Shown piece after piece: positions 1 through 64,000 of a stretch of 64,000 bases of DNA. Position 1 is the stretch's first letter. Each line of letters opens with the position of its first letter. This DNA comes from Panopea generosa (lineage: Eukaryota > Mollusca > Bivalvia > Adapedonta > Hiatellidae). The DNA is taken from NCBI GenBank assembly GCA_029582155.1, contig CM055899.1:71849719-71913718 (forward strand). The letters are read 5' to 3'. Below the pieces are notes generated by a model. The model was not told the DNA's origin and ran no database searches. It saw only the letters and a list, made by a program, of their open reading frames with translations. A program made the translations under genes and the position numbers.

Positions 1-579
1 CCGCCACTTAGGTTGCTTGAATTATTCCTAAATACTAAAATCTTAACAGACAATATACATATATCTCCATACAGTTTGGTAAGTTGTTCTGAATTTACTT
101 AGCGACAAAGGGGCATTCTATTTAAAAGCGTTGAATATTGTGTTTGAACACTTGTATATGCTTATGAATAAATTAACCTTGAAAAAGGATTTATTTCTAA
201 ATGTCAACAATGTATAAACCTTATATTCATAACTAGCATATATCTTTTATGAATATATTTAAAACTACGCTTTATTATATTGATCTCTGTCACTGTGTGT
301 TTTTGGTTGACTCTTTTTGTTTTGTCAAACAATTTACATGTAATGTAAATTAAACATGCGTATCTCTTTTTGAAATGCGAATCTCTAGGGATCTGTAGTT
401 ATTATTTTTAGATTTATGATTATGTGGTTTTGTTCAATAGAATTTAACACAAATTTCACATCAGGACATACTATATATACAATATTCAGTTGTATTGGTA
501 AAGAAAGACATCAAAATGAAACGAATCTTAGTAGAACAATCGTTCTTCCTCAAATAATAAGTAAACGTGTTTACATAAA

Positions 580-675
580 GCTTTTGAACCGAACTGGGTT
601 CGAACCTACGACCTCAGGGATGTGAGGTAAATAGTAACTATATGACAGCGCCTTGGACCACTTTGCCATCGAGAA
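580..675 (-). repeat. tRNA-derived SINE head (Leu/Ser-type)
   Basis: Read on the minus strand from about 672: TGGCAAAGTGGTCCAAGGCG (A-box region), a long variable stretch, then GTCGTAGGTTCGAACCC (B box). The A/B-box spacing is that of a class II (Leu/Ser) tRNA. There is no matching acceptor stem, so this is a SINE head or tRNA pseudogene and not a working tRNA. The same A- and B-box phrases recur at about 18430 and 19250. The 3' limit of the SINE body is not clear. Confidence 0.65.
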
Positions 676-830
676 CCTTCTATAATTATGTAATAATCTC
701 TAAATGTTTTAATGTCATTTATATTATGCCAATATAATTCGTGTTCTATGATGTATCAATATAACTATATAAACAAATATTTACACTCGTACTTATTACT
801 TTTTATTCATTTTCTGTGACAAAATTCTCT

Positions 831-932
831 TTGTGACCTTGATACCTATGTGACCCAGATAACGCTGCGACATAGATACTTGTACCTATGTGACCAGTAT
901 ACCTCTATGATCAGATACCTATGTGACCCAGA
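831..932 (+). repeat. Short minisatellite, ACCTATGTGACC-type unit
   Basis: Four to five imperfect copies of an 18-25-bp phrase containing ACCTATGTGACCCAGATA lie just downstream of the apextrin-like gene's stop (it is transcribed leftward). It may fall in the 3' untranslated region or just beyond it. Confidence 0.6.
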
Positions 933-1023
933 TATCTAACTCTTTCCTCGAGTCATGGGCTTAATTGAATAGCCATAACGAAATCACATGGTGTTATGCG
1001 TGTTATATGATATAAATAGGCGC

Positions 1024-1442
1024 TTATATATCGAAACTAAACCTAGGGTAGAAAGCCGTACATCCTTTACCTATCGGACATCCTTCGCTAGATCCATATA
1101 TTTCGTATATCCCATCTGGCCAGCTGTGTATCAAGTTTGCAGAATGATCTTTACTTTTGTAACAGAAATTAAGCTGAAAAACAAAGGTACCAAACGGTCC
1201 CAAAGTCACTGGGTTGATTGTGCTATTGATAATAATATCAATGAATGTTTCTGCTTCTGTATCATTCAAGTAATCAGCCATGTCATTGTACATCGCGGAA
1301 TGTGAGACAAGAATATCCAACGGGCGAGTTGTTGTGACGTTGATGAAGCCGGATGTCCAACCTTGGGATTTTGTCTCGGGACATCCGTCCACTGGCGTCG
1401 GAATGGCGTAAGGACCCGGTGGCCATAAACTTTGTTGAAGTT
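1024..1442 (-). CDS. Apextrin-like gene, exon 3 (ApeC domain)
   Basis: The acceptor AG is at 1444-1443 (complement of CT). The exon encodes LQQSLWPPGPYAIPTP, then DGCPE, and later FCYKSKD, WPDGIYEIYG and GCPIGKGC, ending FYPRFSFDI before TAA. The two repeated W-P-x-G-x-Y ... G-C-P blocks and the mid-domain F-C-x-K are the ApeC hallmarks. The usual Cys after the second WPxGxY is Glu here. At about 138 residues the domain is slightly short, with a condensed middle. An AATAAA on the minus strand at 807-802 is a plausible polyadenylation signal. Confidence 0.82.
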
Positions 1443-4304
1443 CTGAAGAATATGACTTGATTATAATGAGAAACACATTTTTATTGGAATCCAATATCAA
1501 AATCGGAACCTAATTCAAAAATATCTTTATTCGGTCGTCATCTGAGTAGTGCACGCTATCTCTCAACCAACCTATATGGAATTGTTTTGCCAAACAATCT
1601 TTACGAGACTATTCTCCAGCCCAAATCTTACGGGATTTTTGTGAATTATTTAATGTTGTAAGATGTTAGACGACATGTTGCGATGTTAACAATGATTTGG
1701 ATTCTTAGGATTTTTACTAGGAACATGTGTCGATAGAGATTGGTAAAACGTGGTGGCCCAATGGTCACTTGCTTTTATATGTTCTCACGAATAACAACTA
1801 TTAAACGTTATGAAAATCAGACGTTTTATTGAATAAGATCAAAACTAATTTTTTGTTGTGAATCAGCGGTACTTAGATATGAATTAAAACAATCAAACCA
1901 ACCTAATAAAAACTATATATATGATGGACAGTTTAATTACAAAGATATTTGTGAAGACTTTGTTTTTATTTGTAAAAAGGCAATACTGCCATCAGTTATT
2001 TTCATAGATTATTTGAGGGAGATCACAAAGATGAAAATGAGACCCGATAGAAACTCAAATATAACAGTGTACGCATAAATGACAATTATGTATAATCAAA
2101 TACCCTGTATCGCTTAATTATCATCATCCGGAATAATGGTACATTGATTTGGATATTAACAATAGAAAACGGAGACCAACCAAAACCATATAAAATATAA
2201 ATGTTTTAAAACAATTTATACATAAAGGTCAATGTCATCTAAAAGTAATATTACCCTACACACAACTATACAACGAATATGGAGTTAAACAAGTGGAATA
2301 TGTATATAAACAAGTTTCTGAGAAAAAGAAAGATCAGAGTCAAAGTCCCTTTAATGCTACAACAATAACAAAATATCCTGTACATGTGATAGACTACATA
2401 CCGTATTCACAGTAGATACCAGAATACCCTGTTGGACACTGACATCGGCATAGCTCCTCAGTGTCTTGTAAAATCCCGCCATGCCAACATTCCATACCAA
2501 AACAATCTGAAAATTACATTGTCATATAATTAGATATACGTTTAACCCTTCTTCAACTCTTATTTCGTGTATGGAAAATCTTCTTAAATAGTACAAGCAT
2601 GTCAGATTAGTAAGGATTGCTAGGTCGATGTCTAGGCAATGCTAAGAAAATGCAACAATGCAGCGCTGCACCGAGTCATCGTTGGTCTTCGTGCCGAAAC
2701 TTCTTGAACGGGTTTTAATGACGTTATTGAGTGATGTCACAACACTACGTCATTATTGAACGGAGTGGTAATAGCCTATAAAGTGAATGGCTGAAGAATG
2801 ACAATGAACAAATAACAACGTGGCGGAGCATACAGGCAACACAAGCTGAAAGTGGGTTTATACGGCGAAACTTTGAAATATGAAAATTTAATTTGCATCA
2901 AGTTCATGAAAGAAAAGTATGACTGAAAATTTGTTTAATGATATCACGAGTGTTTGCAGTTTATACATGCTAAGTCTAGCATCCAGCCATTTACAAGATA
3001 TTGACTAAATATAGTATGACGATCCTGGTTGTTACAGCGGTTTAGAGAATTTTGTGGCACTCCAATGAGAGGAAACATATGTTTACATGATAAATTCATG
3101 TCTTTGCTTATATCTAGATATAGAATAATCATTTCCCCAATGAAAGAAATTATCTATTTCCGTCACAGTGTTGATTAAATCAAAAATTGAGAATTTGTAA
3201 CTGAGTATTTGTAAATGAATTACTCGCTAAAACCGTCGCGTACTAATTGGCACTAAGAAAGGTAAGTTCATACGTGTATATTATATGTATGTGCCTGTTA
3301 TCATAAAATCATTATCGTTATTGTTATAAGTGTTCTTCTTATTATTCATGTGTATATATACTTAAGTTTAAGTCTTATACACAAACTAAATATCTTTACA
3401 CTTTATTCAAAACATCAGAGAGGTGGTTTGTAAACTGACACATTACATTTTTATCTTGCTTATTCGTTATTAGTAATTTAAATAAACACAATTTTAAATC
3501 TAAATATTTATCATATTCTGATTTCGTCCCGCATTAATCAAACTCAAGAGGTTAGGAATGCAAATACTTGTGTCTAAAAACAGAATCAAAGAATCGAACA
3601 CATGTATTATTTAAGAAATAAAAGTGATTCATAAACTTATGTTCTTTCAATTTTAGTATTTGTAAAGAAGGTGCAGTCGAAATACAGGTCATAAATATAG
3701 TGGCAAACATTCCTTGAAGTGTAATGTACTTCATTTAACATGCTCTTCAATTTATATCACAGTATACCCTGCATGACCATGTGCTGGAAACAGAGAAAAC
3801 TCTAAATATCTTGAAGCTGATATCAGTTGCAATCTCACTTAGCATGATCACATCCACTTTTTAAGCATCTTCCGTAAAGAGTACATTATGGGTTTTTTAA
3901 ATGACCCTCATATCCAACACGTATTATATAAGTAAACTGACCGGAACAGCTGACCGGTCACCTGACATTTTATATATTTTCTCATAATGTTCCAGAGCAA
4001 TTTCCTTGAAATTTAAAGGGAGCAGCTAACATTAACACCGGACATTTAATGTCTTTTCTCAAAAAGTTTCAAAGAAAGTTCCGTAAAATTAGGACTTAAA
4101 TAAAAATGAACATTTGTCGTAATGTTCAATGACAAAGTTTGTCAAATCAATACGTACTTGTTTGTTAATGTCGTATACAAATATCGTTAACATGTGAATA
4201 ACATATTGTATTGAGGAACGTATACATACGTTTACCATTACAAAGTATGAAATGTTTTGTTTAATTAACATTGTTTGTAATAGGAACGTACCCCCACCTC
4301 CTCC

Positions 4305-4336
<32 letters not shown>

Positions 4337-7300
4337 ACGTTTTATCTCGTAGTGTTTTCCGCATTTTAAACGCAATGCATTGTGATTAAATACATCGAAG
4401 TAATACTATATGAATAATTAGGTCTCACTTACCAATTTTTCCCATTAGTGACGGTGGCAAGAGAAATTAAAGCTGTGTGAATTGATTAAGCTGTTTTTCT
4501 GTTTTTAAAAATGCTTAAAATGGTAATGTTTCTTTCTATAAATGAGAAAATTTAAACAATGTTTTAGTTTTGTCAACTTTCAAAGACATTAGATGCTGTT
4601 AAATGGTAATGTGACAGTTAAAATGTGCGTAATGATACATAACAGCACATGGACGGAAATAGCATATTTGAAGACTGGTCATTAAACATTTTGAAATTGT
4701 AAAAAAGCAATCCGATCAATCCCGTGTGTGTTCTGCTTGTTTTTTTAGCAGCAGATGACTATCTGTGGAAACAGGACACTTTAGAAACCATTGGTAATGT
4801 TTTCAGTTATCGAGAAATGCATTTTCTATATTTTTTATGTAGAACAGTGATAAATTAACAGTTGTGTGAGACATACATGTATTGCTGCTACATTTGATTC
4901 GGATACATTGTACATGTTCATATTTGTGTGCTGAGATATCCGATATGTATGGTTTCTGGCGACATGACTGGTCCATTAAAGCAATTAACATTACTTGGAC
5001 TATCAGATTGATTCGGTTACATTTTAAATATTTTTTTTCCGATGGATCGGAGATTTTCCTTTCAAAATTAAAAGCATTAAACGACCATGGGACATATCAG
5101 CTGCCCAGATGGCCACAGATTGGTACTTTACATAATATGAGATTACACCTGAATTTATTGATATTTCGCCAACCACGAGTTTGAAAATTTAATGTTAGTC
5201 TAAAGTTTAATGAACAAATTCAATGGGCATATTTTCATTAATTTCATTTAAATTCAGACAGAAACCAACGTGTTATAGCTTTTTAAAAATGTTGGAATTC
5301 ACAATTGTATCAGTAATATGTATGTCCGCCATTTGTAGCGATTATGGCGATATAGTTCGACCTCATTGACATTGACACTTTTGAGTATGTATAGGTTGTA
5401 TTTAAAAAGACAAGACAACTTTCACAACCTCATATTTTGATGCATTCGTGTCAGAACGTAAACAAGGCCTGGAAATATATTATCATAAGATACTTGCAGA
5501 GATGATTTGATTCAATGAGGTTGAATCGCCGAAAATGGTGTACATACTTGATACTGATATAATTGTCAATTTGACTTAGCGTGTGCTGCATTTCAAACAG
5601 TTTTTACATGTTTATTGCATTATTATTTTAAGCAATAAATCAGGAAAATATGCACAATGAATTTGTTCTTTAATTTGCAGATTTAAATATGAAATAATTT
5701 ACAAACTCCTGTTGACAAAATATCAATAGATCAATCTAGGTATTCAATCGTGGCGCTAGTGTAATGGATAGAGTATTGGCTGCTCACGCCAGAGGTTGCA
5801 GGTCCGATCCCCCGATCGGCCCAATGCCTCTCATAAAACATGACTCAGTACTGGTTCTATTTAGTTTTCATCGCAATCAAACTATATAATCTAAACTAAA
5901 ATAATCTAGGTATAACTTTTGTTGAATGTATGTTAAACTAATTATCACTTCATTTTGCAAAACAGGTAACAGGTATATTGGTCGTTATTGATCATTACCT
6001 TGAAATGTATAATAATGATATGTATATCCTACCATCGGCAAACACATGAAATAAAATAAACATTAAACACTTTGAAATTAATAAGCGCATGTGTACATGT
6101 AACTTTTAATTGAGATAAAAATGAGTTTATATTATGAGTTTCATAAAGTTTTATTATTGAAACTCGTTAACGAAATTATAAGTCGTTAAATTGGTGTGCT
6201 TATTTCTGGAATGATTATGAGTTACGTACACAGTTAATGCACCTAACGGACTTAACGTAACACTCGTGAATAATGCAACACAAAATGAATGTCTTTTATT
6301 CAGATTAATTACAGTTCCTGATTAATACCACCATTAATACGACCATTTACCGTTATTAAAGAAAAGAGCGCGTGGAGGTATGATTGGCGTGCGTGTGTGT
6401 GGGTGGGATGGGGTGGGGTGGGGGATAATAATAAGTGGAAATCCCTGTTCGGTATGCAAGAAAATGTAGATCCAACCTAGCAATTCACGGTGATATGGGC
6501 AGGGTAACACCAAATTAGGACGACAACTAAATAGCCTATGTATGTGGAAACTATCAATATATGTGATAAATAACGGACTGTCTAAGCGTATCTTTCTATT
6601 GGATTACATGACTGATAATATTAAATTCATCATGTAAATATTTATTTTCTAGAAATAAACTCAGTTGACCATTTATATCAATTGCCCCTTGCCCTTTTAA
6701 AAGACATTTAAAATGAACATAGTTTGACCTGTGAACAAAGTCGTAATGAGTCATATTTATAGATGTGGCCATTGGTTAACAGTTTAAGATACTAATCACA
6801 TCTAAATATGCCGTCCAAATCAAATAAATTAACAGTCATTAAAGACGACATATACAATAATTTAACATGAATCCAAGCATGAATTAATAACTGTCAAATT
6901 TGAAACAAATTGCACATATATATGAAAAAAGATAACTAATTTGAAGAAGGAGGGTAGTACAGTCTACAGAGAGTATTGGCTGCTCACGCCAGATGTTGCA
7001 CGTTTGAATCGAGAGGGTAGTACAGTCAACAGAGAGTATTGGCTGCTCACGCCAGATGTTGTAGGTTTGAAGCGGGAGGGTAGTACAGTCAACAGAGAGT
7101 ATTGGCTGCTCAGGCCAGATTTTGCGGTTTTGAAGCGGAAGAGTAGTAAAGTCCACTGAAAATATTGGCTGCTCACGCCAGATGTTGCGTGTTTGAAGCG
7201 GGAGGGTAGTACAGTCTACAGAGAATATTGGCTGCTCACGCCAGATGTTGCGTGTTTGAAGTGGGAGGGTAGTTCAGTCCACAGAGAGTATTGGCTGCTC

Positions 7301-10300
7301 ATGCCAGATGTTGCAGGTTTGAATCGGGAGGGTAGTACAGTCCACAGAGAGAACTGGCTGCTCACGCCAGATGTTGCAGGTTTGGAGCGCGAGGGTAGTA
7401 CAGTCCACATAGAATATTGGCTGCTCACACCAGATGTTGCGGGTTTGAAGCGGGAGGGTAGTACAGTCCACAGAGAAAACTGGCTGCTCCAGCAGATGTT
7501 GCGGGTTTGAAGCAGGAGGGTAGTACAGTCCACAGAGAATATTGGCTGCTCACGCCAGATGTTGCAAGTTTGAAGCGGGGTGGTAGTACAGTCCACAGAA
7601 AGTATTGGCTGCTCACGCCAGACGTTGCAAGTTTGAAGCGGGAGGGTAGTACAGTCCACAGAAAGTATTGGCTGCTCACGCCAGATGTTGCGGGTTTGAA
7701 GCGGGGGGGGGGGGGGGGGGGGGGGGGGGTAGTACAGTCCACAGAGAATATTGGCTGCTCACGCCAGATGTTGCGGGTTTGAAGCGGGGGGATAGTACAG
7801 TCCACAGAGAATATTGGCTGCTCATGCCAGATGTTGCGGGTTTGAAGCGGGAGGGTAGTACAGTCCACAGAGAGTATACGCTGCTCACGCCAGATGTTGT
7901 GGGTTTGAAGCGGGAGGGTAGTACAGTCCACAGAGAATATTGGCTGCTCACGCCAGATGTTGCGGGTTTGAAGCGGGAGGGTAGTACAGTCCACAGAGAG
8001 TATTGGCTGCTCACGCCAGATGTTGCAGGTTTGAAGCGGGAGGGTAGTACAGTCCAAAGAGAGAACTGGCTGCTCACGCCAGATGTTGCGTGTTTGAAGC
8101 GCGAGGGTAGTACAGTGCACAGAGAGTATTGACTGCTCACGTCAGATGTTGCAGGTTTGAAGCGCGAGGGTAGTACAGTGCACAGAGAGTATTGACTGCT
8201 CATGCAAGATGTTGCAGGTTTGGAGCGAGATGGTAGTAAAGTCCACAGAGAGTATTGGCTGCTCACGCCAGATGTTGCGGGTATGAAGCGGAAGAGAAGT
8301 ATAGTCCACTGAGAGTATTGGCTGCTCACGCCAGATGTTGCGGGTTTGAAGCGGAAGAGAAGTATAGTCCACAGAGAGTATTGGCTGCTCATGCCAGATG
8401 TTGCGGGTTTGAAGCGGGTTGGTAGTACAGTCCACAGAGAATATTGGCTGCTCACGCCAAATGTTGCAGGTTTGAAGCGGGAGAGTAGTACAGTCCACAG
8501 AGTGTACTGTTGGTGTTTGAAGTGGAAGGGTAGTATAGTCCACAAAAATTATTGGCTGTTCATGCCAGATGTTGCGGGTTTGAAGCGGGAGGGTAGTACA
8601 GTCCACAGAGAGTACTGGCTGCTCACGCCATATGTTGCGGGTTTGAAACGGAAGGGTAATACAGTCCACAAATGGTATTGGCTGTTCATGTCAGATGTTG
8701 CGGATTTGAAGCGAGAGGGTAGTAAAGTCCACAGAGAGTATTGGCTGCTCATGCCAGATGTTGCGGGTTTAAAGCGAGACAGTAGTACAGTCCACAAAAA
8801 GTTTTGGCTGCTTCCACCAGATGTTGCAGGTCTGAAGCGGGAGGGTAGAACAGTCCACAAAAAGTATTGGCTGCTTCCACCAGATGTTGCGGGTTTGTAG
8901 CGGGAAGGTAGTAAAGTCCACAGAGAATATTGGCTGCTTCCACCAGATGTTGCGGGTTTGAAGCGGGAAGGTAGTAAAGTCCACAGAGAATATTGGCTGC
9001 TCATGCCAGATGTTGCGGATTTGAAGCGGCAGGTAAGTACAAACCACAGAGAGTATTGGCTGCTCATGCCAGATGTTGCTGGTTTGATGCAGGAGTGTAG
9101 TTAAGTCCCCAGAGAGTATTGGCTGCTCACACCAGATGTTGCAGGTTTGAAGCGGGAAGGTAATAAAGTCCATAAAAGTAGTGGCTGCTCACGCCATATG
9201 TTTCGGGTTTGAATCGGGAGGGTAGTAGTCCACAAAACGTATTGGCTGCTCATGCCAGATGTTGTGGGTTTGAAGCAGGAGCGTAGCACAGTCCGCAAAT
9301 GGTATTGGCTGCTCACGTCAGATGTAGCGGATTTAAAGCGGGAGGGTAGTAAAGTTCACAGAGAGTATTGGCTGCTCATGCCAGGTGCTGCGGGGTTGAA
9401 GCGGGAGGGTAGTACAATCCACTGAGGGTATTGGCTGCTCACGCCAGATGTTGCGTGTTTGAAGCGGGAGGGTAAGTCCACAGAGAGTATTGGCTGCTCA
9501 CGCCAGATGTTGCGGGTTTGAAGCGGGAGGGTAGTACAGTCCACAAAAAGTATTGGCTGCTCACGCCAGATGTTGCGGGTTTGAAGCGGGAGGGTAGTAC
9601 AGTCCACAGAGAGAGTATTGGCGGCTCAGGCCAGGTGTTGCGGGATTGAAGCGGGAGGGTAGTAAAGTCCACAGATAGTATTTGCTGCTCATACAAGATT
9701 TTGCGTGTTTGAAGCGGGAGGGTAGTACAGTCCACAAAGAGTATTGGCTGCTCAAGCCAGATGTTACGGGTTGGAAGCGGGAGGTTAATAAAGTCCACAG
9801 AGTGTACTTTTGGTGTTTGAAGTGGAAGGGTAGTATAGTCCACAAAAATTATTGGCTGTTCATGCCAGATGTTGCGGGTTTGAAGCAGGAGGGTAGTACA
9901 GTCCACAAAGAGTACTGGCTGCTCACGCCATATGTTGCGGGTTTGAAACGGAAGGGTAATACAGGCCACAAATGGTATTGGCTGTTCATGTCAGATGTTG
10001 CAGGTTTGAAGCGAGAGGGTAGTAAAGTCCACACAAAACATTGGATGCTCATGCCAGATGTTGCGGGTTTGAAGCGGGAGGGTAGTACAGTTCACAGAGA
10101 GTATTGGCTGCTCAGGCCAGATGTTGCGGGTTTAAAGCGGGACAGTAGTACAGTCCACAAAAAGTTTTGGCTGCTTCCACCAGATGTTGCGGGTCTGAAG
10201 CGGGAGGGTAGTACAGTCCCAAAAAAAGGTATTGGCTGCTTCCACCAGATGTTGCAGGTTTGAAGCGGGAGGGTAGTACAGTTCACAGAGAGTATTGGCT

Positions 10301-12644
10301 GTTCACGCCAGATGTTGCGTGTTTAAAGCAGGACAGTAGTACAGTCCACAAAAAGTTTTGGCTGCTTCCACCAGATGTTGCGGGTCTGAAGCGGGAGGGT
10401 AGTACAGTCCACAAAAGGTATTGGCTGCTTCCACCAGATGTTGCAGGTTTGAAGCGGGAAGGTAGTACAGTCCACAGAGAGTATTGGCTGCTCATGCCAG
10501 ATGTTGCGGATTTGAAGCGGGAGGTAAGTACAATCCACAGAGAGTATTGGCTGCTCATGCCAGATGTTGCTGGTTTGATGCAGGAGTGTAGTTAAGTCCC
10601 CAGAGAGTATTGGCTGCTCACACCAGATGTTGCAGGTTTGAAGCGGGAAGGTAATAAAGTCCATATAAAGTAGTGGCTGCTCACGCCATATGTTTCGGGT
10701 TTGAATCGGGAGGGTAGTAGTCCACAAAACGTATTGGCTGCTCATGCCAGATGTTGCGGGTTTGAAGCGGGAGCGTAGCACAGTCCGCAAATGGTATTGG
10801 CTGCTCACGTCAGATGTTGCGGATTTAAAGCGGGAGGGTAGTAAAGTTCACAGAGAGTATTGGCTGCTCATGCCAGATGTTGCGTGTTTGAAGCGGGAGG
10901 GTAAGTCCACAGAGAGTATTGGCTGCTCACGCCAGATGTTGCGGGATTGAAGCGGGAGGGTAGTAAATCCACAAAAAGTATTGGCTGCTCATGCCAGATA
11001 TTATGGGTTTGAAGCAGGAGGGTAGTACAGTCCACAGAGAGTATTGGCCTCTCAAGCCAGATGTTGCGGGTTTGAAGCGGGAGGTTAATAAAATCCACAG
11101 AGAATATTGGCTGCTCTTGCCAGGTGTTGCGGGATTGAAGCGGGAGGGTAGTACAGTCCACGAGAGTATTGGCTGCTCACGCCAGATGTTGCGGGTTTGA
11201 AGCGGGAGGGTAGTACAGTCCACAAAAAGTATTGGCTGCTCACGCCAGATGTTGCAGGTTTGAAGCGGGAGGGTAGTACAGTCCACAGAGAGAGTATTGG
11301 CGGCTCAGGCCAGGTGTTGCGGGATTGAAGCGGGAGGGTAGTAAAGTCTACAGATAGTATTTGCTGCTCATACAAGATTTTGCGTGTTTGAAGCGGGAGG
11401 GTAGTACAGTCCACAAAGAGTATTGGCTGCTCAAGCCAGATGTTACGGGTTGGAAGCGGGAGGTTAATAAAATCCACAGAGAATATTGGCTGCTCTTGCC
11501 AGGTGTTGCGTGTTTGAAGCGGGAGTGTAGAACAGTTCACAGAGAGTATTGGATGTTCACGCCAGATGTTGCGGGTTTGAAGCGGGAGGGTAGTACAGTC
11601 CATAGGTAGTATTGACTGTTCAGGCCAGGTGTTGTGGGTTTGAAACTGGAGTGTTGTACAGTCCACTGAGAGGATTGGCTGCTCACGCCAGATATTGCGT
11701 GTTTGAAGCGGGAGGATAGTACAGTCCACAGAGAATATTGGCTGCTCACGCCAGATGTTGCGGGTATGAAGCGGGAGGGTAGTACAGTCCACAGAGAGTA
11801 TACGTTGCTCACGCCAGATGTTGTGGGTTTGAAGCGGGAGGGTAGTACAGTCCACAGAGTGTATTGGCTGCTCACGCCAGATGTTGCGTGTTTGAAGCGG
11901 GAGGGTAGTATAGTCCACTGAGTGTATTGGCTGCTCACGCCAGATGTTGTAGGTTTGACGCGGTAGGGTAGTACAGTCCACAGAGAATATTGACTGCTCA
12001 CGCCAGATGTTGCGGGATTGAAGCGAGACGGTATTACAATCCGCAGAGAGTATTGGCTGCTCACGCCAGATGTTGCGGGTTTAATTCCGAACTGGATAAG
12101 ATGCCTCTCAAAACTGGTTAGACTCAAGAAACGGACTCAAGAGATCATTTTAATTCAGCACTTTCTTCGCAGTTTAGCTAAGATTAATATGTATAAACTT
12201 AATTTGTACGAAAAAAGAATCTACAACGTCAAAACAAAACACTGACGACATCATCTGAACATAATACAGCACTATTGATAATAGAACGTAATGATAGGTA
12301 GGAACAACAGTTTTAACCCACCACCTAACATTTTATGTATCTGACATTTTATGTATCTGACATTTTATGTATTTTCTGAAAAAGTATCAAAGCAATTTCC
12401 TTGAAATTTGGACTTGAATAAGAAAGAATATTTCAGCTATGTAAAATTAATACATTACTGTTATATGTCGTATATAGGCTTTAATAACGTTACTTAATAT
12501 TTTAACGAAAATATTGGAAATACAAAAGTGGCGGGTTAGCTGTTCCGTTCAATATATAATCATTTATAATAACACTTTTATAAACAACAAACCTTCCAGA
12601 GCTGCTTCACCGACAGCGAATACAACAACTAAAAGTAGCAACAT
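1024..12644 (-). CDS. Apextrin-like secreted protein (EGF + ApeC), three-exon gene
   Basis: The model is three exons on the minus strand: 12644-12593, 2506-2402 and 1442-1024 (stop TAA 1026-1024). Every junction has GT/AG sites and both introns are phase 1. The lengths sum to 576 nt, or 191 residues. Order: a 17-residue hydrophobic leader, one EGF domain, then an ApeC domain to the end. ApeC proteins (apextrins of amphioxus, echinoderms and molluscs) are secreted or intracellular lectin-like pattern-recognition proteins; peptidoglycan binding is known for amphioxus members. A role in mucosal or haemolymph defence here is inferred. The first intron is about 10 kb and holds the 63-bp satellite; the second is about 1 kb. 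A further EGF exon inside intron 1 cannot be excluded, but none is needed to keep phase. No lesion is seen. Confidence 0.8.
2402..2506 (-). CDS. Apextrin-like gene, exon 2 (EGF-like domain)
   Basis: This exon of 105 nt is symmetric (phase 1 in and out), as is usual for shuffled EGF modules. The acceptor AG is at 2508-2507 after a pyrimidine-rich tract and the donor GT is at 2401-2400. It encodes DCFGMECWHGG, then a CRCQCPTGYSGIYCEY end. The six cysteines, the GG after Cys2 and the CPxGYxGxxCE end are the EGF signature. This type of EGF module sits directly before ApeC domains in molluscan apextrin-like proteins. Confidence 0.85.
2711..2785 (+). promoter_or_regulatory. Cluster of CRE-like sites with a downstream TATA-like box
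   Basis: Within 35 bp lie TGACGTTA (2719), TGATGTCA (2732) and TACGTCATT (about 2747), followed 27-30 bp later by TATAAAG (2777-2783). This arrangement resembles a CREB/ATF-type promoter facing the plus strand. No plus-strand gene is recognised after it. It lies in intron 1 of the apextrin-like gene. Confidence 0.35.
2944..3955. other. No gene seen, AT-rich intron sequence
   Basis: Part of intron 1 of the apextrin-like gene. Six-frame reading shows only short chance open frames, with no domain, tandem repeat or tRNA-like sequence. Confidence 0.6.
3960..4230 (+). repeat. Dispersed repeat A, copy 1 (diverged)
   Basis: It contains CTGACATTTTATATATTTTC, then GCAATTTCCTTGAAATTT, a stretch ending GTCAAATCAATACGTACTTG and TGTCGTATACAAATATCGTT. 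The same ordered phrases occur at 12340-12560, 15600-15840 and 17300-17540. Function and class are unknown. It is non-coding and always lies near apextrin-gene introns or the 64-bp minisatellite. Confidence 0.6.
4303..4336 (+). repeat. (CTGT)n microsatellite
   Basis: About eight perfect CTGT units follow a short C-rich stretch. Confidence 0.95.
4422..5000 (+). repeat. Dispersed repeat B, copy 1
   Basis: Collinear with 28833-29330: a shared GGTCTCACT start, GACGG..GCAAGA, AGCTGTGTAA/G, then AAAAAGCAA..GATCAA/GGTCAACCCC, GACTATCTRTGG and ACCATTGGTAATGT. No open frame is conserved between the copies, so it is probably a non-autonomous transposon. The class is not identified and the ends are approximate. 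Confidence 0.6.
5750..5870 (+). repeat. tRNA-derived SINE, parent type of the 63-bp satellite
   Basis: The A box TAGTGTAATGG begins at 5757. The anticodon-arm-like hairpin TTGGC-TGCTCAC-GCCAG follows, and the B box GGTCCGATCCC begins at 5801. The body continues with ATGCCTCTCA (5824) and CAGTACTGGTTCT. The anticodon region most resembles a Glu-type (CTC) loop, though U33 is replaced, so it is not a working tRNA. The phrase AGTACTGGTTCTA is shared with the SINE at about 26540. The segments GAGTATTGGCTGCTCACGCC and ATGCCTCTCA are shared with the large satellite at 6939-12083. Confidence 0.85.
6360..6427 (+). repeat. G-rich simple sequence (GTGTG / GGGGT)
   Basis: A run of GTGTGTGGG followed by GGGATGGGGTGGGGTGGGGG has four G-tracts of 3-5 and could form a G-quadruplex. 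Confidence 0.7.
7703..7729 (+). repeat. Homopolymer of 27 G inside the satellite
   Basis: The GCGGGAGGG end of one monomer is replaced by a run of 27 G. It could be a slipped G-tract with G-quadruplex potential, or an assembly or sequencing length error. Confidence 0.9.
8498..11490 (+). repeat. Higher-order duplications inside the 63-bp array
   Basis: A marker monomer with AGTGTACTNTTGGTGTTTGA at 8501 recurs at 9801 (offset 1300) with matching neighbours. The TTGCTGGTTTGATGCAGG marker at 9076 recurs at 10567 (offset 1491). A variant with GAGAGTATTGGCGGCTCAGG at about 9610 recurs at about 11290 (offset 1679). Blocks of roughly 20-27 monomers have therefore been duplicated as units, with later loss or gain of single monomers. 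Confidence 0.8.
12084..12125 (+). repeat. SINE 3' body bordering the satellite
   Basis: Directly after the last monomer the sequence reads AATTCCGAACTGG, then ATGCCTCTCA (12101) and AACTGGTTAGACT, matching the ATGCCTCTCA...ACTGGTTCT body of the SINE at 5824. The B box to ATGCCTCTCA distance is 23 bp in both. This shows that the array sits inside a SINE copy. Confidence 0.8.
12330..12375 (+). repeat. Three tandem copies of TGACATTTTATGTATC
   Basis: The 16-bp phrase is repeated about three times and forms the start of dispersed repeat A, copy 2. Confidence 0.8.
12340..12560 (+). repeat. Dispersed repeat A, copy 2
   Basis: It shares the ordered phrases AAAGTATCAAAGCAATTTCC, GGACTTGAA, GTCGTATA, AAAAGTGGCGG and GTTAGCTGTT with 15600-15840 and 17300-17540. 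It lies just inside intron 1 from the signal-peptide exon, so the duplicated upstream copies may mark former copies of the gene's 5' end. Confidence 0.7.
12593..12644 (-). CDS. Apextrin-like gene, exon 1 (signal peptide)
   Basis: ATG is at 12644-12642, followed by MLLLLVVVFAVGEAALE, a short secretory leader with a hydrophobic core and small residues before the likely cleavage site. The exon ends with one base of the next codon (G at 12593) and a GT donor at 12592-12591. That phase matches the EGF exon, whose first two bases complete GAT (Asp). This start was chosen because it alone supplies a leader of the right phase, and a TATA-like sequence lies about 40 bp upstream. Confidence 0.72.
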
Positions 12645-12678
12645 ATTTTTAGCAGTCACTTCAGATGTTCCAGTAAGT

Positions 12679-12688
12679 TTTTATATAA
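12679..12688 (-). promoter_or_regulatory. TATA-like box of the apextrin-like gene
   Basis: The minus strand reads TTATATAA about 40 bp upstream of the proposed ATG at 12644, which would place the transcription start about 10-15 bp before the ATG, giving a very short leader. The surrounding DNA is AT-rich, so chance is possible. The position is what favours it. Confidence 0.4.
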
Positions 12689-12829
12689 CACTATGAAACG
12701 CTTCTGATTTTAATTCCGTTTTGAAACTATTAGTGTTTGCTGATCCACAATACCGTATGTTATAAAAACAAACCGATATCTGGCACGTCCGTCCCCCGGA
12801 GTAGCAAGTTATATCGGTAAAAAATATTC

Positions 12830-13035
12830 ACCACGCAGTTTTAATTATTCAGTTTCCCAAAGCAATGAAAGGTTGCCAGGATGCTATTTATACTCCACGC
12901 GGCTTTCACAGTTTTGTCTCCCGTAAAAATGAATTGTTGCTTGCATCTTTTTTTTATAGGAGACACAGTTCAACAGTTTAATATCCCATCCCGTAACAAT
13001 GAAGGTTGTTAAAAGGATATTTGTGGCATTAAATG
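12830..13035 (+). repeat. Diverged units of the 64-bp minisatellite upstream of the gene
   Basis: About three old units read CGCAGTTTTAAT..CAGTTTCCC followed by GCAATGAAAGGTTGC. They match the better-preserved arrays at 15.96-17.03 and 17.66-18.42 kb, which shows that the minisatellite predates the local duplication. Confidence 0.6.
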
Positions 13036-13084
13036 ATATGATCATGTTTAAAGGAAGTGTATGAGGAAAAACCGGTATAATTTT

Positions 13085-13715
13085 CTTAAAAAATTAAGAT
13101 GGATTAAAAGCATCTCATTATCATTAATAAGTAAAAACCGGAAGTTTTTGTATATCAAATCATTCGAAACGTGACAAAATCGATATTTAAATTGGAATGG
13201 TAAACGTGAAAAGAAATCCCCATGCTTGACGATGTATTTTATGTCCTTTTCAAAAATAAAGATCTGAACACACACTGGGTGTTTCAATTTTATGTTTGCA
13301 TCATCTAGATCTATAATATTCAGAAATATATTTAAGAGGAAATTATGAAAATTGCCGCGTATCCCTTTAAAACACAAAAAGATTGCAGTTTACTAGAAAA
13401 GTGCATGTTATACTTTTGGAATATATTGATCTGACAATGTGTAGATATACTATCTGAGACCTATGCGAAAACAATATAAATGAATGAAAAAATATACGTC
13501 ACATTAATTTTACTTTATTTTTTTAATATTTGTTTTAAAAGGAATAAATCAGGAAAAAACAATATAAATGTCTTAAAAATCAAAATAATTATTAAAATTG
13601 ATAAAAAGCATATCATTATCATTAATAAATAAAATCCCAATGGTCTGGTACGTCAAATCCACCAAAACGTGACAAAATCGATATCTAAATTGGAGTGGTA
13701 AACTTGAAACGAAAT
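13085..13715 (+). repeat. Direct duplication, about 140-bp copies about 490 bp apart
   Basis: The phrases ATTATCATTAATAA, AACGTGACAAAATCGATAT and AAATTGGARTGGTAAAC occur in order at 13115-13210 and again at 13615-13705. Both copies are non-coding. Confidence 0.65.
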
Positions 13716-13719
13716 CTTA

Positions 13720-15330
13720 TTCTAAAAATGACCAGAATTTAAATACTGTTTGAAGTCATTCGGACAGTTTCTAAGATGAAAGAAATTTTACTGCGTGTAA
13801 ACCTGTATGACTGATGAAAGTGAAATCAAAATGATATCACGCGACTCATTTAATACGTCACAAAATATGTTGCAATTTTAAGCGGAAAAGATATTTTAGT
13901 CTAACCAAGACGCGTAGCCCATGTTCGGAAATACCTTTTCAATATATCATTTTGGCATGTTTGAATAGATATCCTTTTGGCAATACGGGATAAGTGAGTA
14001 TATATAGGCATGATATATTAGAAAAAAATGTTTATAGCCAATTTGATATTTTGAAAAATCCTGATATATTCCCTTTAAACAACATTATTATACCGTATGC
14101 TACTAATACAAATATAATAAAAACAACACTATTTATGCACGGTTTATGCTTTTTATGAGAAAATATCGTTAACTGCATTTTACAAATCTAGGTCTCAAAT
14201 CTAGCTATCATAATAAGGTCATAAAATGTGGGTTTTTTTATCCAGTCTCATATAATAAGCTTAGGAAACTATAACATTTCCAGAGACATTAATTATTTAA
14301 GACCGACATCTACTCATGTTATATGGTGATAACATCGGACATTGTTAGGGGCATGAAATATTAAATTGAATAGTCACTTAAATTAAAAAAAAACACAATG
14401 TAAACATGAATTTGTTAATAATCGTTTTACGGTATGGCAAGACATAAATGTTTAATTACGGCAAGAATATTTCTGTCCTAAAGCAAATTGACATACAGAT
14501 TGGAAACTAAACTATAAGGATATGGTTACATTCATGATTAAATATTTTCAATGGACCTAATGACATGCTAACATTCAACTCCCAATGAACGCATAAACAG
14601 GAATTTTAAATTTTAGCATTGGGAATACTTTGGATAAAATTAACCTTATCCGAGATTTGTGATTAGTTGTAACGCTAAAACGTCATACTTATTAACGGCC
14701 TTTACTTCACGTACCAACGGTTAGGAAGCAAAGGTGTAATTTATACAGTTCCATTCAGTGTCTTTAACTAAGGGAAATAAACACATACTTTAATGTATTT
14801 AGAATACTAGATATATAATATTATCACAAACATTACATGTATATCGAGTGCTAGATATATGTGAAATAGGCAATGGTGGTGTTTAACGAGCGCCTTCATA
14901 AAAAAAATATAAGACATTAAAAGCATTTATTGAAAGTTGTTGACAATTTAAACTTGCGTATAACAAGCAAAGTTTACGAGAACCCTTTTACGTGGTACGT
15001 GTAATTTCATATCTCATGAACACTACACTACTAGTATGTTTTCATTAAATGATTATGCAGAAGAAACTTAGAACATTGATACCTTCACACCTGAAGAACT
15101 TCAGCATATTTTTTTCACTACATTATACATAAGCTACATTGTTCCTATCATTGCCACCATTCATTTGGCATCCTGATACCGCACACGGGTTCATAATATA
15201 ATCTAAATCATCAACATGATAAAATAATAAAATGAACATGACATATATTTGGAGGATTTCAACATTCCTGCAAAAATCAACAATGATCCTACTAACACAT
15301 TGAACCTCGTGTACCAAATATATGTCGCTG
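13720..15330. other. No gene confidently seen
   Basis: This is AT-rich intergenic DNA. On the minus strand at about 15205-15124 a short frame after a TTTAG acceptor-like site reads NPCAVSGCQMNGGND, which weakly recalls an EGF module but lacks the later cysteines. It could be the remnant of a duplicated EGF exon or chance. Confidence 0.4.
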
Positions 15331-15599
15331 TCAATCGGCAAACACATCACCTTTTTAAATAATTAAACATAAACAATTGTCCTGGTAAACTGATATTACG
15401 GTTTTGTTCAGGCCATGACACATAGTTTTTATTAATCATTTAGAGTACAAAACAATTCGCTTCATTGTAAAAATGGTGTTATCTTAAACAAATATCAATA
15501 CTGACAATGGAATTTGTATTACCCAATAACTTTTAGAAAAAAAAACGTTTGTGCGCGACTAATATATACTGAACCGAACAGCAAACTCTCAAACTAACA

Positions 15600-15840
15600 T
15601 TTTTTGTGCCCGATACATTTTTTGTATTTTTCTCATAAAGTATCAACGCAATTTCCTTGAATTTTGGAGTTGAAAAGGGTAGGTCATTGCTATTTAAAAT
15701 CAATACACAAGTAACTGTTTATATCGTATACAACTTTTGATAACGCTTCTCAACACTTTGACTAAATAATTTACAATAGAAAAGTGGCGGTTAGCTGTTT
15801 CATTCGGTATATATTTATATTGTACTTAATTATGCCTTAT
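15600..15840 (+). repeat. Dispersed repeat A, copy 3
   Basis: It contains TCATAAAGTATCAACGCAAT, TTCCTTGAATTTTGG, ATCGTATACAACTTTTGATA and AAAAGTGGCGGTTAGCTGTT. It is nearly identical to 17300-17540 and more distantly related to 12340-12560. Confidence 0.75.
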
Positions 15841-15959
15841 TTTATAATGAAAGCGTGTATTGCTGCTCTTGTTTGTTTACATTTTGGCATTATTTATTAT
15901 TGTAATAATGATGTATACAACACACAGATTAGATATTTCTGTTTCCTCTGACAATGACA

Positions 15960-17026
15960 GGTTTCTAGCAGGGTATTTGTTCAAAACGCAATTTGAACAG
16001 TTCAGTGTCCCTTTGCAATGACAGGTTGCTAGCAGGGTATTTTTTCAAAACGCAGTTTAAACAGTTCAGTCTCCCTTGGCAATGACAGGCCGCTATCATG
16101 ATGTTTGTTCAATACGCAAGTTCAGTGTCCCTTGGCAATGACAGGTTGCTAGCAGGTTATTTGTTCATGCGCAGTTAAAACAGTTCAATCTCCCTTGGCA
16201 ATGACAGGTTGCTAGCATGATGTTTGTTCAATCCGCAGTTTAAACAGTTCAGTCTCCCTTGGCAATGACAGGTTGCTAGCAATGTATTTGTTCAATCCAC
16301 AGTTGAAACAGTTCAGTCTCCCATAACAATGACAGGTCGCTAGCAGGATGTTTATTCAATACGCAAGTTCAGTCTCCCTTGGTAATGACAAGTTGCTAGC
16401 AGGGCATTTGTTTAATACGCAATTTAAACAGTTCAGTCTCCCTTGGCAATGACATGTTGATAGTTGGGTATTTGTTCAATACGCAGTTTAAACAGTTCAG
16501 TCTCCATTGACAATGACAGGTTGCTAGCAAGGCATTTGTTCAATACGCAGTTTAAACAGTTCAGTTTCCCATGACAATGACAGGTCGCTAGTAGGATGTT
16601 TGTTCAATACGCAAGTTTAGCCTCCCTTGGTAATGACAGGTTGCTAGCAGGGCATTTGTTCAATACGCAGTTTAAACAGTTCAGTTTCCCTTGGCAATGA
16701 CATGTTGATAGTTGGGTATTTGTTTAATACGCAGTTTAAACAGTTCAGTCTCCATTGACAATGACAGATTGCTAGCAGGGCATTTGTTTAATATGTAGTT
16801 TAAACAGTTCAGTCTCCCTTGACAATGACAGGTTGCTAGCATGATGTTTGTTCAATCCGCAGTTTAAACAGTTCAGTCTCCCTTGGCAATAACAGGTTGC
16901 TAGCATGGTATGTGTCCAATACGCAGTTTAAACAGTTCAATCTCCCTTGGAAATGACAGATTGCTAGCAGGGTATTTGTTCAATACGCAGTTTAAACAGT
17001 TCAGTCTCCCTTGGCAATGACATGTT
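15960..17026 (+). repeat. 64-bp minisatellite, first array
   Basis: The unit of about 64 bp contains CAGTTTAAACAGTTCAGTCT, CCCTTGGCAATGACAGGTTG and CTAGCAGGGTATTTGTTCAA. There are about 18 copies, some shortened by loss of TTTAAACAG. Each unit carries the palindrome GTTTAAAC. Confidence 0.9.
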
Positions 17027-17299
17027 GTCAATCCGCAAACAAATCACATTTTTGAATAATTAAACATAAACAATTGTCCTTGTAAACTGAAATTACGGTT
17101 TTGTTCAGGCCATGACACATAGTTTTCGTTGATAACTCATTATATTTATTAATCATTTAGGGTACCAAAAAAATCGCTTCATCGTAAAAATGGTGATATC
17201 TTAAACAAATATCAATATTGACATTGGAATTTGTAATACCCAATAACTTTTAGAAAAAAAAACGTTTGTGCGCGACTAATATATACTGAACCGAACAGC

Positions 17300-17540
17300 A
17301 AACTCTCAAACTAACATTTTTTGTGCCCGATACTTTTTTTGTATTTTTCTCATAAAGTATCAGCGCAATTTCCTTGAATTTTGGACTTGAAAAAAATAGG
17401 CCATTGCTATTTAAAATCAATATAAAAGTAACTGTTTATATCGTATACAACTTTTGATAACGCTTCTCAACACTTTGACTAAATAATTTACAATAGAAAA
17501 GTGGCGGTTAGCTGTTTGATTCGGTATATATTTATATCGT
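17300..17540 (+). repeat. Dispersed repeat A, copy 4
   Basis: The second member of the 1.69-kb tandem duplication, differing from 15600-15840 at a handful of positions. Confidence 0.75.
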
Positions 17541-17654
17541 ACTTAATTATGCCTTATTTTATAATGAAAGCGTGTATTGCTGCTCTTGTTTGTTTACATT
17601 TTGGCATTATTTATTATTGTAATAATGATGTATACAACACACAGATTAGATATT

Positions 17655-18425
17655 TTCTGACAATGACAGGTTTCTAGCAGGGTATTTGTTCAAAACGCAA
17701 TTTGAACAGTTCAGTGTCCCTTGGCAATGACAGGTTGCTAGCAGGGTATTTTTTTCAAAACGCAGTTTAAACAGTTCAGTCTCCCTTGGCAATGACAGGT
17801 CGCTAGCATGATGTTTGTTCAATACGCAAGTTAAGTCTCCCTTGGCAATGATAGGTTGCTAGCAGGGTATTTGTTCAATACGCAGTTTAAACAGTTCAGT
17901 CTCCCTTGGCAATGACAGGTCACTAGCATGATGTTTGTTCAATCCGCAGTTTAAACAGTTCAGTCTCCCTTGGCAATGACAGGCCGCTATCATGATGTTT
18001 GTTCAATACGCAACTTCAGTGTCCCTTGGCAATGACAGGTTGCTAGCAGGGTATTTGTTCAATACGCAGTTTAAACAGTTCAGTCTCCCTTGGCATTGAC
18101 AGATCGCTAGCAGGATGTTTGTTTAATACGCAGTTTAAACAGTTCAGTCTCCCTTGGCAATGACAGGTTGCTAGTAGGGTATTTGTTTAATACGCAGTTT
18201 TAACAGTTCGTTATCCTTTGGCAATGAGAGGTTGCTAGCAGGGTAATTGTTCAATACGCAGTTTAAACAGTTCAATCTCCATTGGCAATGGCAGGTCCCT
18301 AGCAGGTTCAGTCTCCCTTGGCAATGAACGGTTGTTACATATTGCATGTTATTTGTACATCACACATTTTTAACAGTTCAATCTCCAATAACAATGGAAG
18401 GTTATTAGCATGTTACAAGGGTCAT
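17655..18425 (+). repeat. 64-bp minisatellite, second array
   Basis: The same unit as at 15960-17026, with about 12 copies, decaying towards the right end where the AACAATGGAAGGTTATTAGC variants occur. Confidence 0.88.
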
Positions 18426-18600
18426 CCGTTGCCGAGTAGTCTAAGGCGCCGTCTCAAGAATACTTACTTCTCACCACAAGTTCGAATTCCGCTCGCTCCT
18501 TAAACATCATGTGAGAAAAGGTACCAGTTACTTGCGGAATGACGGTGGTTCTACCTAGGTTCATTCTGAGGTCTCCTTCTACCAATAAAATCTTGATATG
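18420..18600 (+). repeat. tRNA-derived SINE (Leu/Ser-type head)
   Basis: The head reads TTGCCGAGTAGTCTAAGGCG, a variable stretch, CACAAGTTCGAATTCC (B box), then a body with CATGTGAGAAAAGGTACCAG and GACGGTGGTTCTACCTAGG. The same body motifs occur at 19330-19385. Confidence 0.8.
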
Positions 18601-19024
18601 CCATAGCATAAAAGCTGTTGAACATGGCGTTAAATTCCATCAAAAAACAAATATGAGGCAGAAAATCTTTACAAGAATAACTGTTTGACAAATTTCCTCA
18701 GATTTCAAAATATGTAATAAATGATTCATGGATTGAATTTGAATGACAATATCACCGGATATAGAGAGCCTGTACAACGACTTTACCTGATGAATGGTAT
18801 GCATGAAAAATAAATCGGTCGACCGGCATCGTCCATTGACAACTGCTTAAATTATATAAAATCGCTTTTGTCTGTTAAAATTTAGAATATTAATGGTGCC
18901 AGAACAAGTGGTCTTATTTAAGTGTTTTGCATTTGTGTTTCGAATGGGTCTTTATTTACTACTACATGTATATAAAAGAAATATTGTCTGAATAATATCA
19001 TGTAAATTATTATTATTATACACA

Positions 19025-19225
19025 AATCATCTATTTTGTTTTGTTCCGTATACACAAATCATTTATTTTGTTCCTTAAACACAAATCATTTTTTTTTGTT
19101 TTATTCCCTATACGAAAATAATTCATTTTGTTTTTGTCCCTATAAAAATACCATTTATTTTGTTTTATTCCCTATACACAAATCTGTAATTTTGATTTGT
19201 TCCCTATACCCGTGTTTTGCATTCT
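19025..19225 (+). repeat. Imperfect tandem, TATACACAAATCATTTATTTTGTT unit
   Basis: About six imperfect copies of a 30-36-bp phrase combining CACAAATCATT and TTTTGTTT(T)NTTCCCTATA. Confidence 0.7.
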
Positions 19226-19237
19226 GTTTCGTATTAG

Positions 19238-19440
19238 GGTACTCCATGGCCGAGTGGTCCTTGGCACTGCCGTCCAACAAGCATTTACTTCTCATCGCTG
19301 ATGTCGTAGAGGTTAGAGCGTCTTTTAGTCCAAAAACTTTATGTGAGAAAGTTTTCCAGTTGCCAGCAGGAAAACAATGGTTCTAGTCCGATTCATAAAT
19401 CTATCAGTAAAACAGGATATGTCATATATAATTGGTAATG
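19238..19440 (+). repeat. tRNA-derived SINE, second copy of the same family
   Basis: It has CCATGGCCGAGTGGTCCTTG (A box), GTCGTAGAGGTTAGAGCG (decayed B box), then TATGTGAGAAAGTTTTCCAG and AACAATGGTTCTAGTCC, parallel to the copy at 18420. The plus-strand open frame over it is not a gene. Confidence 0.78.
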
Positions 19441-19499
19441 CATTGAACGTGACATTGATTATAATCTAACACCATTAAAAAATGTTTCGGTTTAACATT

Positions 19500-21122
19500 A
19501 ACCTTATAGAAAGTATTTATATAAAACAGTAATGAAATAATAGTACTTATATACTATACTACTGAAATATTTGCAATACTGAAATACCATTATAACAGTA
19601 CTGATATACTATAATAATAGTGTACTATATTACTGATATATTTTGTTACTAAATTCTACAGTACATATATAATATAGTACTTATATACTACAGTACTGAA
19701 GAACTTTAGTACTTATGTACTATAATACTGATATATTATATTATATTACTGAAAAACGATAGTACTGATGTAATAATGATATGTCATAGTATTGAAATAC
19801 AATCATAATTGTACTGGTATACTATAATATGTACTTATATACTATATTACTGATATATCGTAGTATTGAAATACAATCATAGTTGTACTGGTATACTATA
19901 ATATGTACTTATATACTATACTACTGATATATCATAGTATTGCAATACAATCATAATTGTACTGGTATAATATAATACTTATATACTATATTACTGATAT
20001 ATCACAGTTTTGCAATATATTCATAATCGTACTGGTATACTATAATACTTATATATCATACTACTGATATATCGTAGTATTGCAATACAATCATAATTGT
20101 ACTGGTATACTATAATACTTATATACTATATTACTGATATATCACAGTATTGCAATACAATCACAATTGTACTGGTATACTATAATACTTATATACTATA
20201 TTACTGATATATCACAGTATTGCAATACAATCACAATTGTACTGGTATACTATAATACTTAAATACTAAATTACTGATAAATCACAGTATTGCAATACAA
20301 TCTTAATTGTACTGTTATACTGTAATGCTTATATACTATAATACTGATATATCATAGTATTGAAATACAATCATAATTGTACTGATATACTATATGTCTC
20401 ATATACTATATTACTGATGTATCATAGTATTGCAATACACTCATAATTGTACTGATATACTATATTTCTCATATACTATATTACTGATATATCGTAATAT
20501 TGAAATACAATCATAATTGTACTGATATACTATGTTTCTCATATACTATATTACTGATGTATCATAGTATTGCAATACAATCATAATTGTACTGATATAC
20601 TATATTTCTCATATACTATATTACTGATATATCGTAATATTGAAATACAATCATAATTGTACTGATATACTATGTTTCTCATATACTATATTACTGATGT
20701 ATCATAGCATTGCAATACAATCATAATTGTACTGGTATACTGTAATACTTATATACTATTTTACTGATATATCAATGTAATGCAACACAATCATAAATAT
20801 ACTGGTATACTATAATACTTATATACTATATTACTGATATAAGTAGTATTGAAATACAATCATAATTGTTCTGATATATTATAATACTTATATACTAAAT
20901 TACTGATATATCGTAGTATTGAAATACAATCTTAATTGAACTGATATACTATAATACTTAAATACAATGTTACTGATTTATCATAGTTTTGCAATATAAT
21001 CATAATTGTACCGGTATACTATAATAATTATATACTATATTACTGATATATCGTATTATTGAAATATAATCATAGTTGTACTGATATACTATATTTCTCA
21101 TATACTATATTACTGATGTATC
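19500..21122 (+). repeat. AT-rich minisatellite, about 70-bp unit, left part
   Basis: Units contain TTACTGATATATCATAGTAT, TGAAATACAATCATAATTGT, ACTGGTATACTATAATACTT and ATATACTATA. There are about 20 copies, first irregular and then regular from about 19790. The array stops abruptly at 21122 and resumes at about 25690, so it is split by the 4.5-kb insertion. Confidence 0.9.
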
Positions 21123-21447
21123 GACTCAAGTACCCCATAATTGCAATCCGTTTGCGCTCCGTTTGCGCTCAGTTTGCGCTCCGGTTGTGTGCAATCGATT
21201 AAGTGCAGTTAATTTAATGCACTCACAAACGCATGTATCCAGTTTAACGGTTAATGGTTAACTAGCACATTTGAACATTTTATTGATTAACTTGTTCCAA
21301 TACCATATGAAACAGACATCCATTTAAATCAGATGTATCTTTTAATTGGTATCACCTAATTAACTTGTTACAAACACCATATGAAAGAAACACACATTTT
21401 AATCAACCATTAATTACTTTATAGCTTTTTATCCAGGTTGAGATAAA

Positions 21448-21645
21448 ACTGGAGGGGCATTTGTCCGTACATATATTTATATACAACTGGAAGGGCAAAT
21501 GTCCGCCTTTGCAAAACCATGGAAGGGCAATTGTCCACGTATGTAAATTGAGCGGAAGGGCAAACGTCCGCCTATGCAAAACTATGGGAAGGCAAATGTC
21601 CGCCTCAGCAAAACTGTGGAAAGGCAATTGCCTACCTAAGCAAAT
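21448..21645 (+). repeat. Minisatellite GGAAGGGCAAATGTCCGCCT
   Basis: About six units of 30-36 bp with GGAAGGGCAAATGTCCGCCT and GCAAAACTATGG. The arms GGGCA..TGTCC give each unit weak dyad symmetry. Open frames across it on both strands are by-products. Confidence 0.75.
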
Positions 21646-21839
21646 GTTCGTATACCGTTTATACATGTTTGGCTTAACAGTAATCCATTTATTCAGTGTA
21701 AGCAGTGACTTGACAACATGTGGATATGCCACTGGTTTTGTTAATGTTCAAACTAAAATCAGCTTTACAGTCTATTTGCATTGCATGGGTGATGAGAATA
21801 ATTATTATAATCCGTGCAATAGAATTTGACATATAATAA

Positions 21840-23300
21840 ATGAGTTTTATTTTAAAAAAAATCTTTTAATCTTTTTCTCAATTTGGCTTCACTAAACTTA
21901 AAAAAAAATATTCTGATATTGTAAGATATTATAATATTTTCGTTATCTTTACTTAAATAAAAATTATATGTACCTGAAATTAACTTTTTAGTGTGTTTCT
22001 CACATTGGTTGCAAATGTGGCGTCATCATTTTTTTTTACTGATACATGTAGTATGATTTATGTTAAAATATTGTTTAAAATGACAAACTATATGAAAGTT
22101 GTTTGAAAATATACCCACTGTGCTATACCGCTTCATATATGACACGCAGCAACACAGACACCCGTGGTGTTAATTACATTATGTCACATGCCAGTAAGAG
22201 CCGTGTCAATTAAATTATACGCTAAAGTGGTGACTTATCGGACCAAGGAAGAACCCTGCTGATATGTATGATTTTATTTGATTGTAATTAGTACCCGATG
22301 GATGAATCTTAATTGAACCCGCAGTATGTGATTGAAAAGAAAAACAGTATACTTGTGCACATCCCATTCAATAATGCAAATAATAGTACCAAATTAATTG
22401 TATTCTTCAATATATATGTTTTATTATTTACTTCATGTATGTAACACAATTATGTTCACTCTCGTATTACTGCATGCATGCATTGGATTGTTTGTGTAAA
22501 TAACGATGACCTGTATATGTTCAAGTTATATTGAATAAAATTATGTTCTGTTCTGTTCACTATAAAGTGGGTCAGTAGTGCAGCGAATAAATCTGAAAAC
22601 ACAATTCAGTACCAGATCTAATAAGGGATTGCATTGGAGAATGATATGCGTAAGCTCCGAGCTTACTTCACAATCAAGCTAAATTAAATTAATAAAGAAT
22701 AAATTTACGTATGCCAAAATAACACGACAGGCCGAAATAAAACGATAGAAACAGGAAATAAAAAATATACTGTTTTTACTTTAATTGCAATATAACAGTT
22801 ATACGTTCATTTTTTTTACAACTACCACAGATTCAGTGTAACTATGTTTGGGAAAAATATTGAATTGAAAATGGATAATTTTTATTTTGCCAAAATACAT
22901 AAGCAAATAGAATCATAATCATATAATTTTCCGCATATCTATGTTTTGTTGTCACGCATGTATTGATTTTTTTTTGTATTTGAAGCTGTATACGCTTAAA
23001 TAGAAATAAAGTATATGTTCTATAACTAAATAATATCGAAACAGCAAGGCATATAGTGAATTCATATTTCATCTTTTCGAATTGTTATTTACAGTATACT
23101 AGTATATAACTTGAAATTATTTATATTTTAGTTGCGCAAACAAATCATGTTTAATATGCAACTGAATTGGCCTTGAGACCGTAGTTAACCATTGATGCAT
23201 CGTCCATTGTATAATAGGTATTTTAAACATATTATAAAGATTAGCTTAATATTGATATTTATTTTAAAAATAGAAAAATTGTAGACCAAAATTAGTTTTA
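21840..23300. other. No gene seen inside the 4.5-kb insertion
   Basis: AT-rich sequence with only short open frames, no recognisable domain and no repeat found elsewhere in the window. Confidence 0.55.
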
Positions 23301-23302
23301 TA

Positions 23303-23760
23303 ATGCGTTATACCAAAGAAAATTTAAATATACCAATGGGCACACATTTTGTTCATTTTAAGTCTATCTTTCCGAATAGTGTCAACAGTTGTTCGTCCAA
23401 CCCCAAGCCGGTCTCCAATTTCTCGAACTCTATCCCGCCGATCTTCATTAATGATAGACTGCACCGACGTCACGAGTCCATCATCGATTAATCCCGGTCG
23501 TCCCGGTCTCTCATTATCAGCAGTTGACTTTCTACCGCCCGAAAATCGTGTATGCCACGTGTACACTAATACACGGCATACTTTCGGTTTGCCGTTGCAG
23601 TTTGAATGGTATCTCCTGGAGATTTTCCTAAAGAAACGCACAGTTTAATTATAGTGCGCTCTTCCGCGACGTTAAACGTTTTTGGTGTCATCATAATTTC
23701 ATGCAGTTATGGAAACTGGCTGTAAAATATAAACAACTTGAACGTTGCCACTGAAATTGT
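23303..23760 (-). mobile_element. Mariner-like transposon fragment (N-terminal part)
   Basis: On the minus strand a start at 23694 opens MTPKTFNVAEERTIIKLC and SLGKSPGDTIQ. A one-base shift at about 23610 leads into VLVYTWHTRFSGGRKSTADN, RPGRPGLIDDG and RDRVREIGDRLGVGRTTVDT. These are the two helix-turn-helix motifs of mariner/IS630 transposases, with the GRPG linker between them. The catalytic half is absent, because the frame ends in AT-rich DNA at about 23320. It is a truncated, inactive relic. Confidence 0.75.
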
Positions 23761-23950
23761 CAAGATATGACGTCGACGTCACGTTCATTTAACCGGAAAA
23801 AATCGACTTATTTACTCTATTGTGTGTTATATACCGCTCGTATATATCGTATGTGTTTTTTTTCATCTTTTGGTGATGTCCGACCTGCCCCGCACATCGT
23901 TTTACGACTATGCGTTTATAGGCATATTTCGTAATTTTTTAAACAATTGT

Positions 23951-25465
23951 TAAATATACTAACGGAAAAAAGAAACTGCGCATGTGTAAAATGTTCATGT
24001 ATCGCTCAATTTTATAAATTAAAGCTTGAAACTTTACACAGGTAAGTTGTGTATCCCTCTCGGTCATTTACACTGGTCAGTGCATGAGTTGCACGGGTAG
24101 TTTGTCTGTCTGGTCAACGTCTTCGTTTTCATGGGTTTATTCCGGCCAGCAGTCAATCGCAAACACGTTTGTCGACTAAACCTGTGTAAAAGCATAGTGT
24201 TGATACCTGTAAGACACAAAACCAGCATACTTTTGAAAAACGTCTTTGATACGCCATGCCAAGGTTGAATGAAACTGACAGATGCCGCGCCGTAGGCATG
24301 ATTGAAGCTGGTGTACGTCATACTTACGTTGCCAGACGATTTGGTGTGCACCGAAATACTGTAAACGCCTTGTGGAGACGGTACCAACAGTTTGGGACCA
24401 CCAGAGACCGGCCTCGGTCAGGACGTCCACGCGTAACGTTTAGTCGCTAGGAACGTACATCCGGGTCGTTCATCTCCGTGAACGACTCAGAACTGCTACT
24501 TTGACGGCTAGAAGTATTCCTGGCCTTAGAAGAATTAGTCCCCGGACGGTACGTAATCGATTGCTTGAACGAGACATACGTCCACGACGTCCAGCCATAC
24601 GTACTGTCCCCAGCAACGTCATCGTGTAGCACGTTTTGCCTGGTGTAGACGACACATACACTTCACGCAACAGGACTGGGCACGTGTTCTTTTCACGGAT
24701 GAGTCCAGGTTTCATCTCGACAGTAGCGACGGTCGTTCTAGAGTGTACTGTCGTGTTGGTGTACGTTTCCATGACAGTTGTGTGATTCAACGACGTCTAT
24801 TCGGCGGAGGTAGTGTCATAGTTTGGGGTGGCAACTCATCCCGTGGCAGAACAGCTCTTGTGGTTGTGGACGGCACACTTACAGGCATCAGATACCGTGA
24901 CGAGATCATACGGCCTCACGTCATTCCATTTGTGCAGCAACGTAACGCCACGCTGCAACAGGATAACGCTCGCCCGCACTTCGCACGGGTCGTCACCGAC
25001 TTCTTGATCCAGAACAATGTGAATGTGCTGCCCTGGCCTGCAATGTCAACGGATATGTAGCCTATAGAACACGTGTGGGATGAGATGCAGCGTCGCTTAC
25101 GTTGCCTCCAAAATCAGCCGTTGACGTTACCTGACCTGTCACGTGCTCCTGTGAGAATCTTGAATGGTATTCCCCAGGCATTTTCCAGCACACTTTTCGT
25201 ATCAATGAGGCGTCGTTGCCAAGCATGCATCGATTCCAATGGTGGACATACACGGTATTGGTGAGATGAACTTTGTTTAGAGAACGTCTCTAAAAACTGA
25301 TCTATATCCAAGACGCTGCTGATGCAGTAACCATATCAATTGAACTGATGTTAAATAAAGGTCAGATAAAACTCTGTTGACATTTTTTTTGCGATTTCTT
25401 ATATATCTCCTTAGTTATAGCATATTATACCCATGCACAGTTTCTTTTTTCCGCTAGTATATTTA
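23951..25465 (+). mobile_element. Tc1-like DNA transposon, 1.5 kb, near full length
   Basis: Inverted ends of about 33 bp: both ends, read inwards, give TAAATATACTARCGG then AAAAAAGAAACTGYGCATG. The length of 1515 bp is normal for Tc1. The ends differ at only about two positions. TA dinucleotides border the ends. The element lies inside the larger 21.1-25.7-kb insertion and so was inserted there later, or was carried with it. Confidence 0.88.
24256..25264 (+). pseudogene. Tc1-family transposase, DD34E, disrupted
   Basis: The N-terminus MPRLNETDRCRAVGMIEAG with VARRFGVHRNTVNALWRRY and the GRPR hook is a paired-type DNA-binding domain. The catalytic triad is visible: Asp in FTDESRF (24698), Asp in QQDNARPH (24962) and Glu in PIEHVWDE (25067), with 34 residues between the last two. 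The C-terminus is RRRCQACIDSNGGHTRYW and TGA at 25262. Breaks: a stop plus shifts at about 24450-24640, and a TAG (25058-25060) three codons before the catalytic Glu. The protein is inactive, but damage is light, so the copy is fairly young. Confidence 0.85.
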
Positions 25466-25689
25466 CGGACATAACTCATAAGACATAGTACTTTATAGTA
25501 ATAAAGTGGAATTTGATCAGGCTGCGTTAATTTTCTAACAACGCCTAGTGTCTACGTATTTTACGGACACACCTCGTGCATGGTTTATAAATATGTGAAA
25601 AGAACATTTCGTTTTTATTTCGATTTTGATTATCGACTTAACCCTAAAATAACGGGAAACGCATTTGGGGTACTTAAGCGGATAAGGGT

Positions 25690-25975
25690 TTATACTTATA
25701 TACTATATTACTGATATTTCATAGTATTGAAATACAATCATAATTGTATTGGTATACTATAATAGGTATATACTCTATTACTTATATATCATAGTATTGA
25801 AATACAATCATAATTGTACAGGTATACTATAACACTTATATACTATATAACAGATATATCATATCACATAAATGCTGCAGTACTGATATAATATAGTACT
25901 TATATACTACAAAACCGATTTACTATAGTATTTATTATGTTACTGATATAGTATAGTACACTGAGGGACTATACA
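25690..25975 (+). repeat. AT-rich minisatellite, about 70-bp unit, right part
   Basis: It resumes with TACTTATATACTATATTACT, CATAGTATTGAAATACAATC and ATAATTGTATTGGTATAC, identical in type to 19500-21122. Short remnants continue at 26380-26460, 26690-26800 and 27985-28110. Confidence 0.85.
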
Positions 25976-26514
25976 AACGCAAAAGTCAGATTTCGTAAAA
26001 AAAACCCAAAAAAAAACAAGTTTTGTACTTATCACTTTTAATCAAAATTTGCAACATTAACTATACATATAAACCTAAAAAAGTGTTTGACTTTCATTGG
26101 AGAATATTATCAATTTCCTGAGAATTAACGTTTCTAACTGCGAAACTCTAAATCACCAACTTTGCAATTAGTGGCGTTTGTAACTACCATTTACAGCAAG
26201 CAGGCAACGCATTCCCGCCTCGTTGAAAGCACAATATTTGCACTACAGTGTTGAGAAATGGCTCGTGGGAAGGCTCATTAACGTTTCTCGGTGGTGGCCG
26301 ACGAGAGTTAATGCATCTACCCTACTCATCCCAGACATGTTCAATTGGAGTGTTGCGTTTTTAAAGTATCTCAGTGTACTGACCTACTACATTACTGATA
26401 TACTACATTACTTATATATACTGTAGTACTCATATACTATATTACTGATATAAAATAGTAGTTTAGTTTAAACCTATTTACTCTAATTCAATTATGAAAC
26501 CAGTTCTTACTTAA

Positions 26515-26690
26515 GCAAATCACGCTCGAAATCGAACTTGGTAGAACCAGTACTAAGCATATGCAGAAAACGTGTCTTTCTCAAGGACATCACACTTAGC
26601 AGTGACGGAGGATCAAACCCAAGACTCTCCAATCAAGGGTTTGATGCTCGAACACTGGACCACGCTCTCCACTTTATATAGTAGTGCTGA
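26515..26690 (-). repeat. tRNA-derived SINE (minus strand)
   Basis: On the minus strand: GCGTGGTCCAGTGTTCGAGC (A-box region), CCTTGATTGGAGAGTC, TTGGGTTTGATCCTCCG (B box), then TTGAGAAAGACACGTTTTCT and TTAGTACTGGTTCTACC. The AGTACTGGTTCTA phrase is shared with the SINE at 5750, but the tRNA head differs. It interrupts remnants of the 70-bp minisatellite. Confidence 0.8.
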
Positions 26691-26813
26691 GACACTGTAG
26701 TATTTACTTAATATAGTGCTTATACAGTATAGTACTCATTATAATATAGTATTTATGCAAATAATATAGTGCTAATATAGTAAAGAAAAATACACATGTA
26801 ATATAGTATAAAT

Positions 26814-27975
26814 TTAATTATCTCCCTTTATGAAATTAAATATATATGAATTCACTGTATCTATATGATCCAACGGGTTTATAAATCTGTCCTGTATATA
26901 GCATGTGAGTAGTCATGAATCCTTAACTGGATCTTACTCATATAAAGCTATCACTTCATGTATGTAAATTTGTCTACCCTGTCCAGATGTGTTGCATGTA
27001 ATTCCATAGCATATAAGTCATGGTCGACACCAAATTTGTTGGTTTGGCAGAGGCCTTGATATTGTATCTATGGTTTGCATTGTTGCTAGGCGCACTCGCC
27101 GTAGTCTGGTCTGTACATTTATGTCTTGGTTATTCACAAATAATTATCTCCATATATATATCATGCATTGTGAATGAGCATCTGAAAAGATCCCAAAAAT
27201 CGTAAATTCCGTTGTTGTGAATTTAATTATCTCCCTTTATGAAATTAAATATATATATGAATTCACTATCTATATGATCCAACGGGCTTATAAATCTGTC
27301 CTGTATATAGCATGTGAGTAGTAATGAATCCTTAACTGGATCCTACTCATATAAAGCTATCATTCATGTATGTAAATTTGTCTACCCTGTCCAAATGTGT
27401 TGCATGTAATTCCATAGCATATAAGTCATGGTCGACACCAAATTTATTGGTTTGGCAGAGGCCTTGATATTGTATCTATGGTTTGCATTGTAGCTAGGCG
27501 CACTCGCCGTAGTCTGGTCTGTACATTTATGTCTTGGTTATTCACAAAAAATTATCTCCATATATATATCATGCATTGTGAATGAGCATCTGAAAAGATC
27601 CCAAAAATCGTAAATTCCGTTGTTGTGAATTTAATTATCTCCCTTTATGAAATTAAATATATATGAATTCACTGTATCTATATGATCCAACGGGTTTATA
27701 AATCTGTCCTGTATATAGCATGTGAGTAGTCATGAATCCTTAACTGGATCCTACTCATATAAAGCTACCACTTCATGTATGTAAATGTGTCCAGATGTGT
27801 TGCATGTAATTCCATAGCATATAAGTCATGGTCGACACCAAATTTATTGGTTTGGCAGAGGCCATGATATTATATCTATGGTTTGCATTGTAGCTAGGCG
27901 CACTCGCCGTAGTCTGGTCTGTACATTTATGTCTTGGTTATTCACAAATAATTATCTCCATATATATATATATAT
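26814..27975 (+). repeat. 408-bp tandem repeat, three copies
   Basis: Units start at TTAATTATCTCCCTTTATGA (26814, 27221, 27629) and contain GATCCAACGGGTTTATAAAT, TGAATCCTTAACTGGATC, TCATGGTCGACACCAAATTT and GGCGCACTCGCCGTAGTCTG. The third copy is cut short in a (TA)n run at about 27961. The copies are nearly identical. The same unit occurs inverted at 33118-34195. Confidence 0.92.
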
Positions 27976-28117
27976 ATATTATATGACATGAAGCTGATAT
28001 ATTACAGTAATTATATACTAACATTATAATGTTTATGTAGTATTTATATACCTAAATACTTATATGCTATATTGCTGATAAAGTACAGTAATCATATACA
28101 TGCATTATAGTATTTAT

Positions 28118-28405
28118 AATGGACCAGAGTTTTACTTGTAGTGAAGACATTACTGGGCACGGCTTTTAGTACACTTATTATGGTTAGTTGTGAACTTTAA
28201 CTCCCTGGTCTAGAGTTTTACCTGTAGTGAAGCCACTACTGGGCGCGGCTTATAGTACACTTATTATGGCTAGTTGAGAACTTTAACTCCCTGGACCAGA
28301 GTTTTACTTGTAGTGAACACATGACTGGGCGCGGCTTTTAGTACACTTATTAAGGCTAGTTGTGAAATTTAACTCCAAGGACCAGAGTTTTACTTGTAGT
28401 GAAGA
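28118..28405 (+). repeat. Minisatellite, about 85-90-bp unit, 3-4 copies
   Basis: The unit contains GGACCAGAGTTTTACTTGTA, GTGAAGACATTACTGGGCGC and GGCTAGTTGTGAACTTTAAC, ending TCCCTGG. The copies start near 28121, 28206, 28295 and 28379. Confidence 0.85.
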
Positions 28406-28619
28406 CATTACTTGGCGCAAATGATAATATACCTATTGCTCTTCCTATTTCGTAACAAAATGGAGATGTTTTCAATTTGGTAAAATACATACCTATGTCT
28501 AAATAACTAGCATTTTTAGTTATGTCAAAAGAGTGTCAAAATCCCTGCTAAAGCAGACGATGGTGAATGTTATTAACAATCCTATAACATGTGTTAAAAC
28601 TTAGGGAAGGTAGTGGTGC

Positions 28620-28745
28620 CTTGGCACTTGTCTACGTAGGTACGCATGCCTGACATGTATGTCTGACACACGTACAAGTAGGTGGGAATGTCTTGTACGT
28701 GTGCACGTAGGTTTGTATATCTGACACGTGTGTACGTATGTTTAT
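28620..28745 (+). repeat. Minisatellite, TACGTAGGT / TCTGACACGTG unit
   Basis: About three imperfect copies of a roughly 40-bp unit rich in ACGTGT/ACGTAG, each with GTATGTCTGACA-type phrases. Confidence 0.7.
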
Positions 28746-28832
28746 ATGTATAATGGTTAAATAATGGTCTTGTGAACAAAATAGATTAACTGTTATTATA
28801 TTTGAAAAACGTTTGGCGTAGCGTCACTCCGT

Positions 28833-29330
28833 CTAGGTCTCACTGAACAATTACATCCCTTACATGACGGAAGCAAGATTATTACGCCCAAGAAATAAGA
28901 GCTGTGTAAAGTGGTTGTTTTTTTTTTTTGTTTTTTTTTAAAATGCATAAAATGTCATATTTCTGTGTGCATATGGGAACATTGGAACATTTTCATGATT
29001 TCTGCAAAGTTTGGGTGACCCTGGGAACTGTTTGATGATGCTATAACAGTTTAAAGATACATAGTGATACACTGCAACAAATGGGCAGAATTGTCAAAAA
29101 TGAAGGGATGCCATCAAACCATCGAAATTGTGAAAAAGCAACCTGGTCAACCCCATGTTTTTTTCTGCATATTTTGACCAACAGAGGACTATCTATGGGA
29201 ATAAGGCTCTTTTAGAACCATTGGTAATGTATCCAGTGTTCAAGAAGTGCATGTCTCTATATGTAGAACAGTACAAAATTAATTGGTGTGTGAGACGTCT
29301 AGTCTATGAGCAAATATCTGTTCAAAAAGC
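28833..29330 (+). repeat. Dispersed repeat B, copy 2
   Basis: It is homologous to 4422-5000 in the same orientation (GACTATCTATGG, CATTGGTAATGT, GAGCTGTGTAA) and contains a T-rich tract at 28916-28938. It carries no conserved coding frame. Confidence 0.6.
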
Positions 29331-29419
29331 CCACATACATGTAGCATCTTTTCAACAGAAAAGGTCCGTCACTTGGAAACGTTTGGTATATGCATTTCCT
29401 GACCTTAAGTAATAATAAA

Positions 29420-30290
29420 TTATGTCATCACTTTAAAGATTTTTTATGGTTAAATTCTTGAAAATATCAAAGAAAAAATAGAACATTTCTTGAATATTTA
29501 TATATCGTGTTGTGTTTGTTAAGGTTAAAAGAGAATCCTGAGGAAGAAATGGTTTAATCATTGACCTCAGTGACAGTAAGTATCTGTTTTATAACATGTG
29601 CAAGAAATCTTCGGAATTAGGTGTTACAGCATCTAAACATCATCATATATGTTCGATTTTTGTAAAGCACCTAGATATAATTATAGTTTCGAAAATGATC
29701 TATTTACATAAAATATACTGTCGTGATGCAAACAGGAATCAAAAAGTCAAAATTGATAGTTATGCGTGCACATCACTGCTTACCAGGCAATCAAAACTGT
29801 TCATCATTTATATATTATAAATATCAAAAGCAAGTCTTTCATTGACGAATCAATTGAACACTGGATCAGATAGGGCCTAGTAAATAGTCAGTTGTTCTAA
29901 GAATGCTAACATTAGACATTAATGCATTTAATGCTATTAATAAAGGTGAACGTTCATGGATAACTTTCCTATGACCCATAATGTACATGGTTTTGAAAAC
30001 AAAAAGACATATGCATCCAATATTGGGACGTATTTATTTCTTTTATATTAATTGTAGGTTGATCATTTTAAATTCTGTCAATGGATGTTTTTATTATATA
30101 TTGATATAATTTATTTATTGTTCAACAAGATCTATGGATGCATCGACTGTTCCATGCCTACTCAAAATGTTAATTCTGTCACGAATTTGTTACAAAAAGC
30201 TCTGAAAATTAAATTTTCTATTTTTCCTTGATTTTTATATGTCCTTGATATAGGTACGTGTATGTATGGATACTATTGATATATATTGCT
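29420..30290. other. No gene seen
   Basis: AT-rich sequence with short chance frames only. It separates repeat B from the left arm of the inverted duplication. Confidence 0.6.
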
Positions 30291-30296
30291 GGTGTT

Positions 30297-30602
30297 ATGC
30301 CTGGCATGTTGGAGCGCAAGATGATGGGAGGGGAAAGAAGGGAGGTGGAGGAAAGATGGGTGGATTAGTGATGGTGAGATGGAAGGAGGGTGAATGGGTG
30401 GAAGATTGAGGCAGAGAGGAAGAGAGGGAAGGTGAGAGATAGGATGGGTGAGAGGGATGGAGCAGGGGTAGGAAGGAAGGTGAGTAGATGCGTGAAAGGG
30501 ATTGCTCATGGGCGGGTGGGATGATGGGTGGAAGGGGGAGGGAGAGAGGGAGAGAAAAATGGACGGATGGAAGGTGGGAAAGAGGTATGAAGAGAGGGGG
30601 TG

Positions 30603-30645
<43 letters not shown>

Positions 30646-30838
30646 CGGACGGACGGTGGGAAGATGGGAAGCAGAGAAGGCGTTTCTACATACCTTACGC
30701 ACATCACCAGTCTGTTTATGAGGGATGGGAGGGAGGGTGGAAGGGATGAAGGAAGGGGTGGGTGTGAGTGGATGGATGGAGGGAGAGAAAAATGGAGGGA
30801 TGGAGAGTGGGAAAGAGGGATGAAGAGAATGGGTGGAT

Positions 30839-30872
<34 letters not shown>

Positions 30873-31140
30873 CAGAGAGCGACGGACGGACGGACGGAAG
30901 GACGGACGGACGGTGGGAGGATGGGAAGTAGAGAAGGCGTTTGTACATACCTTATGCACATCACCAGTCTGTTTAGGAGGGAGGAGGGGGAGGGTGGATG
31001 GGAGTGGGGGGAAGGGATGAAGAGAGGGGTGGGTGTAAGTGGATGGAGGGTGGGAGAGAAGAATGGAGGGATGAAGAGTGGGAAAGAGGGATGAAGAGAG
31101 GGAGGGTGGATGGGTGGGAGAGAGAGCTCAAAGCCACAAT
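30297..31140 (+). repeat. Polypurine array (GGGA/GAGA) with about 250-bp period
   Basis: The strand is almost purely purine. Blocks of GGATGGGAGGGAGGGTGGA, (GA)n at 30607-30641 and 30840-30876, and (GGAC)n are punctuated by a conserved CATACCTTAYGCACATCACC phrase (about 30690 and 30948). The pyrimidine-strand counterpart is at 51400-52030. Confidence 0.88.
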
Positions 31141-31399
31141 TATTTTGAACGTGTTCTTGAGCGGCACTTGTAAAATATGTATATTTTTATCTGATAAAAG
31201 CAGCGCAATAAAAAACAACACGTACAAAGCTCTCTCCATGGAAACGGGGCTTTATAGAAGTATGAGAGAAAAACGCATAACACACACACTTATTTATTAA
31301 TCAACCTCCCCCTAATTCCCCCCCACCCCACTCCAAAAAAAAAAAAAAAAAAAAGCAAAACCAACAAGCAAAACCAATAGAGAATATTCAAATGGGTAA

Positions 31400-31835
31400 A
31401 TGTATAATCTCCTACACCTCGCCCTCCTTCCAACACACGCACCCTTCCACCTACCATTGCTTCCCCCCGCCCTCCCCCCCCCCCCACACGTCCTCCCTCC
31501 CTCATAAACTGAGACTGGTGATGTGCCTAAGGTGTGTACAATGCCCTCCACACCCTTACTCCGTTCGTCCGTTTTCCCTCACACCCATCCATCCATCCCA
31601 TCATTTTTTCTCTTCCCCCCTCCCTCCCCCTCCCACCTTCTCACCCACCCACTCTAATCTCCCTACCATCCCTCTCCTCCTTCCCACCCACCCACAAACC
31701 CACGCTCCTTCCCTTTTACCCACCCACTCACTAACCCACCTACGTTTCCTCTCCGTCTTCCCTCCTAAATGGAGACTGGTGATGAGCATAAGGCGTGTAC
31801 ATATGCTCTCACTCCCTCCTTCCCAACCTCCGCCC
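31400..31835 (+). repeat. Polypyrimidine array (CCCTCCC/CCCACC)
   Basis: The same repeat family with strand bias flipped relative to 30297-31140, holding ACTGGTGATGTGCCTAAGG phrases at about 31512 and 31777. The flip occurs across an approximately 130-bp non-repetitive core at 31125-31260. Confidence 0.85.
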
Positions 31836-32054
31836 ATGATATTTTTGCAAGATAAATAATACGCCTTCTAATGCACATTGAGGGTAGCATAGAATGTTCA
31901 CCCCATCTTATTCTCAACAACCTACTAAGTTTTATTTTATAGTTTTAAAAAGTGTATAATTATAATGTCACATTAAAATACTTAGATAAAAAAACATAAA
32001 AAACATAGAAAAAAAACCCACAAAAACACAAAAATTAAAAAAAAACACACACAG

Positions 32055-32250
32055 TTTCACATACAGTAGCCTGGATGATTTTTCATTAGAGGGGTAATTT
32101 TTTATAAAGTAGAAAATTCACTGAAAACTCGCTCCGGGGTGATTTAGGGGGATGAATTTTCAATACGACACCCGGATCAAACCAGTGACCCTCTGTTTTC
32201 ACACCTCAGCGCATTAGTCATAATGACCACCTAGACCGCAGTAAACTGCA
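32055..32250 (-). repeat. tRNA-derived SINE in the left arm
   Basis: On the minus strand: TCTAGGTGGTCATTATGACT (A-box region), GCGCTGAGGTG, CACTGGTTTGATCCGGGTG (B box), then AAAATTCATCCCCCTAAATC and GCTACTGTATGTG. It is shared with 50222-50412, so it was inserted before the duplication. Confidence 0.82.
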
Positions 32251-32295
32251 TGCATGTTGATAGATCTAAGAAAAAAAGTATTAGCACTAACGATT

Positions 32296-32598
32296 TTACA
32301 ATACCCATAAAATATTATAAGCACTACCCATGTGCCCGCCATGCCCGTCCAGATGCAGACTTTCCAGGATTTTGTTAACTTCGCCATCCTTCACTACTCT
32401 CAGCAGGTTTTTGATCCTTTTTTTTTTCTCACAAAAATGAACAATTCCTCCTTTGACTTTAATTCTAGAACACTTTATCCTAAAGTTAACCTTTTCGCCT
32501 TTGCTGAACTTGCTCCCAGATGGAAACCTCTTATGCAATACAAATGATTGAATATCATCATAAAAAATCAAATCGCTCGGAATAAAACTGTATTTCAA
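32296..32598 (-). pseudogene. Ginger1-type integrase, N-terminal fragment (left copy)
   Basis: The reading frame contains LHKRFPSGSKFSKGEKVNFR, VKGGIVHF and ILESLHLDGHGGHMG, the upstream region and first His half of the HHCC zinc-binding segment seen in Ty3-like integrases and Ginger1 transposases. It stops at a donor-like GT right after HGGHMG. The rest of the transposase is not present in this arm, so it is a 5' fragment copied with the inverted duplication. It looks better kept than the right-hand counterpart. Confidence 0.7.
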
Positions 32599-33117
32599 TT
32601 GACTATTTCTTTGAACAATGCCGACAAAAACAGCGATATTGCTGCGGTCTCATTGACAGGCTACGTTACTCATAGTACCATCCAATCAGCTGATAAATAA
32701 GTAGTTTGACACTAAAGCTTCCCCTTTTTGAATGCCTTTCAAGTTTAACATTGTACCGACATCGCGTCTGGGTTCCTATTAAAGTGACCTTAGCCGCAAA
32801 GAACAAAGGAAAACAGCAGAGACGCCGACAGAATGAAAGCAGCTCTACCATAGCAGCATGCAATGGGGAAATCGTAACAAAAGATACAGAAATGAATAGT
32901 GGCAACAAAAAGTCGTTTCGCTTTTAGATAGATCTCTCTATTACTTAATTGTTATTTAAGTCGTTTCTGAATTAACACAAAACAACTGCATTCTATGACC
33001 AGGATGTTTGTATTGCATTTTTAAATATATAGTAACAAATAAAAAACAATGACATTCAGTTATATTGCATGCCGTAGATGATTGTAATCATTGTAATCAG
33101 ATATCTTGTAGAATAGA

Positions 33118-34195
33118 TTGTGAAAGAGCATCTGAAAATGATCCTAAAAGTCGTAAATTCCGTTGTTGTGAATTTAATTATCTCCCTTTATATATATATA
33201 TGTACAGACCAGACTACGGTGAGAGCGCTTAGCTACAATGTAAACCATGGATACAATATTAAGGCCTCTGCCAAACCAAATAAAGTTGGTGTCGACCATG
33301 ACTTATATACTATGGATTACATGCAACACATCTGGGAAGGGTGGACACATTTACATACATTACATACATGAAGTGGTAGCTTTATATGAGTAGGATCCAG
33401 TTAAGGATTAATAACTACTCACATGCTATAGAAAGGACAGATTTATAAACCCGTTGGATCATATCGATACAGTGAATTCATATATATATTTAATTTCAAA
33501 AAGGGAGATAATTCAATTCACAACAAAGGAATTTACGATTTTTGAGATCATTTCAGATGCTCATTCACAATGCATGATATGTATAAGGAGATAATTATTT
33601 GTGAATAACCAAGACATAAATGTACAGACCAGACTACGGCGAGTGCGCCTAGCTACAATGCAAACTATAGGTACAATATCAAGGCATCTGCCAAACCAAA
33701 TAAATTTGGTGTCGACCATGACTTATATACTTTGGAATTACATGCAACACATCTGGACAGGGTGGACAAATTTATATACATGAAGTGAAAGTTTTACATG
33801 AGTAGAATCCAGTTAAGGTTTCATGATTACTCACATGCTATATAAAGGGCAGATTTATAAACTCGTTGGATCATATAGATAAAGTGAATTCATATATATT
33901 TAATTTCATTAAGGGAGATAATTAAATTCACAACAACGGAATTTACGATTTTTGGGATCTTTTCAGATGCTCATTCATAATGCATGATATATATATGGAG
34001 ATAATTATTTGTGAATAACCAAGACATAAATGTACAGACCAGACTACGAGTGTGCGCCTAGTTACAATGCAAACCATAGATACAATATCAAGGCTTCTGT
34101 GCAAAACCAAATAAATTTGGTGTCGACCATGACTTATATACTATGGAATTACATGCAACACATCTGGACAGGGTGGACAAATTTGCATACATATA
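33118..34195 (-). repeat. 408-bp repeat array, inverted relative to 26814-27975
   Basis: About two and a half to three units on the minus strand, with markers CAGACTACGGCGAGTGCGCC, GGTGTCGACCATGACTTATA and AAACCCGTTGGATCATAT at about 410-bp steps. More diverged among themselves than the plus-strand array. Confidence 0.9.
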
Positions 34196-34322
34196 TGGTT
34201 ACGTAGCCAACATTGCCGTTGGAAACAAAACGACATTCTTCAAAGCTGCTTTAGGTAAACGTATTTATCTAAAATATAGGTTATGACTGAGAATTGAATT
34301 TATGATGCCTTTTTTATTTTTT

Positions 34323-34414
34323 AAAGTGAAAATACACAGGCGTCAATAGCGAGTGTATGTATCAAGGGGAATAGTTCATACACTGGCTATTGACCCCAGT
34401 AAATTTTCACTTTT
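34323..34414. repeat. Fold-back element, 37-bp arms
   Basis: The left arm AAAGTGAAAATACACAGG plus CGTCAATAGCGAGTGTATG pairs with the right arm CATACACTGGCTATTGAC plus CCCAGTAAATTTTCACTTT around a 17-nt loop, with a few mismatches. Likely a tiny MITE or hairpin element. Confidence 0.8.
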
Positions 34415-34419
34415 GTGGG

Positions 34420-34868
34420 TAGCTTCGAAATATGGAAAAGTCTCATTCATGAAATTTTGACAGAAGAAGACACTCTTAACGTATATAAACTTTCTTTGAA
34501 ATCAGATAACATTTTCTGCGTAAAAATAACATGTATGTAAGTAGTAAGTTTTCAGAGTCCCTGAGTGTATATTTTATTCAGTACATGTCAGCGTTTTTCA
34601 GTATCAATTAAGTATTTAAGCACATATATTGTCATTTTCAGAGTTCCTAGTGAGAAAAAATGCATATCTCAGTAGTGAAATGAATGTTAAGGAAATAAAC
34701 AAGAAATGTGCATACAAATATAAAACTGTATGTATAATTTACTGACAATTGAAAACCACCTTTATGTCCTTACATTCATTTTTTATTCAAAGTTTGATCA
34801 TTAAAACATTTGTCCATACCATAAAAGCTAGGACATTGTTTTCAATTTTGACAAAAGTCGCAATCGAT
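34420..34868. other. No gene seen
   Basis: AT-rich sequence just 3' of the TLR pseudogene's original stop. It would include its 3' untranslated region. No repeat is recognised. Confidence 0.5.
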
Positions 34869-36938
34869 TCATTTCATCGCGTCTTTCAGTTTCTCCTAGA
34901 ACAATTAACGCCCTACCTGGTCGTCTGACCATTCTATAAAAGTTGTTGTCGTCTTACACAGCAACTTCAGAGATTTGTTTATATAACGTGCTTCCGGTTT
35001 TGAAGCATGATGACAATAAGCTCTGTTCCGTCCTCTATATGTTAAGTGTGCGCAATCTTTAACTCAAACATGCTCCATCCGCTCTTGGCAAATTCATTCG
35101 TGAGAATAATGATGATTTTCCTACTGTTTTCCATACAATCTGTTATGTTATCATGAATATATACACCCGGTCTAAAATTCCTATCATTAATACAAAGTTT
35201 GTATCTGTTCTGTTCCTCCAAAATCGGAAGTAGGTGATCGTAGACCCATTCCTGGTTGATTTGGTTACATCCAGCATCGAAGCCAAAATCACGCCCGTCT
35301 AACTGTTGATACTGTCGTCTTTTCCGTAAAAGAGACATATAGTGTTTGAAACTCCATCTATATTTGTAAATGATAATTGCAATAACGATAAATAAAATTA
35401 CTAGAGGTCCACTGACAACTCCGACCCAAATTCCTACGCCCCATGGATGACACTCCTTGTACATAAATGACATATTTGAGAGAAGTTTACCTTTCATGTG
35501 CGATGGAAAAGCGCAAACATAACAATTTGGATAGTTCTTAATGTTTACATTATCTATATGGTTACGTAGCCAACTGATAAATGGATTTAACGCACATTGA
35601 CAAACAAATGGGTTGTTTGACATATCAAGTATCTGTAAGTTCTTACCAGGCAGATCATCTTGATTGATTGCTAGTATTTGATTACTGTTTAAAAACAGTT
35701 TCGACACATTTTCATATGCTAAAAGGTTGACTGAAGTAATTTTGTTACTAGAAAGCCTCATGAAACGTAACCCTGATTTGATTTTTACTATCTGTATAGG
35801 AAAATATTGTAATTGGCAATCCACCATACCCAGTTTTTGTCATATTTGACAACCAGTCGTCGGTTTGACGGTTGAAATTGATATAATCTATATCTAAATG
35901 GTCTAAATGTGGAATGTGCATAAATGTTTCATTTGGGTTTACAAACATATCTTTTGCTTTGGCGTCATTTCGAATATTAAGATATCGTAACGTCAATGAC
36001 CGGAACGCCTTTGGGTAAATTTTTAAATATGGCAGTCTTATATTATATAAGAGTAGAATTGCTATATTATTTAACTCAGATAACAAATCGGTTTGAAATT
36101 CCACTATATAGTTTTCGGCGAGGTTAAGAATAACTTAGGTTTAAAGGCATATGAAATTTGTAGAATTGACAGAGAGGATTTTGTTTCTCTGGATCAGTAA
36201 AGTTAAGATCGAAGGTGTATAAGTTTTTTGCAAAATGTTATCGCAAAGGTTAGGAAAGGTCTGAAGGTCATTAGACGATAGTATTAGCGTCTCTAAATGT
36301 TCCAGTGCAGGTACTTGAAATGTTGTAACTCGATTGTTTTTAAGATAAAGAAGTTGTAACTTTTTAAACATTTGAAACATGTCTTGCTATATGGTTGTTA
36401 AACCAATGTAACCCAGAGAGAGAATAGCTAAATTGTTTTCAGTAATGTTTGAGAAAATAGTTTTAGAGATATGTAATATTGACATTGAGTTGAGATAGAG
36501 ACTCCTCAAACTCTCTTTCTTTGACAATAGTTGCAGAAGTTTCTCAAGTTGATTTGACGGTATATTATTTCCAGACAGGCTTAGATTTCGTAAATTTACA
36601 AATGTGCTGAACGCGTTGGCTGTAATATGTTGTATACCGTCATGTTCCAGTGTAAATTTTTCAATGTTTACAACACTGATGTTTTCAAATGTCACATTGC
36701 TTACAAACGGCAAGTAGTTTTTGTTAAATATCAGACGGTGTATCCGTTGTCCAAGTTTCGGAATGTACGTTAGATAACGTCCTTTATCAGCGCAGTTTGC
36801 TGTGTCCATATGTATACGGCACAACTTTCTGGTTGTTGGTACGTTAATGTTAGTGTGAGATACTCATATATCGCAGAAACATAAAACAACCAACAACGTT
36901 GCACCGAACGTAAACGAGAAGTCATGTACAAACGCCAT
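34869..36938 (-). pseudogene. Toll-like receptor pseudogene (signal peptide, LRRs, LRRCT, TM, TIR)
   Basis: An intron-less frame of about 690 codons. The start at 36938 gives MAFVHDFSFTFGATLLVVLC, a leader. Then come leucine-rich repeats (LRNLSLSGNNIPS, LQLLYLKNNRVTTFQ, LRFMRLSSNKITSV, LQILDMSNNPFVCQC), an LRRCT with CQCALNPF..CYVC..KEC, a transmembrane segment GIWVGVVSGPLVILFIVIAI and a TIR domain with box 2 LCINDRNFRPG. Lesions: TGA at codon 25 (36866-36864), stop at 36389-36387, two TAA at 36143-36135, a frameshift near 35828, TAA at 35044-35042 and further stops beyond. TIR box 1 is short (FDAGCNQ) and the box 3 Trp codon is a stop. The original end is AMK and TGA at 34871-34869. TLRs signal through MyD88-type adaptors; this copy cannot. 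Confidence 0.9.
35042..35827 (-). pseudogene. TLR pseudogene: longest surviving frame (last LRRs to mid-TIR)
   Basis: It encodes the last two LRRs, the LRRCT, the transmembrane helix and about 95 residues of the TIR domain. A tract YKYRW..YMSLLRKRRQYQQ follows the membrane. If transcribed it would give a membrane-anchored fragment without box 3, but no suitable start or leader is present. It is the best probe for finding functional paralogues. Confidence 0.85.
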
Positions 36939-37019
36939 TGTCTTATATCTGATAGATGCGCATCTTTTATTATTTTTATTCTGAAAATTAAATTAAATTA
37001 TTTATTATATATATATATC

Positions 37020-37565
37020 AATGATCATATTACGATAATTACTTATATCTGATAATAGGATACTTCGAACAAACATAAAGCAACAAATAGAAGAAAATAG
37101 TTGACTCTGTTTGATTGAATTATGAGAATGAAACATGCGACATTGCTACCCCCACAACTCCCCTTTCCAAACTAATATAAAAAAACTATTTAAAGTCATT
37201 TAAGATGCACTTAAGATAATTGTGCTCTTTGTTCTAAATTAACAAATTAAAATATGTTTTATCTTACCTTTATTATAAATTATGACTTCATTTCCGATAC
37301 CAAATATGCTGTCGTGTTCATTGGCATGTTTAAACTCAGGAATAATTATCTAAGTATAGCCAATGTAATAGATTGTACTTTCTTGTTTTGTTTGTTATTT
37401 ACTTTCCGGAGACAGGAAAATGAACAAAGCAAACCACTCGTATCGTTAAAACACAGATCAGAACTTGAGTCACAGGCCAATCCTTGTGTTTTTGTGATAT
37501 TTCAAGTTGGGTTTAAATTTTTAATATGTTTTTTTAAACGTGAATAATACTTAATTCAGATGTAG
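37020..37565. other. No gene seen
   Basis: AT-rich sequence upstream of the TLR pseudogene, with a (TA)n run at about 37005-37018. The open frame at 37254-37547 has no recognisable domain. Confidence 0.5.
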
Positions 37566-37574
37566 TTATGACGT

Positions 37575-40500
37575 GTTGTGACTAACCCCCATGTCCGTAT
37601 TGTTTGTGGACAGATAATGAGTGACTGACATCCAGGTCCGTCCCGTTGGTGGACAGAGTGCGTGACCAACCCCAATGTCCGTGCCGTTGGTGGACGGAGA
37701 CGTAGTGACTACCCCCAGGTCCGTATCAGTGGTTGACGGAGAAAGAGTGACTACATCCAAGTCCGTACCGTTGATGGACGGAGACTAAATGACTACCCCA
37801 GGTCCGTATTGTTGGTGGATGGAGATTTTGTGACTACCCCCAGGTCTGTACCGTTGGTAGATGAAGACTAAGCGACTACCCCAGGTCCGTACCGTTGGTA
37901 GACGGAGACTAAGTGACAACTCCCAGGCCCGTATCGTTGGCGGACAGAGAATGAGTGACTACCACAGGTACGTACCGTTGGCAGACAGAGAATGAGTGAC
38001 TAACCCCCAGGTCCGTACCGTTTATGGACAGAGAATGAGTGACTAACCCTTACAACCGTGCCGTTGGAGGACATACAATGAGAGACTGACCACCAGCTCG
38101 GTGCCGTTGGTATACAGAGAATGAGAGATTACCCCAAGGTCTGTACCATCGGCAGACAGAGAATGAGTGACTAACCCCCAGGTCCATACCGTTAATAGAC
38201 GGAGACCTAGTGACTACCCCAGGTTCGTACCGTTGGTGGACACAGAGTGAGTGACTAACTCTTACATCCGTATCATTGGCGGACAAAGAATGAGTGACTA
38301 ACCCCTAGATTCGTACAGTTGGCGGACAGAGAATAAGTGACTAACCTTTACGTCCGTGCCGTTAGTAGACTGAGAATGAGTGACTAACCCCCAGATCCGT
38401 ACAGTTGGCGGACAGATAATAAGTGACTAACCCTCACGTCCGTACCATGGGTAGACAGAGAGTGAGTGACTAACCCTTGCGTCTGTATCGTTGGCGGACA
38501 GAGAATGAGTGACTAATCTTTACGTCCGTGCCGTTGGTAGACAGAGAATGAGTGATTAACCCCCAGGTCCGTACGGTTGGCGGACATATAATAAGTGACT
38601 AACTCTTACGTCCGTACCGTGGGTGGACAGAGAGTGAGTGACTAGCACTTACGTCTGTATCGTTGGTGAACAGAGAATTAGTGACTAATCCCCAGGTCTG
38701 TATCGTTTGCGGACAGAGAATGAGTGACTATCCCCAGGTCCGTACCGTTGGTGGACGGAGACTTAGTGACTATCACAGATCCGTATCGTTGGTGGACAGA
38801 GAATGAGTGACTACCCCCAGATCCGTACCGTTGGTGGACAGAGACTTAGTGACTACCCAGGTCCGTATCGTTGGCGGACAGAAAATGGGTAACTACCCCC
38901 AGGTTCACACTGTTGGCGGACAGAGAATGAGTGACTGACCTCAAGGTCTGTACCGTTGGTTGACAGAGAATGAGTGACTAACTCCCAGGTCCGTACCGTT
39001 AATGGACGGAGACTTAGTGACTACCCCAGGTCCGTAGTGTTGGTGGACAGAGAATGAGTGACTTATCCCCAGGTCCGTACCGTTAGTGGACAGAGACTTA
39101 GTGACTACCCCCAGGCCAGTGCCGTTGGTTGACAGAGATTGAATGACTATCCCCAAGGTTTATACCGTTAATGGACAGAAAATGAATGACCACCCCAAGG
39201 TCCATACCGTTGTGGGACAGAGAATGAATTACTAACCCCAAGGTCCGTACCGTTGGTGGACGGAGAATGAGTGAATAACCCACAGGTCCGTTCGTTGGTG
39301 GACAGATACTGAATGAATAACCCACAGGTCCGTATTGTTGCTGGACAGATACTGAATGAATAACCCACAGGTCCGTACCGTTGGTGGACAGATACTGAAT
39401 GAATAACCCACAGGTCGGTACCGTTGGTGGACAGATACTGAATGGATAACCTACAGGTGTGTACCGTTGATGGACAGATACTGAATGAATAACCCATAGT
39501 TCCGTACCGTTGGTGGACGGAGAATGAGTGACTTACCCCCAGGTCCGTACCGTTGGTGGACGGAGAATGAGTGACTTACCCCAAGGTCCGTACCGTTGGT
39601 GGACAGATACTGAATGAATAACCCACAGGTCCGTACCGTTTGTGAACGGAGAATGAGTGACTACCCCCAGGTCCGTACCGTTGGTGGACGGAGACTTAGT
39701 GAGTACCCCCAGGTCTGTAACGTTGGTGGACAGAGACTTAGTGACTACCCCAGGTCCGTATCGTTGATGGACAGAGAATGAGTGACTGACCCCCAGGTCC
39801 GTACCGTTGATGGACGGAGAATGAGTGACTGACCTCCAGGTCCGTACCGTTGGTCGACAGATACTGAATTAATAAACCACAGGTTGGTACCGTTGGTGGA
39901 CAGATACTGAATAAATAACCCACAGGTCCGTACCGTTGATGGACAGATACTGAATGAATAACCCACAGGTCCGTACCGTTGGTGGACAGATACTGAATTA
40001 ATAACCCACAGGTCCGTACCGTTAGTGGACGGAGAATGAGTGAATAACCCACAGGTCTGTAACGTTGGTTGACGGAAAATGAGTGACTTACCTCCAGGTC
40101 CGTACCGTTGGTGGACAGATACTGAATGAATAACCTTAAGGTCCGTACCGTTTGTGGACGGAGAATGAGTGAATACCCCCAGGTCCGTACCGTAGGTGGA
40201 CGGAGACTAAGTGACTACCCCCAGGTCCGTACCGTTAGTGGACGGAGAATGAGTGAATAACCCACAGGTCCGTACCGTTGGTGGACGGAGAATGAGTGAC
40301 TTACCGCCAGGTCCGTACCGTTGGTGGACAGATACTGAATGAATAACCCACCGGTCCGTACCGTTTGTGAACGGAGAATGAGTGACTACCCCCAGGTCCG
40401 TACCGTTGGTGGACGGAGACTTAGTGAGTACCCCCAGGTCTGTAACGTTGGTGGATAGAGACTAAGTGACTTCCCCCATGTCCGTACTTTTGGTGGACGA

Positions 40501-41490
40501 AGAATGAGTGACTTACCCCCAGGTCCGTACCGTTGGTGGACGGAGAATGAGTGACTTACCCCCAGGTCCGTAACGTTGGTGGACAGATACTGAATGAATA
40601 AACCACAGGTCGGTACCGTTGGTGGACAGATACTGAATAAATAACCCACAGGTCCGTACCGTTGATGGACAGATACTGAATGAATAACCCACAGGTCCGT
40701 ACCGTTGGTGGACAGATACTGAATGAATAACCCACAGGTCCGTACCGTTAGTGGACGGAGAATGAGTGAATAACCCACTGGTCCGTACCGTTGGTTGACG
40801 GAAAATGAGTGACTGACCTCCAGGTCCGTCCCGTTGGTCGACAGATACTGAATGAATAAACCACAGGTCGGTACCGTTGGTGGACAGATACTGAATAAAT
40901 AACCCACAGGTCCGTACCGTTGATGGACAGATACTGAATGAATAACCCACAGGTCCGTACCGTTGGTGGACAGATACTGAATTAATAACCCACAGGTCCG
41001 TACCGTTAGTGGACGGAGAATGAGTGAATAACCCACAGGTCCGTACCGTTGGTTGACGGAAAATGAGTGACTACCCCCATGTCCGTAACGTTGGCGGATA
41101 GAGACTTAGTGACTAACCCCATGTCCGTACTTTTGGTGGACGAAGAATGAGTGACTTACCCTCAAGTCCGTACCGTTGGTGGACAGATACTGAATGAATA
41201 ACCCACAGGTCCGTACCGTTGATGGACAGATACTGAATGAATAACCCACAGGTCCGTACCGTTGGTGGACGGAGAATGAGTGACTCACCCCCAGGTCAGT
41301 ACCGTTGGTGGACGGAGACTTAGTGACTACCCCCAGGTCCGTAACGTTGATGGACAGAGACTTAGTGACTACCCCCAGGTCCGTACCGTTGGTGGACAGA
41401 GAATGAGTGACTACCCCCAGGTCCGTAACGTTGGTGGACAGAGAATGAGTGACTGACCTCCAGGTCCGTACCGTTGGTGGACAAAGAATG
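37575..41490 (+). repeat. 43-bp minisatellite array, about 90 copies
   Basis: The unit contains CAGGTCCGTACCGTTGGTGG, ACAGAGAATGAGTGACTACC and CCC. Two subfamilies: AGAGAATGAGTGACT (whole array) and AGATACTGAATGAATAACCC (mainly 39290-41260). Blocks such as 39820-40080 and 40810-41070 are near-identical duplicates. The GTCC..ACC-GTT-GGT..GGAC core is a short imperfect hairpin. Minus-strand open frames with a 43-residue period result from 3 x 43 bp and are not genes. Confidence 0.95.
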
Positions 41491-41809
41491 AGCGTTAACT
41501 ATTTCATAGTTTTATACAAAGTTCATAATGAAATGCTCGAAAATGTGTGACAACCTATCTTGCCTAGCCCCCATGTTCATATCGTAAATTAAAGGTTTAA
41601 AGGTAAGGTCATGTTAGTTAGACCGGCTCAATAGTCAAAGCATCAAAAAGAAGACATGACTTTTGCTGTGATACATTATATCGAGATTACAAATTTCTAC
41701 TCAATAATCACAAACATGTTTATAGCTCCGCCCGATGCTTACAAAAGTGCATAACAGAGTGTGATTATATTGGTTTTGAACAGTTAACTTTCGATTACCA
41801 CGGTTACAA

Positions 41810-42060
41810 TATGTGTCTATCCCAGAACCCGGTTTCTCCCGAAACAGGTCCATTAATTCCCAATGAAAATACAGGGGATTATACGCCGTTCCCACAACTC
41901 AACAATTGAACACTTGCTAAACTGTGACGTCATTCAAACTTTCTGTTGAAGCAATTGACCAATCAACGTACTCAATGTGGCTTTTCCAACATTGCTATTA
42001 AATAAAGGACCCAATCGGGAAAGCCGTGTCCGTCCCACAGACTACTACAATAGTGTTTGA
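41810..42060 (+). repeat. Dispersed promoter-like repeat C, copy 1 (CRE + CCAAT)
   Basis: It shares with 46285-46505 the phrases CTATCCCAG, TCTCCCGAAWCAGGTC, CCAATGAAAA, ACTGTGACGTCATTCAA, GACCAATCAA and GACCCAATCG. TGACGTCA (41925-41932) is a perfect CRE and GACCAATCA a CCAAT box 27 bp later; ATAAAGG lies about 45 bp further on. It looks like the 5' end or promoter of a mobile element or a duplicated host promoter. Confidence 0.65.
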
Positions 42061-42069
42061 CATTGTGTT

Positions 42070-42920
42070 GGTTCTGTTGATTAATTAATACATTAATTGA
42101 TTAATTGTTATCTATATCAGATAAGCAAAATACATTTTATTATTGCGGCCGTTTCAGTTGAAATGTGGTATTGATAAAAAATGACAAAACTGATACAATA
42201 AAAAGTCATTAGTAATTTAAAATAAGTCATCTCATTTTATATATATCAAGCACGTGAAAAAGGTTAATTTGTGCTACACGTCTGCAGCTTGGATTGCCGT
42301 TATCGTAATAATGGTACTGTGGAGATGGGCAGTCGGGAAGGCAGGCAGGGGCAAGCAAGCAGGCTGTCATGCAGGCAGGCGCAGCCCAGTTTACATACAG
42401 AAATAAATGAGAATAAACACACGACTGAATTATTATATTATTAAGAAAATAACGTTTAGAAATGATGCATAAAAGCTTCCACCAATATTTCCATGGACTC
42501 ATATTATATTATTTTCAATGCAATATTAACTGAACACGCTTTATCACTTTCTTAGTAAATAGTAAATCAAATGAGACGTACAATGGTTACACTGACTTAC
42601 AGACATTGTTAAGGTTGATTTTTGTGTATTACTATTAAATATGCAAAAACAATAATAACTGTACATCCATTATCCATGAAACGAAGGTTTGACTCGTTAT
42701 CATGATTTTGTCTTTAAAGATAAAAAAGAAGACCGATAGTTTCCAGGATTGTTAAGGTTACATTTCTTGTGTAAAAGAATGATACACTCAGACCAGATGA
42801 CAAGAAAATGTACAGATTGAAACTATTTATTAAATAACAGTTTTAAGATTGGAGTCGGGGTATTTTACTGTGTATAACTTATACTTAATTTAGTTTAATA
42901 ATGTATCATGTAAAACCTTT
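42070..42920. other. No gene seen; small GCAGGCAG-rich patch
   Basis: AT-rich sequence with a GC-rich simple patch at 42330-42380 (GCAGGCAGGG, GCAAGCAAGCAGGC). Open frames over the patch are low-complexity. Confidence 0.6.
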
Positions 42921-42929
42921 TTCCATTTA

Positions 42930-44550
42930 ACGTATCGATAGGTGCTATTTATTTACCGCCACATATGTTTCGATAGGTGCTTTATATATACCACCACATA
43001 ATATCGATAGGTGCTTTATATTTACAGCTACATAGGTACAGATACCTTTTTATATATTTATCAACACATATGTACCGATAGGTGCTATACATTTACCACC
43101 AAATAGGTACCGATAGGCGCTATATATTAACCGCTACATATGTATCGATAGGTGCTTTATATTTACTGCAACATATGTATCGAAATGTGATATATATTTA
43201 CCGCAACATAGGTACCGATAGGTGCTATATATTTACCGCTACATAGGTACCAATAGGTGCTATATATTACCGCTACATAGGTACCGATAGGTGTTATATA
43301 TTTACCGCTACATAGGTACCGATATGTTTTATATACATTTACCGACACATATGTACCGATAGGTGCTATATATTTACCGCCACATAGATATCGATAGGTG
43401 CTATATATTTACCGCCACATAATATCGATAGGTGCTTTATATTTACAGCTACATAGGTACAGATACCTTTTTATATATTTATCAACACATATGTACCGAT
43501 AGGTGCTATACATTTACCACCAAATAGGTACCGATAGGCGCTATATATTAACCGCTACATATGTATCGATAGGTGCTTTATATTTACTGCAACATATGTA
43601 TCGAAATGTGATATATATTTACCGCCACATAGGTACCGATAGGTGCTATATATTTACCGCTACATAGGTACCAATAGGTGCTATATATTACCGCTACATA
43701 GGTACCGATAGGTGTTATATATTTACCGCTACATAGGTACCGATATGTTTTATATACATTTACCGACACATATGTACCGATAGGTGCTATATATTTACCG
43801 CCACATAGATATCGATAGGTGCTATATATTTACCGCAACAAATATATCGATAAGTGCTTTATATTGACCGGCACATAGGTGCCGATAGTTGCTACATATT
43901 TACCGCCACATAGGTACTGATAGGTGCTTTATATTTACCGCCTCATGGGTACCGATATGTTTTATATATATTAACCGCCAAATAGGTACCGATAGGTGCT
44001 ATATATTAACCGCCACATAGGTACCGATAGGTGCTATATATATTAACCGCCACATAGGTACCGATAGGTGCTATATATTTACCGCCACATAGGTACCGAT
44101 ATGTTTTATATATTAACCGCCACATAGGTATCGATAGGTGCTATATATATATATATATATATTTACCGCCACATAGGTACCGATATATTTTATATATATT
44201 TATCGACACATATGTACCGATAGGTGCTATATATTTACCGCCACATAGATATCGATAGGTGCTATATATTTACCGCAACAAATATATCGATAAGTGCTAT
44301 ATATTGACCGGCACATAGGTGCCGATAGGTGCTATATATTTACCGACACATAGGTACCGATATGTGCTACATGTATATATTTACCGACACAAAGGTACCG
44401 ATATGTGCTATATATTTACCGCCACATAGGTGCCGATAGTTGCTATATATTTACCGACACATAGGTACCGATATGTGCTATATATTTACCGACACATATG
44501 TATCGATAGGTGCTGTATATCTACCGCTACATACCGCACCGATAGGTGCG
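42930..44550 (+). repeat. 35-bp minisatellite array, about 46 copies
   Basis: The unit contains ACATAGGTACCGATAGGTGC and TATATATTTACCGCC. A stretch of about 420 bp (12 units) starting near 42975 is repeated almost exactly from about 43396, giving two identical 61-residue minus-strand frames at 43163-43348 and 43584-43769. These are not genes. Confidence 0.95.
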
Positions 44551-44559
44551 ATGAAAACG

Positions 44560-45125
44560 AACTTTTTAAAATCTTTATATTTGATTATAGAACCATATTA
44601 CGTTGGAAACGCGTTGGTACTAGGATGCTTACTTGTATAATATCAATCTAAATGTTCTCTTTATTTTGAAGCATACTTCCTGCTGTTACACAATAGTTGA
44701 CTAAAACTCATCGACAATACCATGTATGTAATTATAATTTTCCTTCACCATTTTACATGTATGTGTATTTCTACGAAAAGTACTACTGAAGCACAATCAG
44801 AAGATCAGTTGAAACAATGGACAATACATACATAGGACAATAGTTTACTTCAAGTATTCTTCACAAGTTATAAGATGCATTTCCCATTTCATAGTGTATG
44901 TTTTAATATATACTTCATAAATACACCCACAGTAATAAGTCATTTGGAAACGGAGAAAAGGGCAAAATTAAAAATAATTTGCATTGTGTTCGTCCATTTT
45001 CAGCGAAACAACCTTCGTTCTAAATATATCGCATGTGAAGTAAGAATCAACGTCATCTTAACGTCTCACTACACAGTTACGCCATTTTCCCATGATAACA
45101 TGATTCTTACGCTTAAAAACAAGGC
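44560..45125. other. No gene seen
   Basis: AT-rich sequence with an open frame at 44875-45144 of no recognised family. Confidence 0.5.
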
Positions 45126-45126
45126 C

Positions 45127-45352
45127 TATGTAATTTGGTTTTGAAATATTTTTAAAATTGTTTATAGTACTTGTGATTTCTTGCTACAGATAAGTAGAGC
45201 AAAAGTTGGTATAGCATATACTGCAATAAGACATCACTGGTGTAATTTGGTTTTGAAATATTTTTAAAATTGTTCATAGTACTTGTGATTTCTTGCTACA
45301 GATAAGTATAACAAAAGTTGGTATAGCATATACTGCAATAAGACATCACCGG
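45127..45352 (+). repeat. 112-bp tandem duplication, two copies
   Basis: The block GTAATTTGGTTTTGAAATAT ... GCAATAAGACATCACYGG occurs twice with about five differences, so it is young. Confidence 0.92.
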
Positions 45353-45834
45353 TGTTAAAAAAGCGACTTTTATAGGATTTCAACATATGCATGTATTACA
45401 TGAACATTTGAGGACTTCTATTTTAAAAAAAAGTCAAGGTGTCACAGCACTTAAGATAAAATAAAAAAAAAGCACACAAAATAAAGTATATTTCTTTGTC
45501 AATTTAAGGGACACATTTCAGGGGAGAAATAACACATTATGCGAGTTCAGGAACTCATCCGTGATCTTATGTAAGCTTGGTGAAGATCAAAGGAATATAA
45601 CAAACGAAAGAGAGCATATAATTGAAATTTTCCACGTTACGTATTATAGGGAAAAATATATGTCTCAACGTAACGAGAAGCAAAATCATGTGCTTTTGTG
45701 GCAAATATGTGGTCAAGTGATTTCTGGCGTATATTTGCATACGACATTTATGTTAAAATAAATCAGTTCTAGTCGAGTATTCGCGCAAGTAACAACTAGT
45801 CATAAGTTAAAGCCGGAATGAAGAATTTGTTATC

Positions 45835-45930
45835 CATAGAATATGTACTCCCCAGTCCGTATTCTACGTAGAATTTCGACTCCCTGTCCGTAGAATATGG
45901 ACTTCTTCTGAAGAATAGTGACTCCCTTAG
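45835..45930 (-). repeat. GGAGTC/TACGTAGAAT repeat D, copy 1
   Basis: It holds TACTCCCCAGTCCGTATTCT, ACGTAGAATT and GACTCCCTGTCCGTAGAATA. The reverse complement occurs within 56628-56785. Confidence 0.7.
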
Positions 45931-46284
45931 CGAAGTTATTATTCTACAAGCTATCTGATTACAATGAAATCACACAAGCAACTATGGCATGCAATATAAC
46001 TGAATGTTATTGTTTTTGGCCGGTGCGTAAGCACTGGTCAAGCCGTTATTTTGAAGTCACCCGTCGCTTTTACTAAAAACCTAACAACTCAGCTGAAAGG
46101 AATTCAATCTACTCTGCCGATAACAAAGTGGTTCTATCGAATATGTTTGAAAATTGAATTTCAGCGTATTTAGCTATAAATCAATTGAATCATATATTAA
46201 ATGATAAACCTCGTCAATTAATCTATATGTGCTCACAGCAATAATTTTTAAAAAAATTTTTTCGCAAATATGTTTGCTATTTGG

Positions 46285-46505
46285 TAGTCTATCCCAGTCC
46301 TGATATCTCCCGAATCAGGTCTATGAACCTCCAATGAAAAGGCAGGGAATTCCATGCCTGTCCCACAATTCATAGCTATTCAACGCTTACCAAACTGTGA
46401 CGTCATTCAACTGACCAATCAAAGTGCTCAAATCCCATTCCTAGTTTACGGACCCAATCGAGAGAGCTTGGTCAGCTCTACAGACTAGTTATTTGGCGTG
46501 TAATG
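46285..46505 (+). repeat. Dispersed promoter-like repeat C, copy 2 (CRE + CCAAT)
   Basis: TGACGTCA at 46398-46405 and GACCAATCAAAG about 10 bp later, in the same order as at 41810. CCTGAT..ATCAGG at 46297-46317 is a perfect 6-bp hairpin. No open reading frame follows it. Confidence 0.65.
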
Positions 46506-46654
46506 TAGTAATACGTTTGTATAACTTCGACGTGACTGATGTTTAAAAGACCCCATATTTCCTGATACTGACAGCTGGTCATCAACTCATCAAATTGAGG
46601 ACAATCGGCAAAAGTGAGTCTTATTATTATAACCTACCTTACAGTTCTACTTAT

Positions 46655-47345
46655 CATAGGAAGCACTCAGAAACAAATTGTGAGCATAGTATGGACGCCT
46701 ATGGGTCCTTTATAAAAATTGTGAATTTAATGCCCCTTGGATCTGACGATTTGGCTCTTGGGAGCGGGTCAACTTTACAAAATCTATATAAGAGAAAATG
46801 ACAAAAAAACGTTGTTTCTTATGATTGAACAGACTTATTTGAATGTTTCTGGTGTGATTTGTTGTTGCTGACATGACGGTAATAGCTATGTGAATTTCAT
46901 GGTCCCGACCCCCATAAATTCTTAGGGGCGGTGCCAAAACAGTCAAATTCAAGGCTTACTGCAAAAATCTTCTTTTTATTATACGAAGCACTCAGAAACA
47001 AAATGTGAGCATAGTCATGGACGCCTGTGGGTCCTTTATAAAAATTGTGAATTTCATTTCTCTGGGTCTCACGGTTTGGCCCTGGGGGTGGGGCCTACTT
47101 TACTCAATCTATATAAGAGAAAATGACAAAAACTGTCATTTCTTATGACTGAATACTCATTTAAATGTTTTTTTGCGTGTGATTTGTTGTTGCTAACATG
47201 ACGGTTAATGCGTATGTTTTATTGAGTGCCTCATTTATGAGGTCTATGAGTCTGTCATAAAATTGTGAATTGCATGCCCCTGGGTCTCACGGTTTGATCT
47301 TACGGTGGGTACTTCTTTACTAAATCTATATAGGAGAAAATGATA
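46655..47345 (+). repeat. Tandem repeat, about 323-bp unit, 2-3 copies
   Basis: The phrases GAAGCACTCAGAAACAAA, GGACGCCTRTGGGTCCTTTA, AAAATTGTGAATTT, CTATATAAGAGAAAATGAC and GTGATTTGTTGTTGC recur at 46660 and 46984, with a third decayed copy from about 47210. Confidence 0.8.
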
Positions 47346-47464
47346 TGATTTGTTGATGCAGATATGACATTCAAAATCCATGTTTGAATTTTAACCGCTT
47401 TCCGAAGGACAGAAGTTGGAATTCAGATTCATATAGCTTTATGTCATTGAGGATAATCAGGTGA

Positions 47465-49070
47465 CCGTTAAGGCCCATGGACCTTTTGTTAGCTCTACTG
47501 GCCAAAGGCCAGAAGGCCTTATGCGATAGCGCTTTGTCCGTCGTCTGTCGTCCGTTAGCAGCACTTTCTCTGAAACCACTTGGCCAGTTAAACTCAAACT
47601 TAACATGGATGTTTCTCATAATTTGGTGATTATACAGAAGATTTTTTTTATTATTTTAATTTAAAATTTAAGCCACCTTATTTTAATTTAAAATTTAAGC
47701 CACCGTTACTAAAATAGTATAAAACTTAAAAAAAATCTTCTTCTCATGAACCGCAAAACAGATTGTGAAAATATTTATGTAGTAATGGTCACCAACTATA
47801 GTTCTATTATTTTTGTTCAAATGGTGTCCCTAGGATTAAAAATGTCCCCACCCCGAGGGCTCAATTAGGGGACACGTGATTATAACACTCATTAATAAAA
47901 AATATTTTAAAATAGAACTGATATTGCCTATATGTTCACAGAAGCATTGTTTGGTCAAGGAGATTCAGATTTGTATAAATAACTGAATTCCACTGTCTGA
48001 AGGGCCCAAAAATGATAAAAATTGGGAATTTCAAAAGTCTTTCTCGTAAGAATCAGTCAGACCAATCTGATCATATTTGGCATTAATTATCACTATGATT
48101 AGGGGTTTGAATCAAGATAAGAATCAAGGAACTAGTATTTATAGGGGCTCTGTGAGGGGACTTGGAGTTTTACATAGGGATACAATGGGAAAACCGAAAA
48201 TTCTCATTTTTTCACCCATTTGTGCAAAAATATTATTCAATTTGTTGAGTTCTGAAGCATCATTTAGTCATAGCAAATAGGATTTGGTTCAATAAGCAGA
48301 ATTAAATTGCCATAAGGGGCCAGGTGGGGTCACAAAAGGCTTAAATTTGAAATTTTCAACAATCTTCTCTGCAACCGGTCAGTCAAATTAGTTCATATTT
48401 TATATAAATTATCCCTATGAATTGGGGTTTTAAGCTTGTACAAATCAAGGGGATAGTATGTATAGTGGCCCTGTTAGGGGACTTTGAGTTTTACATAGGA
48501 AGTCTATTGGAAAACGGAAAATTCACATTTTTTTCATCTATTTGTGCAGAATTATTATTCAGTTTGAGTTCTGAAGCTTCTTCTAGTTATAGCAAATAAT
48601 ATGCTCAAAGAGCAGGTTTTAATTTCCATAAGGGGTCGGAGTGGGGTCTCAAAAGTATTAAAATTGAATATGTTCAAAAATCTTCTTCTCAACAACTAGT
48701 CAGTCAAATCAGTTTATATTTTATATAAAATTATCCCTATGGGTAGGAGGTTTGAAGTTTGTACACATCAAGGGGCTGGAATGGATAGGGTTTTGAGTTT
48801 TACATAGGAGTACTATGGGAGAACAGAAAATTCTAATTTACTCCGGCATTTTTGCAAAAACAATTTTGAATTTGAGATTTAAACCATTGTGTAGAATTAG
48901 CAAATAATTTTTGTTACATAAAGAGGATTGAAATTCAATAAGGAGCCGGAAGGACCCAACAAGAGTTGATTTTGTGAAATTTTCAAAAACTGATTAGTCC
49001 AATTTGTTACATAAAACAACAACCACTATTTACCAGTAGAATGTCCACAGACCCTCTTGGACCTCTTATT
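47465..49070 (+). repeat. Dispersed molluscan-type repeat with three about 320-bp internal units
   Basis: It opens with TTAGCTCTACTGGCCAAAGG CCAG (a short hairpin) and GCTTTGTCCGTCGTCTGTCG, then three tandem units (about 48050, 48370, 48690), each with CAGTCARAYYAGTTCATATT, ATCCCTATGAATTGGGGTTT, GAGTTTTACATAGG and TTTGTGCAAAAATATTATTC. It ends near GGACCTCTTATTG. Class not determined; no transposase frame. Confidence 0.7.
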
Positions 49071-49859
49071 GTTTTTTTTTAATTTTCAAAAATCTCCGAC
49101 GACAGTACATGGTCAAGATAATTGGGGTGTAGCATCATCTCATGGTATGTCCTCTTTGGTCCAGTTTTTGAGTTGCCAGAGAAACTGATATTTAAATGCA
49201 TTGTGACAAAACTTTCACTGTAGTAGAGATATCACAATCTGAAATGATGTCATTACTGTAGACTGAAGTTGTTAGACAAAAAGAGTGTTTGTGCCTAGAA
49301 AACATTTTTTTCAACCATTTGTTTTTGCTGTATTGTGAGAAATAAATTCAATAATTGGGTGGAAAAGGGAAAAATTAAAACCACTCTTCCTTATTATACT
49401 TTCTTCGTGAACCTTCAATAAATATTTCCCCATAAAAACATGCACCGGCCACCAGTACCTGAAGTACTTTGATGTTATTTGTTAATATACATTTAAAAAT
49501 GCAATATAAACACCTTGGTGATAGAATGCAGTTGTCTCGTGTTAATTCAGAAACGACTTAAACAGCAATTAAGTAATAGAGAGACTTTTTGTTGCCATTT
49601 TTCATTTCTGTATCTGTTGGTGCGATTTCCCAGTTGCATACTGCTATGGTAGAGCTGCTTTCATCCTGCCGGCGTCTTTGCTGTTCTTTGCGGCTAAGGT
49701 CACTTTAATAAGAACCCAGACGCGTTGTCGGTACAATATTAAACTTGAAAGGCATTCAAAAAGGGGAACTTTTAGTGTCAAACTACTTATTTATCCGCTA
49801 ATTAGATGGTACTATAGCATAGCCTGTCAATGAGACCGCAGCAACATCTTTGTTTCTGT

Positions 49860-50100
49860 CGGCATGGATCCCCAAACATATGAGGATATTAAATCATTTG
49901 TATTGCATAAGATGTTTCCATCGGTGGGGGTAAGCAAAGGCGAAAAGGCTAACTTTAGGATAATGTGTTCCAGATTTGAAGTCAAAGGCGGAATTCTTTA
50001 TTTTTGTGAAAAAAAGTAAAACTGCTGAGAGTAGTGAAGGATGGCGAAGTTGACAAAATCCTGGAAAGTCTGCATCTGGACAAGCATGGCGGGGGCACAT
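49860..50100 (+). pseudogene. Ginger1-type N-terminal segment (right copy)
   Basis: It corresponds to the left-arm frame at 32598-32296 and leads to the HGG segment of the zinc-binding motif, followed by a donor-like GT. It is less well preserved than the left-arm copy. Confidence 0.6.
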
Positions 50101-50221
50101 GGGTATTGTAAAATTGTAAGTGCTAATATTATTTTTATGGGTACTGTAAAATCGTAAGTGCTAATACTTTTTCTTTTTAAATTGTTTTTGCTTTCATAGA
50201 TCTTTCAACATGCATGCAGTC

Positions 50222-50412
50222 TACTGCGGTCTAGGTGGCCATTATGACTAAGGCGCTGAGGTGTGAAAACAGAGGGTCAGAGGTTTGATCCGGGTGTCGT
50301 ATTGAAAATTCATCCCCCTAAATCACGCCGGAGCGAGTTTTCAGTGAATTTTCCACTTTATAAAAAATTATCCCCCTAATGAAAAATCACCCAGGCTACT
50401 GTATGTGAAACT
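50222..50412 (+). repeat. tRNA-derived SINE in the right arm
   Basis: GGTCTAGGTGGCCATTATGA (A-box region), AGAGGTTTGATCCGGGTG (B box), AAAATTCATCCCCCTAAATC and a CAGGCTACTGTATGTGAAAC end. The counterpart of 32055-32250. T- and G-rich runs follow (a run of 15 or more G at about 50484-50499). Confidence 0.82.
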
Positions 50413-50849
50413 ATGTTTTTTTTAATATTTGTGTTTTTGTTTTGTTTTTGTTGTTGTTGTTGTTTTTTTGTTGTTTTTTTTTTGGGGGGGGGGGGGGGTG
50501 TAGTTTTTTTTATATAAGTATTTAAATGTGACATTATAATTATACATTTTTTAAAACTATAAAATAAAACTTAGAAGGTTGTTGAGAAGGGGGTGGGGCG
50601 AACATTCTACGCTCCCTTAAATGTGCATTAAAAGCTTTTTAGGTCAATTTTAATAACTATATTGATATATAGAAACGTGCAGGGTTTTTCTTTTGATACG
50701 TCATAATTTGAGCATATTGCGATATTTTTTCTCTGTCATTTGCAATAAAAAGTTGATATAACGGCAAATATTTGACGTACGTGTATCTACGTCAAAAATT
50801 TAGTTTTGTAGAAGGCATATTATTTATCTTTTAAAAAAAATCATGGGCG

Positions 50850-51230
50850 GATGTTGGGAAGGAGGAAGGGAGAGCATATGTACACGCTTTATGCTCATCA
50901 CCAGTCTCGGTTTAGGAGGGAATACGGAGAGGAAACGCAAGTGTGTTGGTGAGTGAGTGGGTTGGTGAGAGGGAGGGAGCGTGGGTTTGTGGGTGGGTGG
51001 GAAGTAGGAGAGGGAAGGTAGGGCGATGGGTGGGTGGGTGAGAAGGAGGGAGGGATGGAGGGAGGGAGGAAGAGAAAAATGATGGGATGGATGAATGGGT
51101 GTGAGGGAAGAACGGACGAACGGAGTGAGGGTGTAGATGGTATTTTACACACCTTAGACACATCACCAGCCTCAGTTTATGAAGGAGGGGGAAAGTGTGG
51201 GTGGGAGGGGGGGGGGGCGGTGGGCGTTAT
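50850..51230 (+). repeat. Polypurine array, right arm
   Basis: GGGAAGGAGGAAGGGAGAG-type sequence with ACGCTTTATGCTCATCACCA and ACACCTTAGACACATCACCA spacers. The counterpart of 31400-31835 in inverted orientation. Confidence 0.85.
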
Positions 51231-51399
51231 TATCTCATACTTCAATAAAGCCCTGTTGCACTGGAGAGAGTTTTGTACGTGCTGCTTTTTATCGCGTTGC
51301 TTTTATCAGATAAGAATATACATAATTTACAAATGCCGCTCAAGAACACGTTGAACAATATTGCGGCTTTGAGCAAGAATAAGAAGTTCCCTCCCAACC

Positions 51400-52035
51400 A
51401 ATCTCCCTCCCTCCCTCGTAAGCAGAGACTGGTAATGTGCATAAAGTGTGTACAAACGCCTTCACTTATTCCCACCATCCCACCGTCCGTGCTCTCTCTC
51501 CTACCCATCCACAATCCCTCTCTTCATCCCATTTTTCTCTCCCTCCCTTCATCCACTCACAACCACCCCTCCCTTCATCCCTTCCACCCTACCTCCCATC
51601 CACCCTCCCCTCCTCCCTCGCAAAAAGATTGTTGATGTGCATAAGGTATGTACAAACGCCTTCTCTCCTTCCCATCCTCCCACCGTCCGTCCGTCGCTCT
51701 CTCTCTCTCTCTCTCCACCCCCCCCCCTCTCTTCATCCCTCTCATCCACCCCCTCCCTTCATCCCTCTTTCCCACCCTCCATCCGTCCATTTTTTTCTCC
51801 ATCCATCCCCCTCCCACCCATCATCCCACCCGCCCATGAGCAATCCCTTTCACCCATCTACTCACCTTCCTTCCTACCCCTGCTCCATCCTTCTCTCCCA
51901 CCCTATCACTCACCTTCCCGCTCTTCTTCTCTGCCTCCATCCTTCCACCCATTCCCCCTCCTTCCATCTCACCATCACTCCCTCCCTCCCACCCATCCAT
52001 CTTTTCTCCATTACCCTACTTTTCTCTCCCACCGT
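51400..52035 (+). repeat. Polypyrimidine array, right arm
   Basis: CCCTCCCTTCATCC-type sequence with GATGTGCATAAGGTATGTAC spacers at about 51437 and 51632 and a (CT)n run at 51695-51714. Long open frames rich in Pro, Ser, His and Leu result from composition. Confidence 0.85.
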
Positions 52036-52609
52036 CTCGCGCTCCAACATGCGAGGCATGTGTCCGCTACGTTAGCGACGTGTAGACGTGACAGGAAGTT
52101 AGCTGGTGGTAGTACCGTCATAAGAACAGTAACGCACATACTCCTCATATGGACGACTTGACGATCCTGGCGTCGGAGTACGAACGAAGCAGTCGGTACA
52201 AGGCGACATAAAGCGCCAGATAACTCAGTACAGAGTTCCAGGGAAGATAACCCTGTTTATAGAGCCATCGCCACAAGGGACGGTTGACGCTAAATCTACG
52301 ATAATCCGGACGCGGTAGTTGTATCTTTAATACAATATTAGTGTATTTTAATAACAGTTTTAACATTCATATGATGTAAGCAGTTTGGATCGCGATATAG
52401 ATATACGGAACGTGTAGGAGAAAGAACTGTGTAAAAAAAAGTGTTATTCCCACCATAGGACATTTTTAAACCAGCTGTGTTATTTTGTTGAGTAATTTGC
52501 TTTAAATTGTATAAAATGTATAATTGTATATTCGTAATTTTTTTCGTGTAAAATTAAAATTGTCGATTGGTACTATATGATATCGCAAAATCGTTTCTGT
52601 GTTTTACAG

Positions 52610-52810
52610 ATGGAAGAAAATCCGGGAACGATATTATTGGAAGGGTTCGTTTGAAGATGTGAAACGCTCTGTAGAAAAGTGCGACACATGCCTGAGAAAG
52701 GGATCTCATCAGAAGGCCAAGAAACCACTAAGGCAGATAGCAGTCTCATCGACTGCGTTCCAGCAAGTCGGGGTGGATTTAGTTGGACCATTGGAAGAAA
52801 CAGCAAACGG
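52610..52810 (+). pseudogene. Integrase zinc-binding half and first DDE motif
   Basis: An acceptor TTTTACAG precedes IRERYYWKGSFEDVKRSVEK, then CDTCLRKG (the Cys pair of HHCC), FQQVGVDLVGPLEETANG with the first catalytic Asp in VDLVGPL, and a donor GTATGC. RYYWxG and CxxC are diagnostic of Ty3-type and Ginger integrases. Confidence 0.8.
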
Positions 52811-53254
52811 TATGCATATATCGCAACTGGTCAGTTATTAAAACCATTAATGCGTTTTACCTCTGTTTAACATATTACATTCATTAGAATCAATTACATT
52901 CTGCATAGTAATACAATGCCTTAAAGAAGAATTTGAACGGGGAAAAAAAAGGAAACAAAAATCGTTTTCATCCCTGTGTTATGTCATAGTCTGGTTAACC
53001 GAGGATAGTACGTTTTATTTTTTTAGATGACTATCTGCTCATCAATCTGTCTGACATAATTTAGATTTTGTAGATCTACGTATAATTTCAACTTGGCCAA
53101 TACACCAAATATAAAGAAAATGGTCTATTTAATGTGCTCTATATGGTCGATTTTTCTTTTTAATTATCATATAAAAAAATTGACATTTGTCTCCCTACAC
53201 ATGGGAATGTTATCATTTACTGGTGGAGAATGTGTGATTGAGTACTGGTTAGAC

Positions 53255-53455
53255 TTCATATACTCACACATATATACATACACACATTCACAAACGCATT
53301 CATACATACATTAACACATACATAAAAAGACATACATACATCGTACGTCCTTGCGTGCACGCATGCATACATATATGCATACACATGTACGTACAAACGT
53401 ACACACACACACACGCACACGCACACGCACACACACACACACACACACAAATACA
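53255..53455 (+). repeat. (CA)n / ACATACAT microsatellite in the transposon's intron
   Basis: Runs of ACACACGCACACGCACAC and CATACATACA between the two DDE segments. The Cys/Val-rich minus-strand frame over it is not a gene. Confidence 0.92.
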
Positions 53456-53511
53456 ATGTCATGCTTTTGATGGTTTATACGAACGATTCTGTTTGGACCG
53501 ATTATCTTGCA

Positions 53512-53772
53512 GGTAACAAGTACATTGTGGTCTTGACCGAATACTTGACGAAATGGGTAGAGGCCGAGGCCATCGTGGTCAAATCCGCGACCAGCGTGCT
53601 GAATGTTCTGGTCAAATTTATATCCAGGCATGACTGTCAAGAAGTACTTATCACCAACCAAGGACGGGAGTTTTGCCATTCTTTGAACGATTTGTTTTGT
53701 CAAAAAATGGGCATTGGCCATCGCGTGGCTTCTGCATATCATCCGCAGACAGGTGGCCACAAGGAACGCTAA
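53512..53772 (+). pseudogene. Integrase DDE core segment
   Basis: The acceptor ATCTTGCAG is followed by KYIVVLTEYLTKWVEAEAI, then FISRHDCQEVLIT, GREFCHSLNDLFCQKMGI and SAYHPQTGGHKER. These are the central beta strands and the YHPQTxGxxER helix of the RNase-H-like fold. Confidence 0.8.
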
Positions 53773-53779
53773 CAAAGAA

Positions 53780-54300
53780 CTCTATGTACCATGCTTTCTG
53801 CCTATGTAAATGATAAGCGAACGGACTGGGGAGATAAGTTGCCGTACGTTTTATTTGCATACAGAACAGCGGAACATTCATCGACCAAGGCGACTCCTTT
53901 TCATCTCGTTTATGGCAGACAAGCACGGCTTCCAATAGAACTAGAATTGTCAGCATCATCCACAGCAGCTGTGGACACGTTGGACAATTTGTCAGTTAGA
54001 TGCAATGTCTTCGTGCAATTGGGTTGCAGCAGAGAGGAAGCAAGCATCAATATCAAAGTTGTGCAGAAGAGGCAGACAAAAACATCATGATGCAAAAGCT
54101 AATCCCCACATTTTTGCAATTGGAGAAAATGTACTTTTGCATAATACAAGAAGACTTGCCAGGAAAGGCGGTAAACTGGGAGCAAGATGGACGGGGCCTT
54201 ACTCTGTCACGATAGTGAACAGCAATGGAACATACGCTCTCGATGGACTGATTAAGGTTTTTAATGGCAGTAGGTTGAAACTGTATCAGACTCGTGACAA
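53780..54300 (+). pseudogene. Integrase C-terminal region with GPY module
   Basis: It contains LSAYVNDKRTDWGDKLPYVL, FAYRTAEHSSTKATPFHLVY and GRQARLPIELEL, then in another segment FAIGENVLLHNTRRL and GARWTGPYSVTIVNSNGTYA. WTGPY is the GPY/F module, an SH3-like end domain of Ty3-type and Ginger1 integrases. A basic tail KKRKLVQ follows. Confidence 0.8.
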
Positions 54301-54540
54301 TGAAAACGACCACACCGATTGCAAACGACCCAGTGACAACAACTGTGAAAAAGAACTGCCCTTTAAGAAGAGAAAATTAGTGCAAGAAGCTGAAGTAGTG
54401 ATCACCGGGTGTGAAAAAGCCCAAAGCCAATATCTCATGAACTTTAAGCCAGTAGGTAGCAATTGGCAAGCAGAAAAAAATATCGTCCGGTCACAGCATC
54501 TGGGATGAACAATGTAATAAAGCGAGTACTCGCAAGATGA

Positions 54541-55260
54541 AACGAAATTCAAAACCATCGAAGGCTGTGGGAATGAGAGGGGATGGTAACTGTTTGCTTC
54601 GGATATTCAGTTACATTCTATTTGGCGTACAGTCTTAGCAGAAGTCCGTTAGAGATCAAGATGTGGCAATTATCCGGGGAAAAAAATGTTGGCTGAATTA
54701 TATAAAACGCAAACAACAGCATGAATACCTTGGTCGAATGCAACAACTTGGAACATGGGGAACAGAACTTGAAATCTTTGACTTCGCCACTATCACAAAG
54801 ACCACTGTCTATATATACAGCATTAACGGGTCATAAAACGGAAACGAAGGGTGGTTGTGGTTAGCGCATGAACCTACTAAAATACAAATATTAGTTCCAC
54901 ACCGTCTGAGTCGGCAATCTACACTGAAAACAAATACGGGCACTTTGAGCCAGTGTTTGATGTGCAGGACGTACAGTTGTCCAGATCCCCATACAGATGT
55001 ATCCGAGACTTCGTCCCTCAAACATACTGGCAATACATTACTGATGAGACGTTGAATTAGGCACTTGTTGACAACCGTGATGACGAAAAAATCTAGAAGA
55101 GGAAGGAACTCAAACAGTATTTGTACAGCACTTTAAAGACGCCCCATATGACTTGAAAGATCTGCCAAGAAAAGCCACGAAGATGGACCCAAATGTGTTG
55201 AACTTCCTTTGTGACTTGGAAAACCTAGAAAACAAGCTGAAGTACTACAGTAATTACTAA
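54541..55260 (+). pseudogene. OTU-type cysteine protease segment and C-terminal tail
   Basis: GMRGDGNCLLRIFSYILFG holds the OTU D-G-x-C catalytic motif. MQQLGTWGTELEIFDFATIT matches the conserved GTWGTELE block. YGHFEPVFDVQ holds the late catalytic-His region. The tail FKDAPYDLKDLPRKATKMDP ends at TAA 55260. OTU domains cleave ubiquitin chains. Their role in Ginger1 is not established. Confidence 0.75.
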
Positions 55261-55449
55261 ACCAGTGACTGGACCTGTAAAACTGGTGTATGATTATTCA
55301 GGTGATAATCATTAGTTGTTTTCAGTTAGAGATTAGATTCAAAACAGATGTATTGTTTATAATCCTTTTGACTTCTTGTCTCATTGGTAGCCTCATTGTA
55401 ACTTCACATTTGTGTTCCTACTTTTATACATTGACGGCTAAAAGTCTGT

Positions 55450-55528
55450 GGAATTCACTTGTTTGAATAAAAACGTTCGAAATTTTGTGGAATTCACTTG
55501 TTTAAATAAAAACGTTCGAAATTTATGT
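55450..55528 (+). repeat. 39-bp duplication with twin AATAAA signals
   Basis: GTGGAATTCACTTGTTTRAA then TAAAAACGTTCGAAATTT occurs twice. Each copy gives an AATAAA about 200-250 bp after the OTU-gene stop, a likely polyadenylation site. Confidence 0.8.
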
Positions 55529-56025
55529 TCATTCCGTATTGTTCATTTTCATATAACGAAGGGAGTCAACGTGTGGAAAATCCCGAAAAACAAATCAGAG
55601 CACTTAAAGTACTGGTAGCAGGTGTGCTTGTGAGTGTGTGGTGTCCTGTTTTGTACAAAGTGTGTGAAATTGGTTTTTGGCTTATCAGTTTTCTGGCGGA
55701 CCAATCAAAATGCCCGTTACATTACAGAATCGCTTGTGAAATTATTGATAAAAATAATGTTTATTTATCACATCAATAATTTATTCACTCCAGTTTCTCT
55801 CTCTCTGCAAAGCAAACATTTCTCTCCTCAGTCTCATTTTCTCTCTATTCGAGGATTCGTTAATCGTTTGACTTCTTAACATTATCATCATTGATATTTT
55901 CATTTTCATCCCCTGAAGAAAGAATAATATATATTCCGAAAGCGCTCGGTTTTTTTTTTTAAAGAATTTTAAAGAATTCAGTATTGTTTGGATGTATTAA
56001 TCAATTTTTAATAATTAATTTATTA

Positions 56026-56106
56026 TCCGTCCGTCCGCCCGTCCATCCATCCGTCCGTCCGTCCGTCCGTCCGTCCGTCCGTCCGTCCGTCCGTCCGTCC
56101 ATTTAT
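56026..56106 (+). repeat. (CCGT)n microsatellite
   Basis: About 18 CCGT/CCAT units. It creates a Ser-Val-Arg-Pro repeat in one frame, which is not a gene. Confidence 0.95.
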
Positions 56107-56624
56107 CCATCCATCTATATATCTATCCAACCCTTTTGCCTTAAATTGTATTTGACAATAAAATATGTTTAAACTAAAAATCTATCTATCTGTCAAAATA
56201 AAATATATACAGCATATAAAAAAGTCCACCTGTTCTAGTTAATAGTTAGATTGTTTACTATTGTTTACTGAATATAATTTTATGTTCAAGTTGTATAAGC
56301 GTCCATATATTATGTATGAAAGCTTTAACACACAAATCTGTTTTGTCCATGGCTTTCTTGTGTGTACAGGGATAATCTCTTAATTTTGCCTTTTATTTAC
56401 TGTTGGTTAAGTATAGGTACATAACTGAGGTCCCAGGGAAAGTTTTGATTACTCCAACTTGTCAGCCTCAATAAATAACGACAATAGATCTATAACAATT
56501 CGGTTGGGAAACTATCTAGTGAGTTGCCGAACGTGTATTGAATCAATACAATTGTTCATTAGCATCTATCTGGAAGAAAACTGATGTTGCAATTCAAACA
56601 AATACATAAAACATTTATTTTATC

Positions 56625-56785
56625 AGGGGGAGTCATTATTCTACGGGAGAACTTATTTTACGCGAGGGGAGTCATATTATGGAATTTTTGCGAAAGGAGT
56701 CCATATTTTACGGACAGGGAGTCCAAATTCTGCGTAGAATACGGACTGGGGAGTACATATGCTATGGGAGTACACATTCTGCGTT
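56625..56785 (+). repeat. GGAGTC/TACG repeat D, copy 2
   Basis: Successive GGAGTCATTATTCTACGGGA, GGGAGTCATATTATGG, GGAGTCCATATTTTACGGAC and ATACGGACTGGGGAGTACAT. Six or so units of 22-30 bp. Its end is the inverse of 45835-45930. Confidence 0.78.
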
Positions 56786-56789
56786 ACAT

Positions 56790-57700
56790 ATCGACATACA
56801 TGCTGTATTTAATTGGGTACAGTAATATGCTGTTTTGAGTACAACAGTACGCTCTTTTGAACATAGAGAAAATAAATCAGAATTACGCCCATTAAAGTAT
56901 CGTTTACCTACAAAATACTTATAATTACGCTAAGTTACTCAAAAGGGCAATTCGTTCCTTTTAAAAGGAAAAATACTACACCAGTAAAAGAGTGAAAATA
57001 TGATGTTGGGAAGGATGTTGTTTATAAAAGAAAATTATCAAGAAACCAGCTATAGCCTGTAAACGTTCGGTTGTTGTCGAGTGCTCAGAAATGATTCGTC
57101 TTCATCTTTTTCAACTCATATCTTTAAAAAATAGCCAACAAAAATTAAAATTTTTTAGTTTTCTTACTTCTGATATTAAGAGATATTTTCTGCAGGTCTC
57201 CACTAATAACAGTTTCAAACAGTATGACATATATAAGGTTACATACACCTGACATTTTATGTAAAAAAATCAGTTGCCTTTGAAATTTGAATGATTAATT
57301 TGCCAAAGTATTAATTCTGCGCATGCTATTTTAACAACGTTTAAGTAGAAAGATGCAAGTTTATATCCTTCTGTATATGCATGTGTATTGTATCTCTGCA
57401 TATATGTAGAGTATTGTTTTTATTTCCTCAATTGCAAACATTTACATAATAATCAAGTGTAACTGAAGTGACGTTATTATATAGAATAAAATGAATCAGT
57501 CTAAACTATTGCTCACGCGGGACAGTACTTCTCTTTTTTTTAGAAAATAAAGTACTATCCTTTAAAAGCAGAAAAATCGTATTATTGCGCATAATTAATT
57601 TGTATCTTATATGCAAAAGAATATTTTGATTTTAACTAAATATACATCGTTTGCATCACTATACATCTATGTTTTAATGAAAATATGCTTTAAAGTATTA
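56790..57700. other. No gene seen upstream of OSBP
   Basis: AT-rich 5' flank of the OSBP gene. No repeat shared within the window apart from an ACACCTGACATTTTATGTA phrase at 57245 that recalls dispersed repeat A. Confidence 0.5.
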
Positions 57701-57736
57701 AGATAGCATAAACGCGCGTATTATGTTCTTTTCTGC

Positions 57737-57790
57737 TATATAAGTAGATCCCGGATAGCGCAGGACTAAAGGGAAAAGTGTGTGACGTGG
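57737..57790 (+). promoter_or_regulatory. Putative OSBP core promoter
   Basis: TATATAAG at 57737-57744 and TGTGACGTGG, a CRE-half/E-box-like site, at about 57780. A start near 57765-57775 would give a leader of about 100 bases to the ATG at 57867. Assignment is by position and motif only. Confidence 0.45.
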
Positions 57791-57866
57791 ATTGATCAAA
57801 TCAGGGAAATATGACTCAGAAAACGTAAATTTTTAGGAAATTACGAGCTTTATATGCAACGTCAGT

Positions 57867-57988
57867 ATGGCTGAAGGGAAGCAACAACAGTCTACTTATA
57901 AAGGCTGGTTATATAAGTGGACAAATTATTTGAAAGGCTACCAGAAACGTTGGTTTGTCTTGCAAAATGGACTCCTATCATATTATAG
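57867..57988 (+). CDS. OSBP: OSBP exon 1 (start of PH domain)
   Basis: [20 protein letters not shown], then [20 protein letters not shown] and two bases of an Arg codon, donor GT at 57989. The ATG was chosen because it begins 10 residues before the first PH strand and lies downstream of the TATA-like site. [11 protein letters not shown] is the PI4P-binding strand pair. Confidence 0.93.
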
Positions 57989-60900
57989 GTAAGGGTAAAT
58001 TAAGTGGGTGGGGTAACATGTTCGATTCAAGGTTCTTCGTTCATACATTTCTTCAAATATTAACTGTGTTGACAGTTGACAGGTGTGCATTACATTAAAA
58101 GTTGTAATTTTAAATGAAAACTTTGAACAGAAGAGAACAGATCAACAGGGGCGGATCAATGCCTTTGAAACACAATTTCACTCCATTCTATCACAATATA
58201 ACAACATGCATGCCAGGGGCTGCAATCCATTCACGTAAACGTCTAATATGCTTGCAATTGTTCAATGACTGAAGTTGACTGAATGACATGTTTGGTTTAA
58301 ATATTTGCTTGTGTTTAATCACATGACTTTACGAGAAATGGAGGGACAGTGCCGCTGTGCATTTAGTCGATGGTTTCTGTCATGTATGTAGTAAATATAC
58401 CGTCTTCCATGGCCTAGTGGTAAATATGTTTGACTCAAAGAGGGAGGTTGAAGGTTCGGATCCCAGCAGAAGCACTTGGGATTTTTTCTGATGCAGTCGT
58501 TTGCTCAGCCAGCAACTTGTTCAATTGAGGGGTACGGAATGTCTTAACAGCCTGACGCCTGGCGACGGTAGCTTTCAGGAAGTGTGAACATAAAAGTATT
58601 TCATAAACCCAGTGTGGCTGGCCCTTTCAATAGGGGTGACACTATAATAAACAAACACTTTATTTTACATTTTTTTCTTCCTATACTTCCTGCTGTCAAT
58701 GAACTGATTATTCTAGGAAGATTATTTCATAGAGAGGTTTACGGGCATTTGAATATATATATGATTATTTTTTCTTTCTATTTCTTCAAGTTGGGTATGG
58801 GTACTTACAATGTCTATTTTTTGGGGGAACGTTTACTGTTACAGAACCTGAAAAGTAACAAAGAAAAGTCTGTGACCTCACCAGGAATCAACATACATTC
58901 CAAAGGATTTCCATATACATGTGCAAAGTGAATGCTGTTCTAATATTACCATAAAATTTACTTCCATGGTGAGACGGTACTTAGTAAAATGCACATGTTT
59001 ATTAAATCTTGTCCTTAACAACTGAAGCTTACCTCCAGGCTAACTATTAAGTATTTGACATGGTTTGATATTAATAACACATGAATAACAACATACAAAG
59101 GATCTATGCCATCCAGGGGTCTTCCAGAAAAAATAGTGACCATGGCACAGATTCAAACCCACATTTCAGGCATGCTAAGAGAATACTCTTCCAGTTGGCC
59201 TAAAAGCAAAGTTTAGCTAATGTAAAATAGCTTATTATATACTAATAATGACTTGCAACCCGCCAATCCTGTCTCTGATAGAATGCCACGCATTCAATAA
59301 TAAATTATATTCAAGTAATTGAATAATATTTAAATGAATGTACAGCAGCCACTGAAATCATATACATATGAATGTCCGTTCAATACAAATATTCATAACT
59401 GCGTCTTCTACAGTAATATTGTATGTAAATATGGTGTCTGTGGTCAGAACTTGCATCAAGTTTACTTGTACATTATTATGCAGTTTTTGACAAATTTTTC
59501 AAGAGAAGGGATTTTAAGTATCTTGGCTAAAAATTTGTTGTCTTCTATCAGGAATCAAGCTGAGATGACACACACATGTCGCGGAACTATAAACCTTGCT
59601 ACAGCATTCATTCACATCGCAGACTCGTGCACGATTGTGATATCCAGCGGAGGCAACCACACATTTCACTTAAAGGCCACGTCAGAAGTGGACAGACAGA
59701 AATGGGTGACGGCGCTGGAACTGGCTAAGGCAGATGCTGTCCGAATAATGGAACCAGGTGAGTGGATGTTTGATAAAGTTGTTGTCTCAACATTTAATAG
59801 TTGTCATAACAATACAGTACAGTGTTAAAAAAGAACAATTAAACAACAGACAGGTCACAGGTGAAGCAACTAAAAATTAATTTGGGCCAAAATTGAAATT
59901 ATAATTGTTTGCTCTCTTTACTGACCTACCAGCCAAAAAGCAACATACCAAAAAATACTTGTCCATTTTGGAGCTGACTTTCTTATATTTTCAGATATCC
60001 GCAAGTACTATAAATACCTGAAAGTTCAGCATATACACTAATTTTGTGATGCCCAGGCACTTTAATAAGTGTCAATTTCAATGTGGAGTGGTATCACATG
60101 CTGTTGCCTTCAAAACAAATGGTGATTTCAATAATTTTTTATGTAAAATTTCATGATTAAATTTAAAATTTTACACTGCAAACTCAAACATTTTAACCAA
60201 TCAGAGCCTTGCTTTCAAGATTTTGCAAGTGAAAGAAGAAGTCTATTTTTACTGAAGAAAAATACATATTTAGCTATATAATGTGCAAATATCAGGTGTT
60301 CATAATTCTTACAATGAAAACATCATGGCTGGGCTCATGTTAAACTTAAATTGATTTGATTTAAATGAAATTGTACCCAGATGAAAAGCTTCCATGCAGA
60401 GAATTGTTTATTCCCTTAATCAAGTACACATCAACAACTTTTGCTACTTCTTATTCTCAGTTTACTATCTTGATATTACGTCCTTGAATATAACTGTCCT
60501 TTTTTCTATTTGTTTCCTTGTTACACATTGTAACAACAGTTTTAGTGGAGGGGAGATTTCAGTATATTTATTTACTCACTATATAAATTGTATTGGAGGC
60601 AAACTTGGCTTAGTACTGGGTGTATCAGGGATGCAAGTTAAGAAAATGTAAATTTCAATATGTACAAATGATGGAACAGCGGACTTATCCATGGAAGAGC
60701 CTTCATTTACGGAAACCCTTAAATAAAACACATCTTGTAGTTATTGTAAATGGATAAAAAAGTCACATTTTTAGTTTGACAACACTTCGAGTCTGTGTGA
60801 GATTTCGTGTTCAGCCAGTAACTTTGTCATGCATAGATGGATTTTAAAAATACTTCCTACAAATGATCAGCATAATATGACATGTGTCGAGCATAACACC

Positions 60901-63259
60901 CGGACTTCCACTTCAAAGGTCAAGGCCACACTAACTTTGTTTGACAACACTTTCAGTCTATTTGATATTTCGTGTCCGGTCTGTAAGTTTGGCATGCATG
61001 GATGGATTTCAAAAACACTTGGCTCAGTTAATCAACACAACATGATGAATGAAGTATTGCGTAAAAGACCCAGAACCTTTCCTAAAAGGTCAAGGCCACA
61101 CTTTCAATTTGTTTGATATATCTTGTCTGGTGTGTAACTTATCTTTTATGGAGCGATTTCAAAAACACTTAGTTCAATTGATCAACATGACATGATGACG
61201 TATCATGTGTAAGACCCAGAACCTAATGTCAAAGGTCAAGGTCACACTTTCAGTTTGTTTGATATTTCGTGGCTGATCTATAACTTTGTCTTACATGGAG
61301 AGATTTTAAAGTATCGTGACACAAGTGATCAACATGTCATGATGATGTGTCACCTGCATTTACCTGTAGAAATACCTAAACCATTACATCAAATGTCAAA
61401 GTCAAGGTTACACAAAGGTCAAGGTAAAAAACATGAAATTGCATGTCTAGTCAGTCCACTACTATTGATGTTCATGGATACATTTAAATCCCTTCCTATT
61501 ATAAATTATATTGTTATTTTCACAGACCATTTAGAGGGCATGTGACACTTACCAGTGACATTTCTTGTTTTGTATCTGTTTTACCCTACTTACCTTGCAT
61601 TACTAACCCCAGTTGTCTTTTTGAAAAATAAGAAGAGCTATTGTCATGACCCTGGCATCATCTTTATTATCATTGTCATCCGCAAGTTTTATGTTTAGCT
61701 CAGCCTTTCTCTGTTTCTGAACAAACTGTTTACTTTATAGTGATTTAACTTCATAAACACATTCATATTGTTATCAAAAAAATGTACCAGTATATATCTT
61801 ACTTACCTAAATTTCCTTAATTTGAGACTTTAAAACCTTATGTTAAAGTTTTTTGTTTAGCTCTGGTTTGAATTTTTTTTTTAAATCTATTTTATTTTTC
61901 ATTAATACTATTGATTCTGTAAACTAATCAACAGTATGTTTAAAAAGATAACTTCACTGCATTTCACCTACTAATAGATTTTGAAAAAAGAAGAGCGTCT
62001 GCACCTGCTCTTGTTAAAGGGATTATATTGGCAAGTAACACAAACACGCTGTTAATCCAGACTTTTCCTGTATGCAGTGTGCACAAAATAATGCTTATAT
62101 ATTGACGTATATCCTTTATTTACTTGAAAGTTATCAAATAAATAGTAATTGAATATTGGCCAAAGCTTTAATACGTCCCGCAATGAAGTTTTGTGCAATG
62201 TTTACATTGAAATCCGTAAACTTCCTGAACAAAGCCTTGAAAAACGAAATCGGGAATGAGTCTTCATGATGTTATCCGATGATTGATCGGAAACCCGAAA
62301 GCGGTTCGTTGAAAATGGTGAATGTAAATAAAAACAAAAACGTGGCTTCAGAAACCCGATGTTTGTAATAAAGAGGTAATGCAATTAGACACTTTAGACG
62401 CGTATATCTCTAAGTTATGAGTGTATCTTCATTCTGGGCGTGTGTATTTAGGACAGGGAATTGACAGTAATATGCCAATATTATCCCTTTAAGTTTATGG
62501 CTGAAGGTAGTAAACATGTTTTTAGCTCGAAGGACGAATGTCAAAGGGGAGCTATTGCCATGACCCCGGCGGTGGCGTCTGTAGACACCCAGGTTAAACT
62601 TTTGTGTTTAAGTTTTACATATCTTTTTGGACTTAATTTTTCAGGTTAAAGTTTTTTATCAGGTAAGATATCTATACAACCACTCATTGAATATGAATGA
62701 AACATCACATGTGTGTTCACCATCATTGATGGAACACACAGAGACAAGAACCATAACTTGGGTTTGCATTTTGGCAAAGTAATGGCACTTTTGGACTTAA
62801 TTTTTCATCTGTAGACACTCAGGTTAAACTTTTGCGTTTAGTTGCATTTAAGTTTTGGTGTTTGCCTCCAATCTCAATCTTTGCATGGGTGGTGAGCTTT
62901 ATCCCATCAGCGAGCTTTGTTGTCTTCTGACAACTCTTGTTTATATATGTTACTAACTCTGGATGTATTGTAAGTTTATATGTAATGGTAATAATTCTGT
63001 TGTTTTATATTCTGCTATATCAGACAGTGATGAGGAAGAGCCAGACAAGAGTGATATCCAGGGCACAATCAAGACGTTGGCAAGCAAGATGGAGGATCTA
63101 AACACATGTAATGACCTGATTGGCAAGCATGGTAGTGCCCTACAGAGGGCGCTCACTGAAGTAGAGCAGCTGGAAGGTACACCCGATATATCCAGTAAAA
63201 TCAAGGTCACAAACGAGCGGGCAACAATGTTTCGAATAACTTCAAATGCCATGATAAAT
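57867..63259 (+). CDS. OSBP: Oxysterol-binding protein, exons 1-3 (5' part of gene)
   Basis: Exons are 57867-57988, 59552-59757 and 63024-63259, with GT/AG sites and matching phases (564 nt, 188 codons). The PH domain spans residues about 9-99 ([51 protein letters not shown]). Next an acidic stretch [11 protein letters not shown], then a helical region [20 protein letters not shown] and [10 protein letters not shown], as in vertebrate OSBP. OSBP bridges ER and Golgi: the PH domain binds PI4P/Arf1, an FFAT motif binds VAP, and the C-terminal ORD exchanges sterol for PI4P. FFAT and ORD lie beyond the window. The short N-terminus lacks the Ala/Gly/Pro-rich region of mammalian OSBP1. Confidence 0.95.
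58402..58590 (+). repeat. tRNA-derived SINE in OSBP intron 1
   Basis: CTTCCATGGCCTAGTGGTAA (A-box region), GGTTGAAGGTTCGGATCCC (B box), then a body with TTGAGGGGTACGGAATGTC and CTGACGCCTGGCGACGG. The head differs from the other SINEs here. Confidence 0.75.
59115..59215 (-). repeat. tRNA-like SINE head in OSBP intron 1 (minus)
   Basis: On the minus strand: TTTAGGCCAACTGGAAGAGT (A-box region), CTCTTAGCATGCCTGAAATG and TGGGTTTGAATCTGTGCC (B box). Confidence 0.6.
59552..59757 (+). CDS. OSBP: OSBP exon 2 (rest of PH domain)
   Basis: Acceptor TCTATCAG, then [40 protein letters not shown] and [20 protein letters not shown]. The conserved Trp of the C-terminal PH helix is in [10 protein letters not shown]. 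Donor GT at 59758. Confidence 0.95.
59758..60780. other. OSBP intron 2, first part: nothing recognised
   Basis: AT-rich intron sequence without domain, repeat or RNA signature. Confidence 0.5.
60775..61545 (+). repeat. Tandem repeat with AAGGTCAAGGYCACAC in OSBP intron 2
   Basis: Four to five units of 147-172 bp, each with TTTGATATTTCGTG, GTAACTTTG.CATGCATGG, TTCAAAAACACTTAG, GATCAACATGACATGATGA, AAGACCCAGAACC and AAAGGTCAAGGYCACACTTT. The AGGTCA half-sites (about 60917, 61087, 61232, 61415) match nuclear-receptor half-sites. A common molluscan intronic repeat type. Confidence 0.85.
61550..62490. other. OSBP intron 2, middle part: no gene
   Basis: It holds a decayed AAGAGCTATTGTCATGACCC phrase at about 61633 that belongs to the repeat at 62520. 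The rest is AT-rich and unremarkable. Confidence 0.5.
62518..62945 (+). repeat. Dispersed molluscan repeat (AGCTCGAAGG...GACAACTCTTGTT)
   Basis: It opens TTTTTAGCTCGAAGGACGA, GGGGAGCTATTGCCATGACC; it has duplicated CTGTAGACACYCAGGTTAAA (62580, 62810) and TTGGACTTAATTTTTCA phrases, and ends TTGTCTTCTGACAACTCTTG. Related in its opening to 47465. Confidence 0.7.
63024..63259 (+). CDS. OSBP: OSBP exon 3 (post-PH helical region)
   Basis: Acceptor CTATATCAG, then [51 protein letters not shown] and [16 protein letters not shown]; donor GT at 63260, phase 0. This coiled/dimerisation region follows the PH domain directly in OSBP. Confidence 0.95.
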
Positions 63260-63419
63260 GTAAGTTGTATTTAGATTGAATCAGGGTGTAACCTTATCAG
63301 TTTTGTGACCAATTTCAATACATTGTTAGCGTTAGGTACCAGTTTCACTAAATATCTCAACTTAAGATTTCCCTCAACTTAACTTTTTGAAACGCTGTAA
63401 CTCCATTTACATGGATCAT

Positions 63420-63825
63420 GATACATGTTATACTTTACCAATGAGAACAGATTTGTTCTCACTGATATTCTGTGTTATCCTTTACCAATGAGAACATATT
63501 TGTTCTCACTGCTATTCTGTGTTATCCTTTACCAATGAGAACAGAACAGATTTGTTCTCACTGCTATTCTGTGTTATACTTTACCAATGAGAACAGATTT
63601 GTTCTCACTGTTACTCTGTGTTGTTCTCACTGCTATTCTGTGTTGTTCTTACTGCTACTCTGTGTTGTTCTCACTGCTATTCTGTGTTGTTCTCACTGCT
63701 ACTCTGTGTTGTTCTCACTGCTATTCTGTGTTGTTCTCACTGCTACTCTGTGTTGTTTTCACTGCTATTCTGTGTTGTTCTCACTGCTACTCTGTGTTAT
63801 TCTCACTGCTACTTAGTGTTGTTAT
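63420..63825 (+). repeat. Minisatellite in OSBP intron 3, TTCTCACTGCTATTCTGTGT
   Basis: First about three 57-bp units joining ACCAATGAGAACAGATTTG with TTCTCACTGCTATTCTGTG, then about ten 21-bp units. Three long Cys/Leu/Ser-rich frames arise because 21 is divisible by 3; they are not genes. GAGAACAGATTTGTTCTC is a palindrome-like core. Confidence 0.93.
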
Positions 63826-64000
63826 TTAATGTGTTATCAGTTGTAATCATTTAGTGAAATTGAGATTTTTGAATACATTTTCGGCCACCTGACTTTAATA
63901 AAAAAAGATAAAATTAAAATATAGTGATTTTGTAACTTTTAATTGTATATCTACTACCCTGAAAAAGAATTTTAGATGTTTAGTGAAACCAGCCCCAGAA

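Follow-up and report, generated by a model that had tools for sequence, protein, structure and literature searches.

A tandem array of 63-bp units in the window (the whole stretch of 64,000 nucleotides that was analyzed) is enclosed between the two ends of a single tRNA-derived SINE, and we are highly confident that it arose inside that one SINE copy. The initial annotation, made from the sequence alone, had proposed that the head of one SINE copy was amplified. This has been borne out, since the array lies within that copy, both SINE ends have been located and the SINE belongs to a real family. Whereas the origin of many satellites can no longer be traced, the SINE ends, the unit boundaries, a likely target-site duplication and an old paralogue are all readable in this case, so that the path from a single retrotransposon copy to an array of 80-100 units can be broken into ordered, testable steps. 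The features in and around the array are the following.

6940..12082, + strand: tandem array, 83 units of 63 bp (Tandem Repeats Finder and wrap-around alignment)
6944..12202, + strand: single SINE insertion enclosing the array, about 197 nt swollen to 5.26 kb
12021..12202, + strand: last unit, running on through the remainder of the B box and the SINE body as far as the SINE 3' end; it has an internal deletion of net 14 nt, shared with the paralogue
8483..11461, + strand: internal block duplications, units 26-29 = 47-50, 35-39 = 59-63 and 43-46 = 70-73
6937..6943, + strand: putative left target-site duplication TAATTTG, adjoining the SINE 5' end; the same 7-mer stands at 12200-12206
12200..12206, + strand: putative right target-site duplication TAATTTG, identical to 6937-6943
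6940..6944, + strand: TTTGA at the boundary of the flank and the SINE 5' end, proposed seed microhomology, with its partner TTTGA in the mutated B box
5744..5902, + strand: separate SINE copy (the 5750 copy), reference of the initial annotation, a family member without part of the 3' body

A dispersed tRNA-derived SINE family

The parent element is a genuine dispersed tRNA-derived SINE family: multicopy, with defined 5' and 3' ends, target-site duplications and a tRNA-like head carrying A and B boxes. The genome searched was a 1.47-Gb assembly of 39 contigs, in which the 5750 copy used as query gave 1995 first-look candidates, the best 40 of these 1995 being scored. The consensus was derived from 44 aligned copies, after 16 of the loci L001-L060 (the window's own copy and pieces of the array) had been dropped. 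It is about 197 nt long, starts with AAGCGGGGCGGTAG and ends with GTATAAACTAA. Exact target-site duplications of at least 10 nt were found in 13 of the 44 copies (raw count). Compared with the box motifs, the consensus has one mismatch in the A box and none in the B box. The Rfam tRNA model matched two of the four copies tested, with 29.0 bits in L020 (gathering threshold 29) and 27.0 bits in L010, and gave no match on L003 and L005. At E 10 there was no tRNA match for the 5750 copy and none for the last array unit. ARAGORN found nothing on the consensus by default and, at a relaxed threshold, three weak candidates, the first of them a tRNA-Glu(CTC).

The 5750 copy matches positions 1-114 of the consensus at 88.6%, has one mismatch in its A box and is flanked by a perfect 11-bp target-site duplication (5733-5743 and 5903-5913), equalled by 5 of 4000 distant and 12 of 3000 nearby random pairs. 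It lies in a 947-bp stretch (5387-6333) that is missing at the paralogue, where positions 951 and 959 of locus L061 flank the gap. This difference is either an insertion in the window locus or a deletion in the paralogue. Besides, a 3' fragment of the same family is found at 22651-22703, with 81% identity to consensus positions 145-197.

The array and its units

The array consists of 79 full-length and 4 partial units (two edge pieces and two internal units of 45 nt), in good agreement with the amplification of "about 80-fold" estimated earlier. The units diverge on average by 8.7% from their consensus and by 15.3% from each other. The monomer corresponds end to end to nucleotides 1-61 of the SINE consensus plus an insertion of 2 nt, with 50 of the 61 positions identical in the unit consensus. 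For this reason the AAGCGGG found in each unit, apparently the tail of a B box, is actually the 5'-terminal sequence of the following SINE head. The alignment of the monomer to the head of the 5750 copy, from which the initial annotation had started, was confirmed over the core (32 of 34 positions match), with a local score of 58, while none of 5000 shuffles exceeded 28, the highest score among them.

Several blocks of units have been duplicated within the array. The numbers of shared and different variants were 39 and 10 for units 26-29 and 47-50, 37 and 5 for units 35-39 and 59-63, and 18 and 2 for units 43-46 and 70-73. The most variable class of sites among the units were the CpGs, with 0.169 changes per site versus 0.075 for the non-CpG average. 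Unit 13 contains a run of 27 Gs (7703-7729) that is either a true expansion or an error of sequencing or assembly.

Minisatellite is a better word than satellite for this array. A classical satellite forms abundant heterochromatic arrays and is present at many loci, and here two loci were found in the assembly, among the best 40 of 98 candidates obtained with a unit dimer and among 100 listed of 248 places matching the unit junction. Since 63 is a multiple of 3 the array contains long open frames, and a coding array was considered and rejected: synonymous and non-synonymous changes among the 71 gapless units were near expectation in all six frames. The largest departures (92 synonymous changes against 76.8 expected, and 105 against 90.0) were both in frames with a stop in most units. 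Exact-match scans of viral and genome contig collections gave 0 matches.

Both edges of the array are SINE ends

The left edge of the array, at 6944, is the natural 5' end of the SINE, a point that had gone unnoticed in the initial annotation. The sequence there, AAGAAGGAGGGTAG, agrees with the start of the consensus at 10 of 14 positions, and the paralogue at 12 of 14. At the other side the SINE 3' end is found at 12202, where GTATAAACTTAA corresponds to the end of the consensus. The sequence past the last monomer had been read as SINE body, and indeed the region 12021-12202 aligns over the whole 197-nt consensus with an E value of 4e-20 and 69% identity over 199 columns. We prefer the E value as the measure of this alignment, the null maximum of 56 coming most likely from the SINE fragment at 22651-22703. 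The same region matches dispersed copies of the family at about 70% over about 155 nt. Thus the head-to-tail units are homologous to part of a dispersed SINE and the terminal units run as SINE to its termini, 3' at 12202 and 5' at 6944, as in the arrays of at least four units classified as sSats or SINE-derived minisatellites.

The spacings given by the initial annotation were recounted and are correct: GAGTATT and the B box are separated by 30 bp, and the B box and ATGCCTCTCA by 23 bp, at the array end and in the 5750 copy alike (B boxes at 12078 and 5801, ATGCC at 12101 and 5824). In a fixed register the right edge of the array shares a 10-nt run with the 5750 copy (P ~7e-5), and a match anywhere in the flank was not significant (P 0.06). 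Beyond ATGCCTCTCA the similarity between the array tail and the 5750 copy was not significant either (P 0.05-0.09, and 0.39-0.54 under strict scoring), because the 5750 copy is devoid of part of the SINE body; the family consensus settled the question. The ATGCCTCTCA edge, on whose reality the earlier reading depended, recurs at the paralogous array.

The 7-mer TAATTTG found at both ends is short and overlaps the SINE tail, and 26 of 5000 random unmasked pairs share 7 nt or more. There is moderate evidence that it represents the target-site duplication of the array-bearing SINE. A 12-bp repeat with one mismatch (6921-6932 and 12207-12218) was discarded as a candidate for this role; it does not abut the SINE and was equalled by 65 of 4000 distant and 97 of 3000 nearby random pairs. 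We also rejected the array as part of a larger multi-copy transposon, given that the left flank (6600-6936) has five matches, two of them full length. These two are the filled loci, and no empty site was found among the five matches. On the right side (12212-12520) only the two loci on chromosome C6 cover the first 89 nt among 47 matches (best 40 of 2995 candidates). A different dispersed repeat occupies approximately 12301-12520, starting about 100 bp to the right of the SINE, and the query 12212-12520 gave 2995 first-look candidates.

A second array in an old segmental duplication

The earlier note had suggested searching the genome for other arrays with SINE body at one edge, and one was found among the matches listed. 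The query with the right junction had a second full match at C6:10888772-10888948, with 87% identity over 177 nt, which belongs to the following feature.

C6:10882074-10888833: paralogous array of 108 units, 106 of them full, bounded by the same SINE ends

It is located on the same chromosome as the window array, 61 Mb away. The two loci are the product of an old intrachromosomal segmental duplication, colinear from 5.7 kb upstream of the window start to window position 30298, with gaps and an identity of about 80-90%. The duplicated segment is about 36 kb long where it includes the window array and 27.7 kb long at the paralogue (C6:10870506-10898206, the left limit lying beyond). The two copies of the segment share several other minisatellites. 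The TAATTTG duplication is decayed in the paralogue. Our searches did not reveal a third array: dimer matches longer than 71 nt were all in the two C6 arrays (among the matches listed, best 40 of 98 candidates), and so were all 39 exact matches to the unit junction (among the matches listed, 100 of 248 places). A match to the junction with one mismatch was detected at C3:13056109, where no dimer match was found among the best 40 of 98 candidates.

The unit consensus is identical in both arrays, and the divergence of the units from it is 8.7% in the window array and 9.6% in the paralogue, while the flanks diverge by about 11-17%. The unit divergence is therefore at least half that of the flanks, which favors growth before or at about the time of the segmental duplication. 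Individual units are more similar within arrays than across. The nearest unit differs on average at 2.6 positions within the window array and 2.3 within the paralogue, and at 5.6 across arrays. In the window array 64 of 79 units are closer to a unit of their own array and 4 to one of the other; for the paralogue these numbers are 81 and 11 of 106. The paralogue has a block duplication of 26 units and the window array has different blocks. Pairs of units with more shared than different variants amount to 24 of 3081 within the window array, 90 of 5565 within the paralogue and 0 of 8374 between arrays. Taken with the private block duplications, this indicates that the arrays have turned over completely or have grown separately. 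The last unit is joint first of 82 in similarity to the SINE in the window array, and tenth of 107 in the paralogue.

Origin and growth of the array

The unit begins and ends between the TTTG and the A of TTTGA. Directly upstream of the SINE 5' end a TTTG is found in both paralogues, and in the window copy also just past the 3' end; for this reason the TTTG next to the SINE probably belongs to the target site. In the paralogue the last unit has GGTTTGATCCC as its B box, one CpG transition away from GGTTCGATCCC in the SINE consensus. In the last unit of the window array this box is GGTTTAATTCC, which contains TTTAA and not TTTGA.

The single SINE around the array, the unit boundaries, both SINE ends, the paralogue and the block duplications are directly visible. 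From them we infer the order of events and the copying process as follows. The SINE of about 197 nt would have inserted once, generating the TAATTTG duplication. Its B box would then have changed from GGTTCGA to GGTTTGA by a CpG transition, so placing TTTGA words at both ends of the SINE head, one at the boundary of flank and 5' end and the other, a head-length away, in the B box. An exact duplication of the head may have followed by slippage or unequal exchange between the two words, and further unequal exchange together with block duplication would have raised the number to about 80 units. Finally, the segment bearing the locus would have been duplicated within chromosome C6, and the two arrays would have turned over independently. 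In the model of Haber and Louis, as it is presented in PMC6947457 and PMC9659126, a motif is first duplicated by slippage or unequal crossing-over between short direct repeats (5-10 bp) on either side of it.

We regard the seeding of the first duplication by the TTTGA words as having an even chance of being right. Against it, what remains of a unit since lost may account for the TTTG at the left edge, and the last B box of the window array now has TTTAA. A TTTG is also found upstream of SINEs at C16:34341162 (L005, a single copy), C5:55280615 and C10:51244425 (the last two are pattern matches only). Such a match is not sufficient to give an array, because other SINE copies flanked by TTTG were not arrays in the dimer search (best 40 of 98 candidates). 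We would propose only tentatively that seeding was due to a landing site ending in TTTG together with the deamination of the B-box CpG to give TTTGA, something that may have occurred in each paralogue separately. If this were general, loss of the B-box CpG would make SINE copies adjacent to TTTG candidates for tandem growth of exactly their promoter head, and retrotransposons would turn into satellites in a predictable way.

The first head-to-tail copies could also have been made during reverse transcription or insertion, either by template switching or by a second, truncated SINE entering the first. Template switching would make its join at the SINE 5' end, exactly where the unit starts, and tandem SINEs are known (PMC10702118). 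A second insertion, however, should leave a target-site duplication and a tail between units, and none is present in the 83 units; besides, the junction of TTTG and AAG is explained without it. We consider an origin at insertion rather doubtful. The derivation of the array from a tRNA gene or pseudogene, similar to the SINE only by common tRNA descent, is hardly credible. The layout of the monomer is certainly tRNA-like, but past the last unit the sequence continues as SINE body all the way to the 3' end of the element, and this full-length alignment refutes such a derivation. Moreover, the unit starts with the SINE 5' end, and 81 of the 83 units share the G that the SINE has at the position of tRNA U33, the residue that tRNAs carry there.

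With growth inside one SINE copy as the preferred reading, the question is whether it happened before or after the segmental duplication. The junctions that the two loci have in common are natural SINE ends on both sides; on their own they prove that the SINE insertion is shared, and not that the array is. The two arrays could thus have grown independently after the duplication, each from the same single SINE with the same TTTGA words. The arrays have no colinear block of full units in common, and the absence of between-array pairs sharing more than they differ points in the same direction. On the other hand, the identity of both unit consensuses and a unit divergence that makes the expansion look at least as old as the duplication render independent growth unlikely, and we infer that the array predates the segmental duplication.

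Pol III promoter and possible function

Each monomer had been described as keeping a degenerate internal Pol III promoter and an anticodon-arm hairpin. The first is weak: both boxes are closer to their motifs than in shuffled units, but key residues are lost. The GG of the A box is CA in 72 of the 83 units, the equivalent of C56 in the B box is kept in none of the 83 (81 T and 2 G), and the unit junction takes the place of the last four B-box nucleotides; the SINE consensus has an intact B box. The case for the hairpin is weak as well. When only units whose stem letters are unchanged were counted, 5 of 81 had it in their minimum-energy fold, and the monomer RNA folded no better than shuffles (z 0.33). 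The array unit thus has neither the intact A and B boxes nor the tRNA fold of a functional tRNA gene or Pol III unit.

That the array is maintained as a functional unit, providing many Pol III promoters or TFIIIC sites, appears very improbable. In its favor, 64 of 81 units have an A box with at most 2 mismatches (13% of shuffled units) and 45 of 81 a B box with at most 2 (2% of shuffled units). Pairing is kept in 369 of 395 anticodon-stem cells, and there are 5 two-sided changes; shuffles averaged 361, and none of 1000 came up to the observed value. However, the excess of pairing can come from the relatedness of the units, and common descent can explain both the box scores and the pairing. The loss of the key B-box C in all the units and of the A-box GG in most also argues against function, as do the substitution rates, which in the A box (0.067), the B box (0.069) and the stem (0.060) are near the 0.075 averaged over non-CpG sites. 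There are eight TTTT runs on the + strand within the array. Such runs terminate Pol III, and these eight would stop transcription within the array. Judging from the sequence, the array most likely does nothing as RNA and is a neutral tandem repeat.

Comparison with known SINE-derived arrays

The initial annotation regarded SINE-born satellites as rarely documented at their junctions. This is too strong, as there is a systematic description in squamates with the SINE at the array edge (PMC10702118) and a limpet satellite (PMC11121367). SINE-born arrays were already known, and the window array is an unusually readable example. According to the squamate work, sSats were identified across 56 genomes, with the SINE continuing at the array end, and its authors considered their restriction to squamates uncertain (PMC10702118). 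The window array adds a probable non-reptile case. Like it, the sSats described there have tandem units (about 70-290 nt) derived from part of a tRNA-related SINE, a longer terminal unit reaching the SINE end, internal subvariants and homogenized units (PMC10702118). In contrast to what is described for them, the window array goes back to one founding insertion (two paralogous loci) and its 63-bp unit comes from the very 5' end. Besides, sSats are reported as subtelomeric (PMC10702118), while here the distance to the nearer contig end is 10.9 Mb for one array and 15.2 Mb for the other.

PcH-Sat of the limpet Patella caerulea is similar in being a satellite with a segment of a tRNA-type SINE, Nin-SINE (PMC11121367). 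It differs in its size (179 bp) and abundance (about 10% of the genome) and in matching outside the promoter head, without the A and B boxes; the junctions in its description do not include those of a single insertion (PMC11121367). Minisatellites derived from Alu and B1 have been tabulated (PMC6947457, PMC9659126). They resemble our case, together with the Haber-Louis model, in that short direct repeats seed the first duplication (PMC6947457, PMC9659126), whereas the repeats proposed here are the insertion flank with the SINE 5' end and the CpG-decayed B box. Finally, Hy/Pol III, Xenopus OAX/satellite 1, Rana/Pol III and Cynops PolIII/TAN are also tandem repeats with tRNA-like sequence, although that of Hy/Pol III has been questioned (PMC10702118). 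For these four families no confirmed SINE parent is given in that account (PMC10702118), whereas here the parent and its ends are identified.

Surroundings of the array

Tandem repeats are abundant in the window, with 20,315 of the 64,000 bases assigned to them by Tandem Repeats Finder. A 43-bp unit is present in about 92 copies at 37578-41492, and there are also arrays of 35-, 64- and 70-bp units. Three frames with recognizable domains were found, and the ApeC, LRR and TIR domains among them point to an animal, possibly a mollusc.

1024-1509, - strand: frame with an ApeC domain
24569-25060, + strand: DDE transposase-like frame, below the Pfam cut-off
35042-36863, - strand: frame with LRR and TIR domains (Toll-like)
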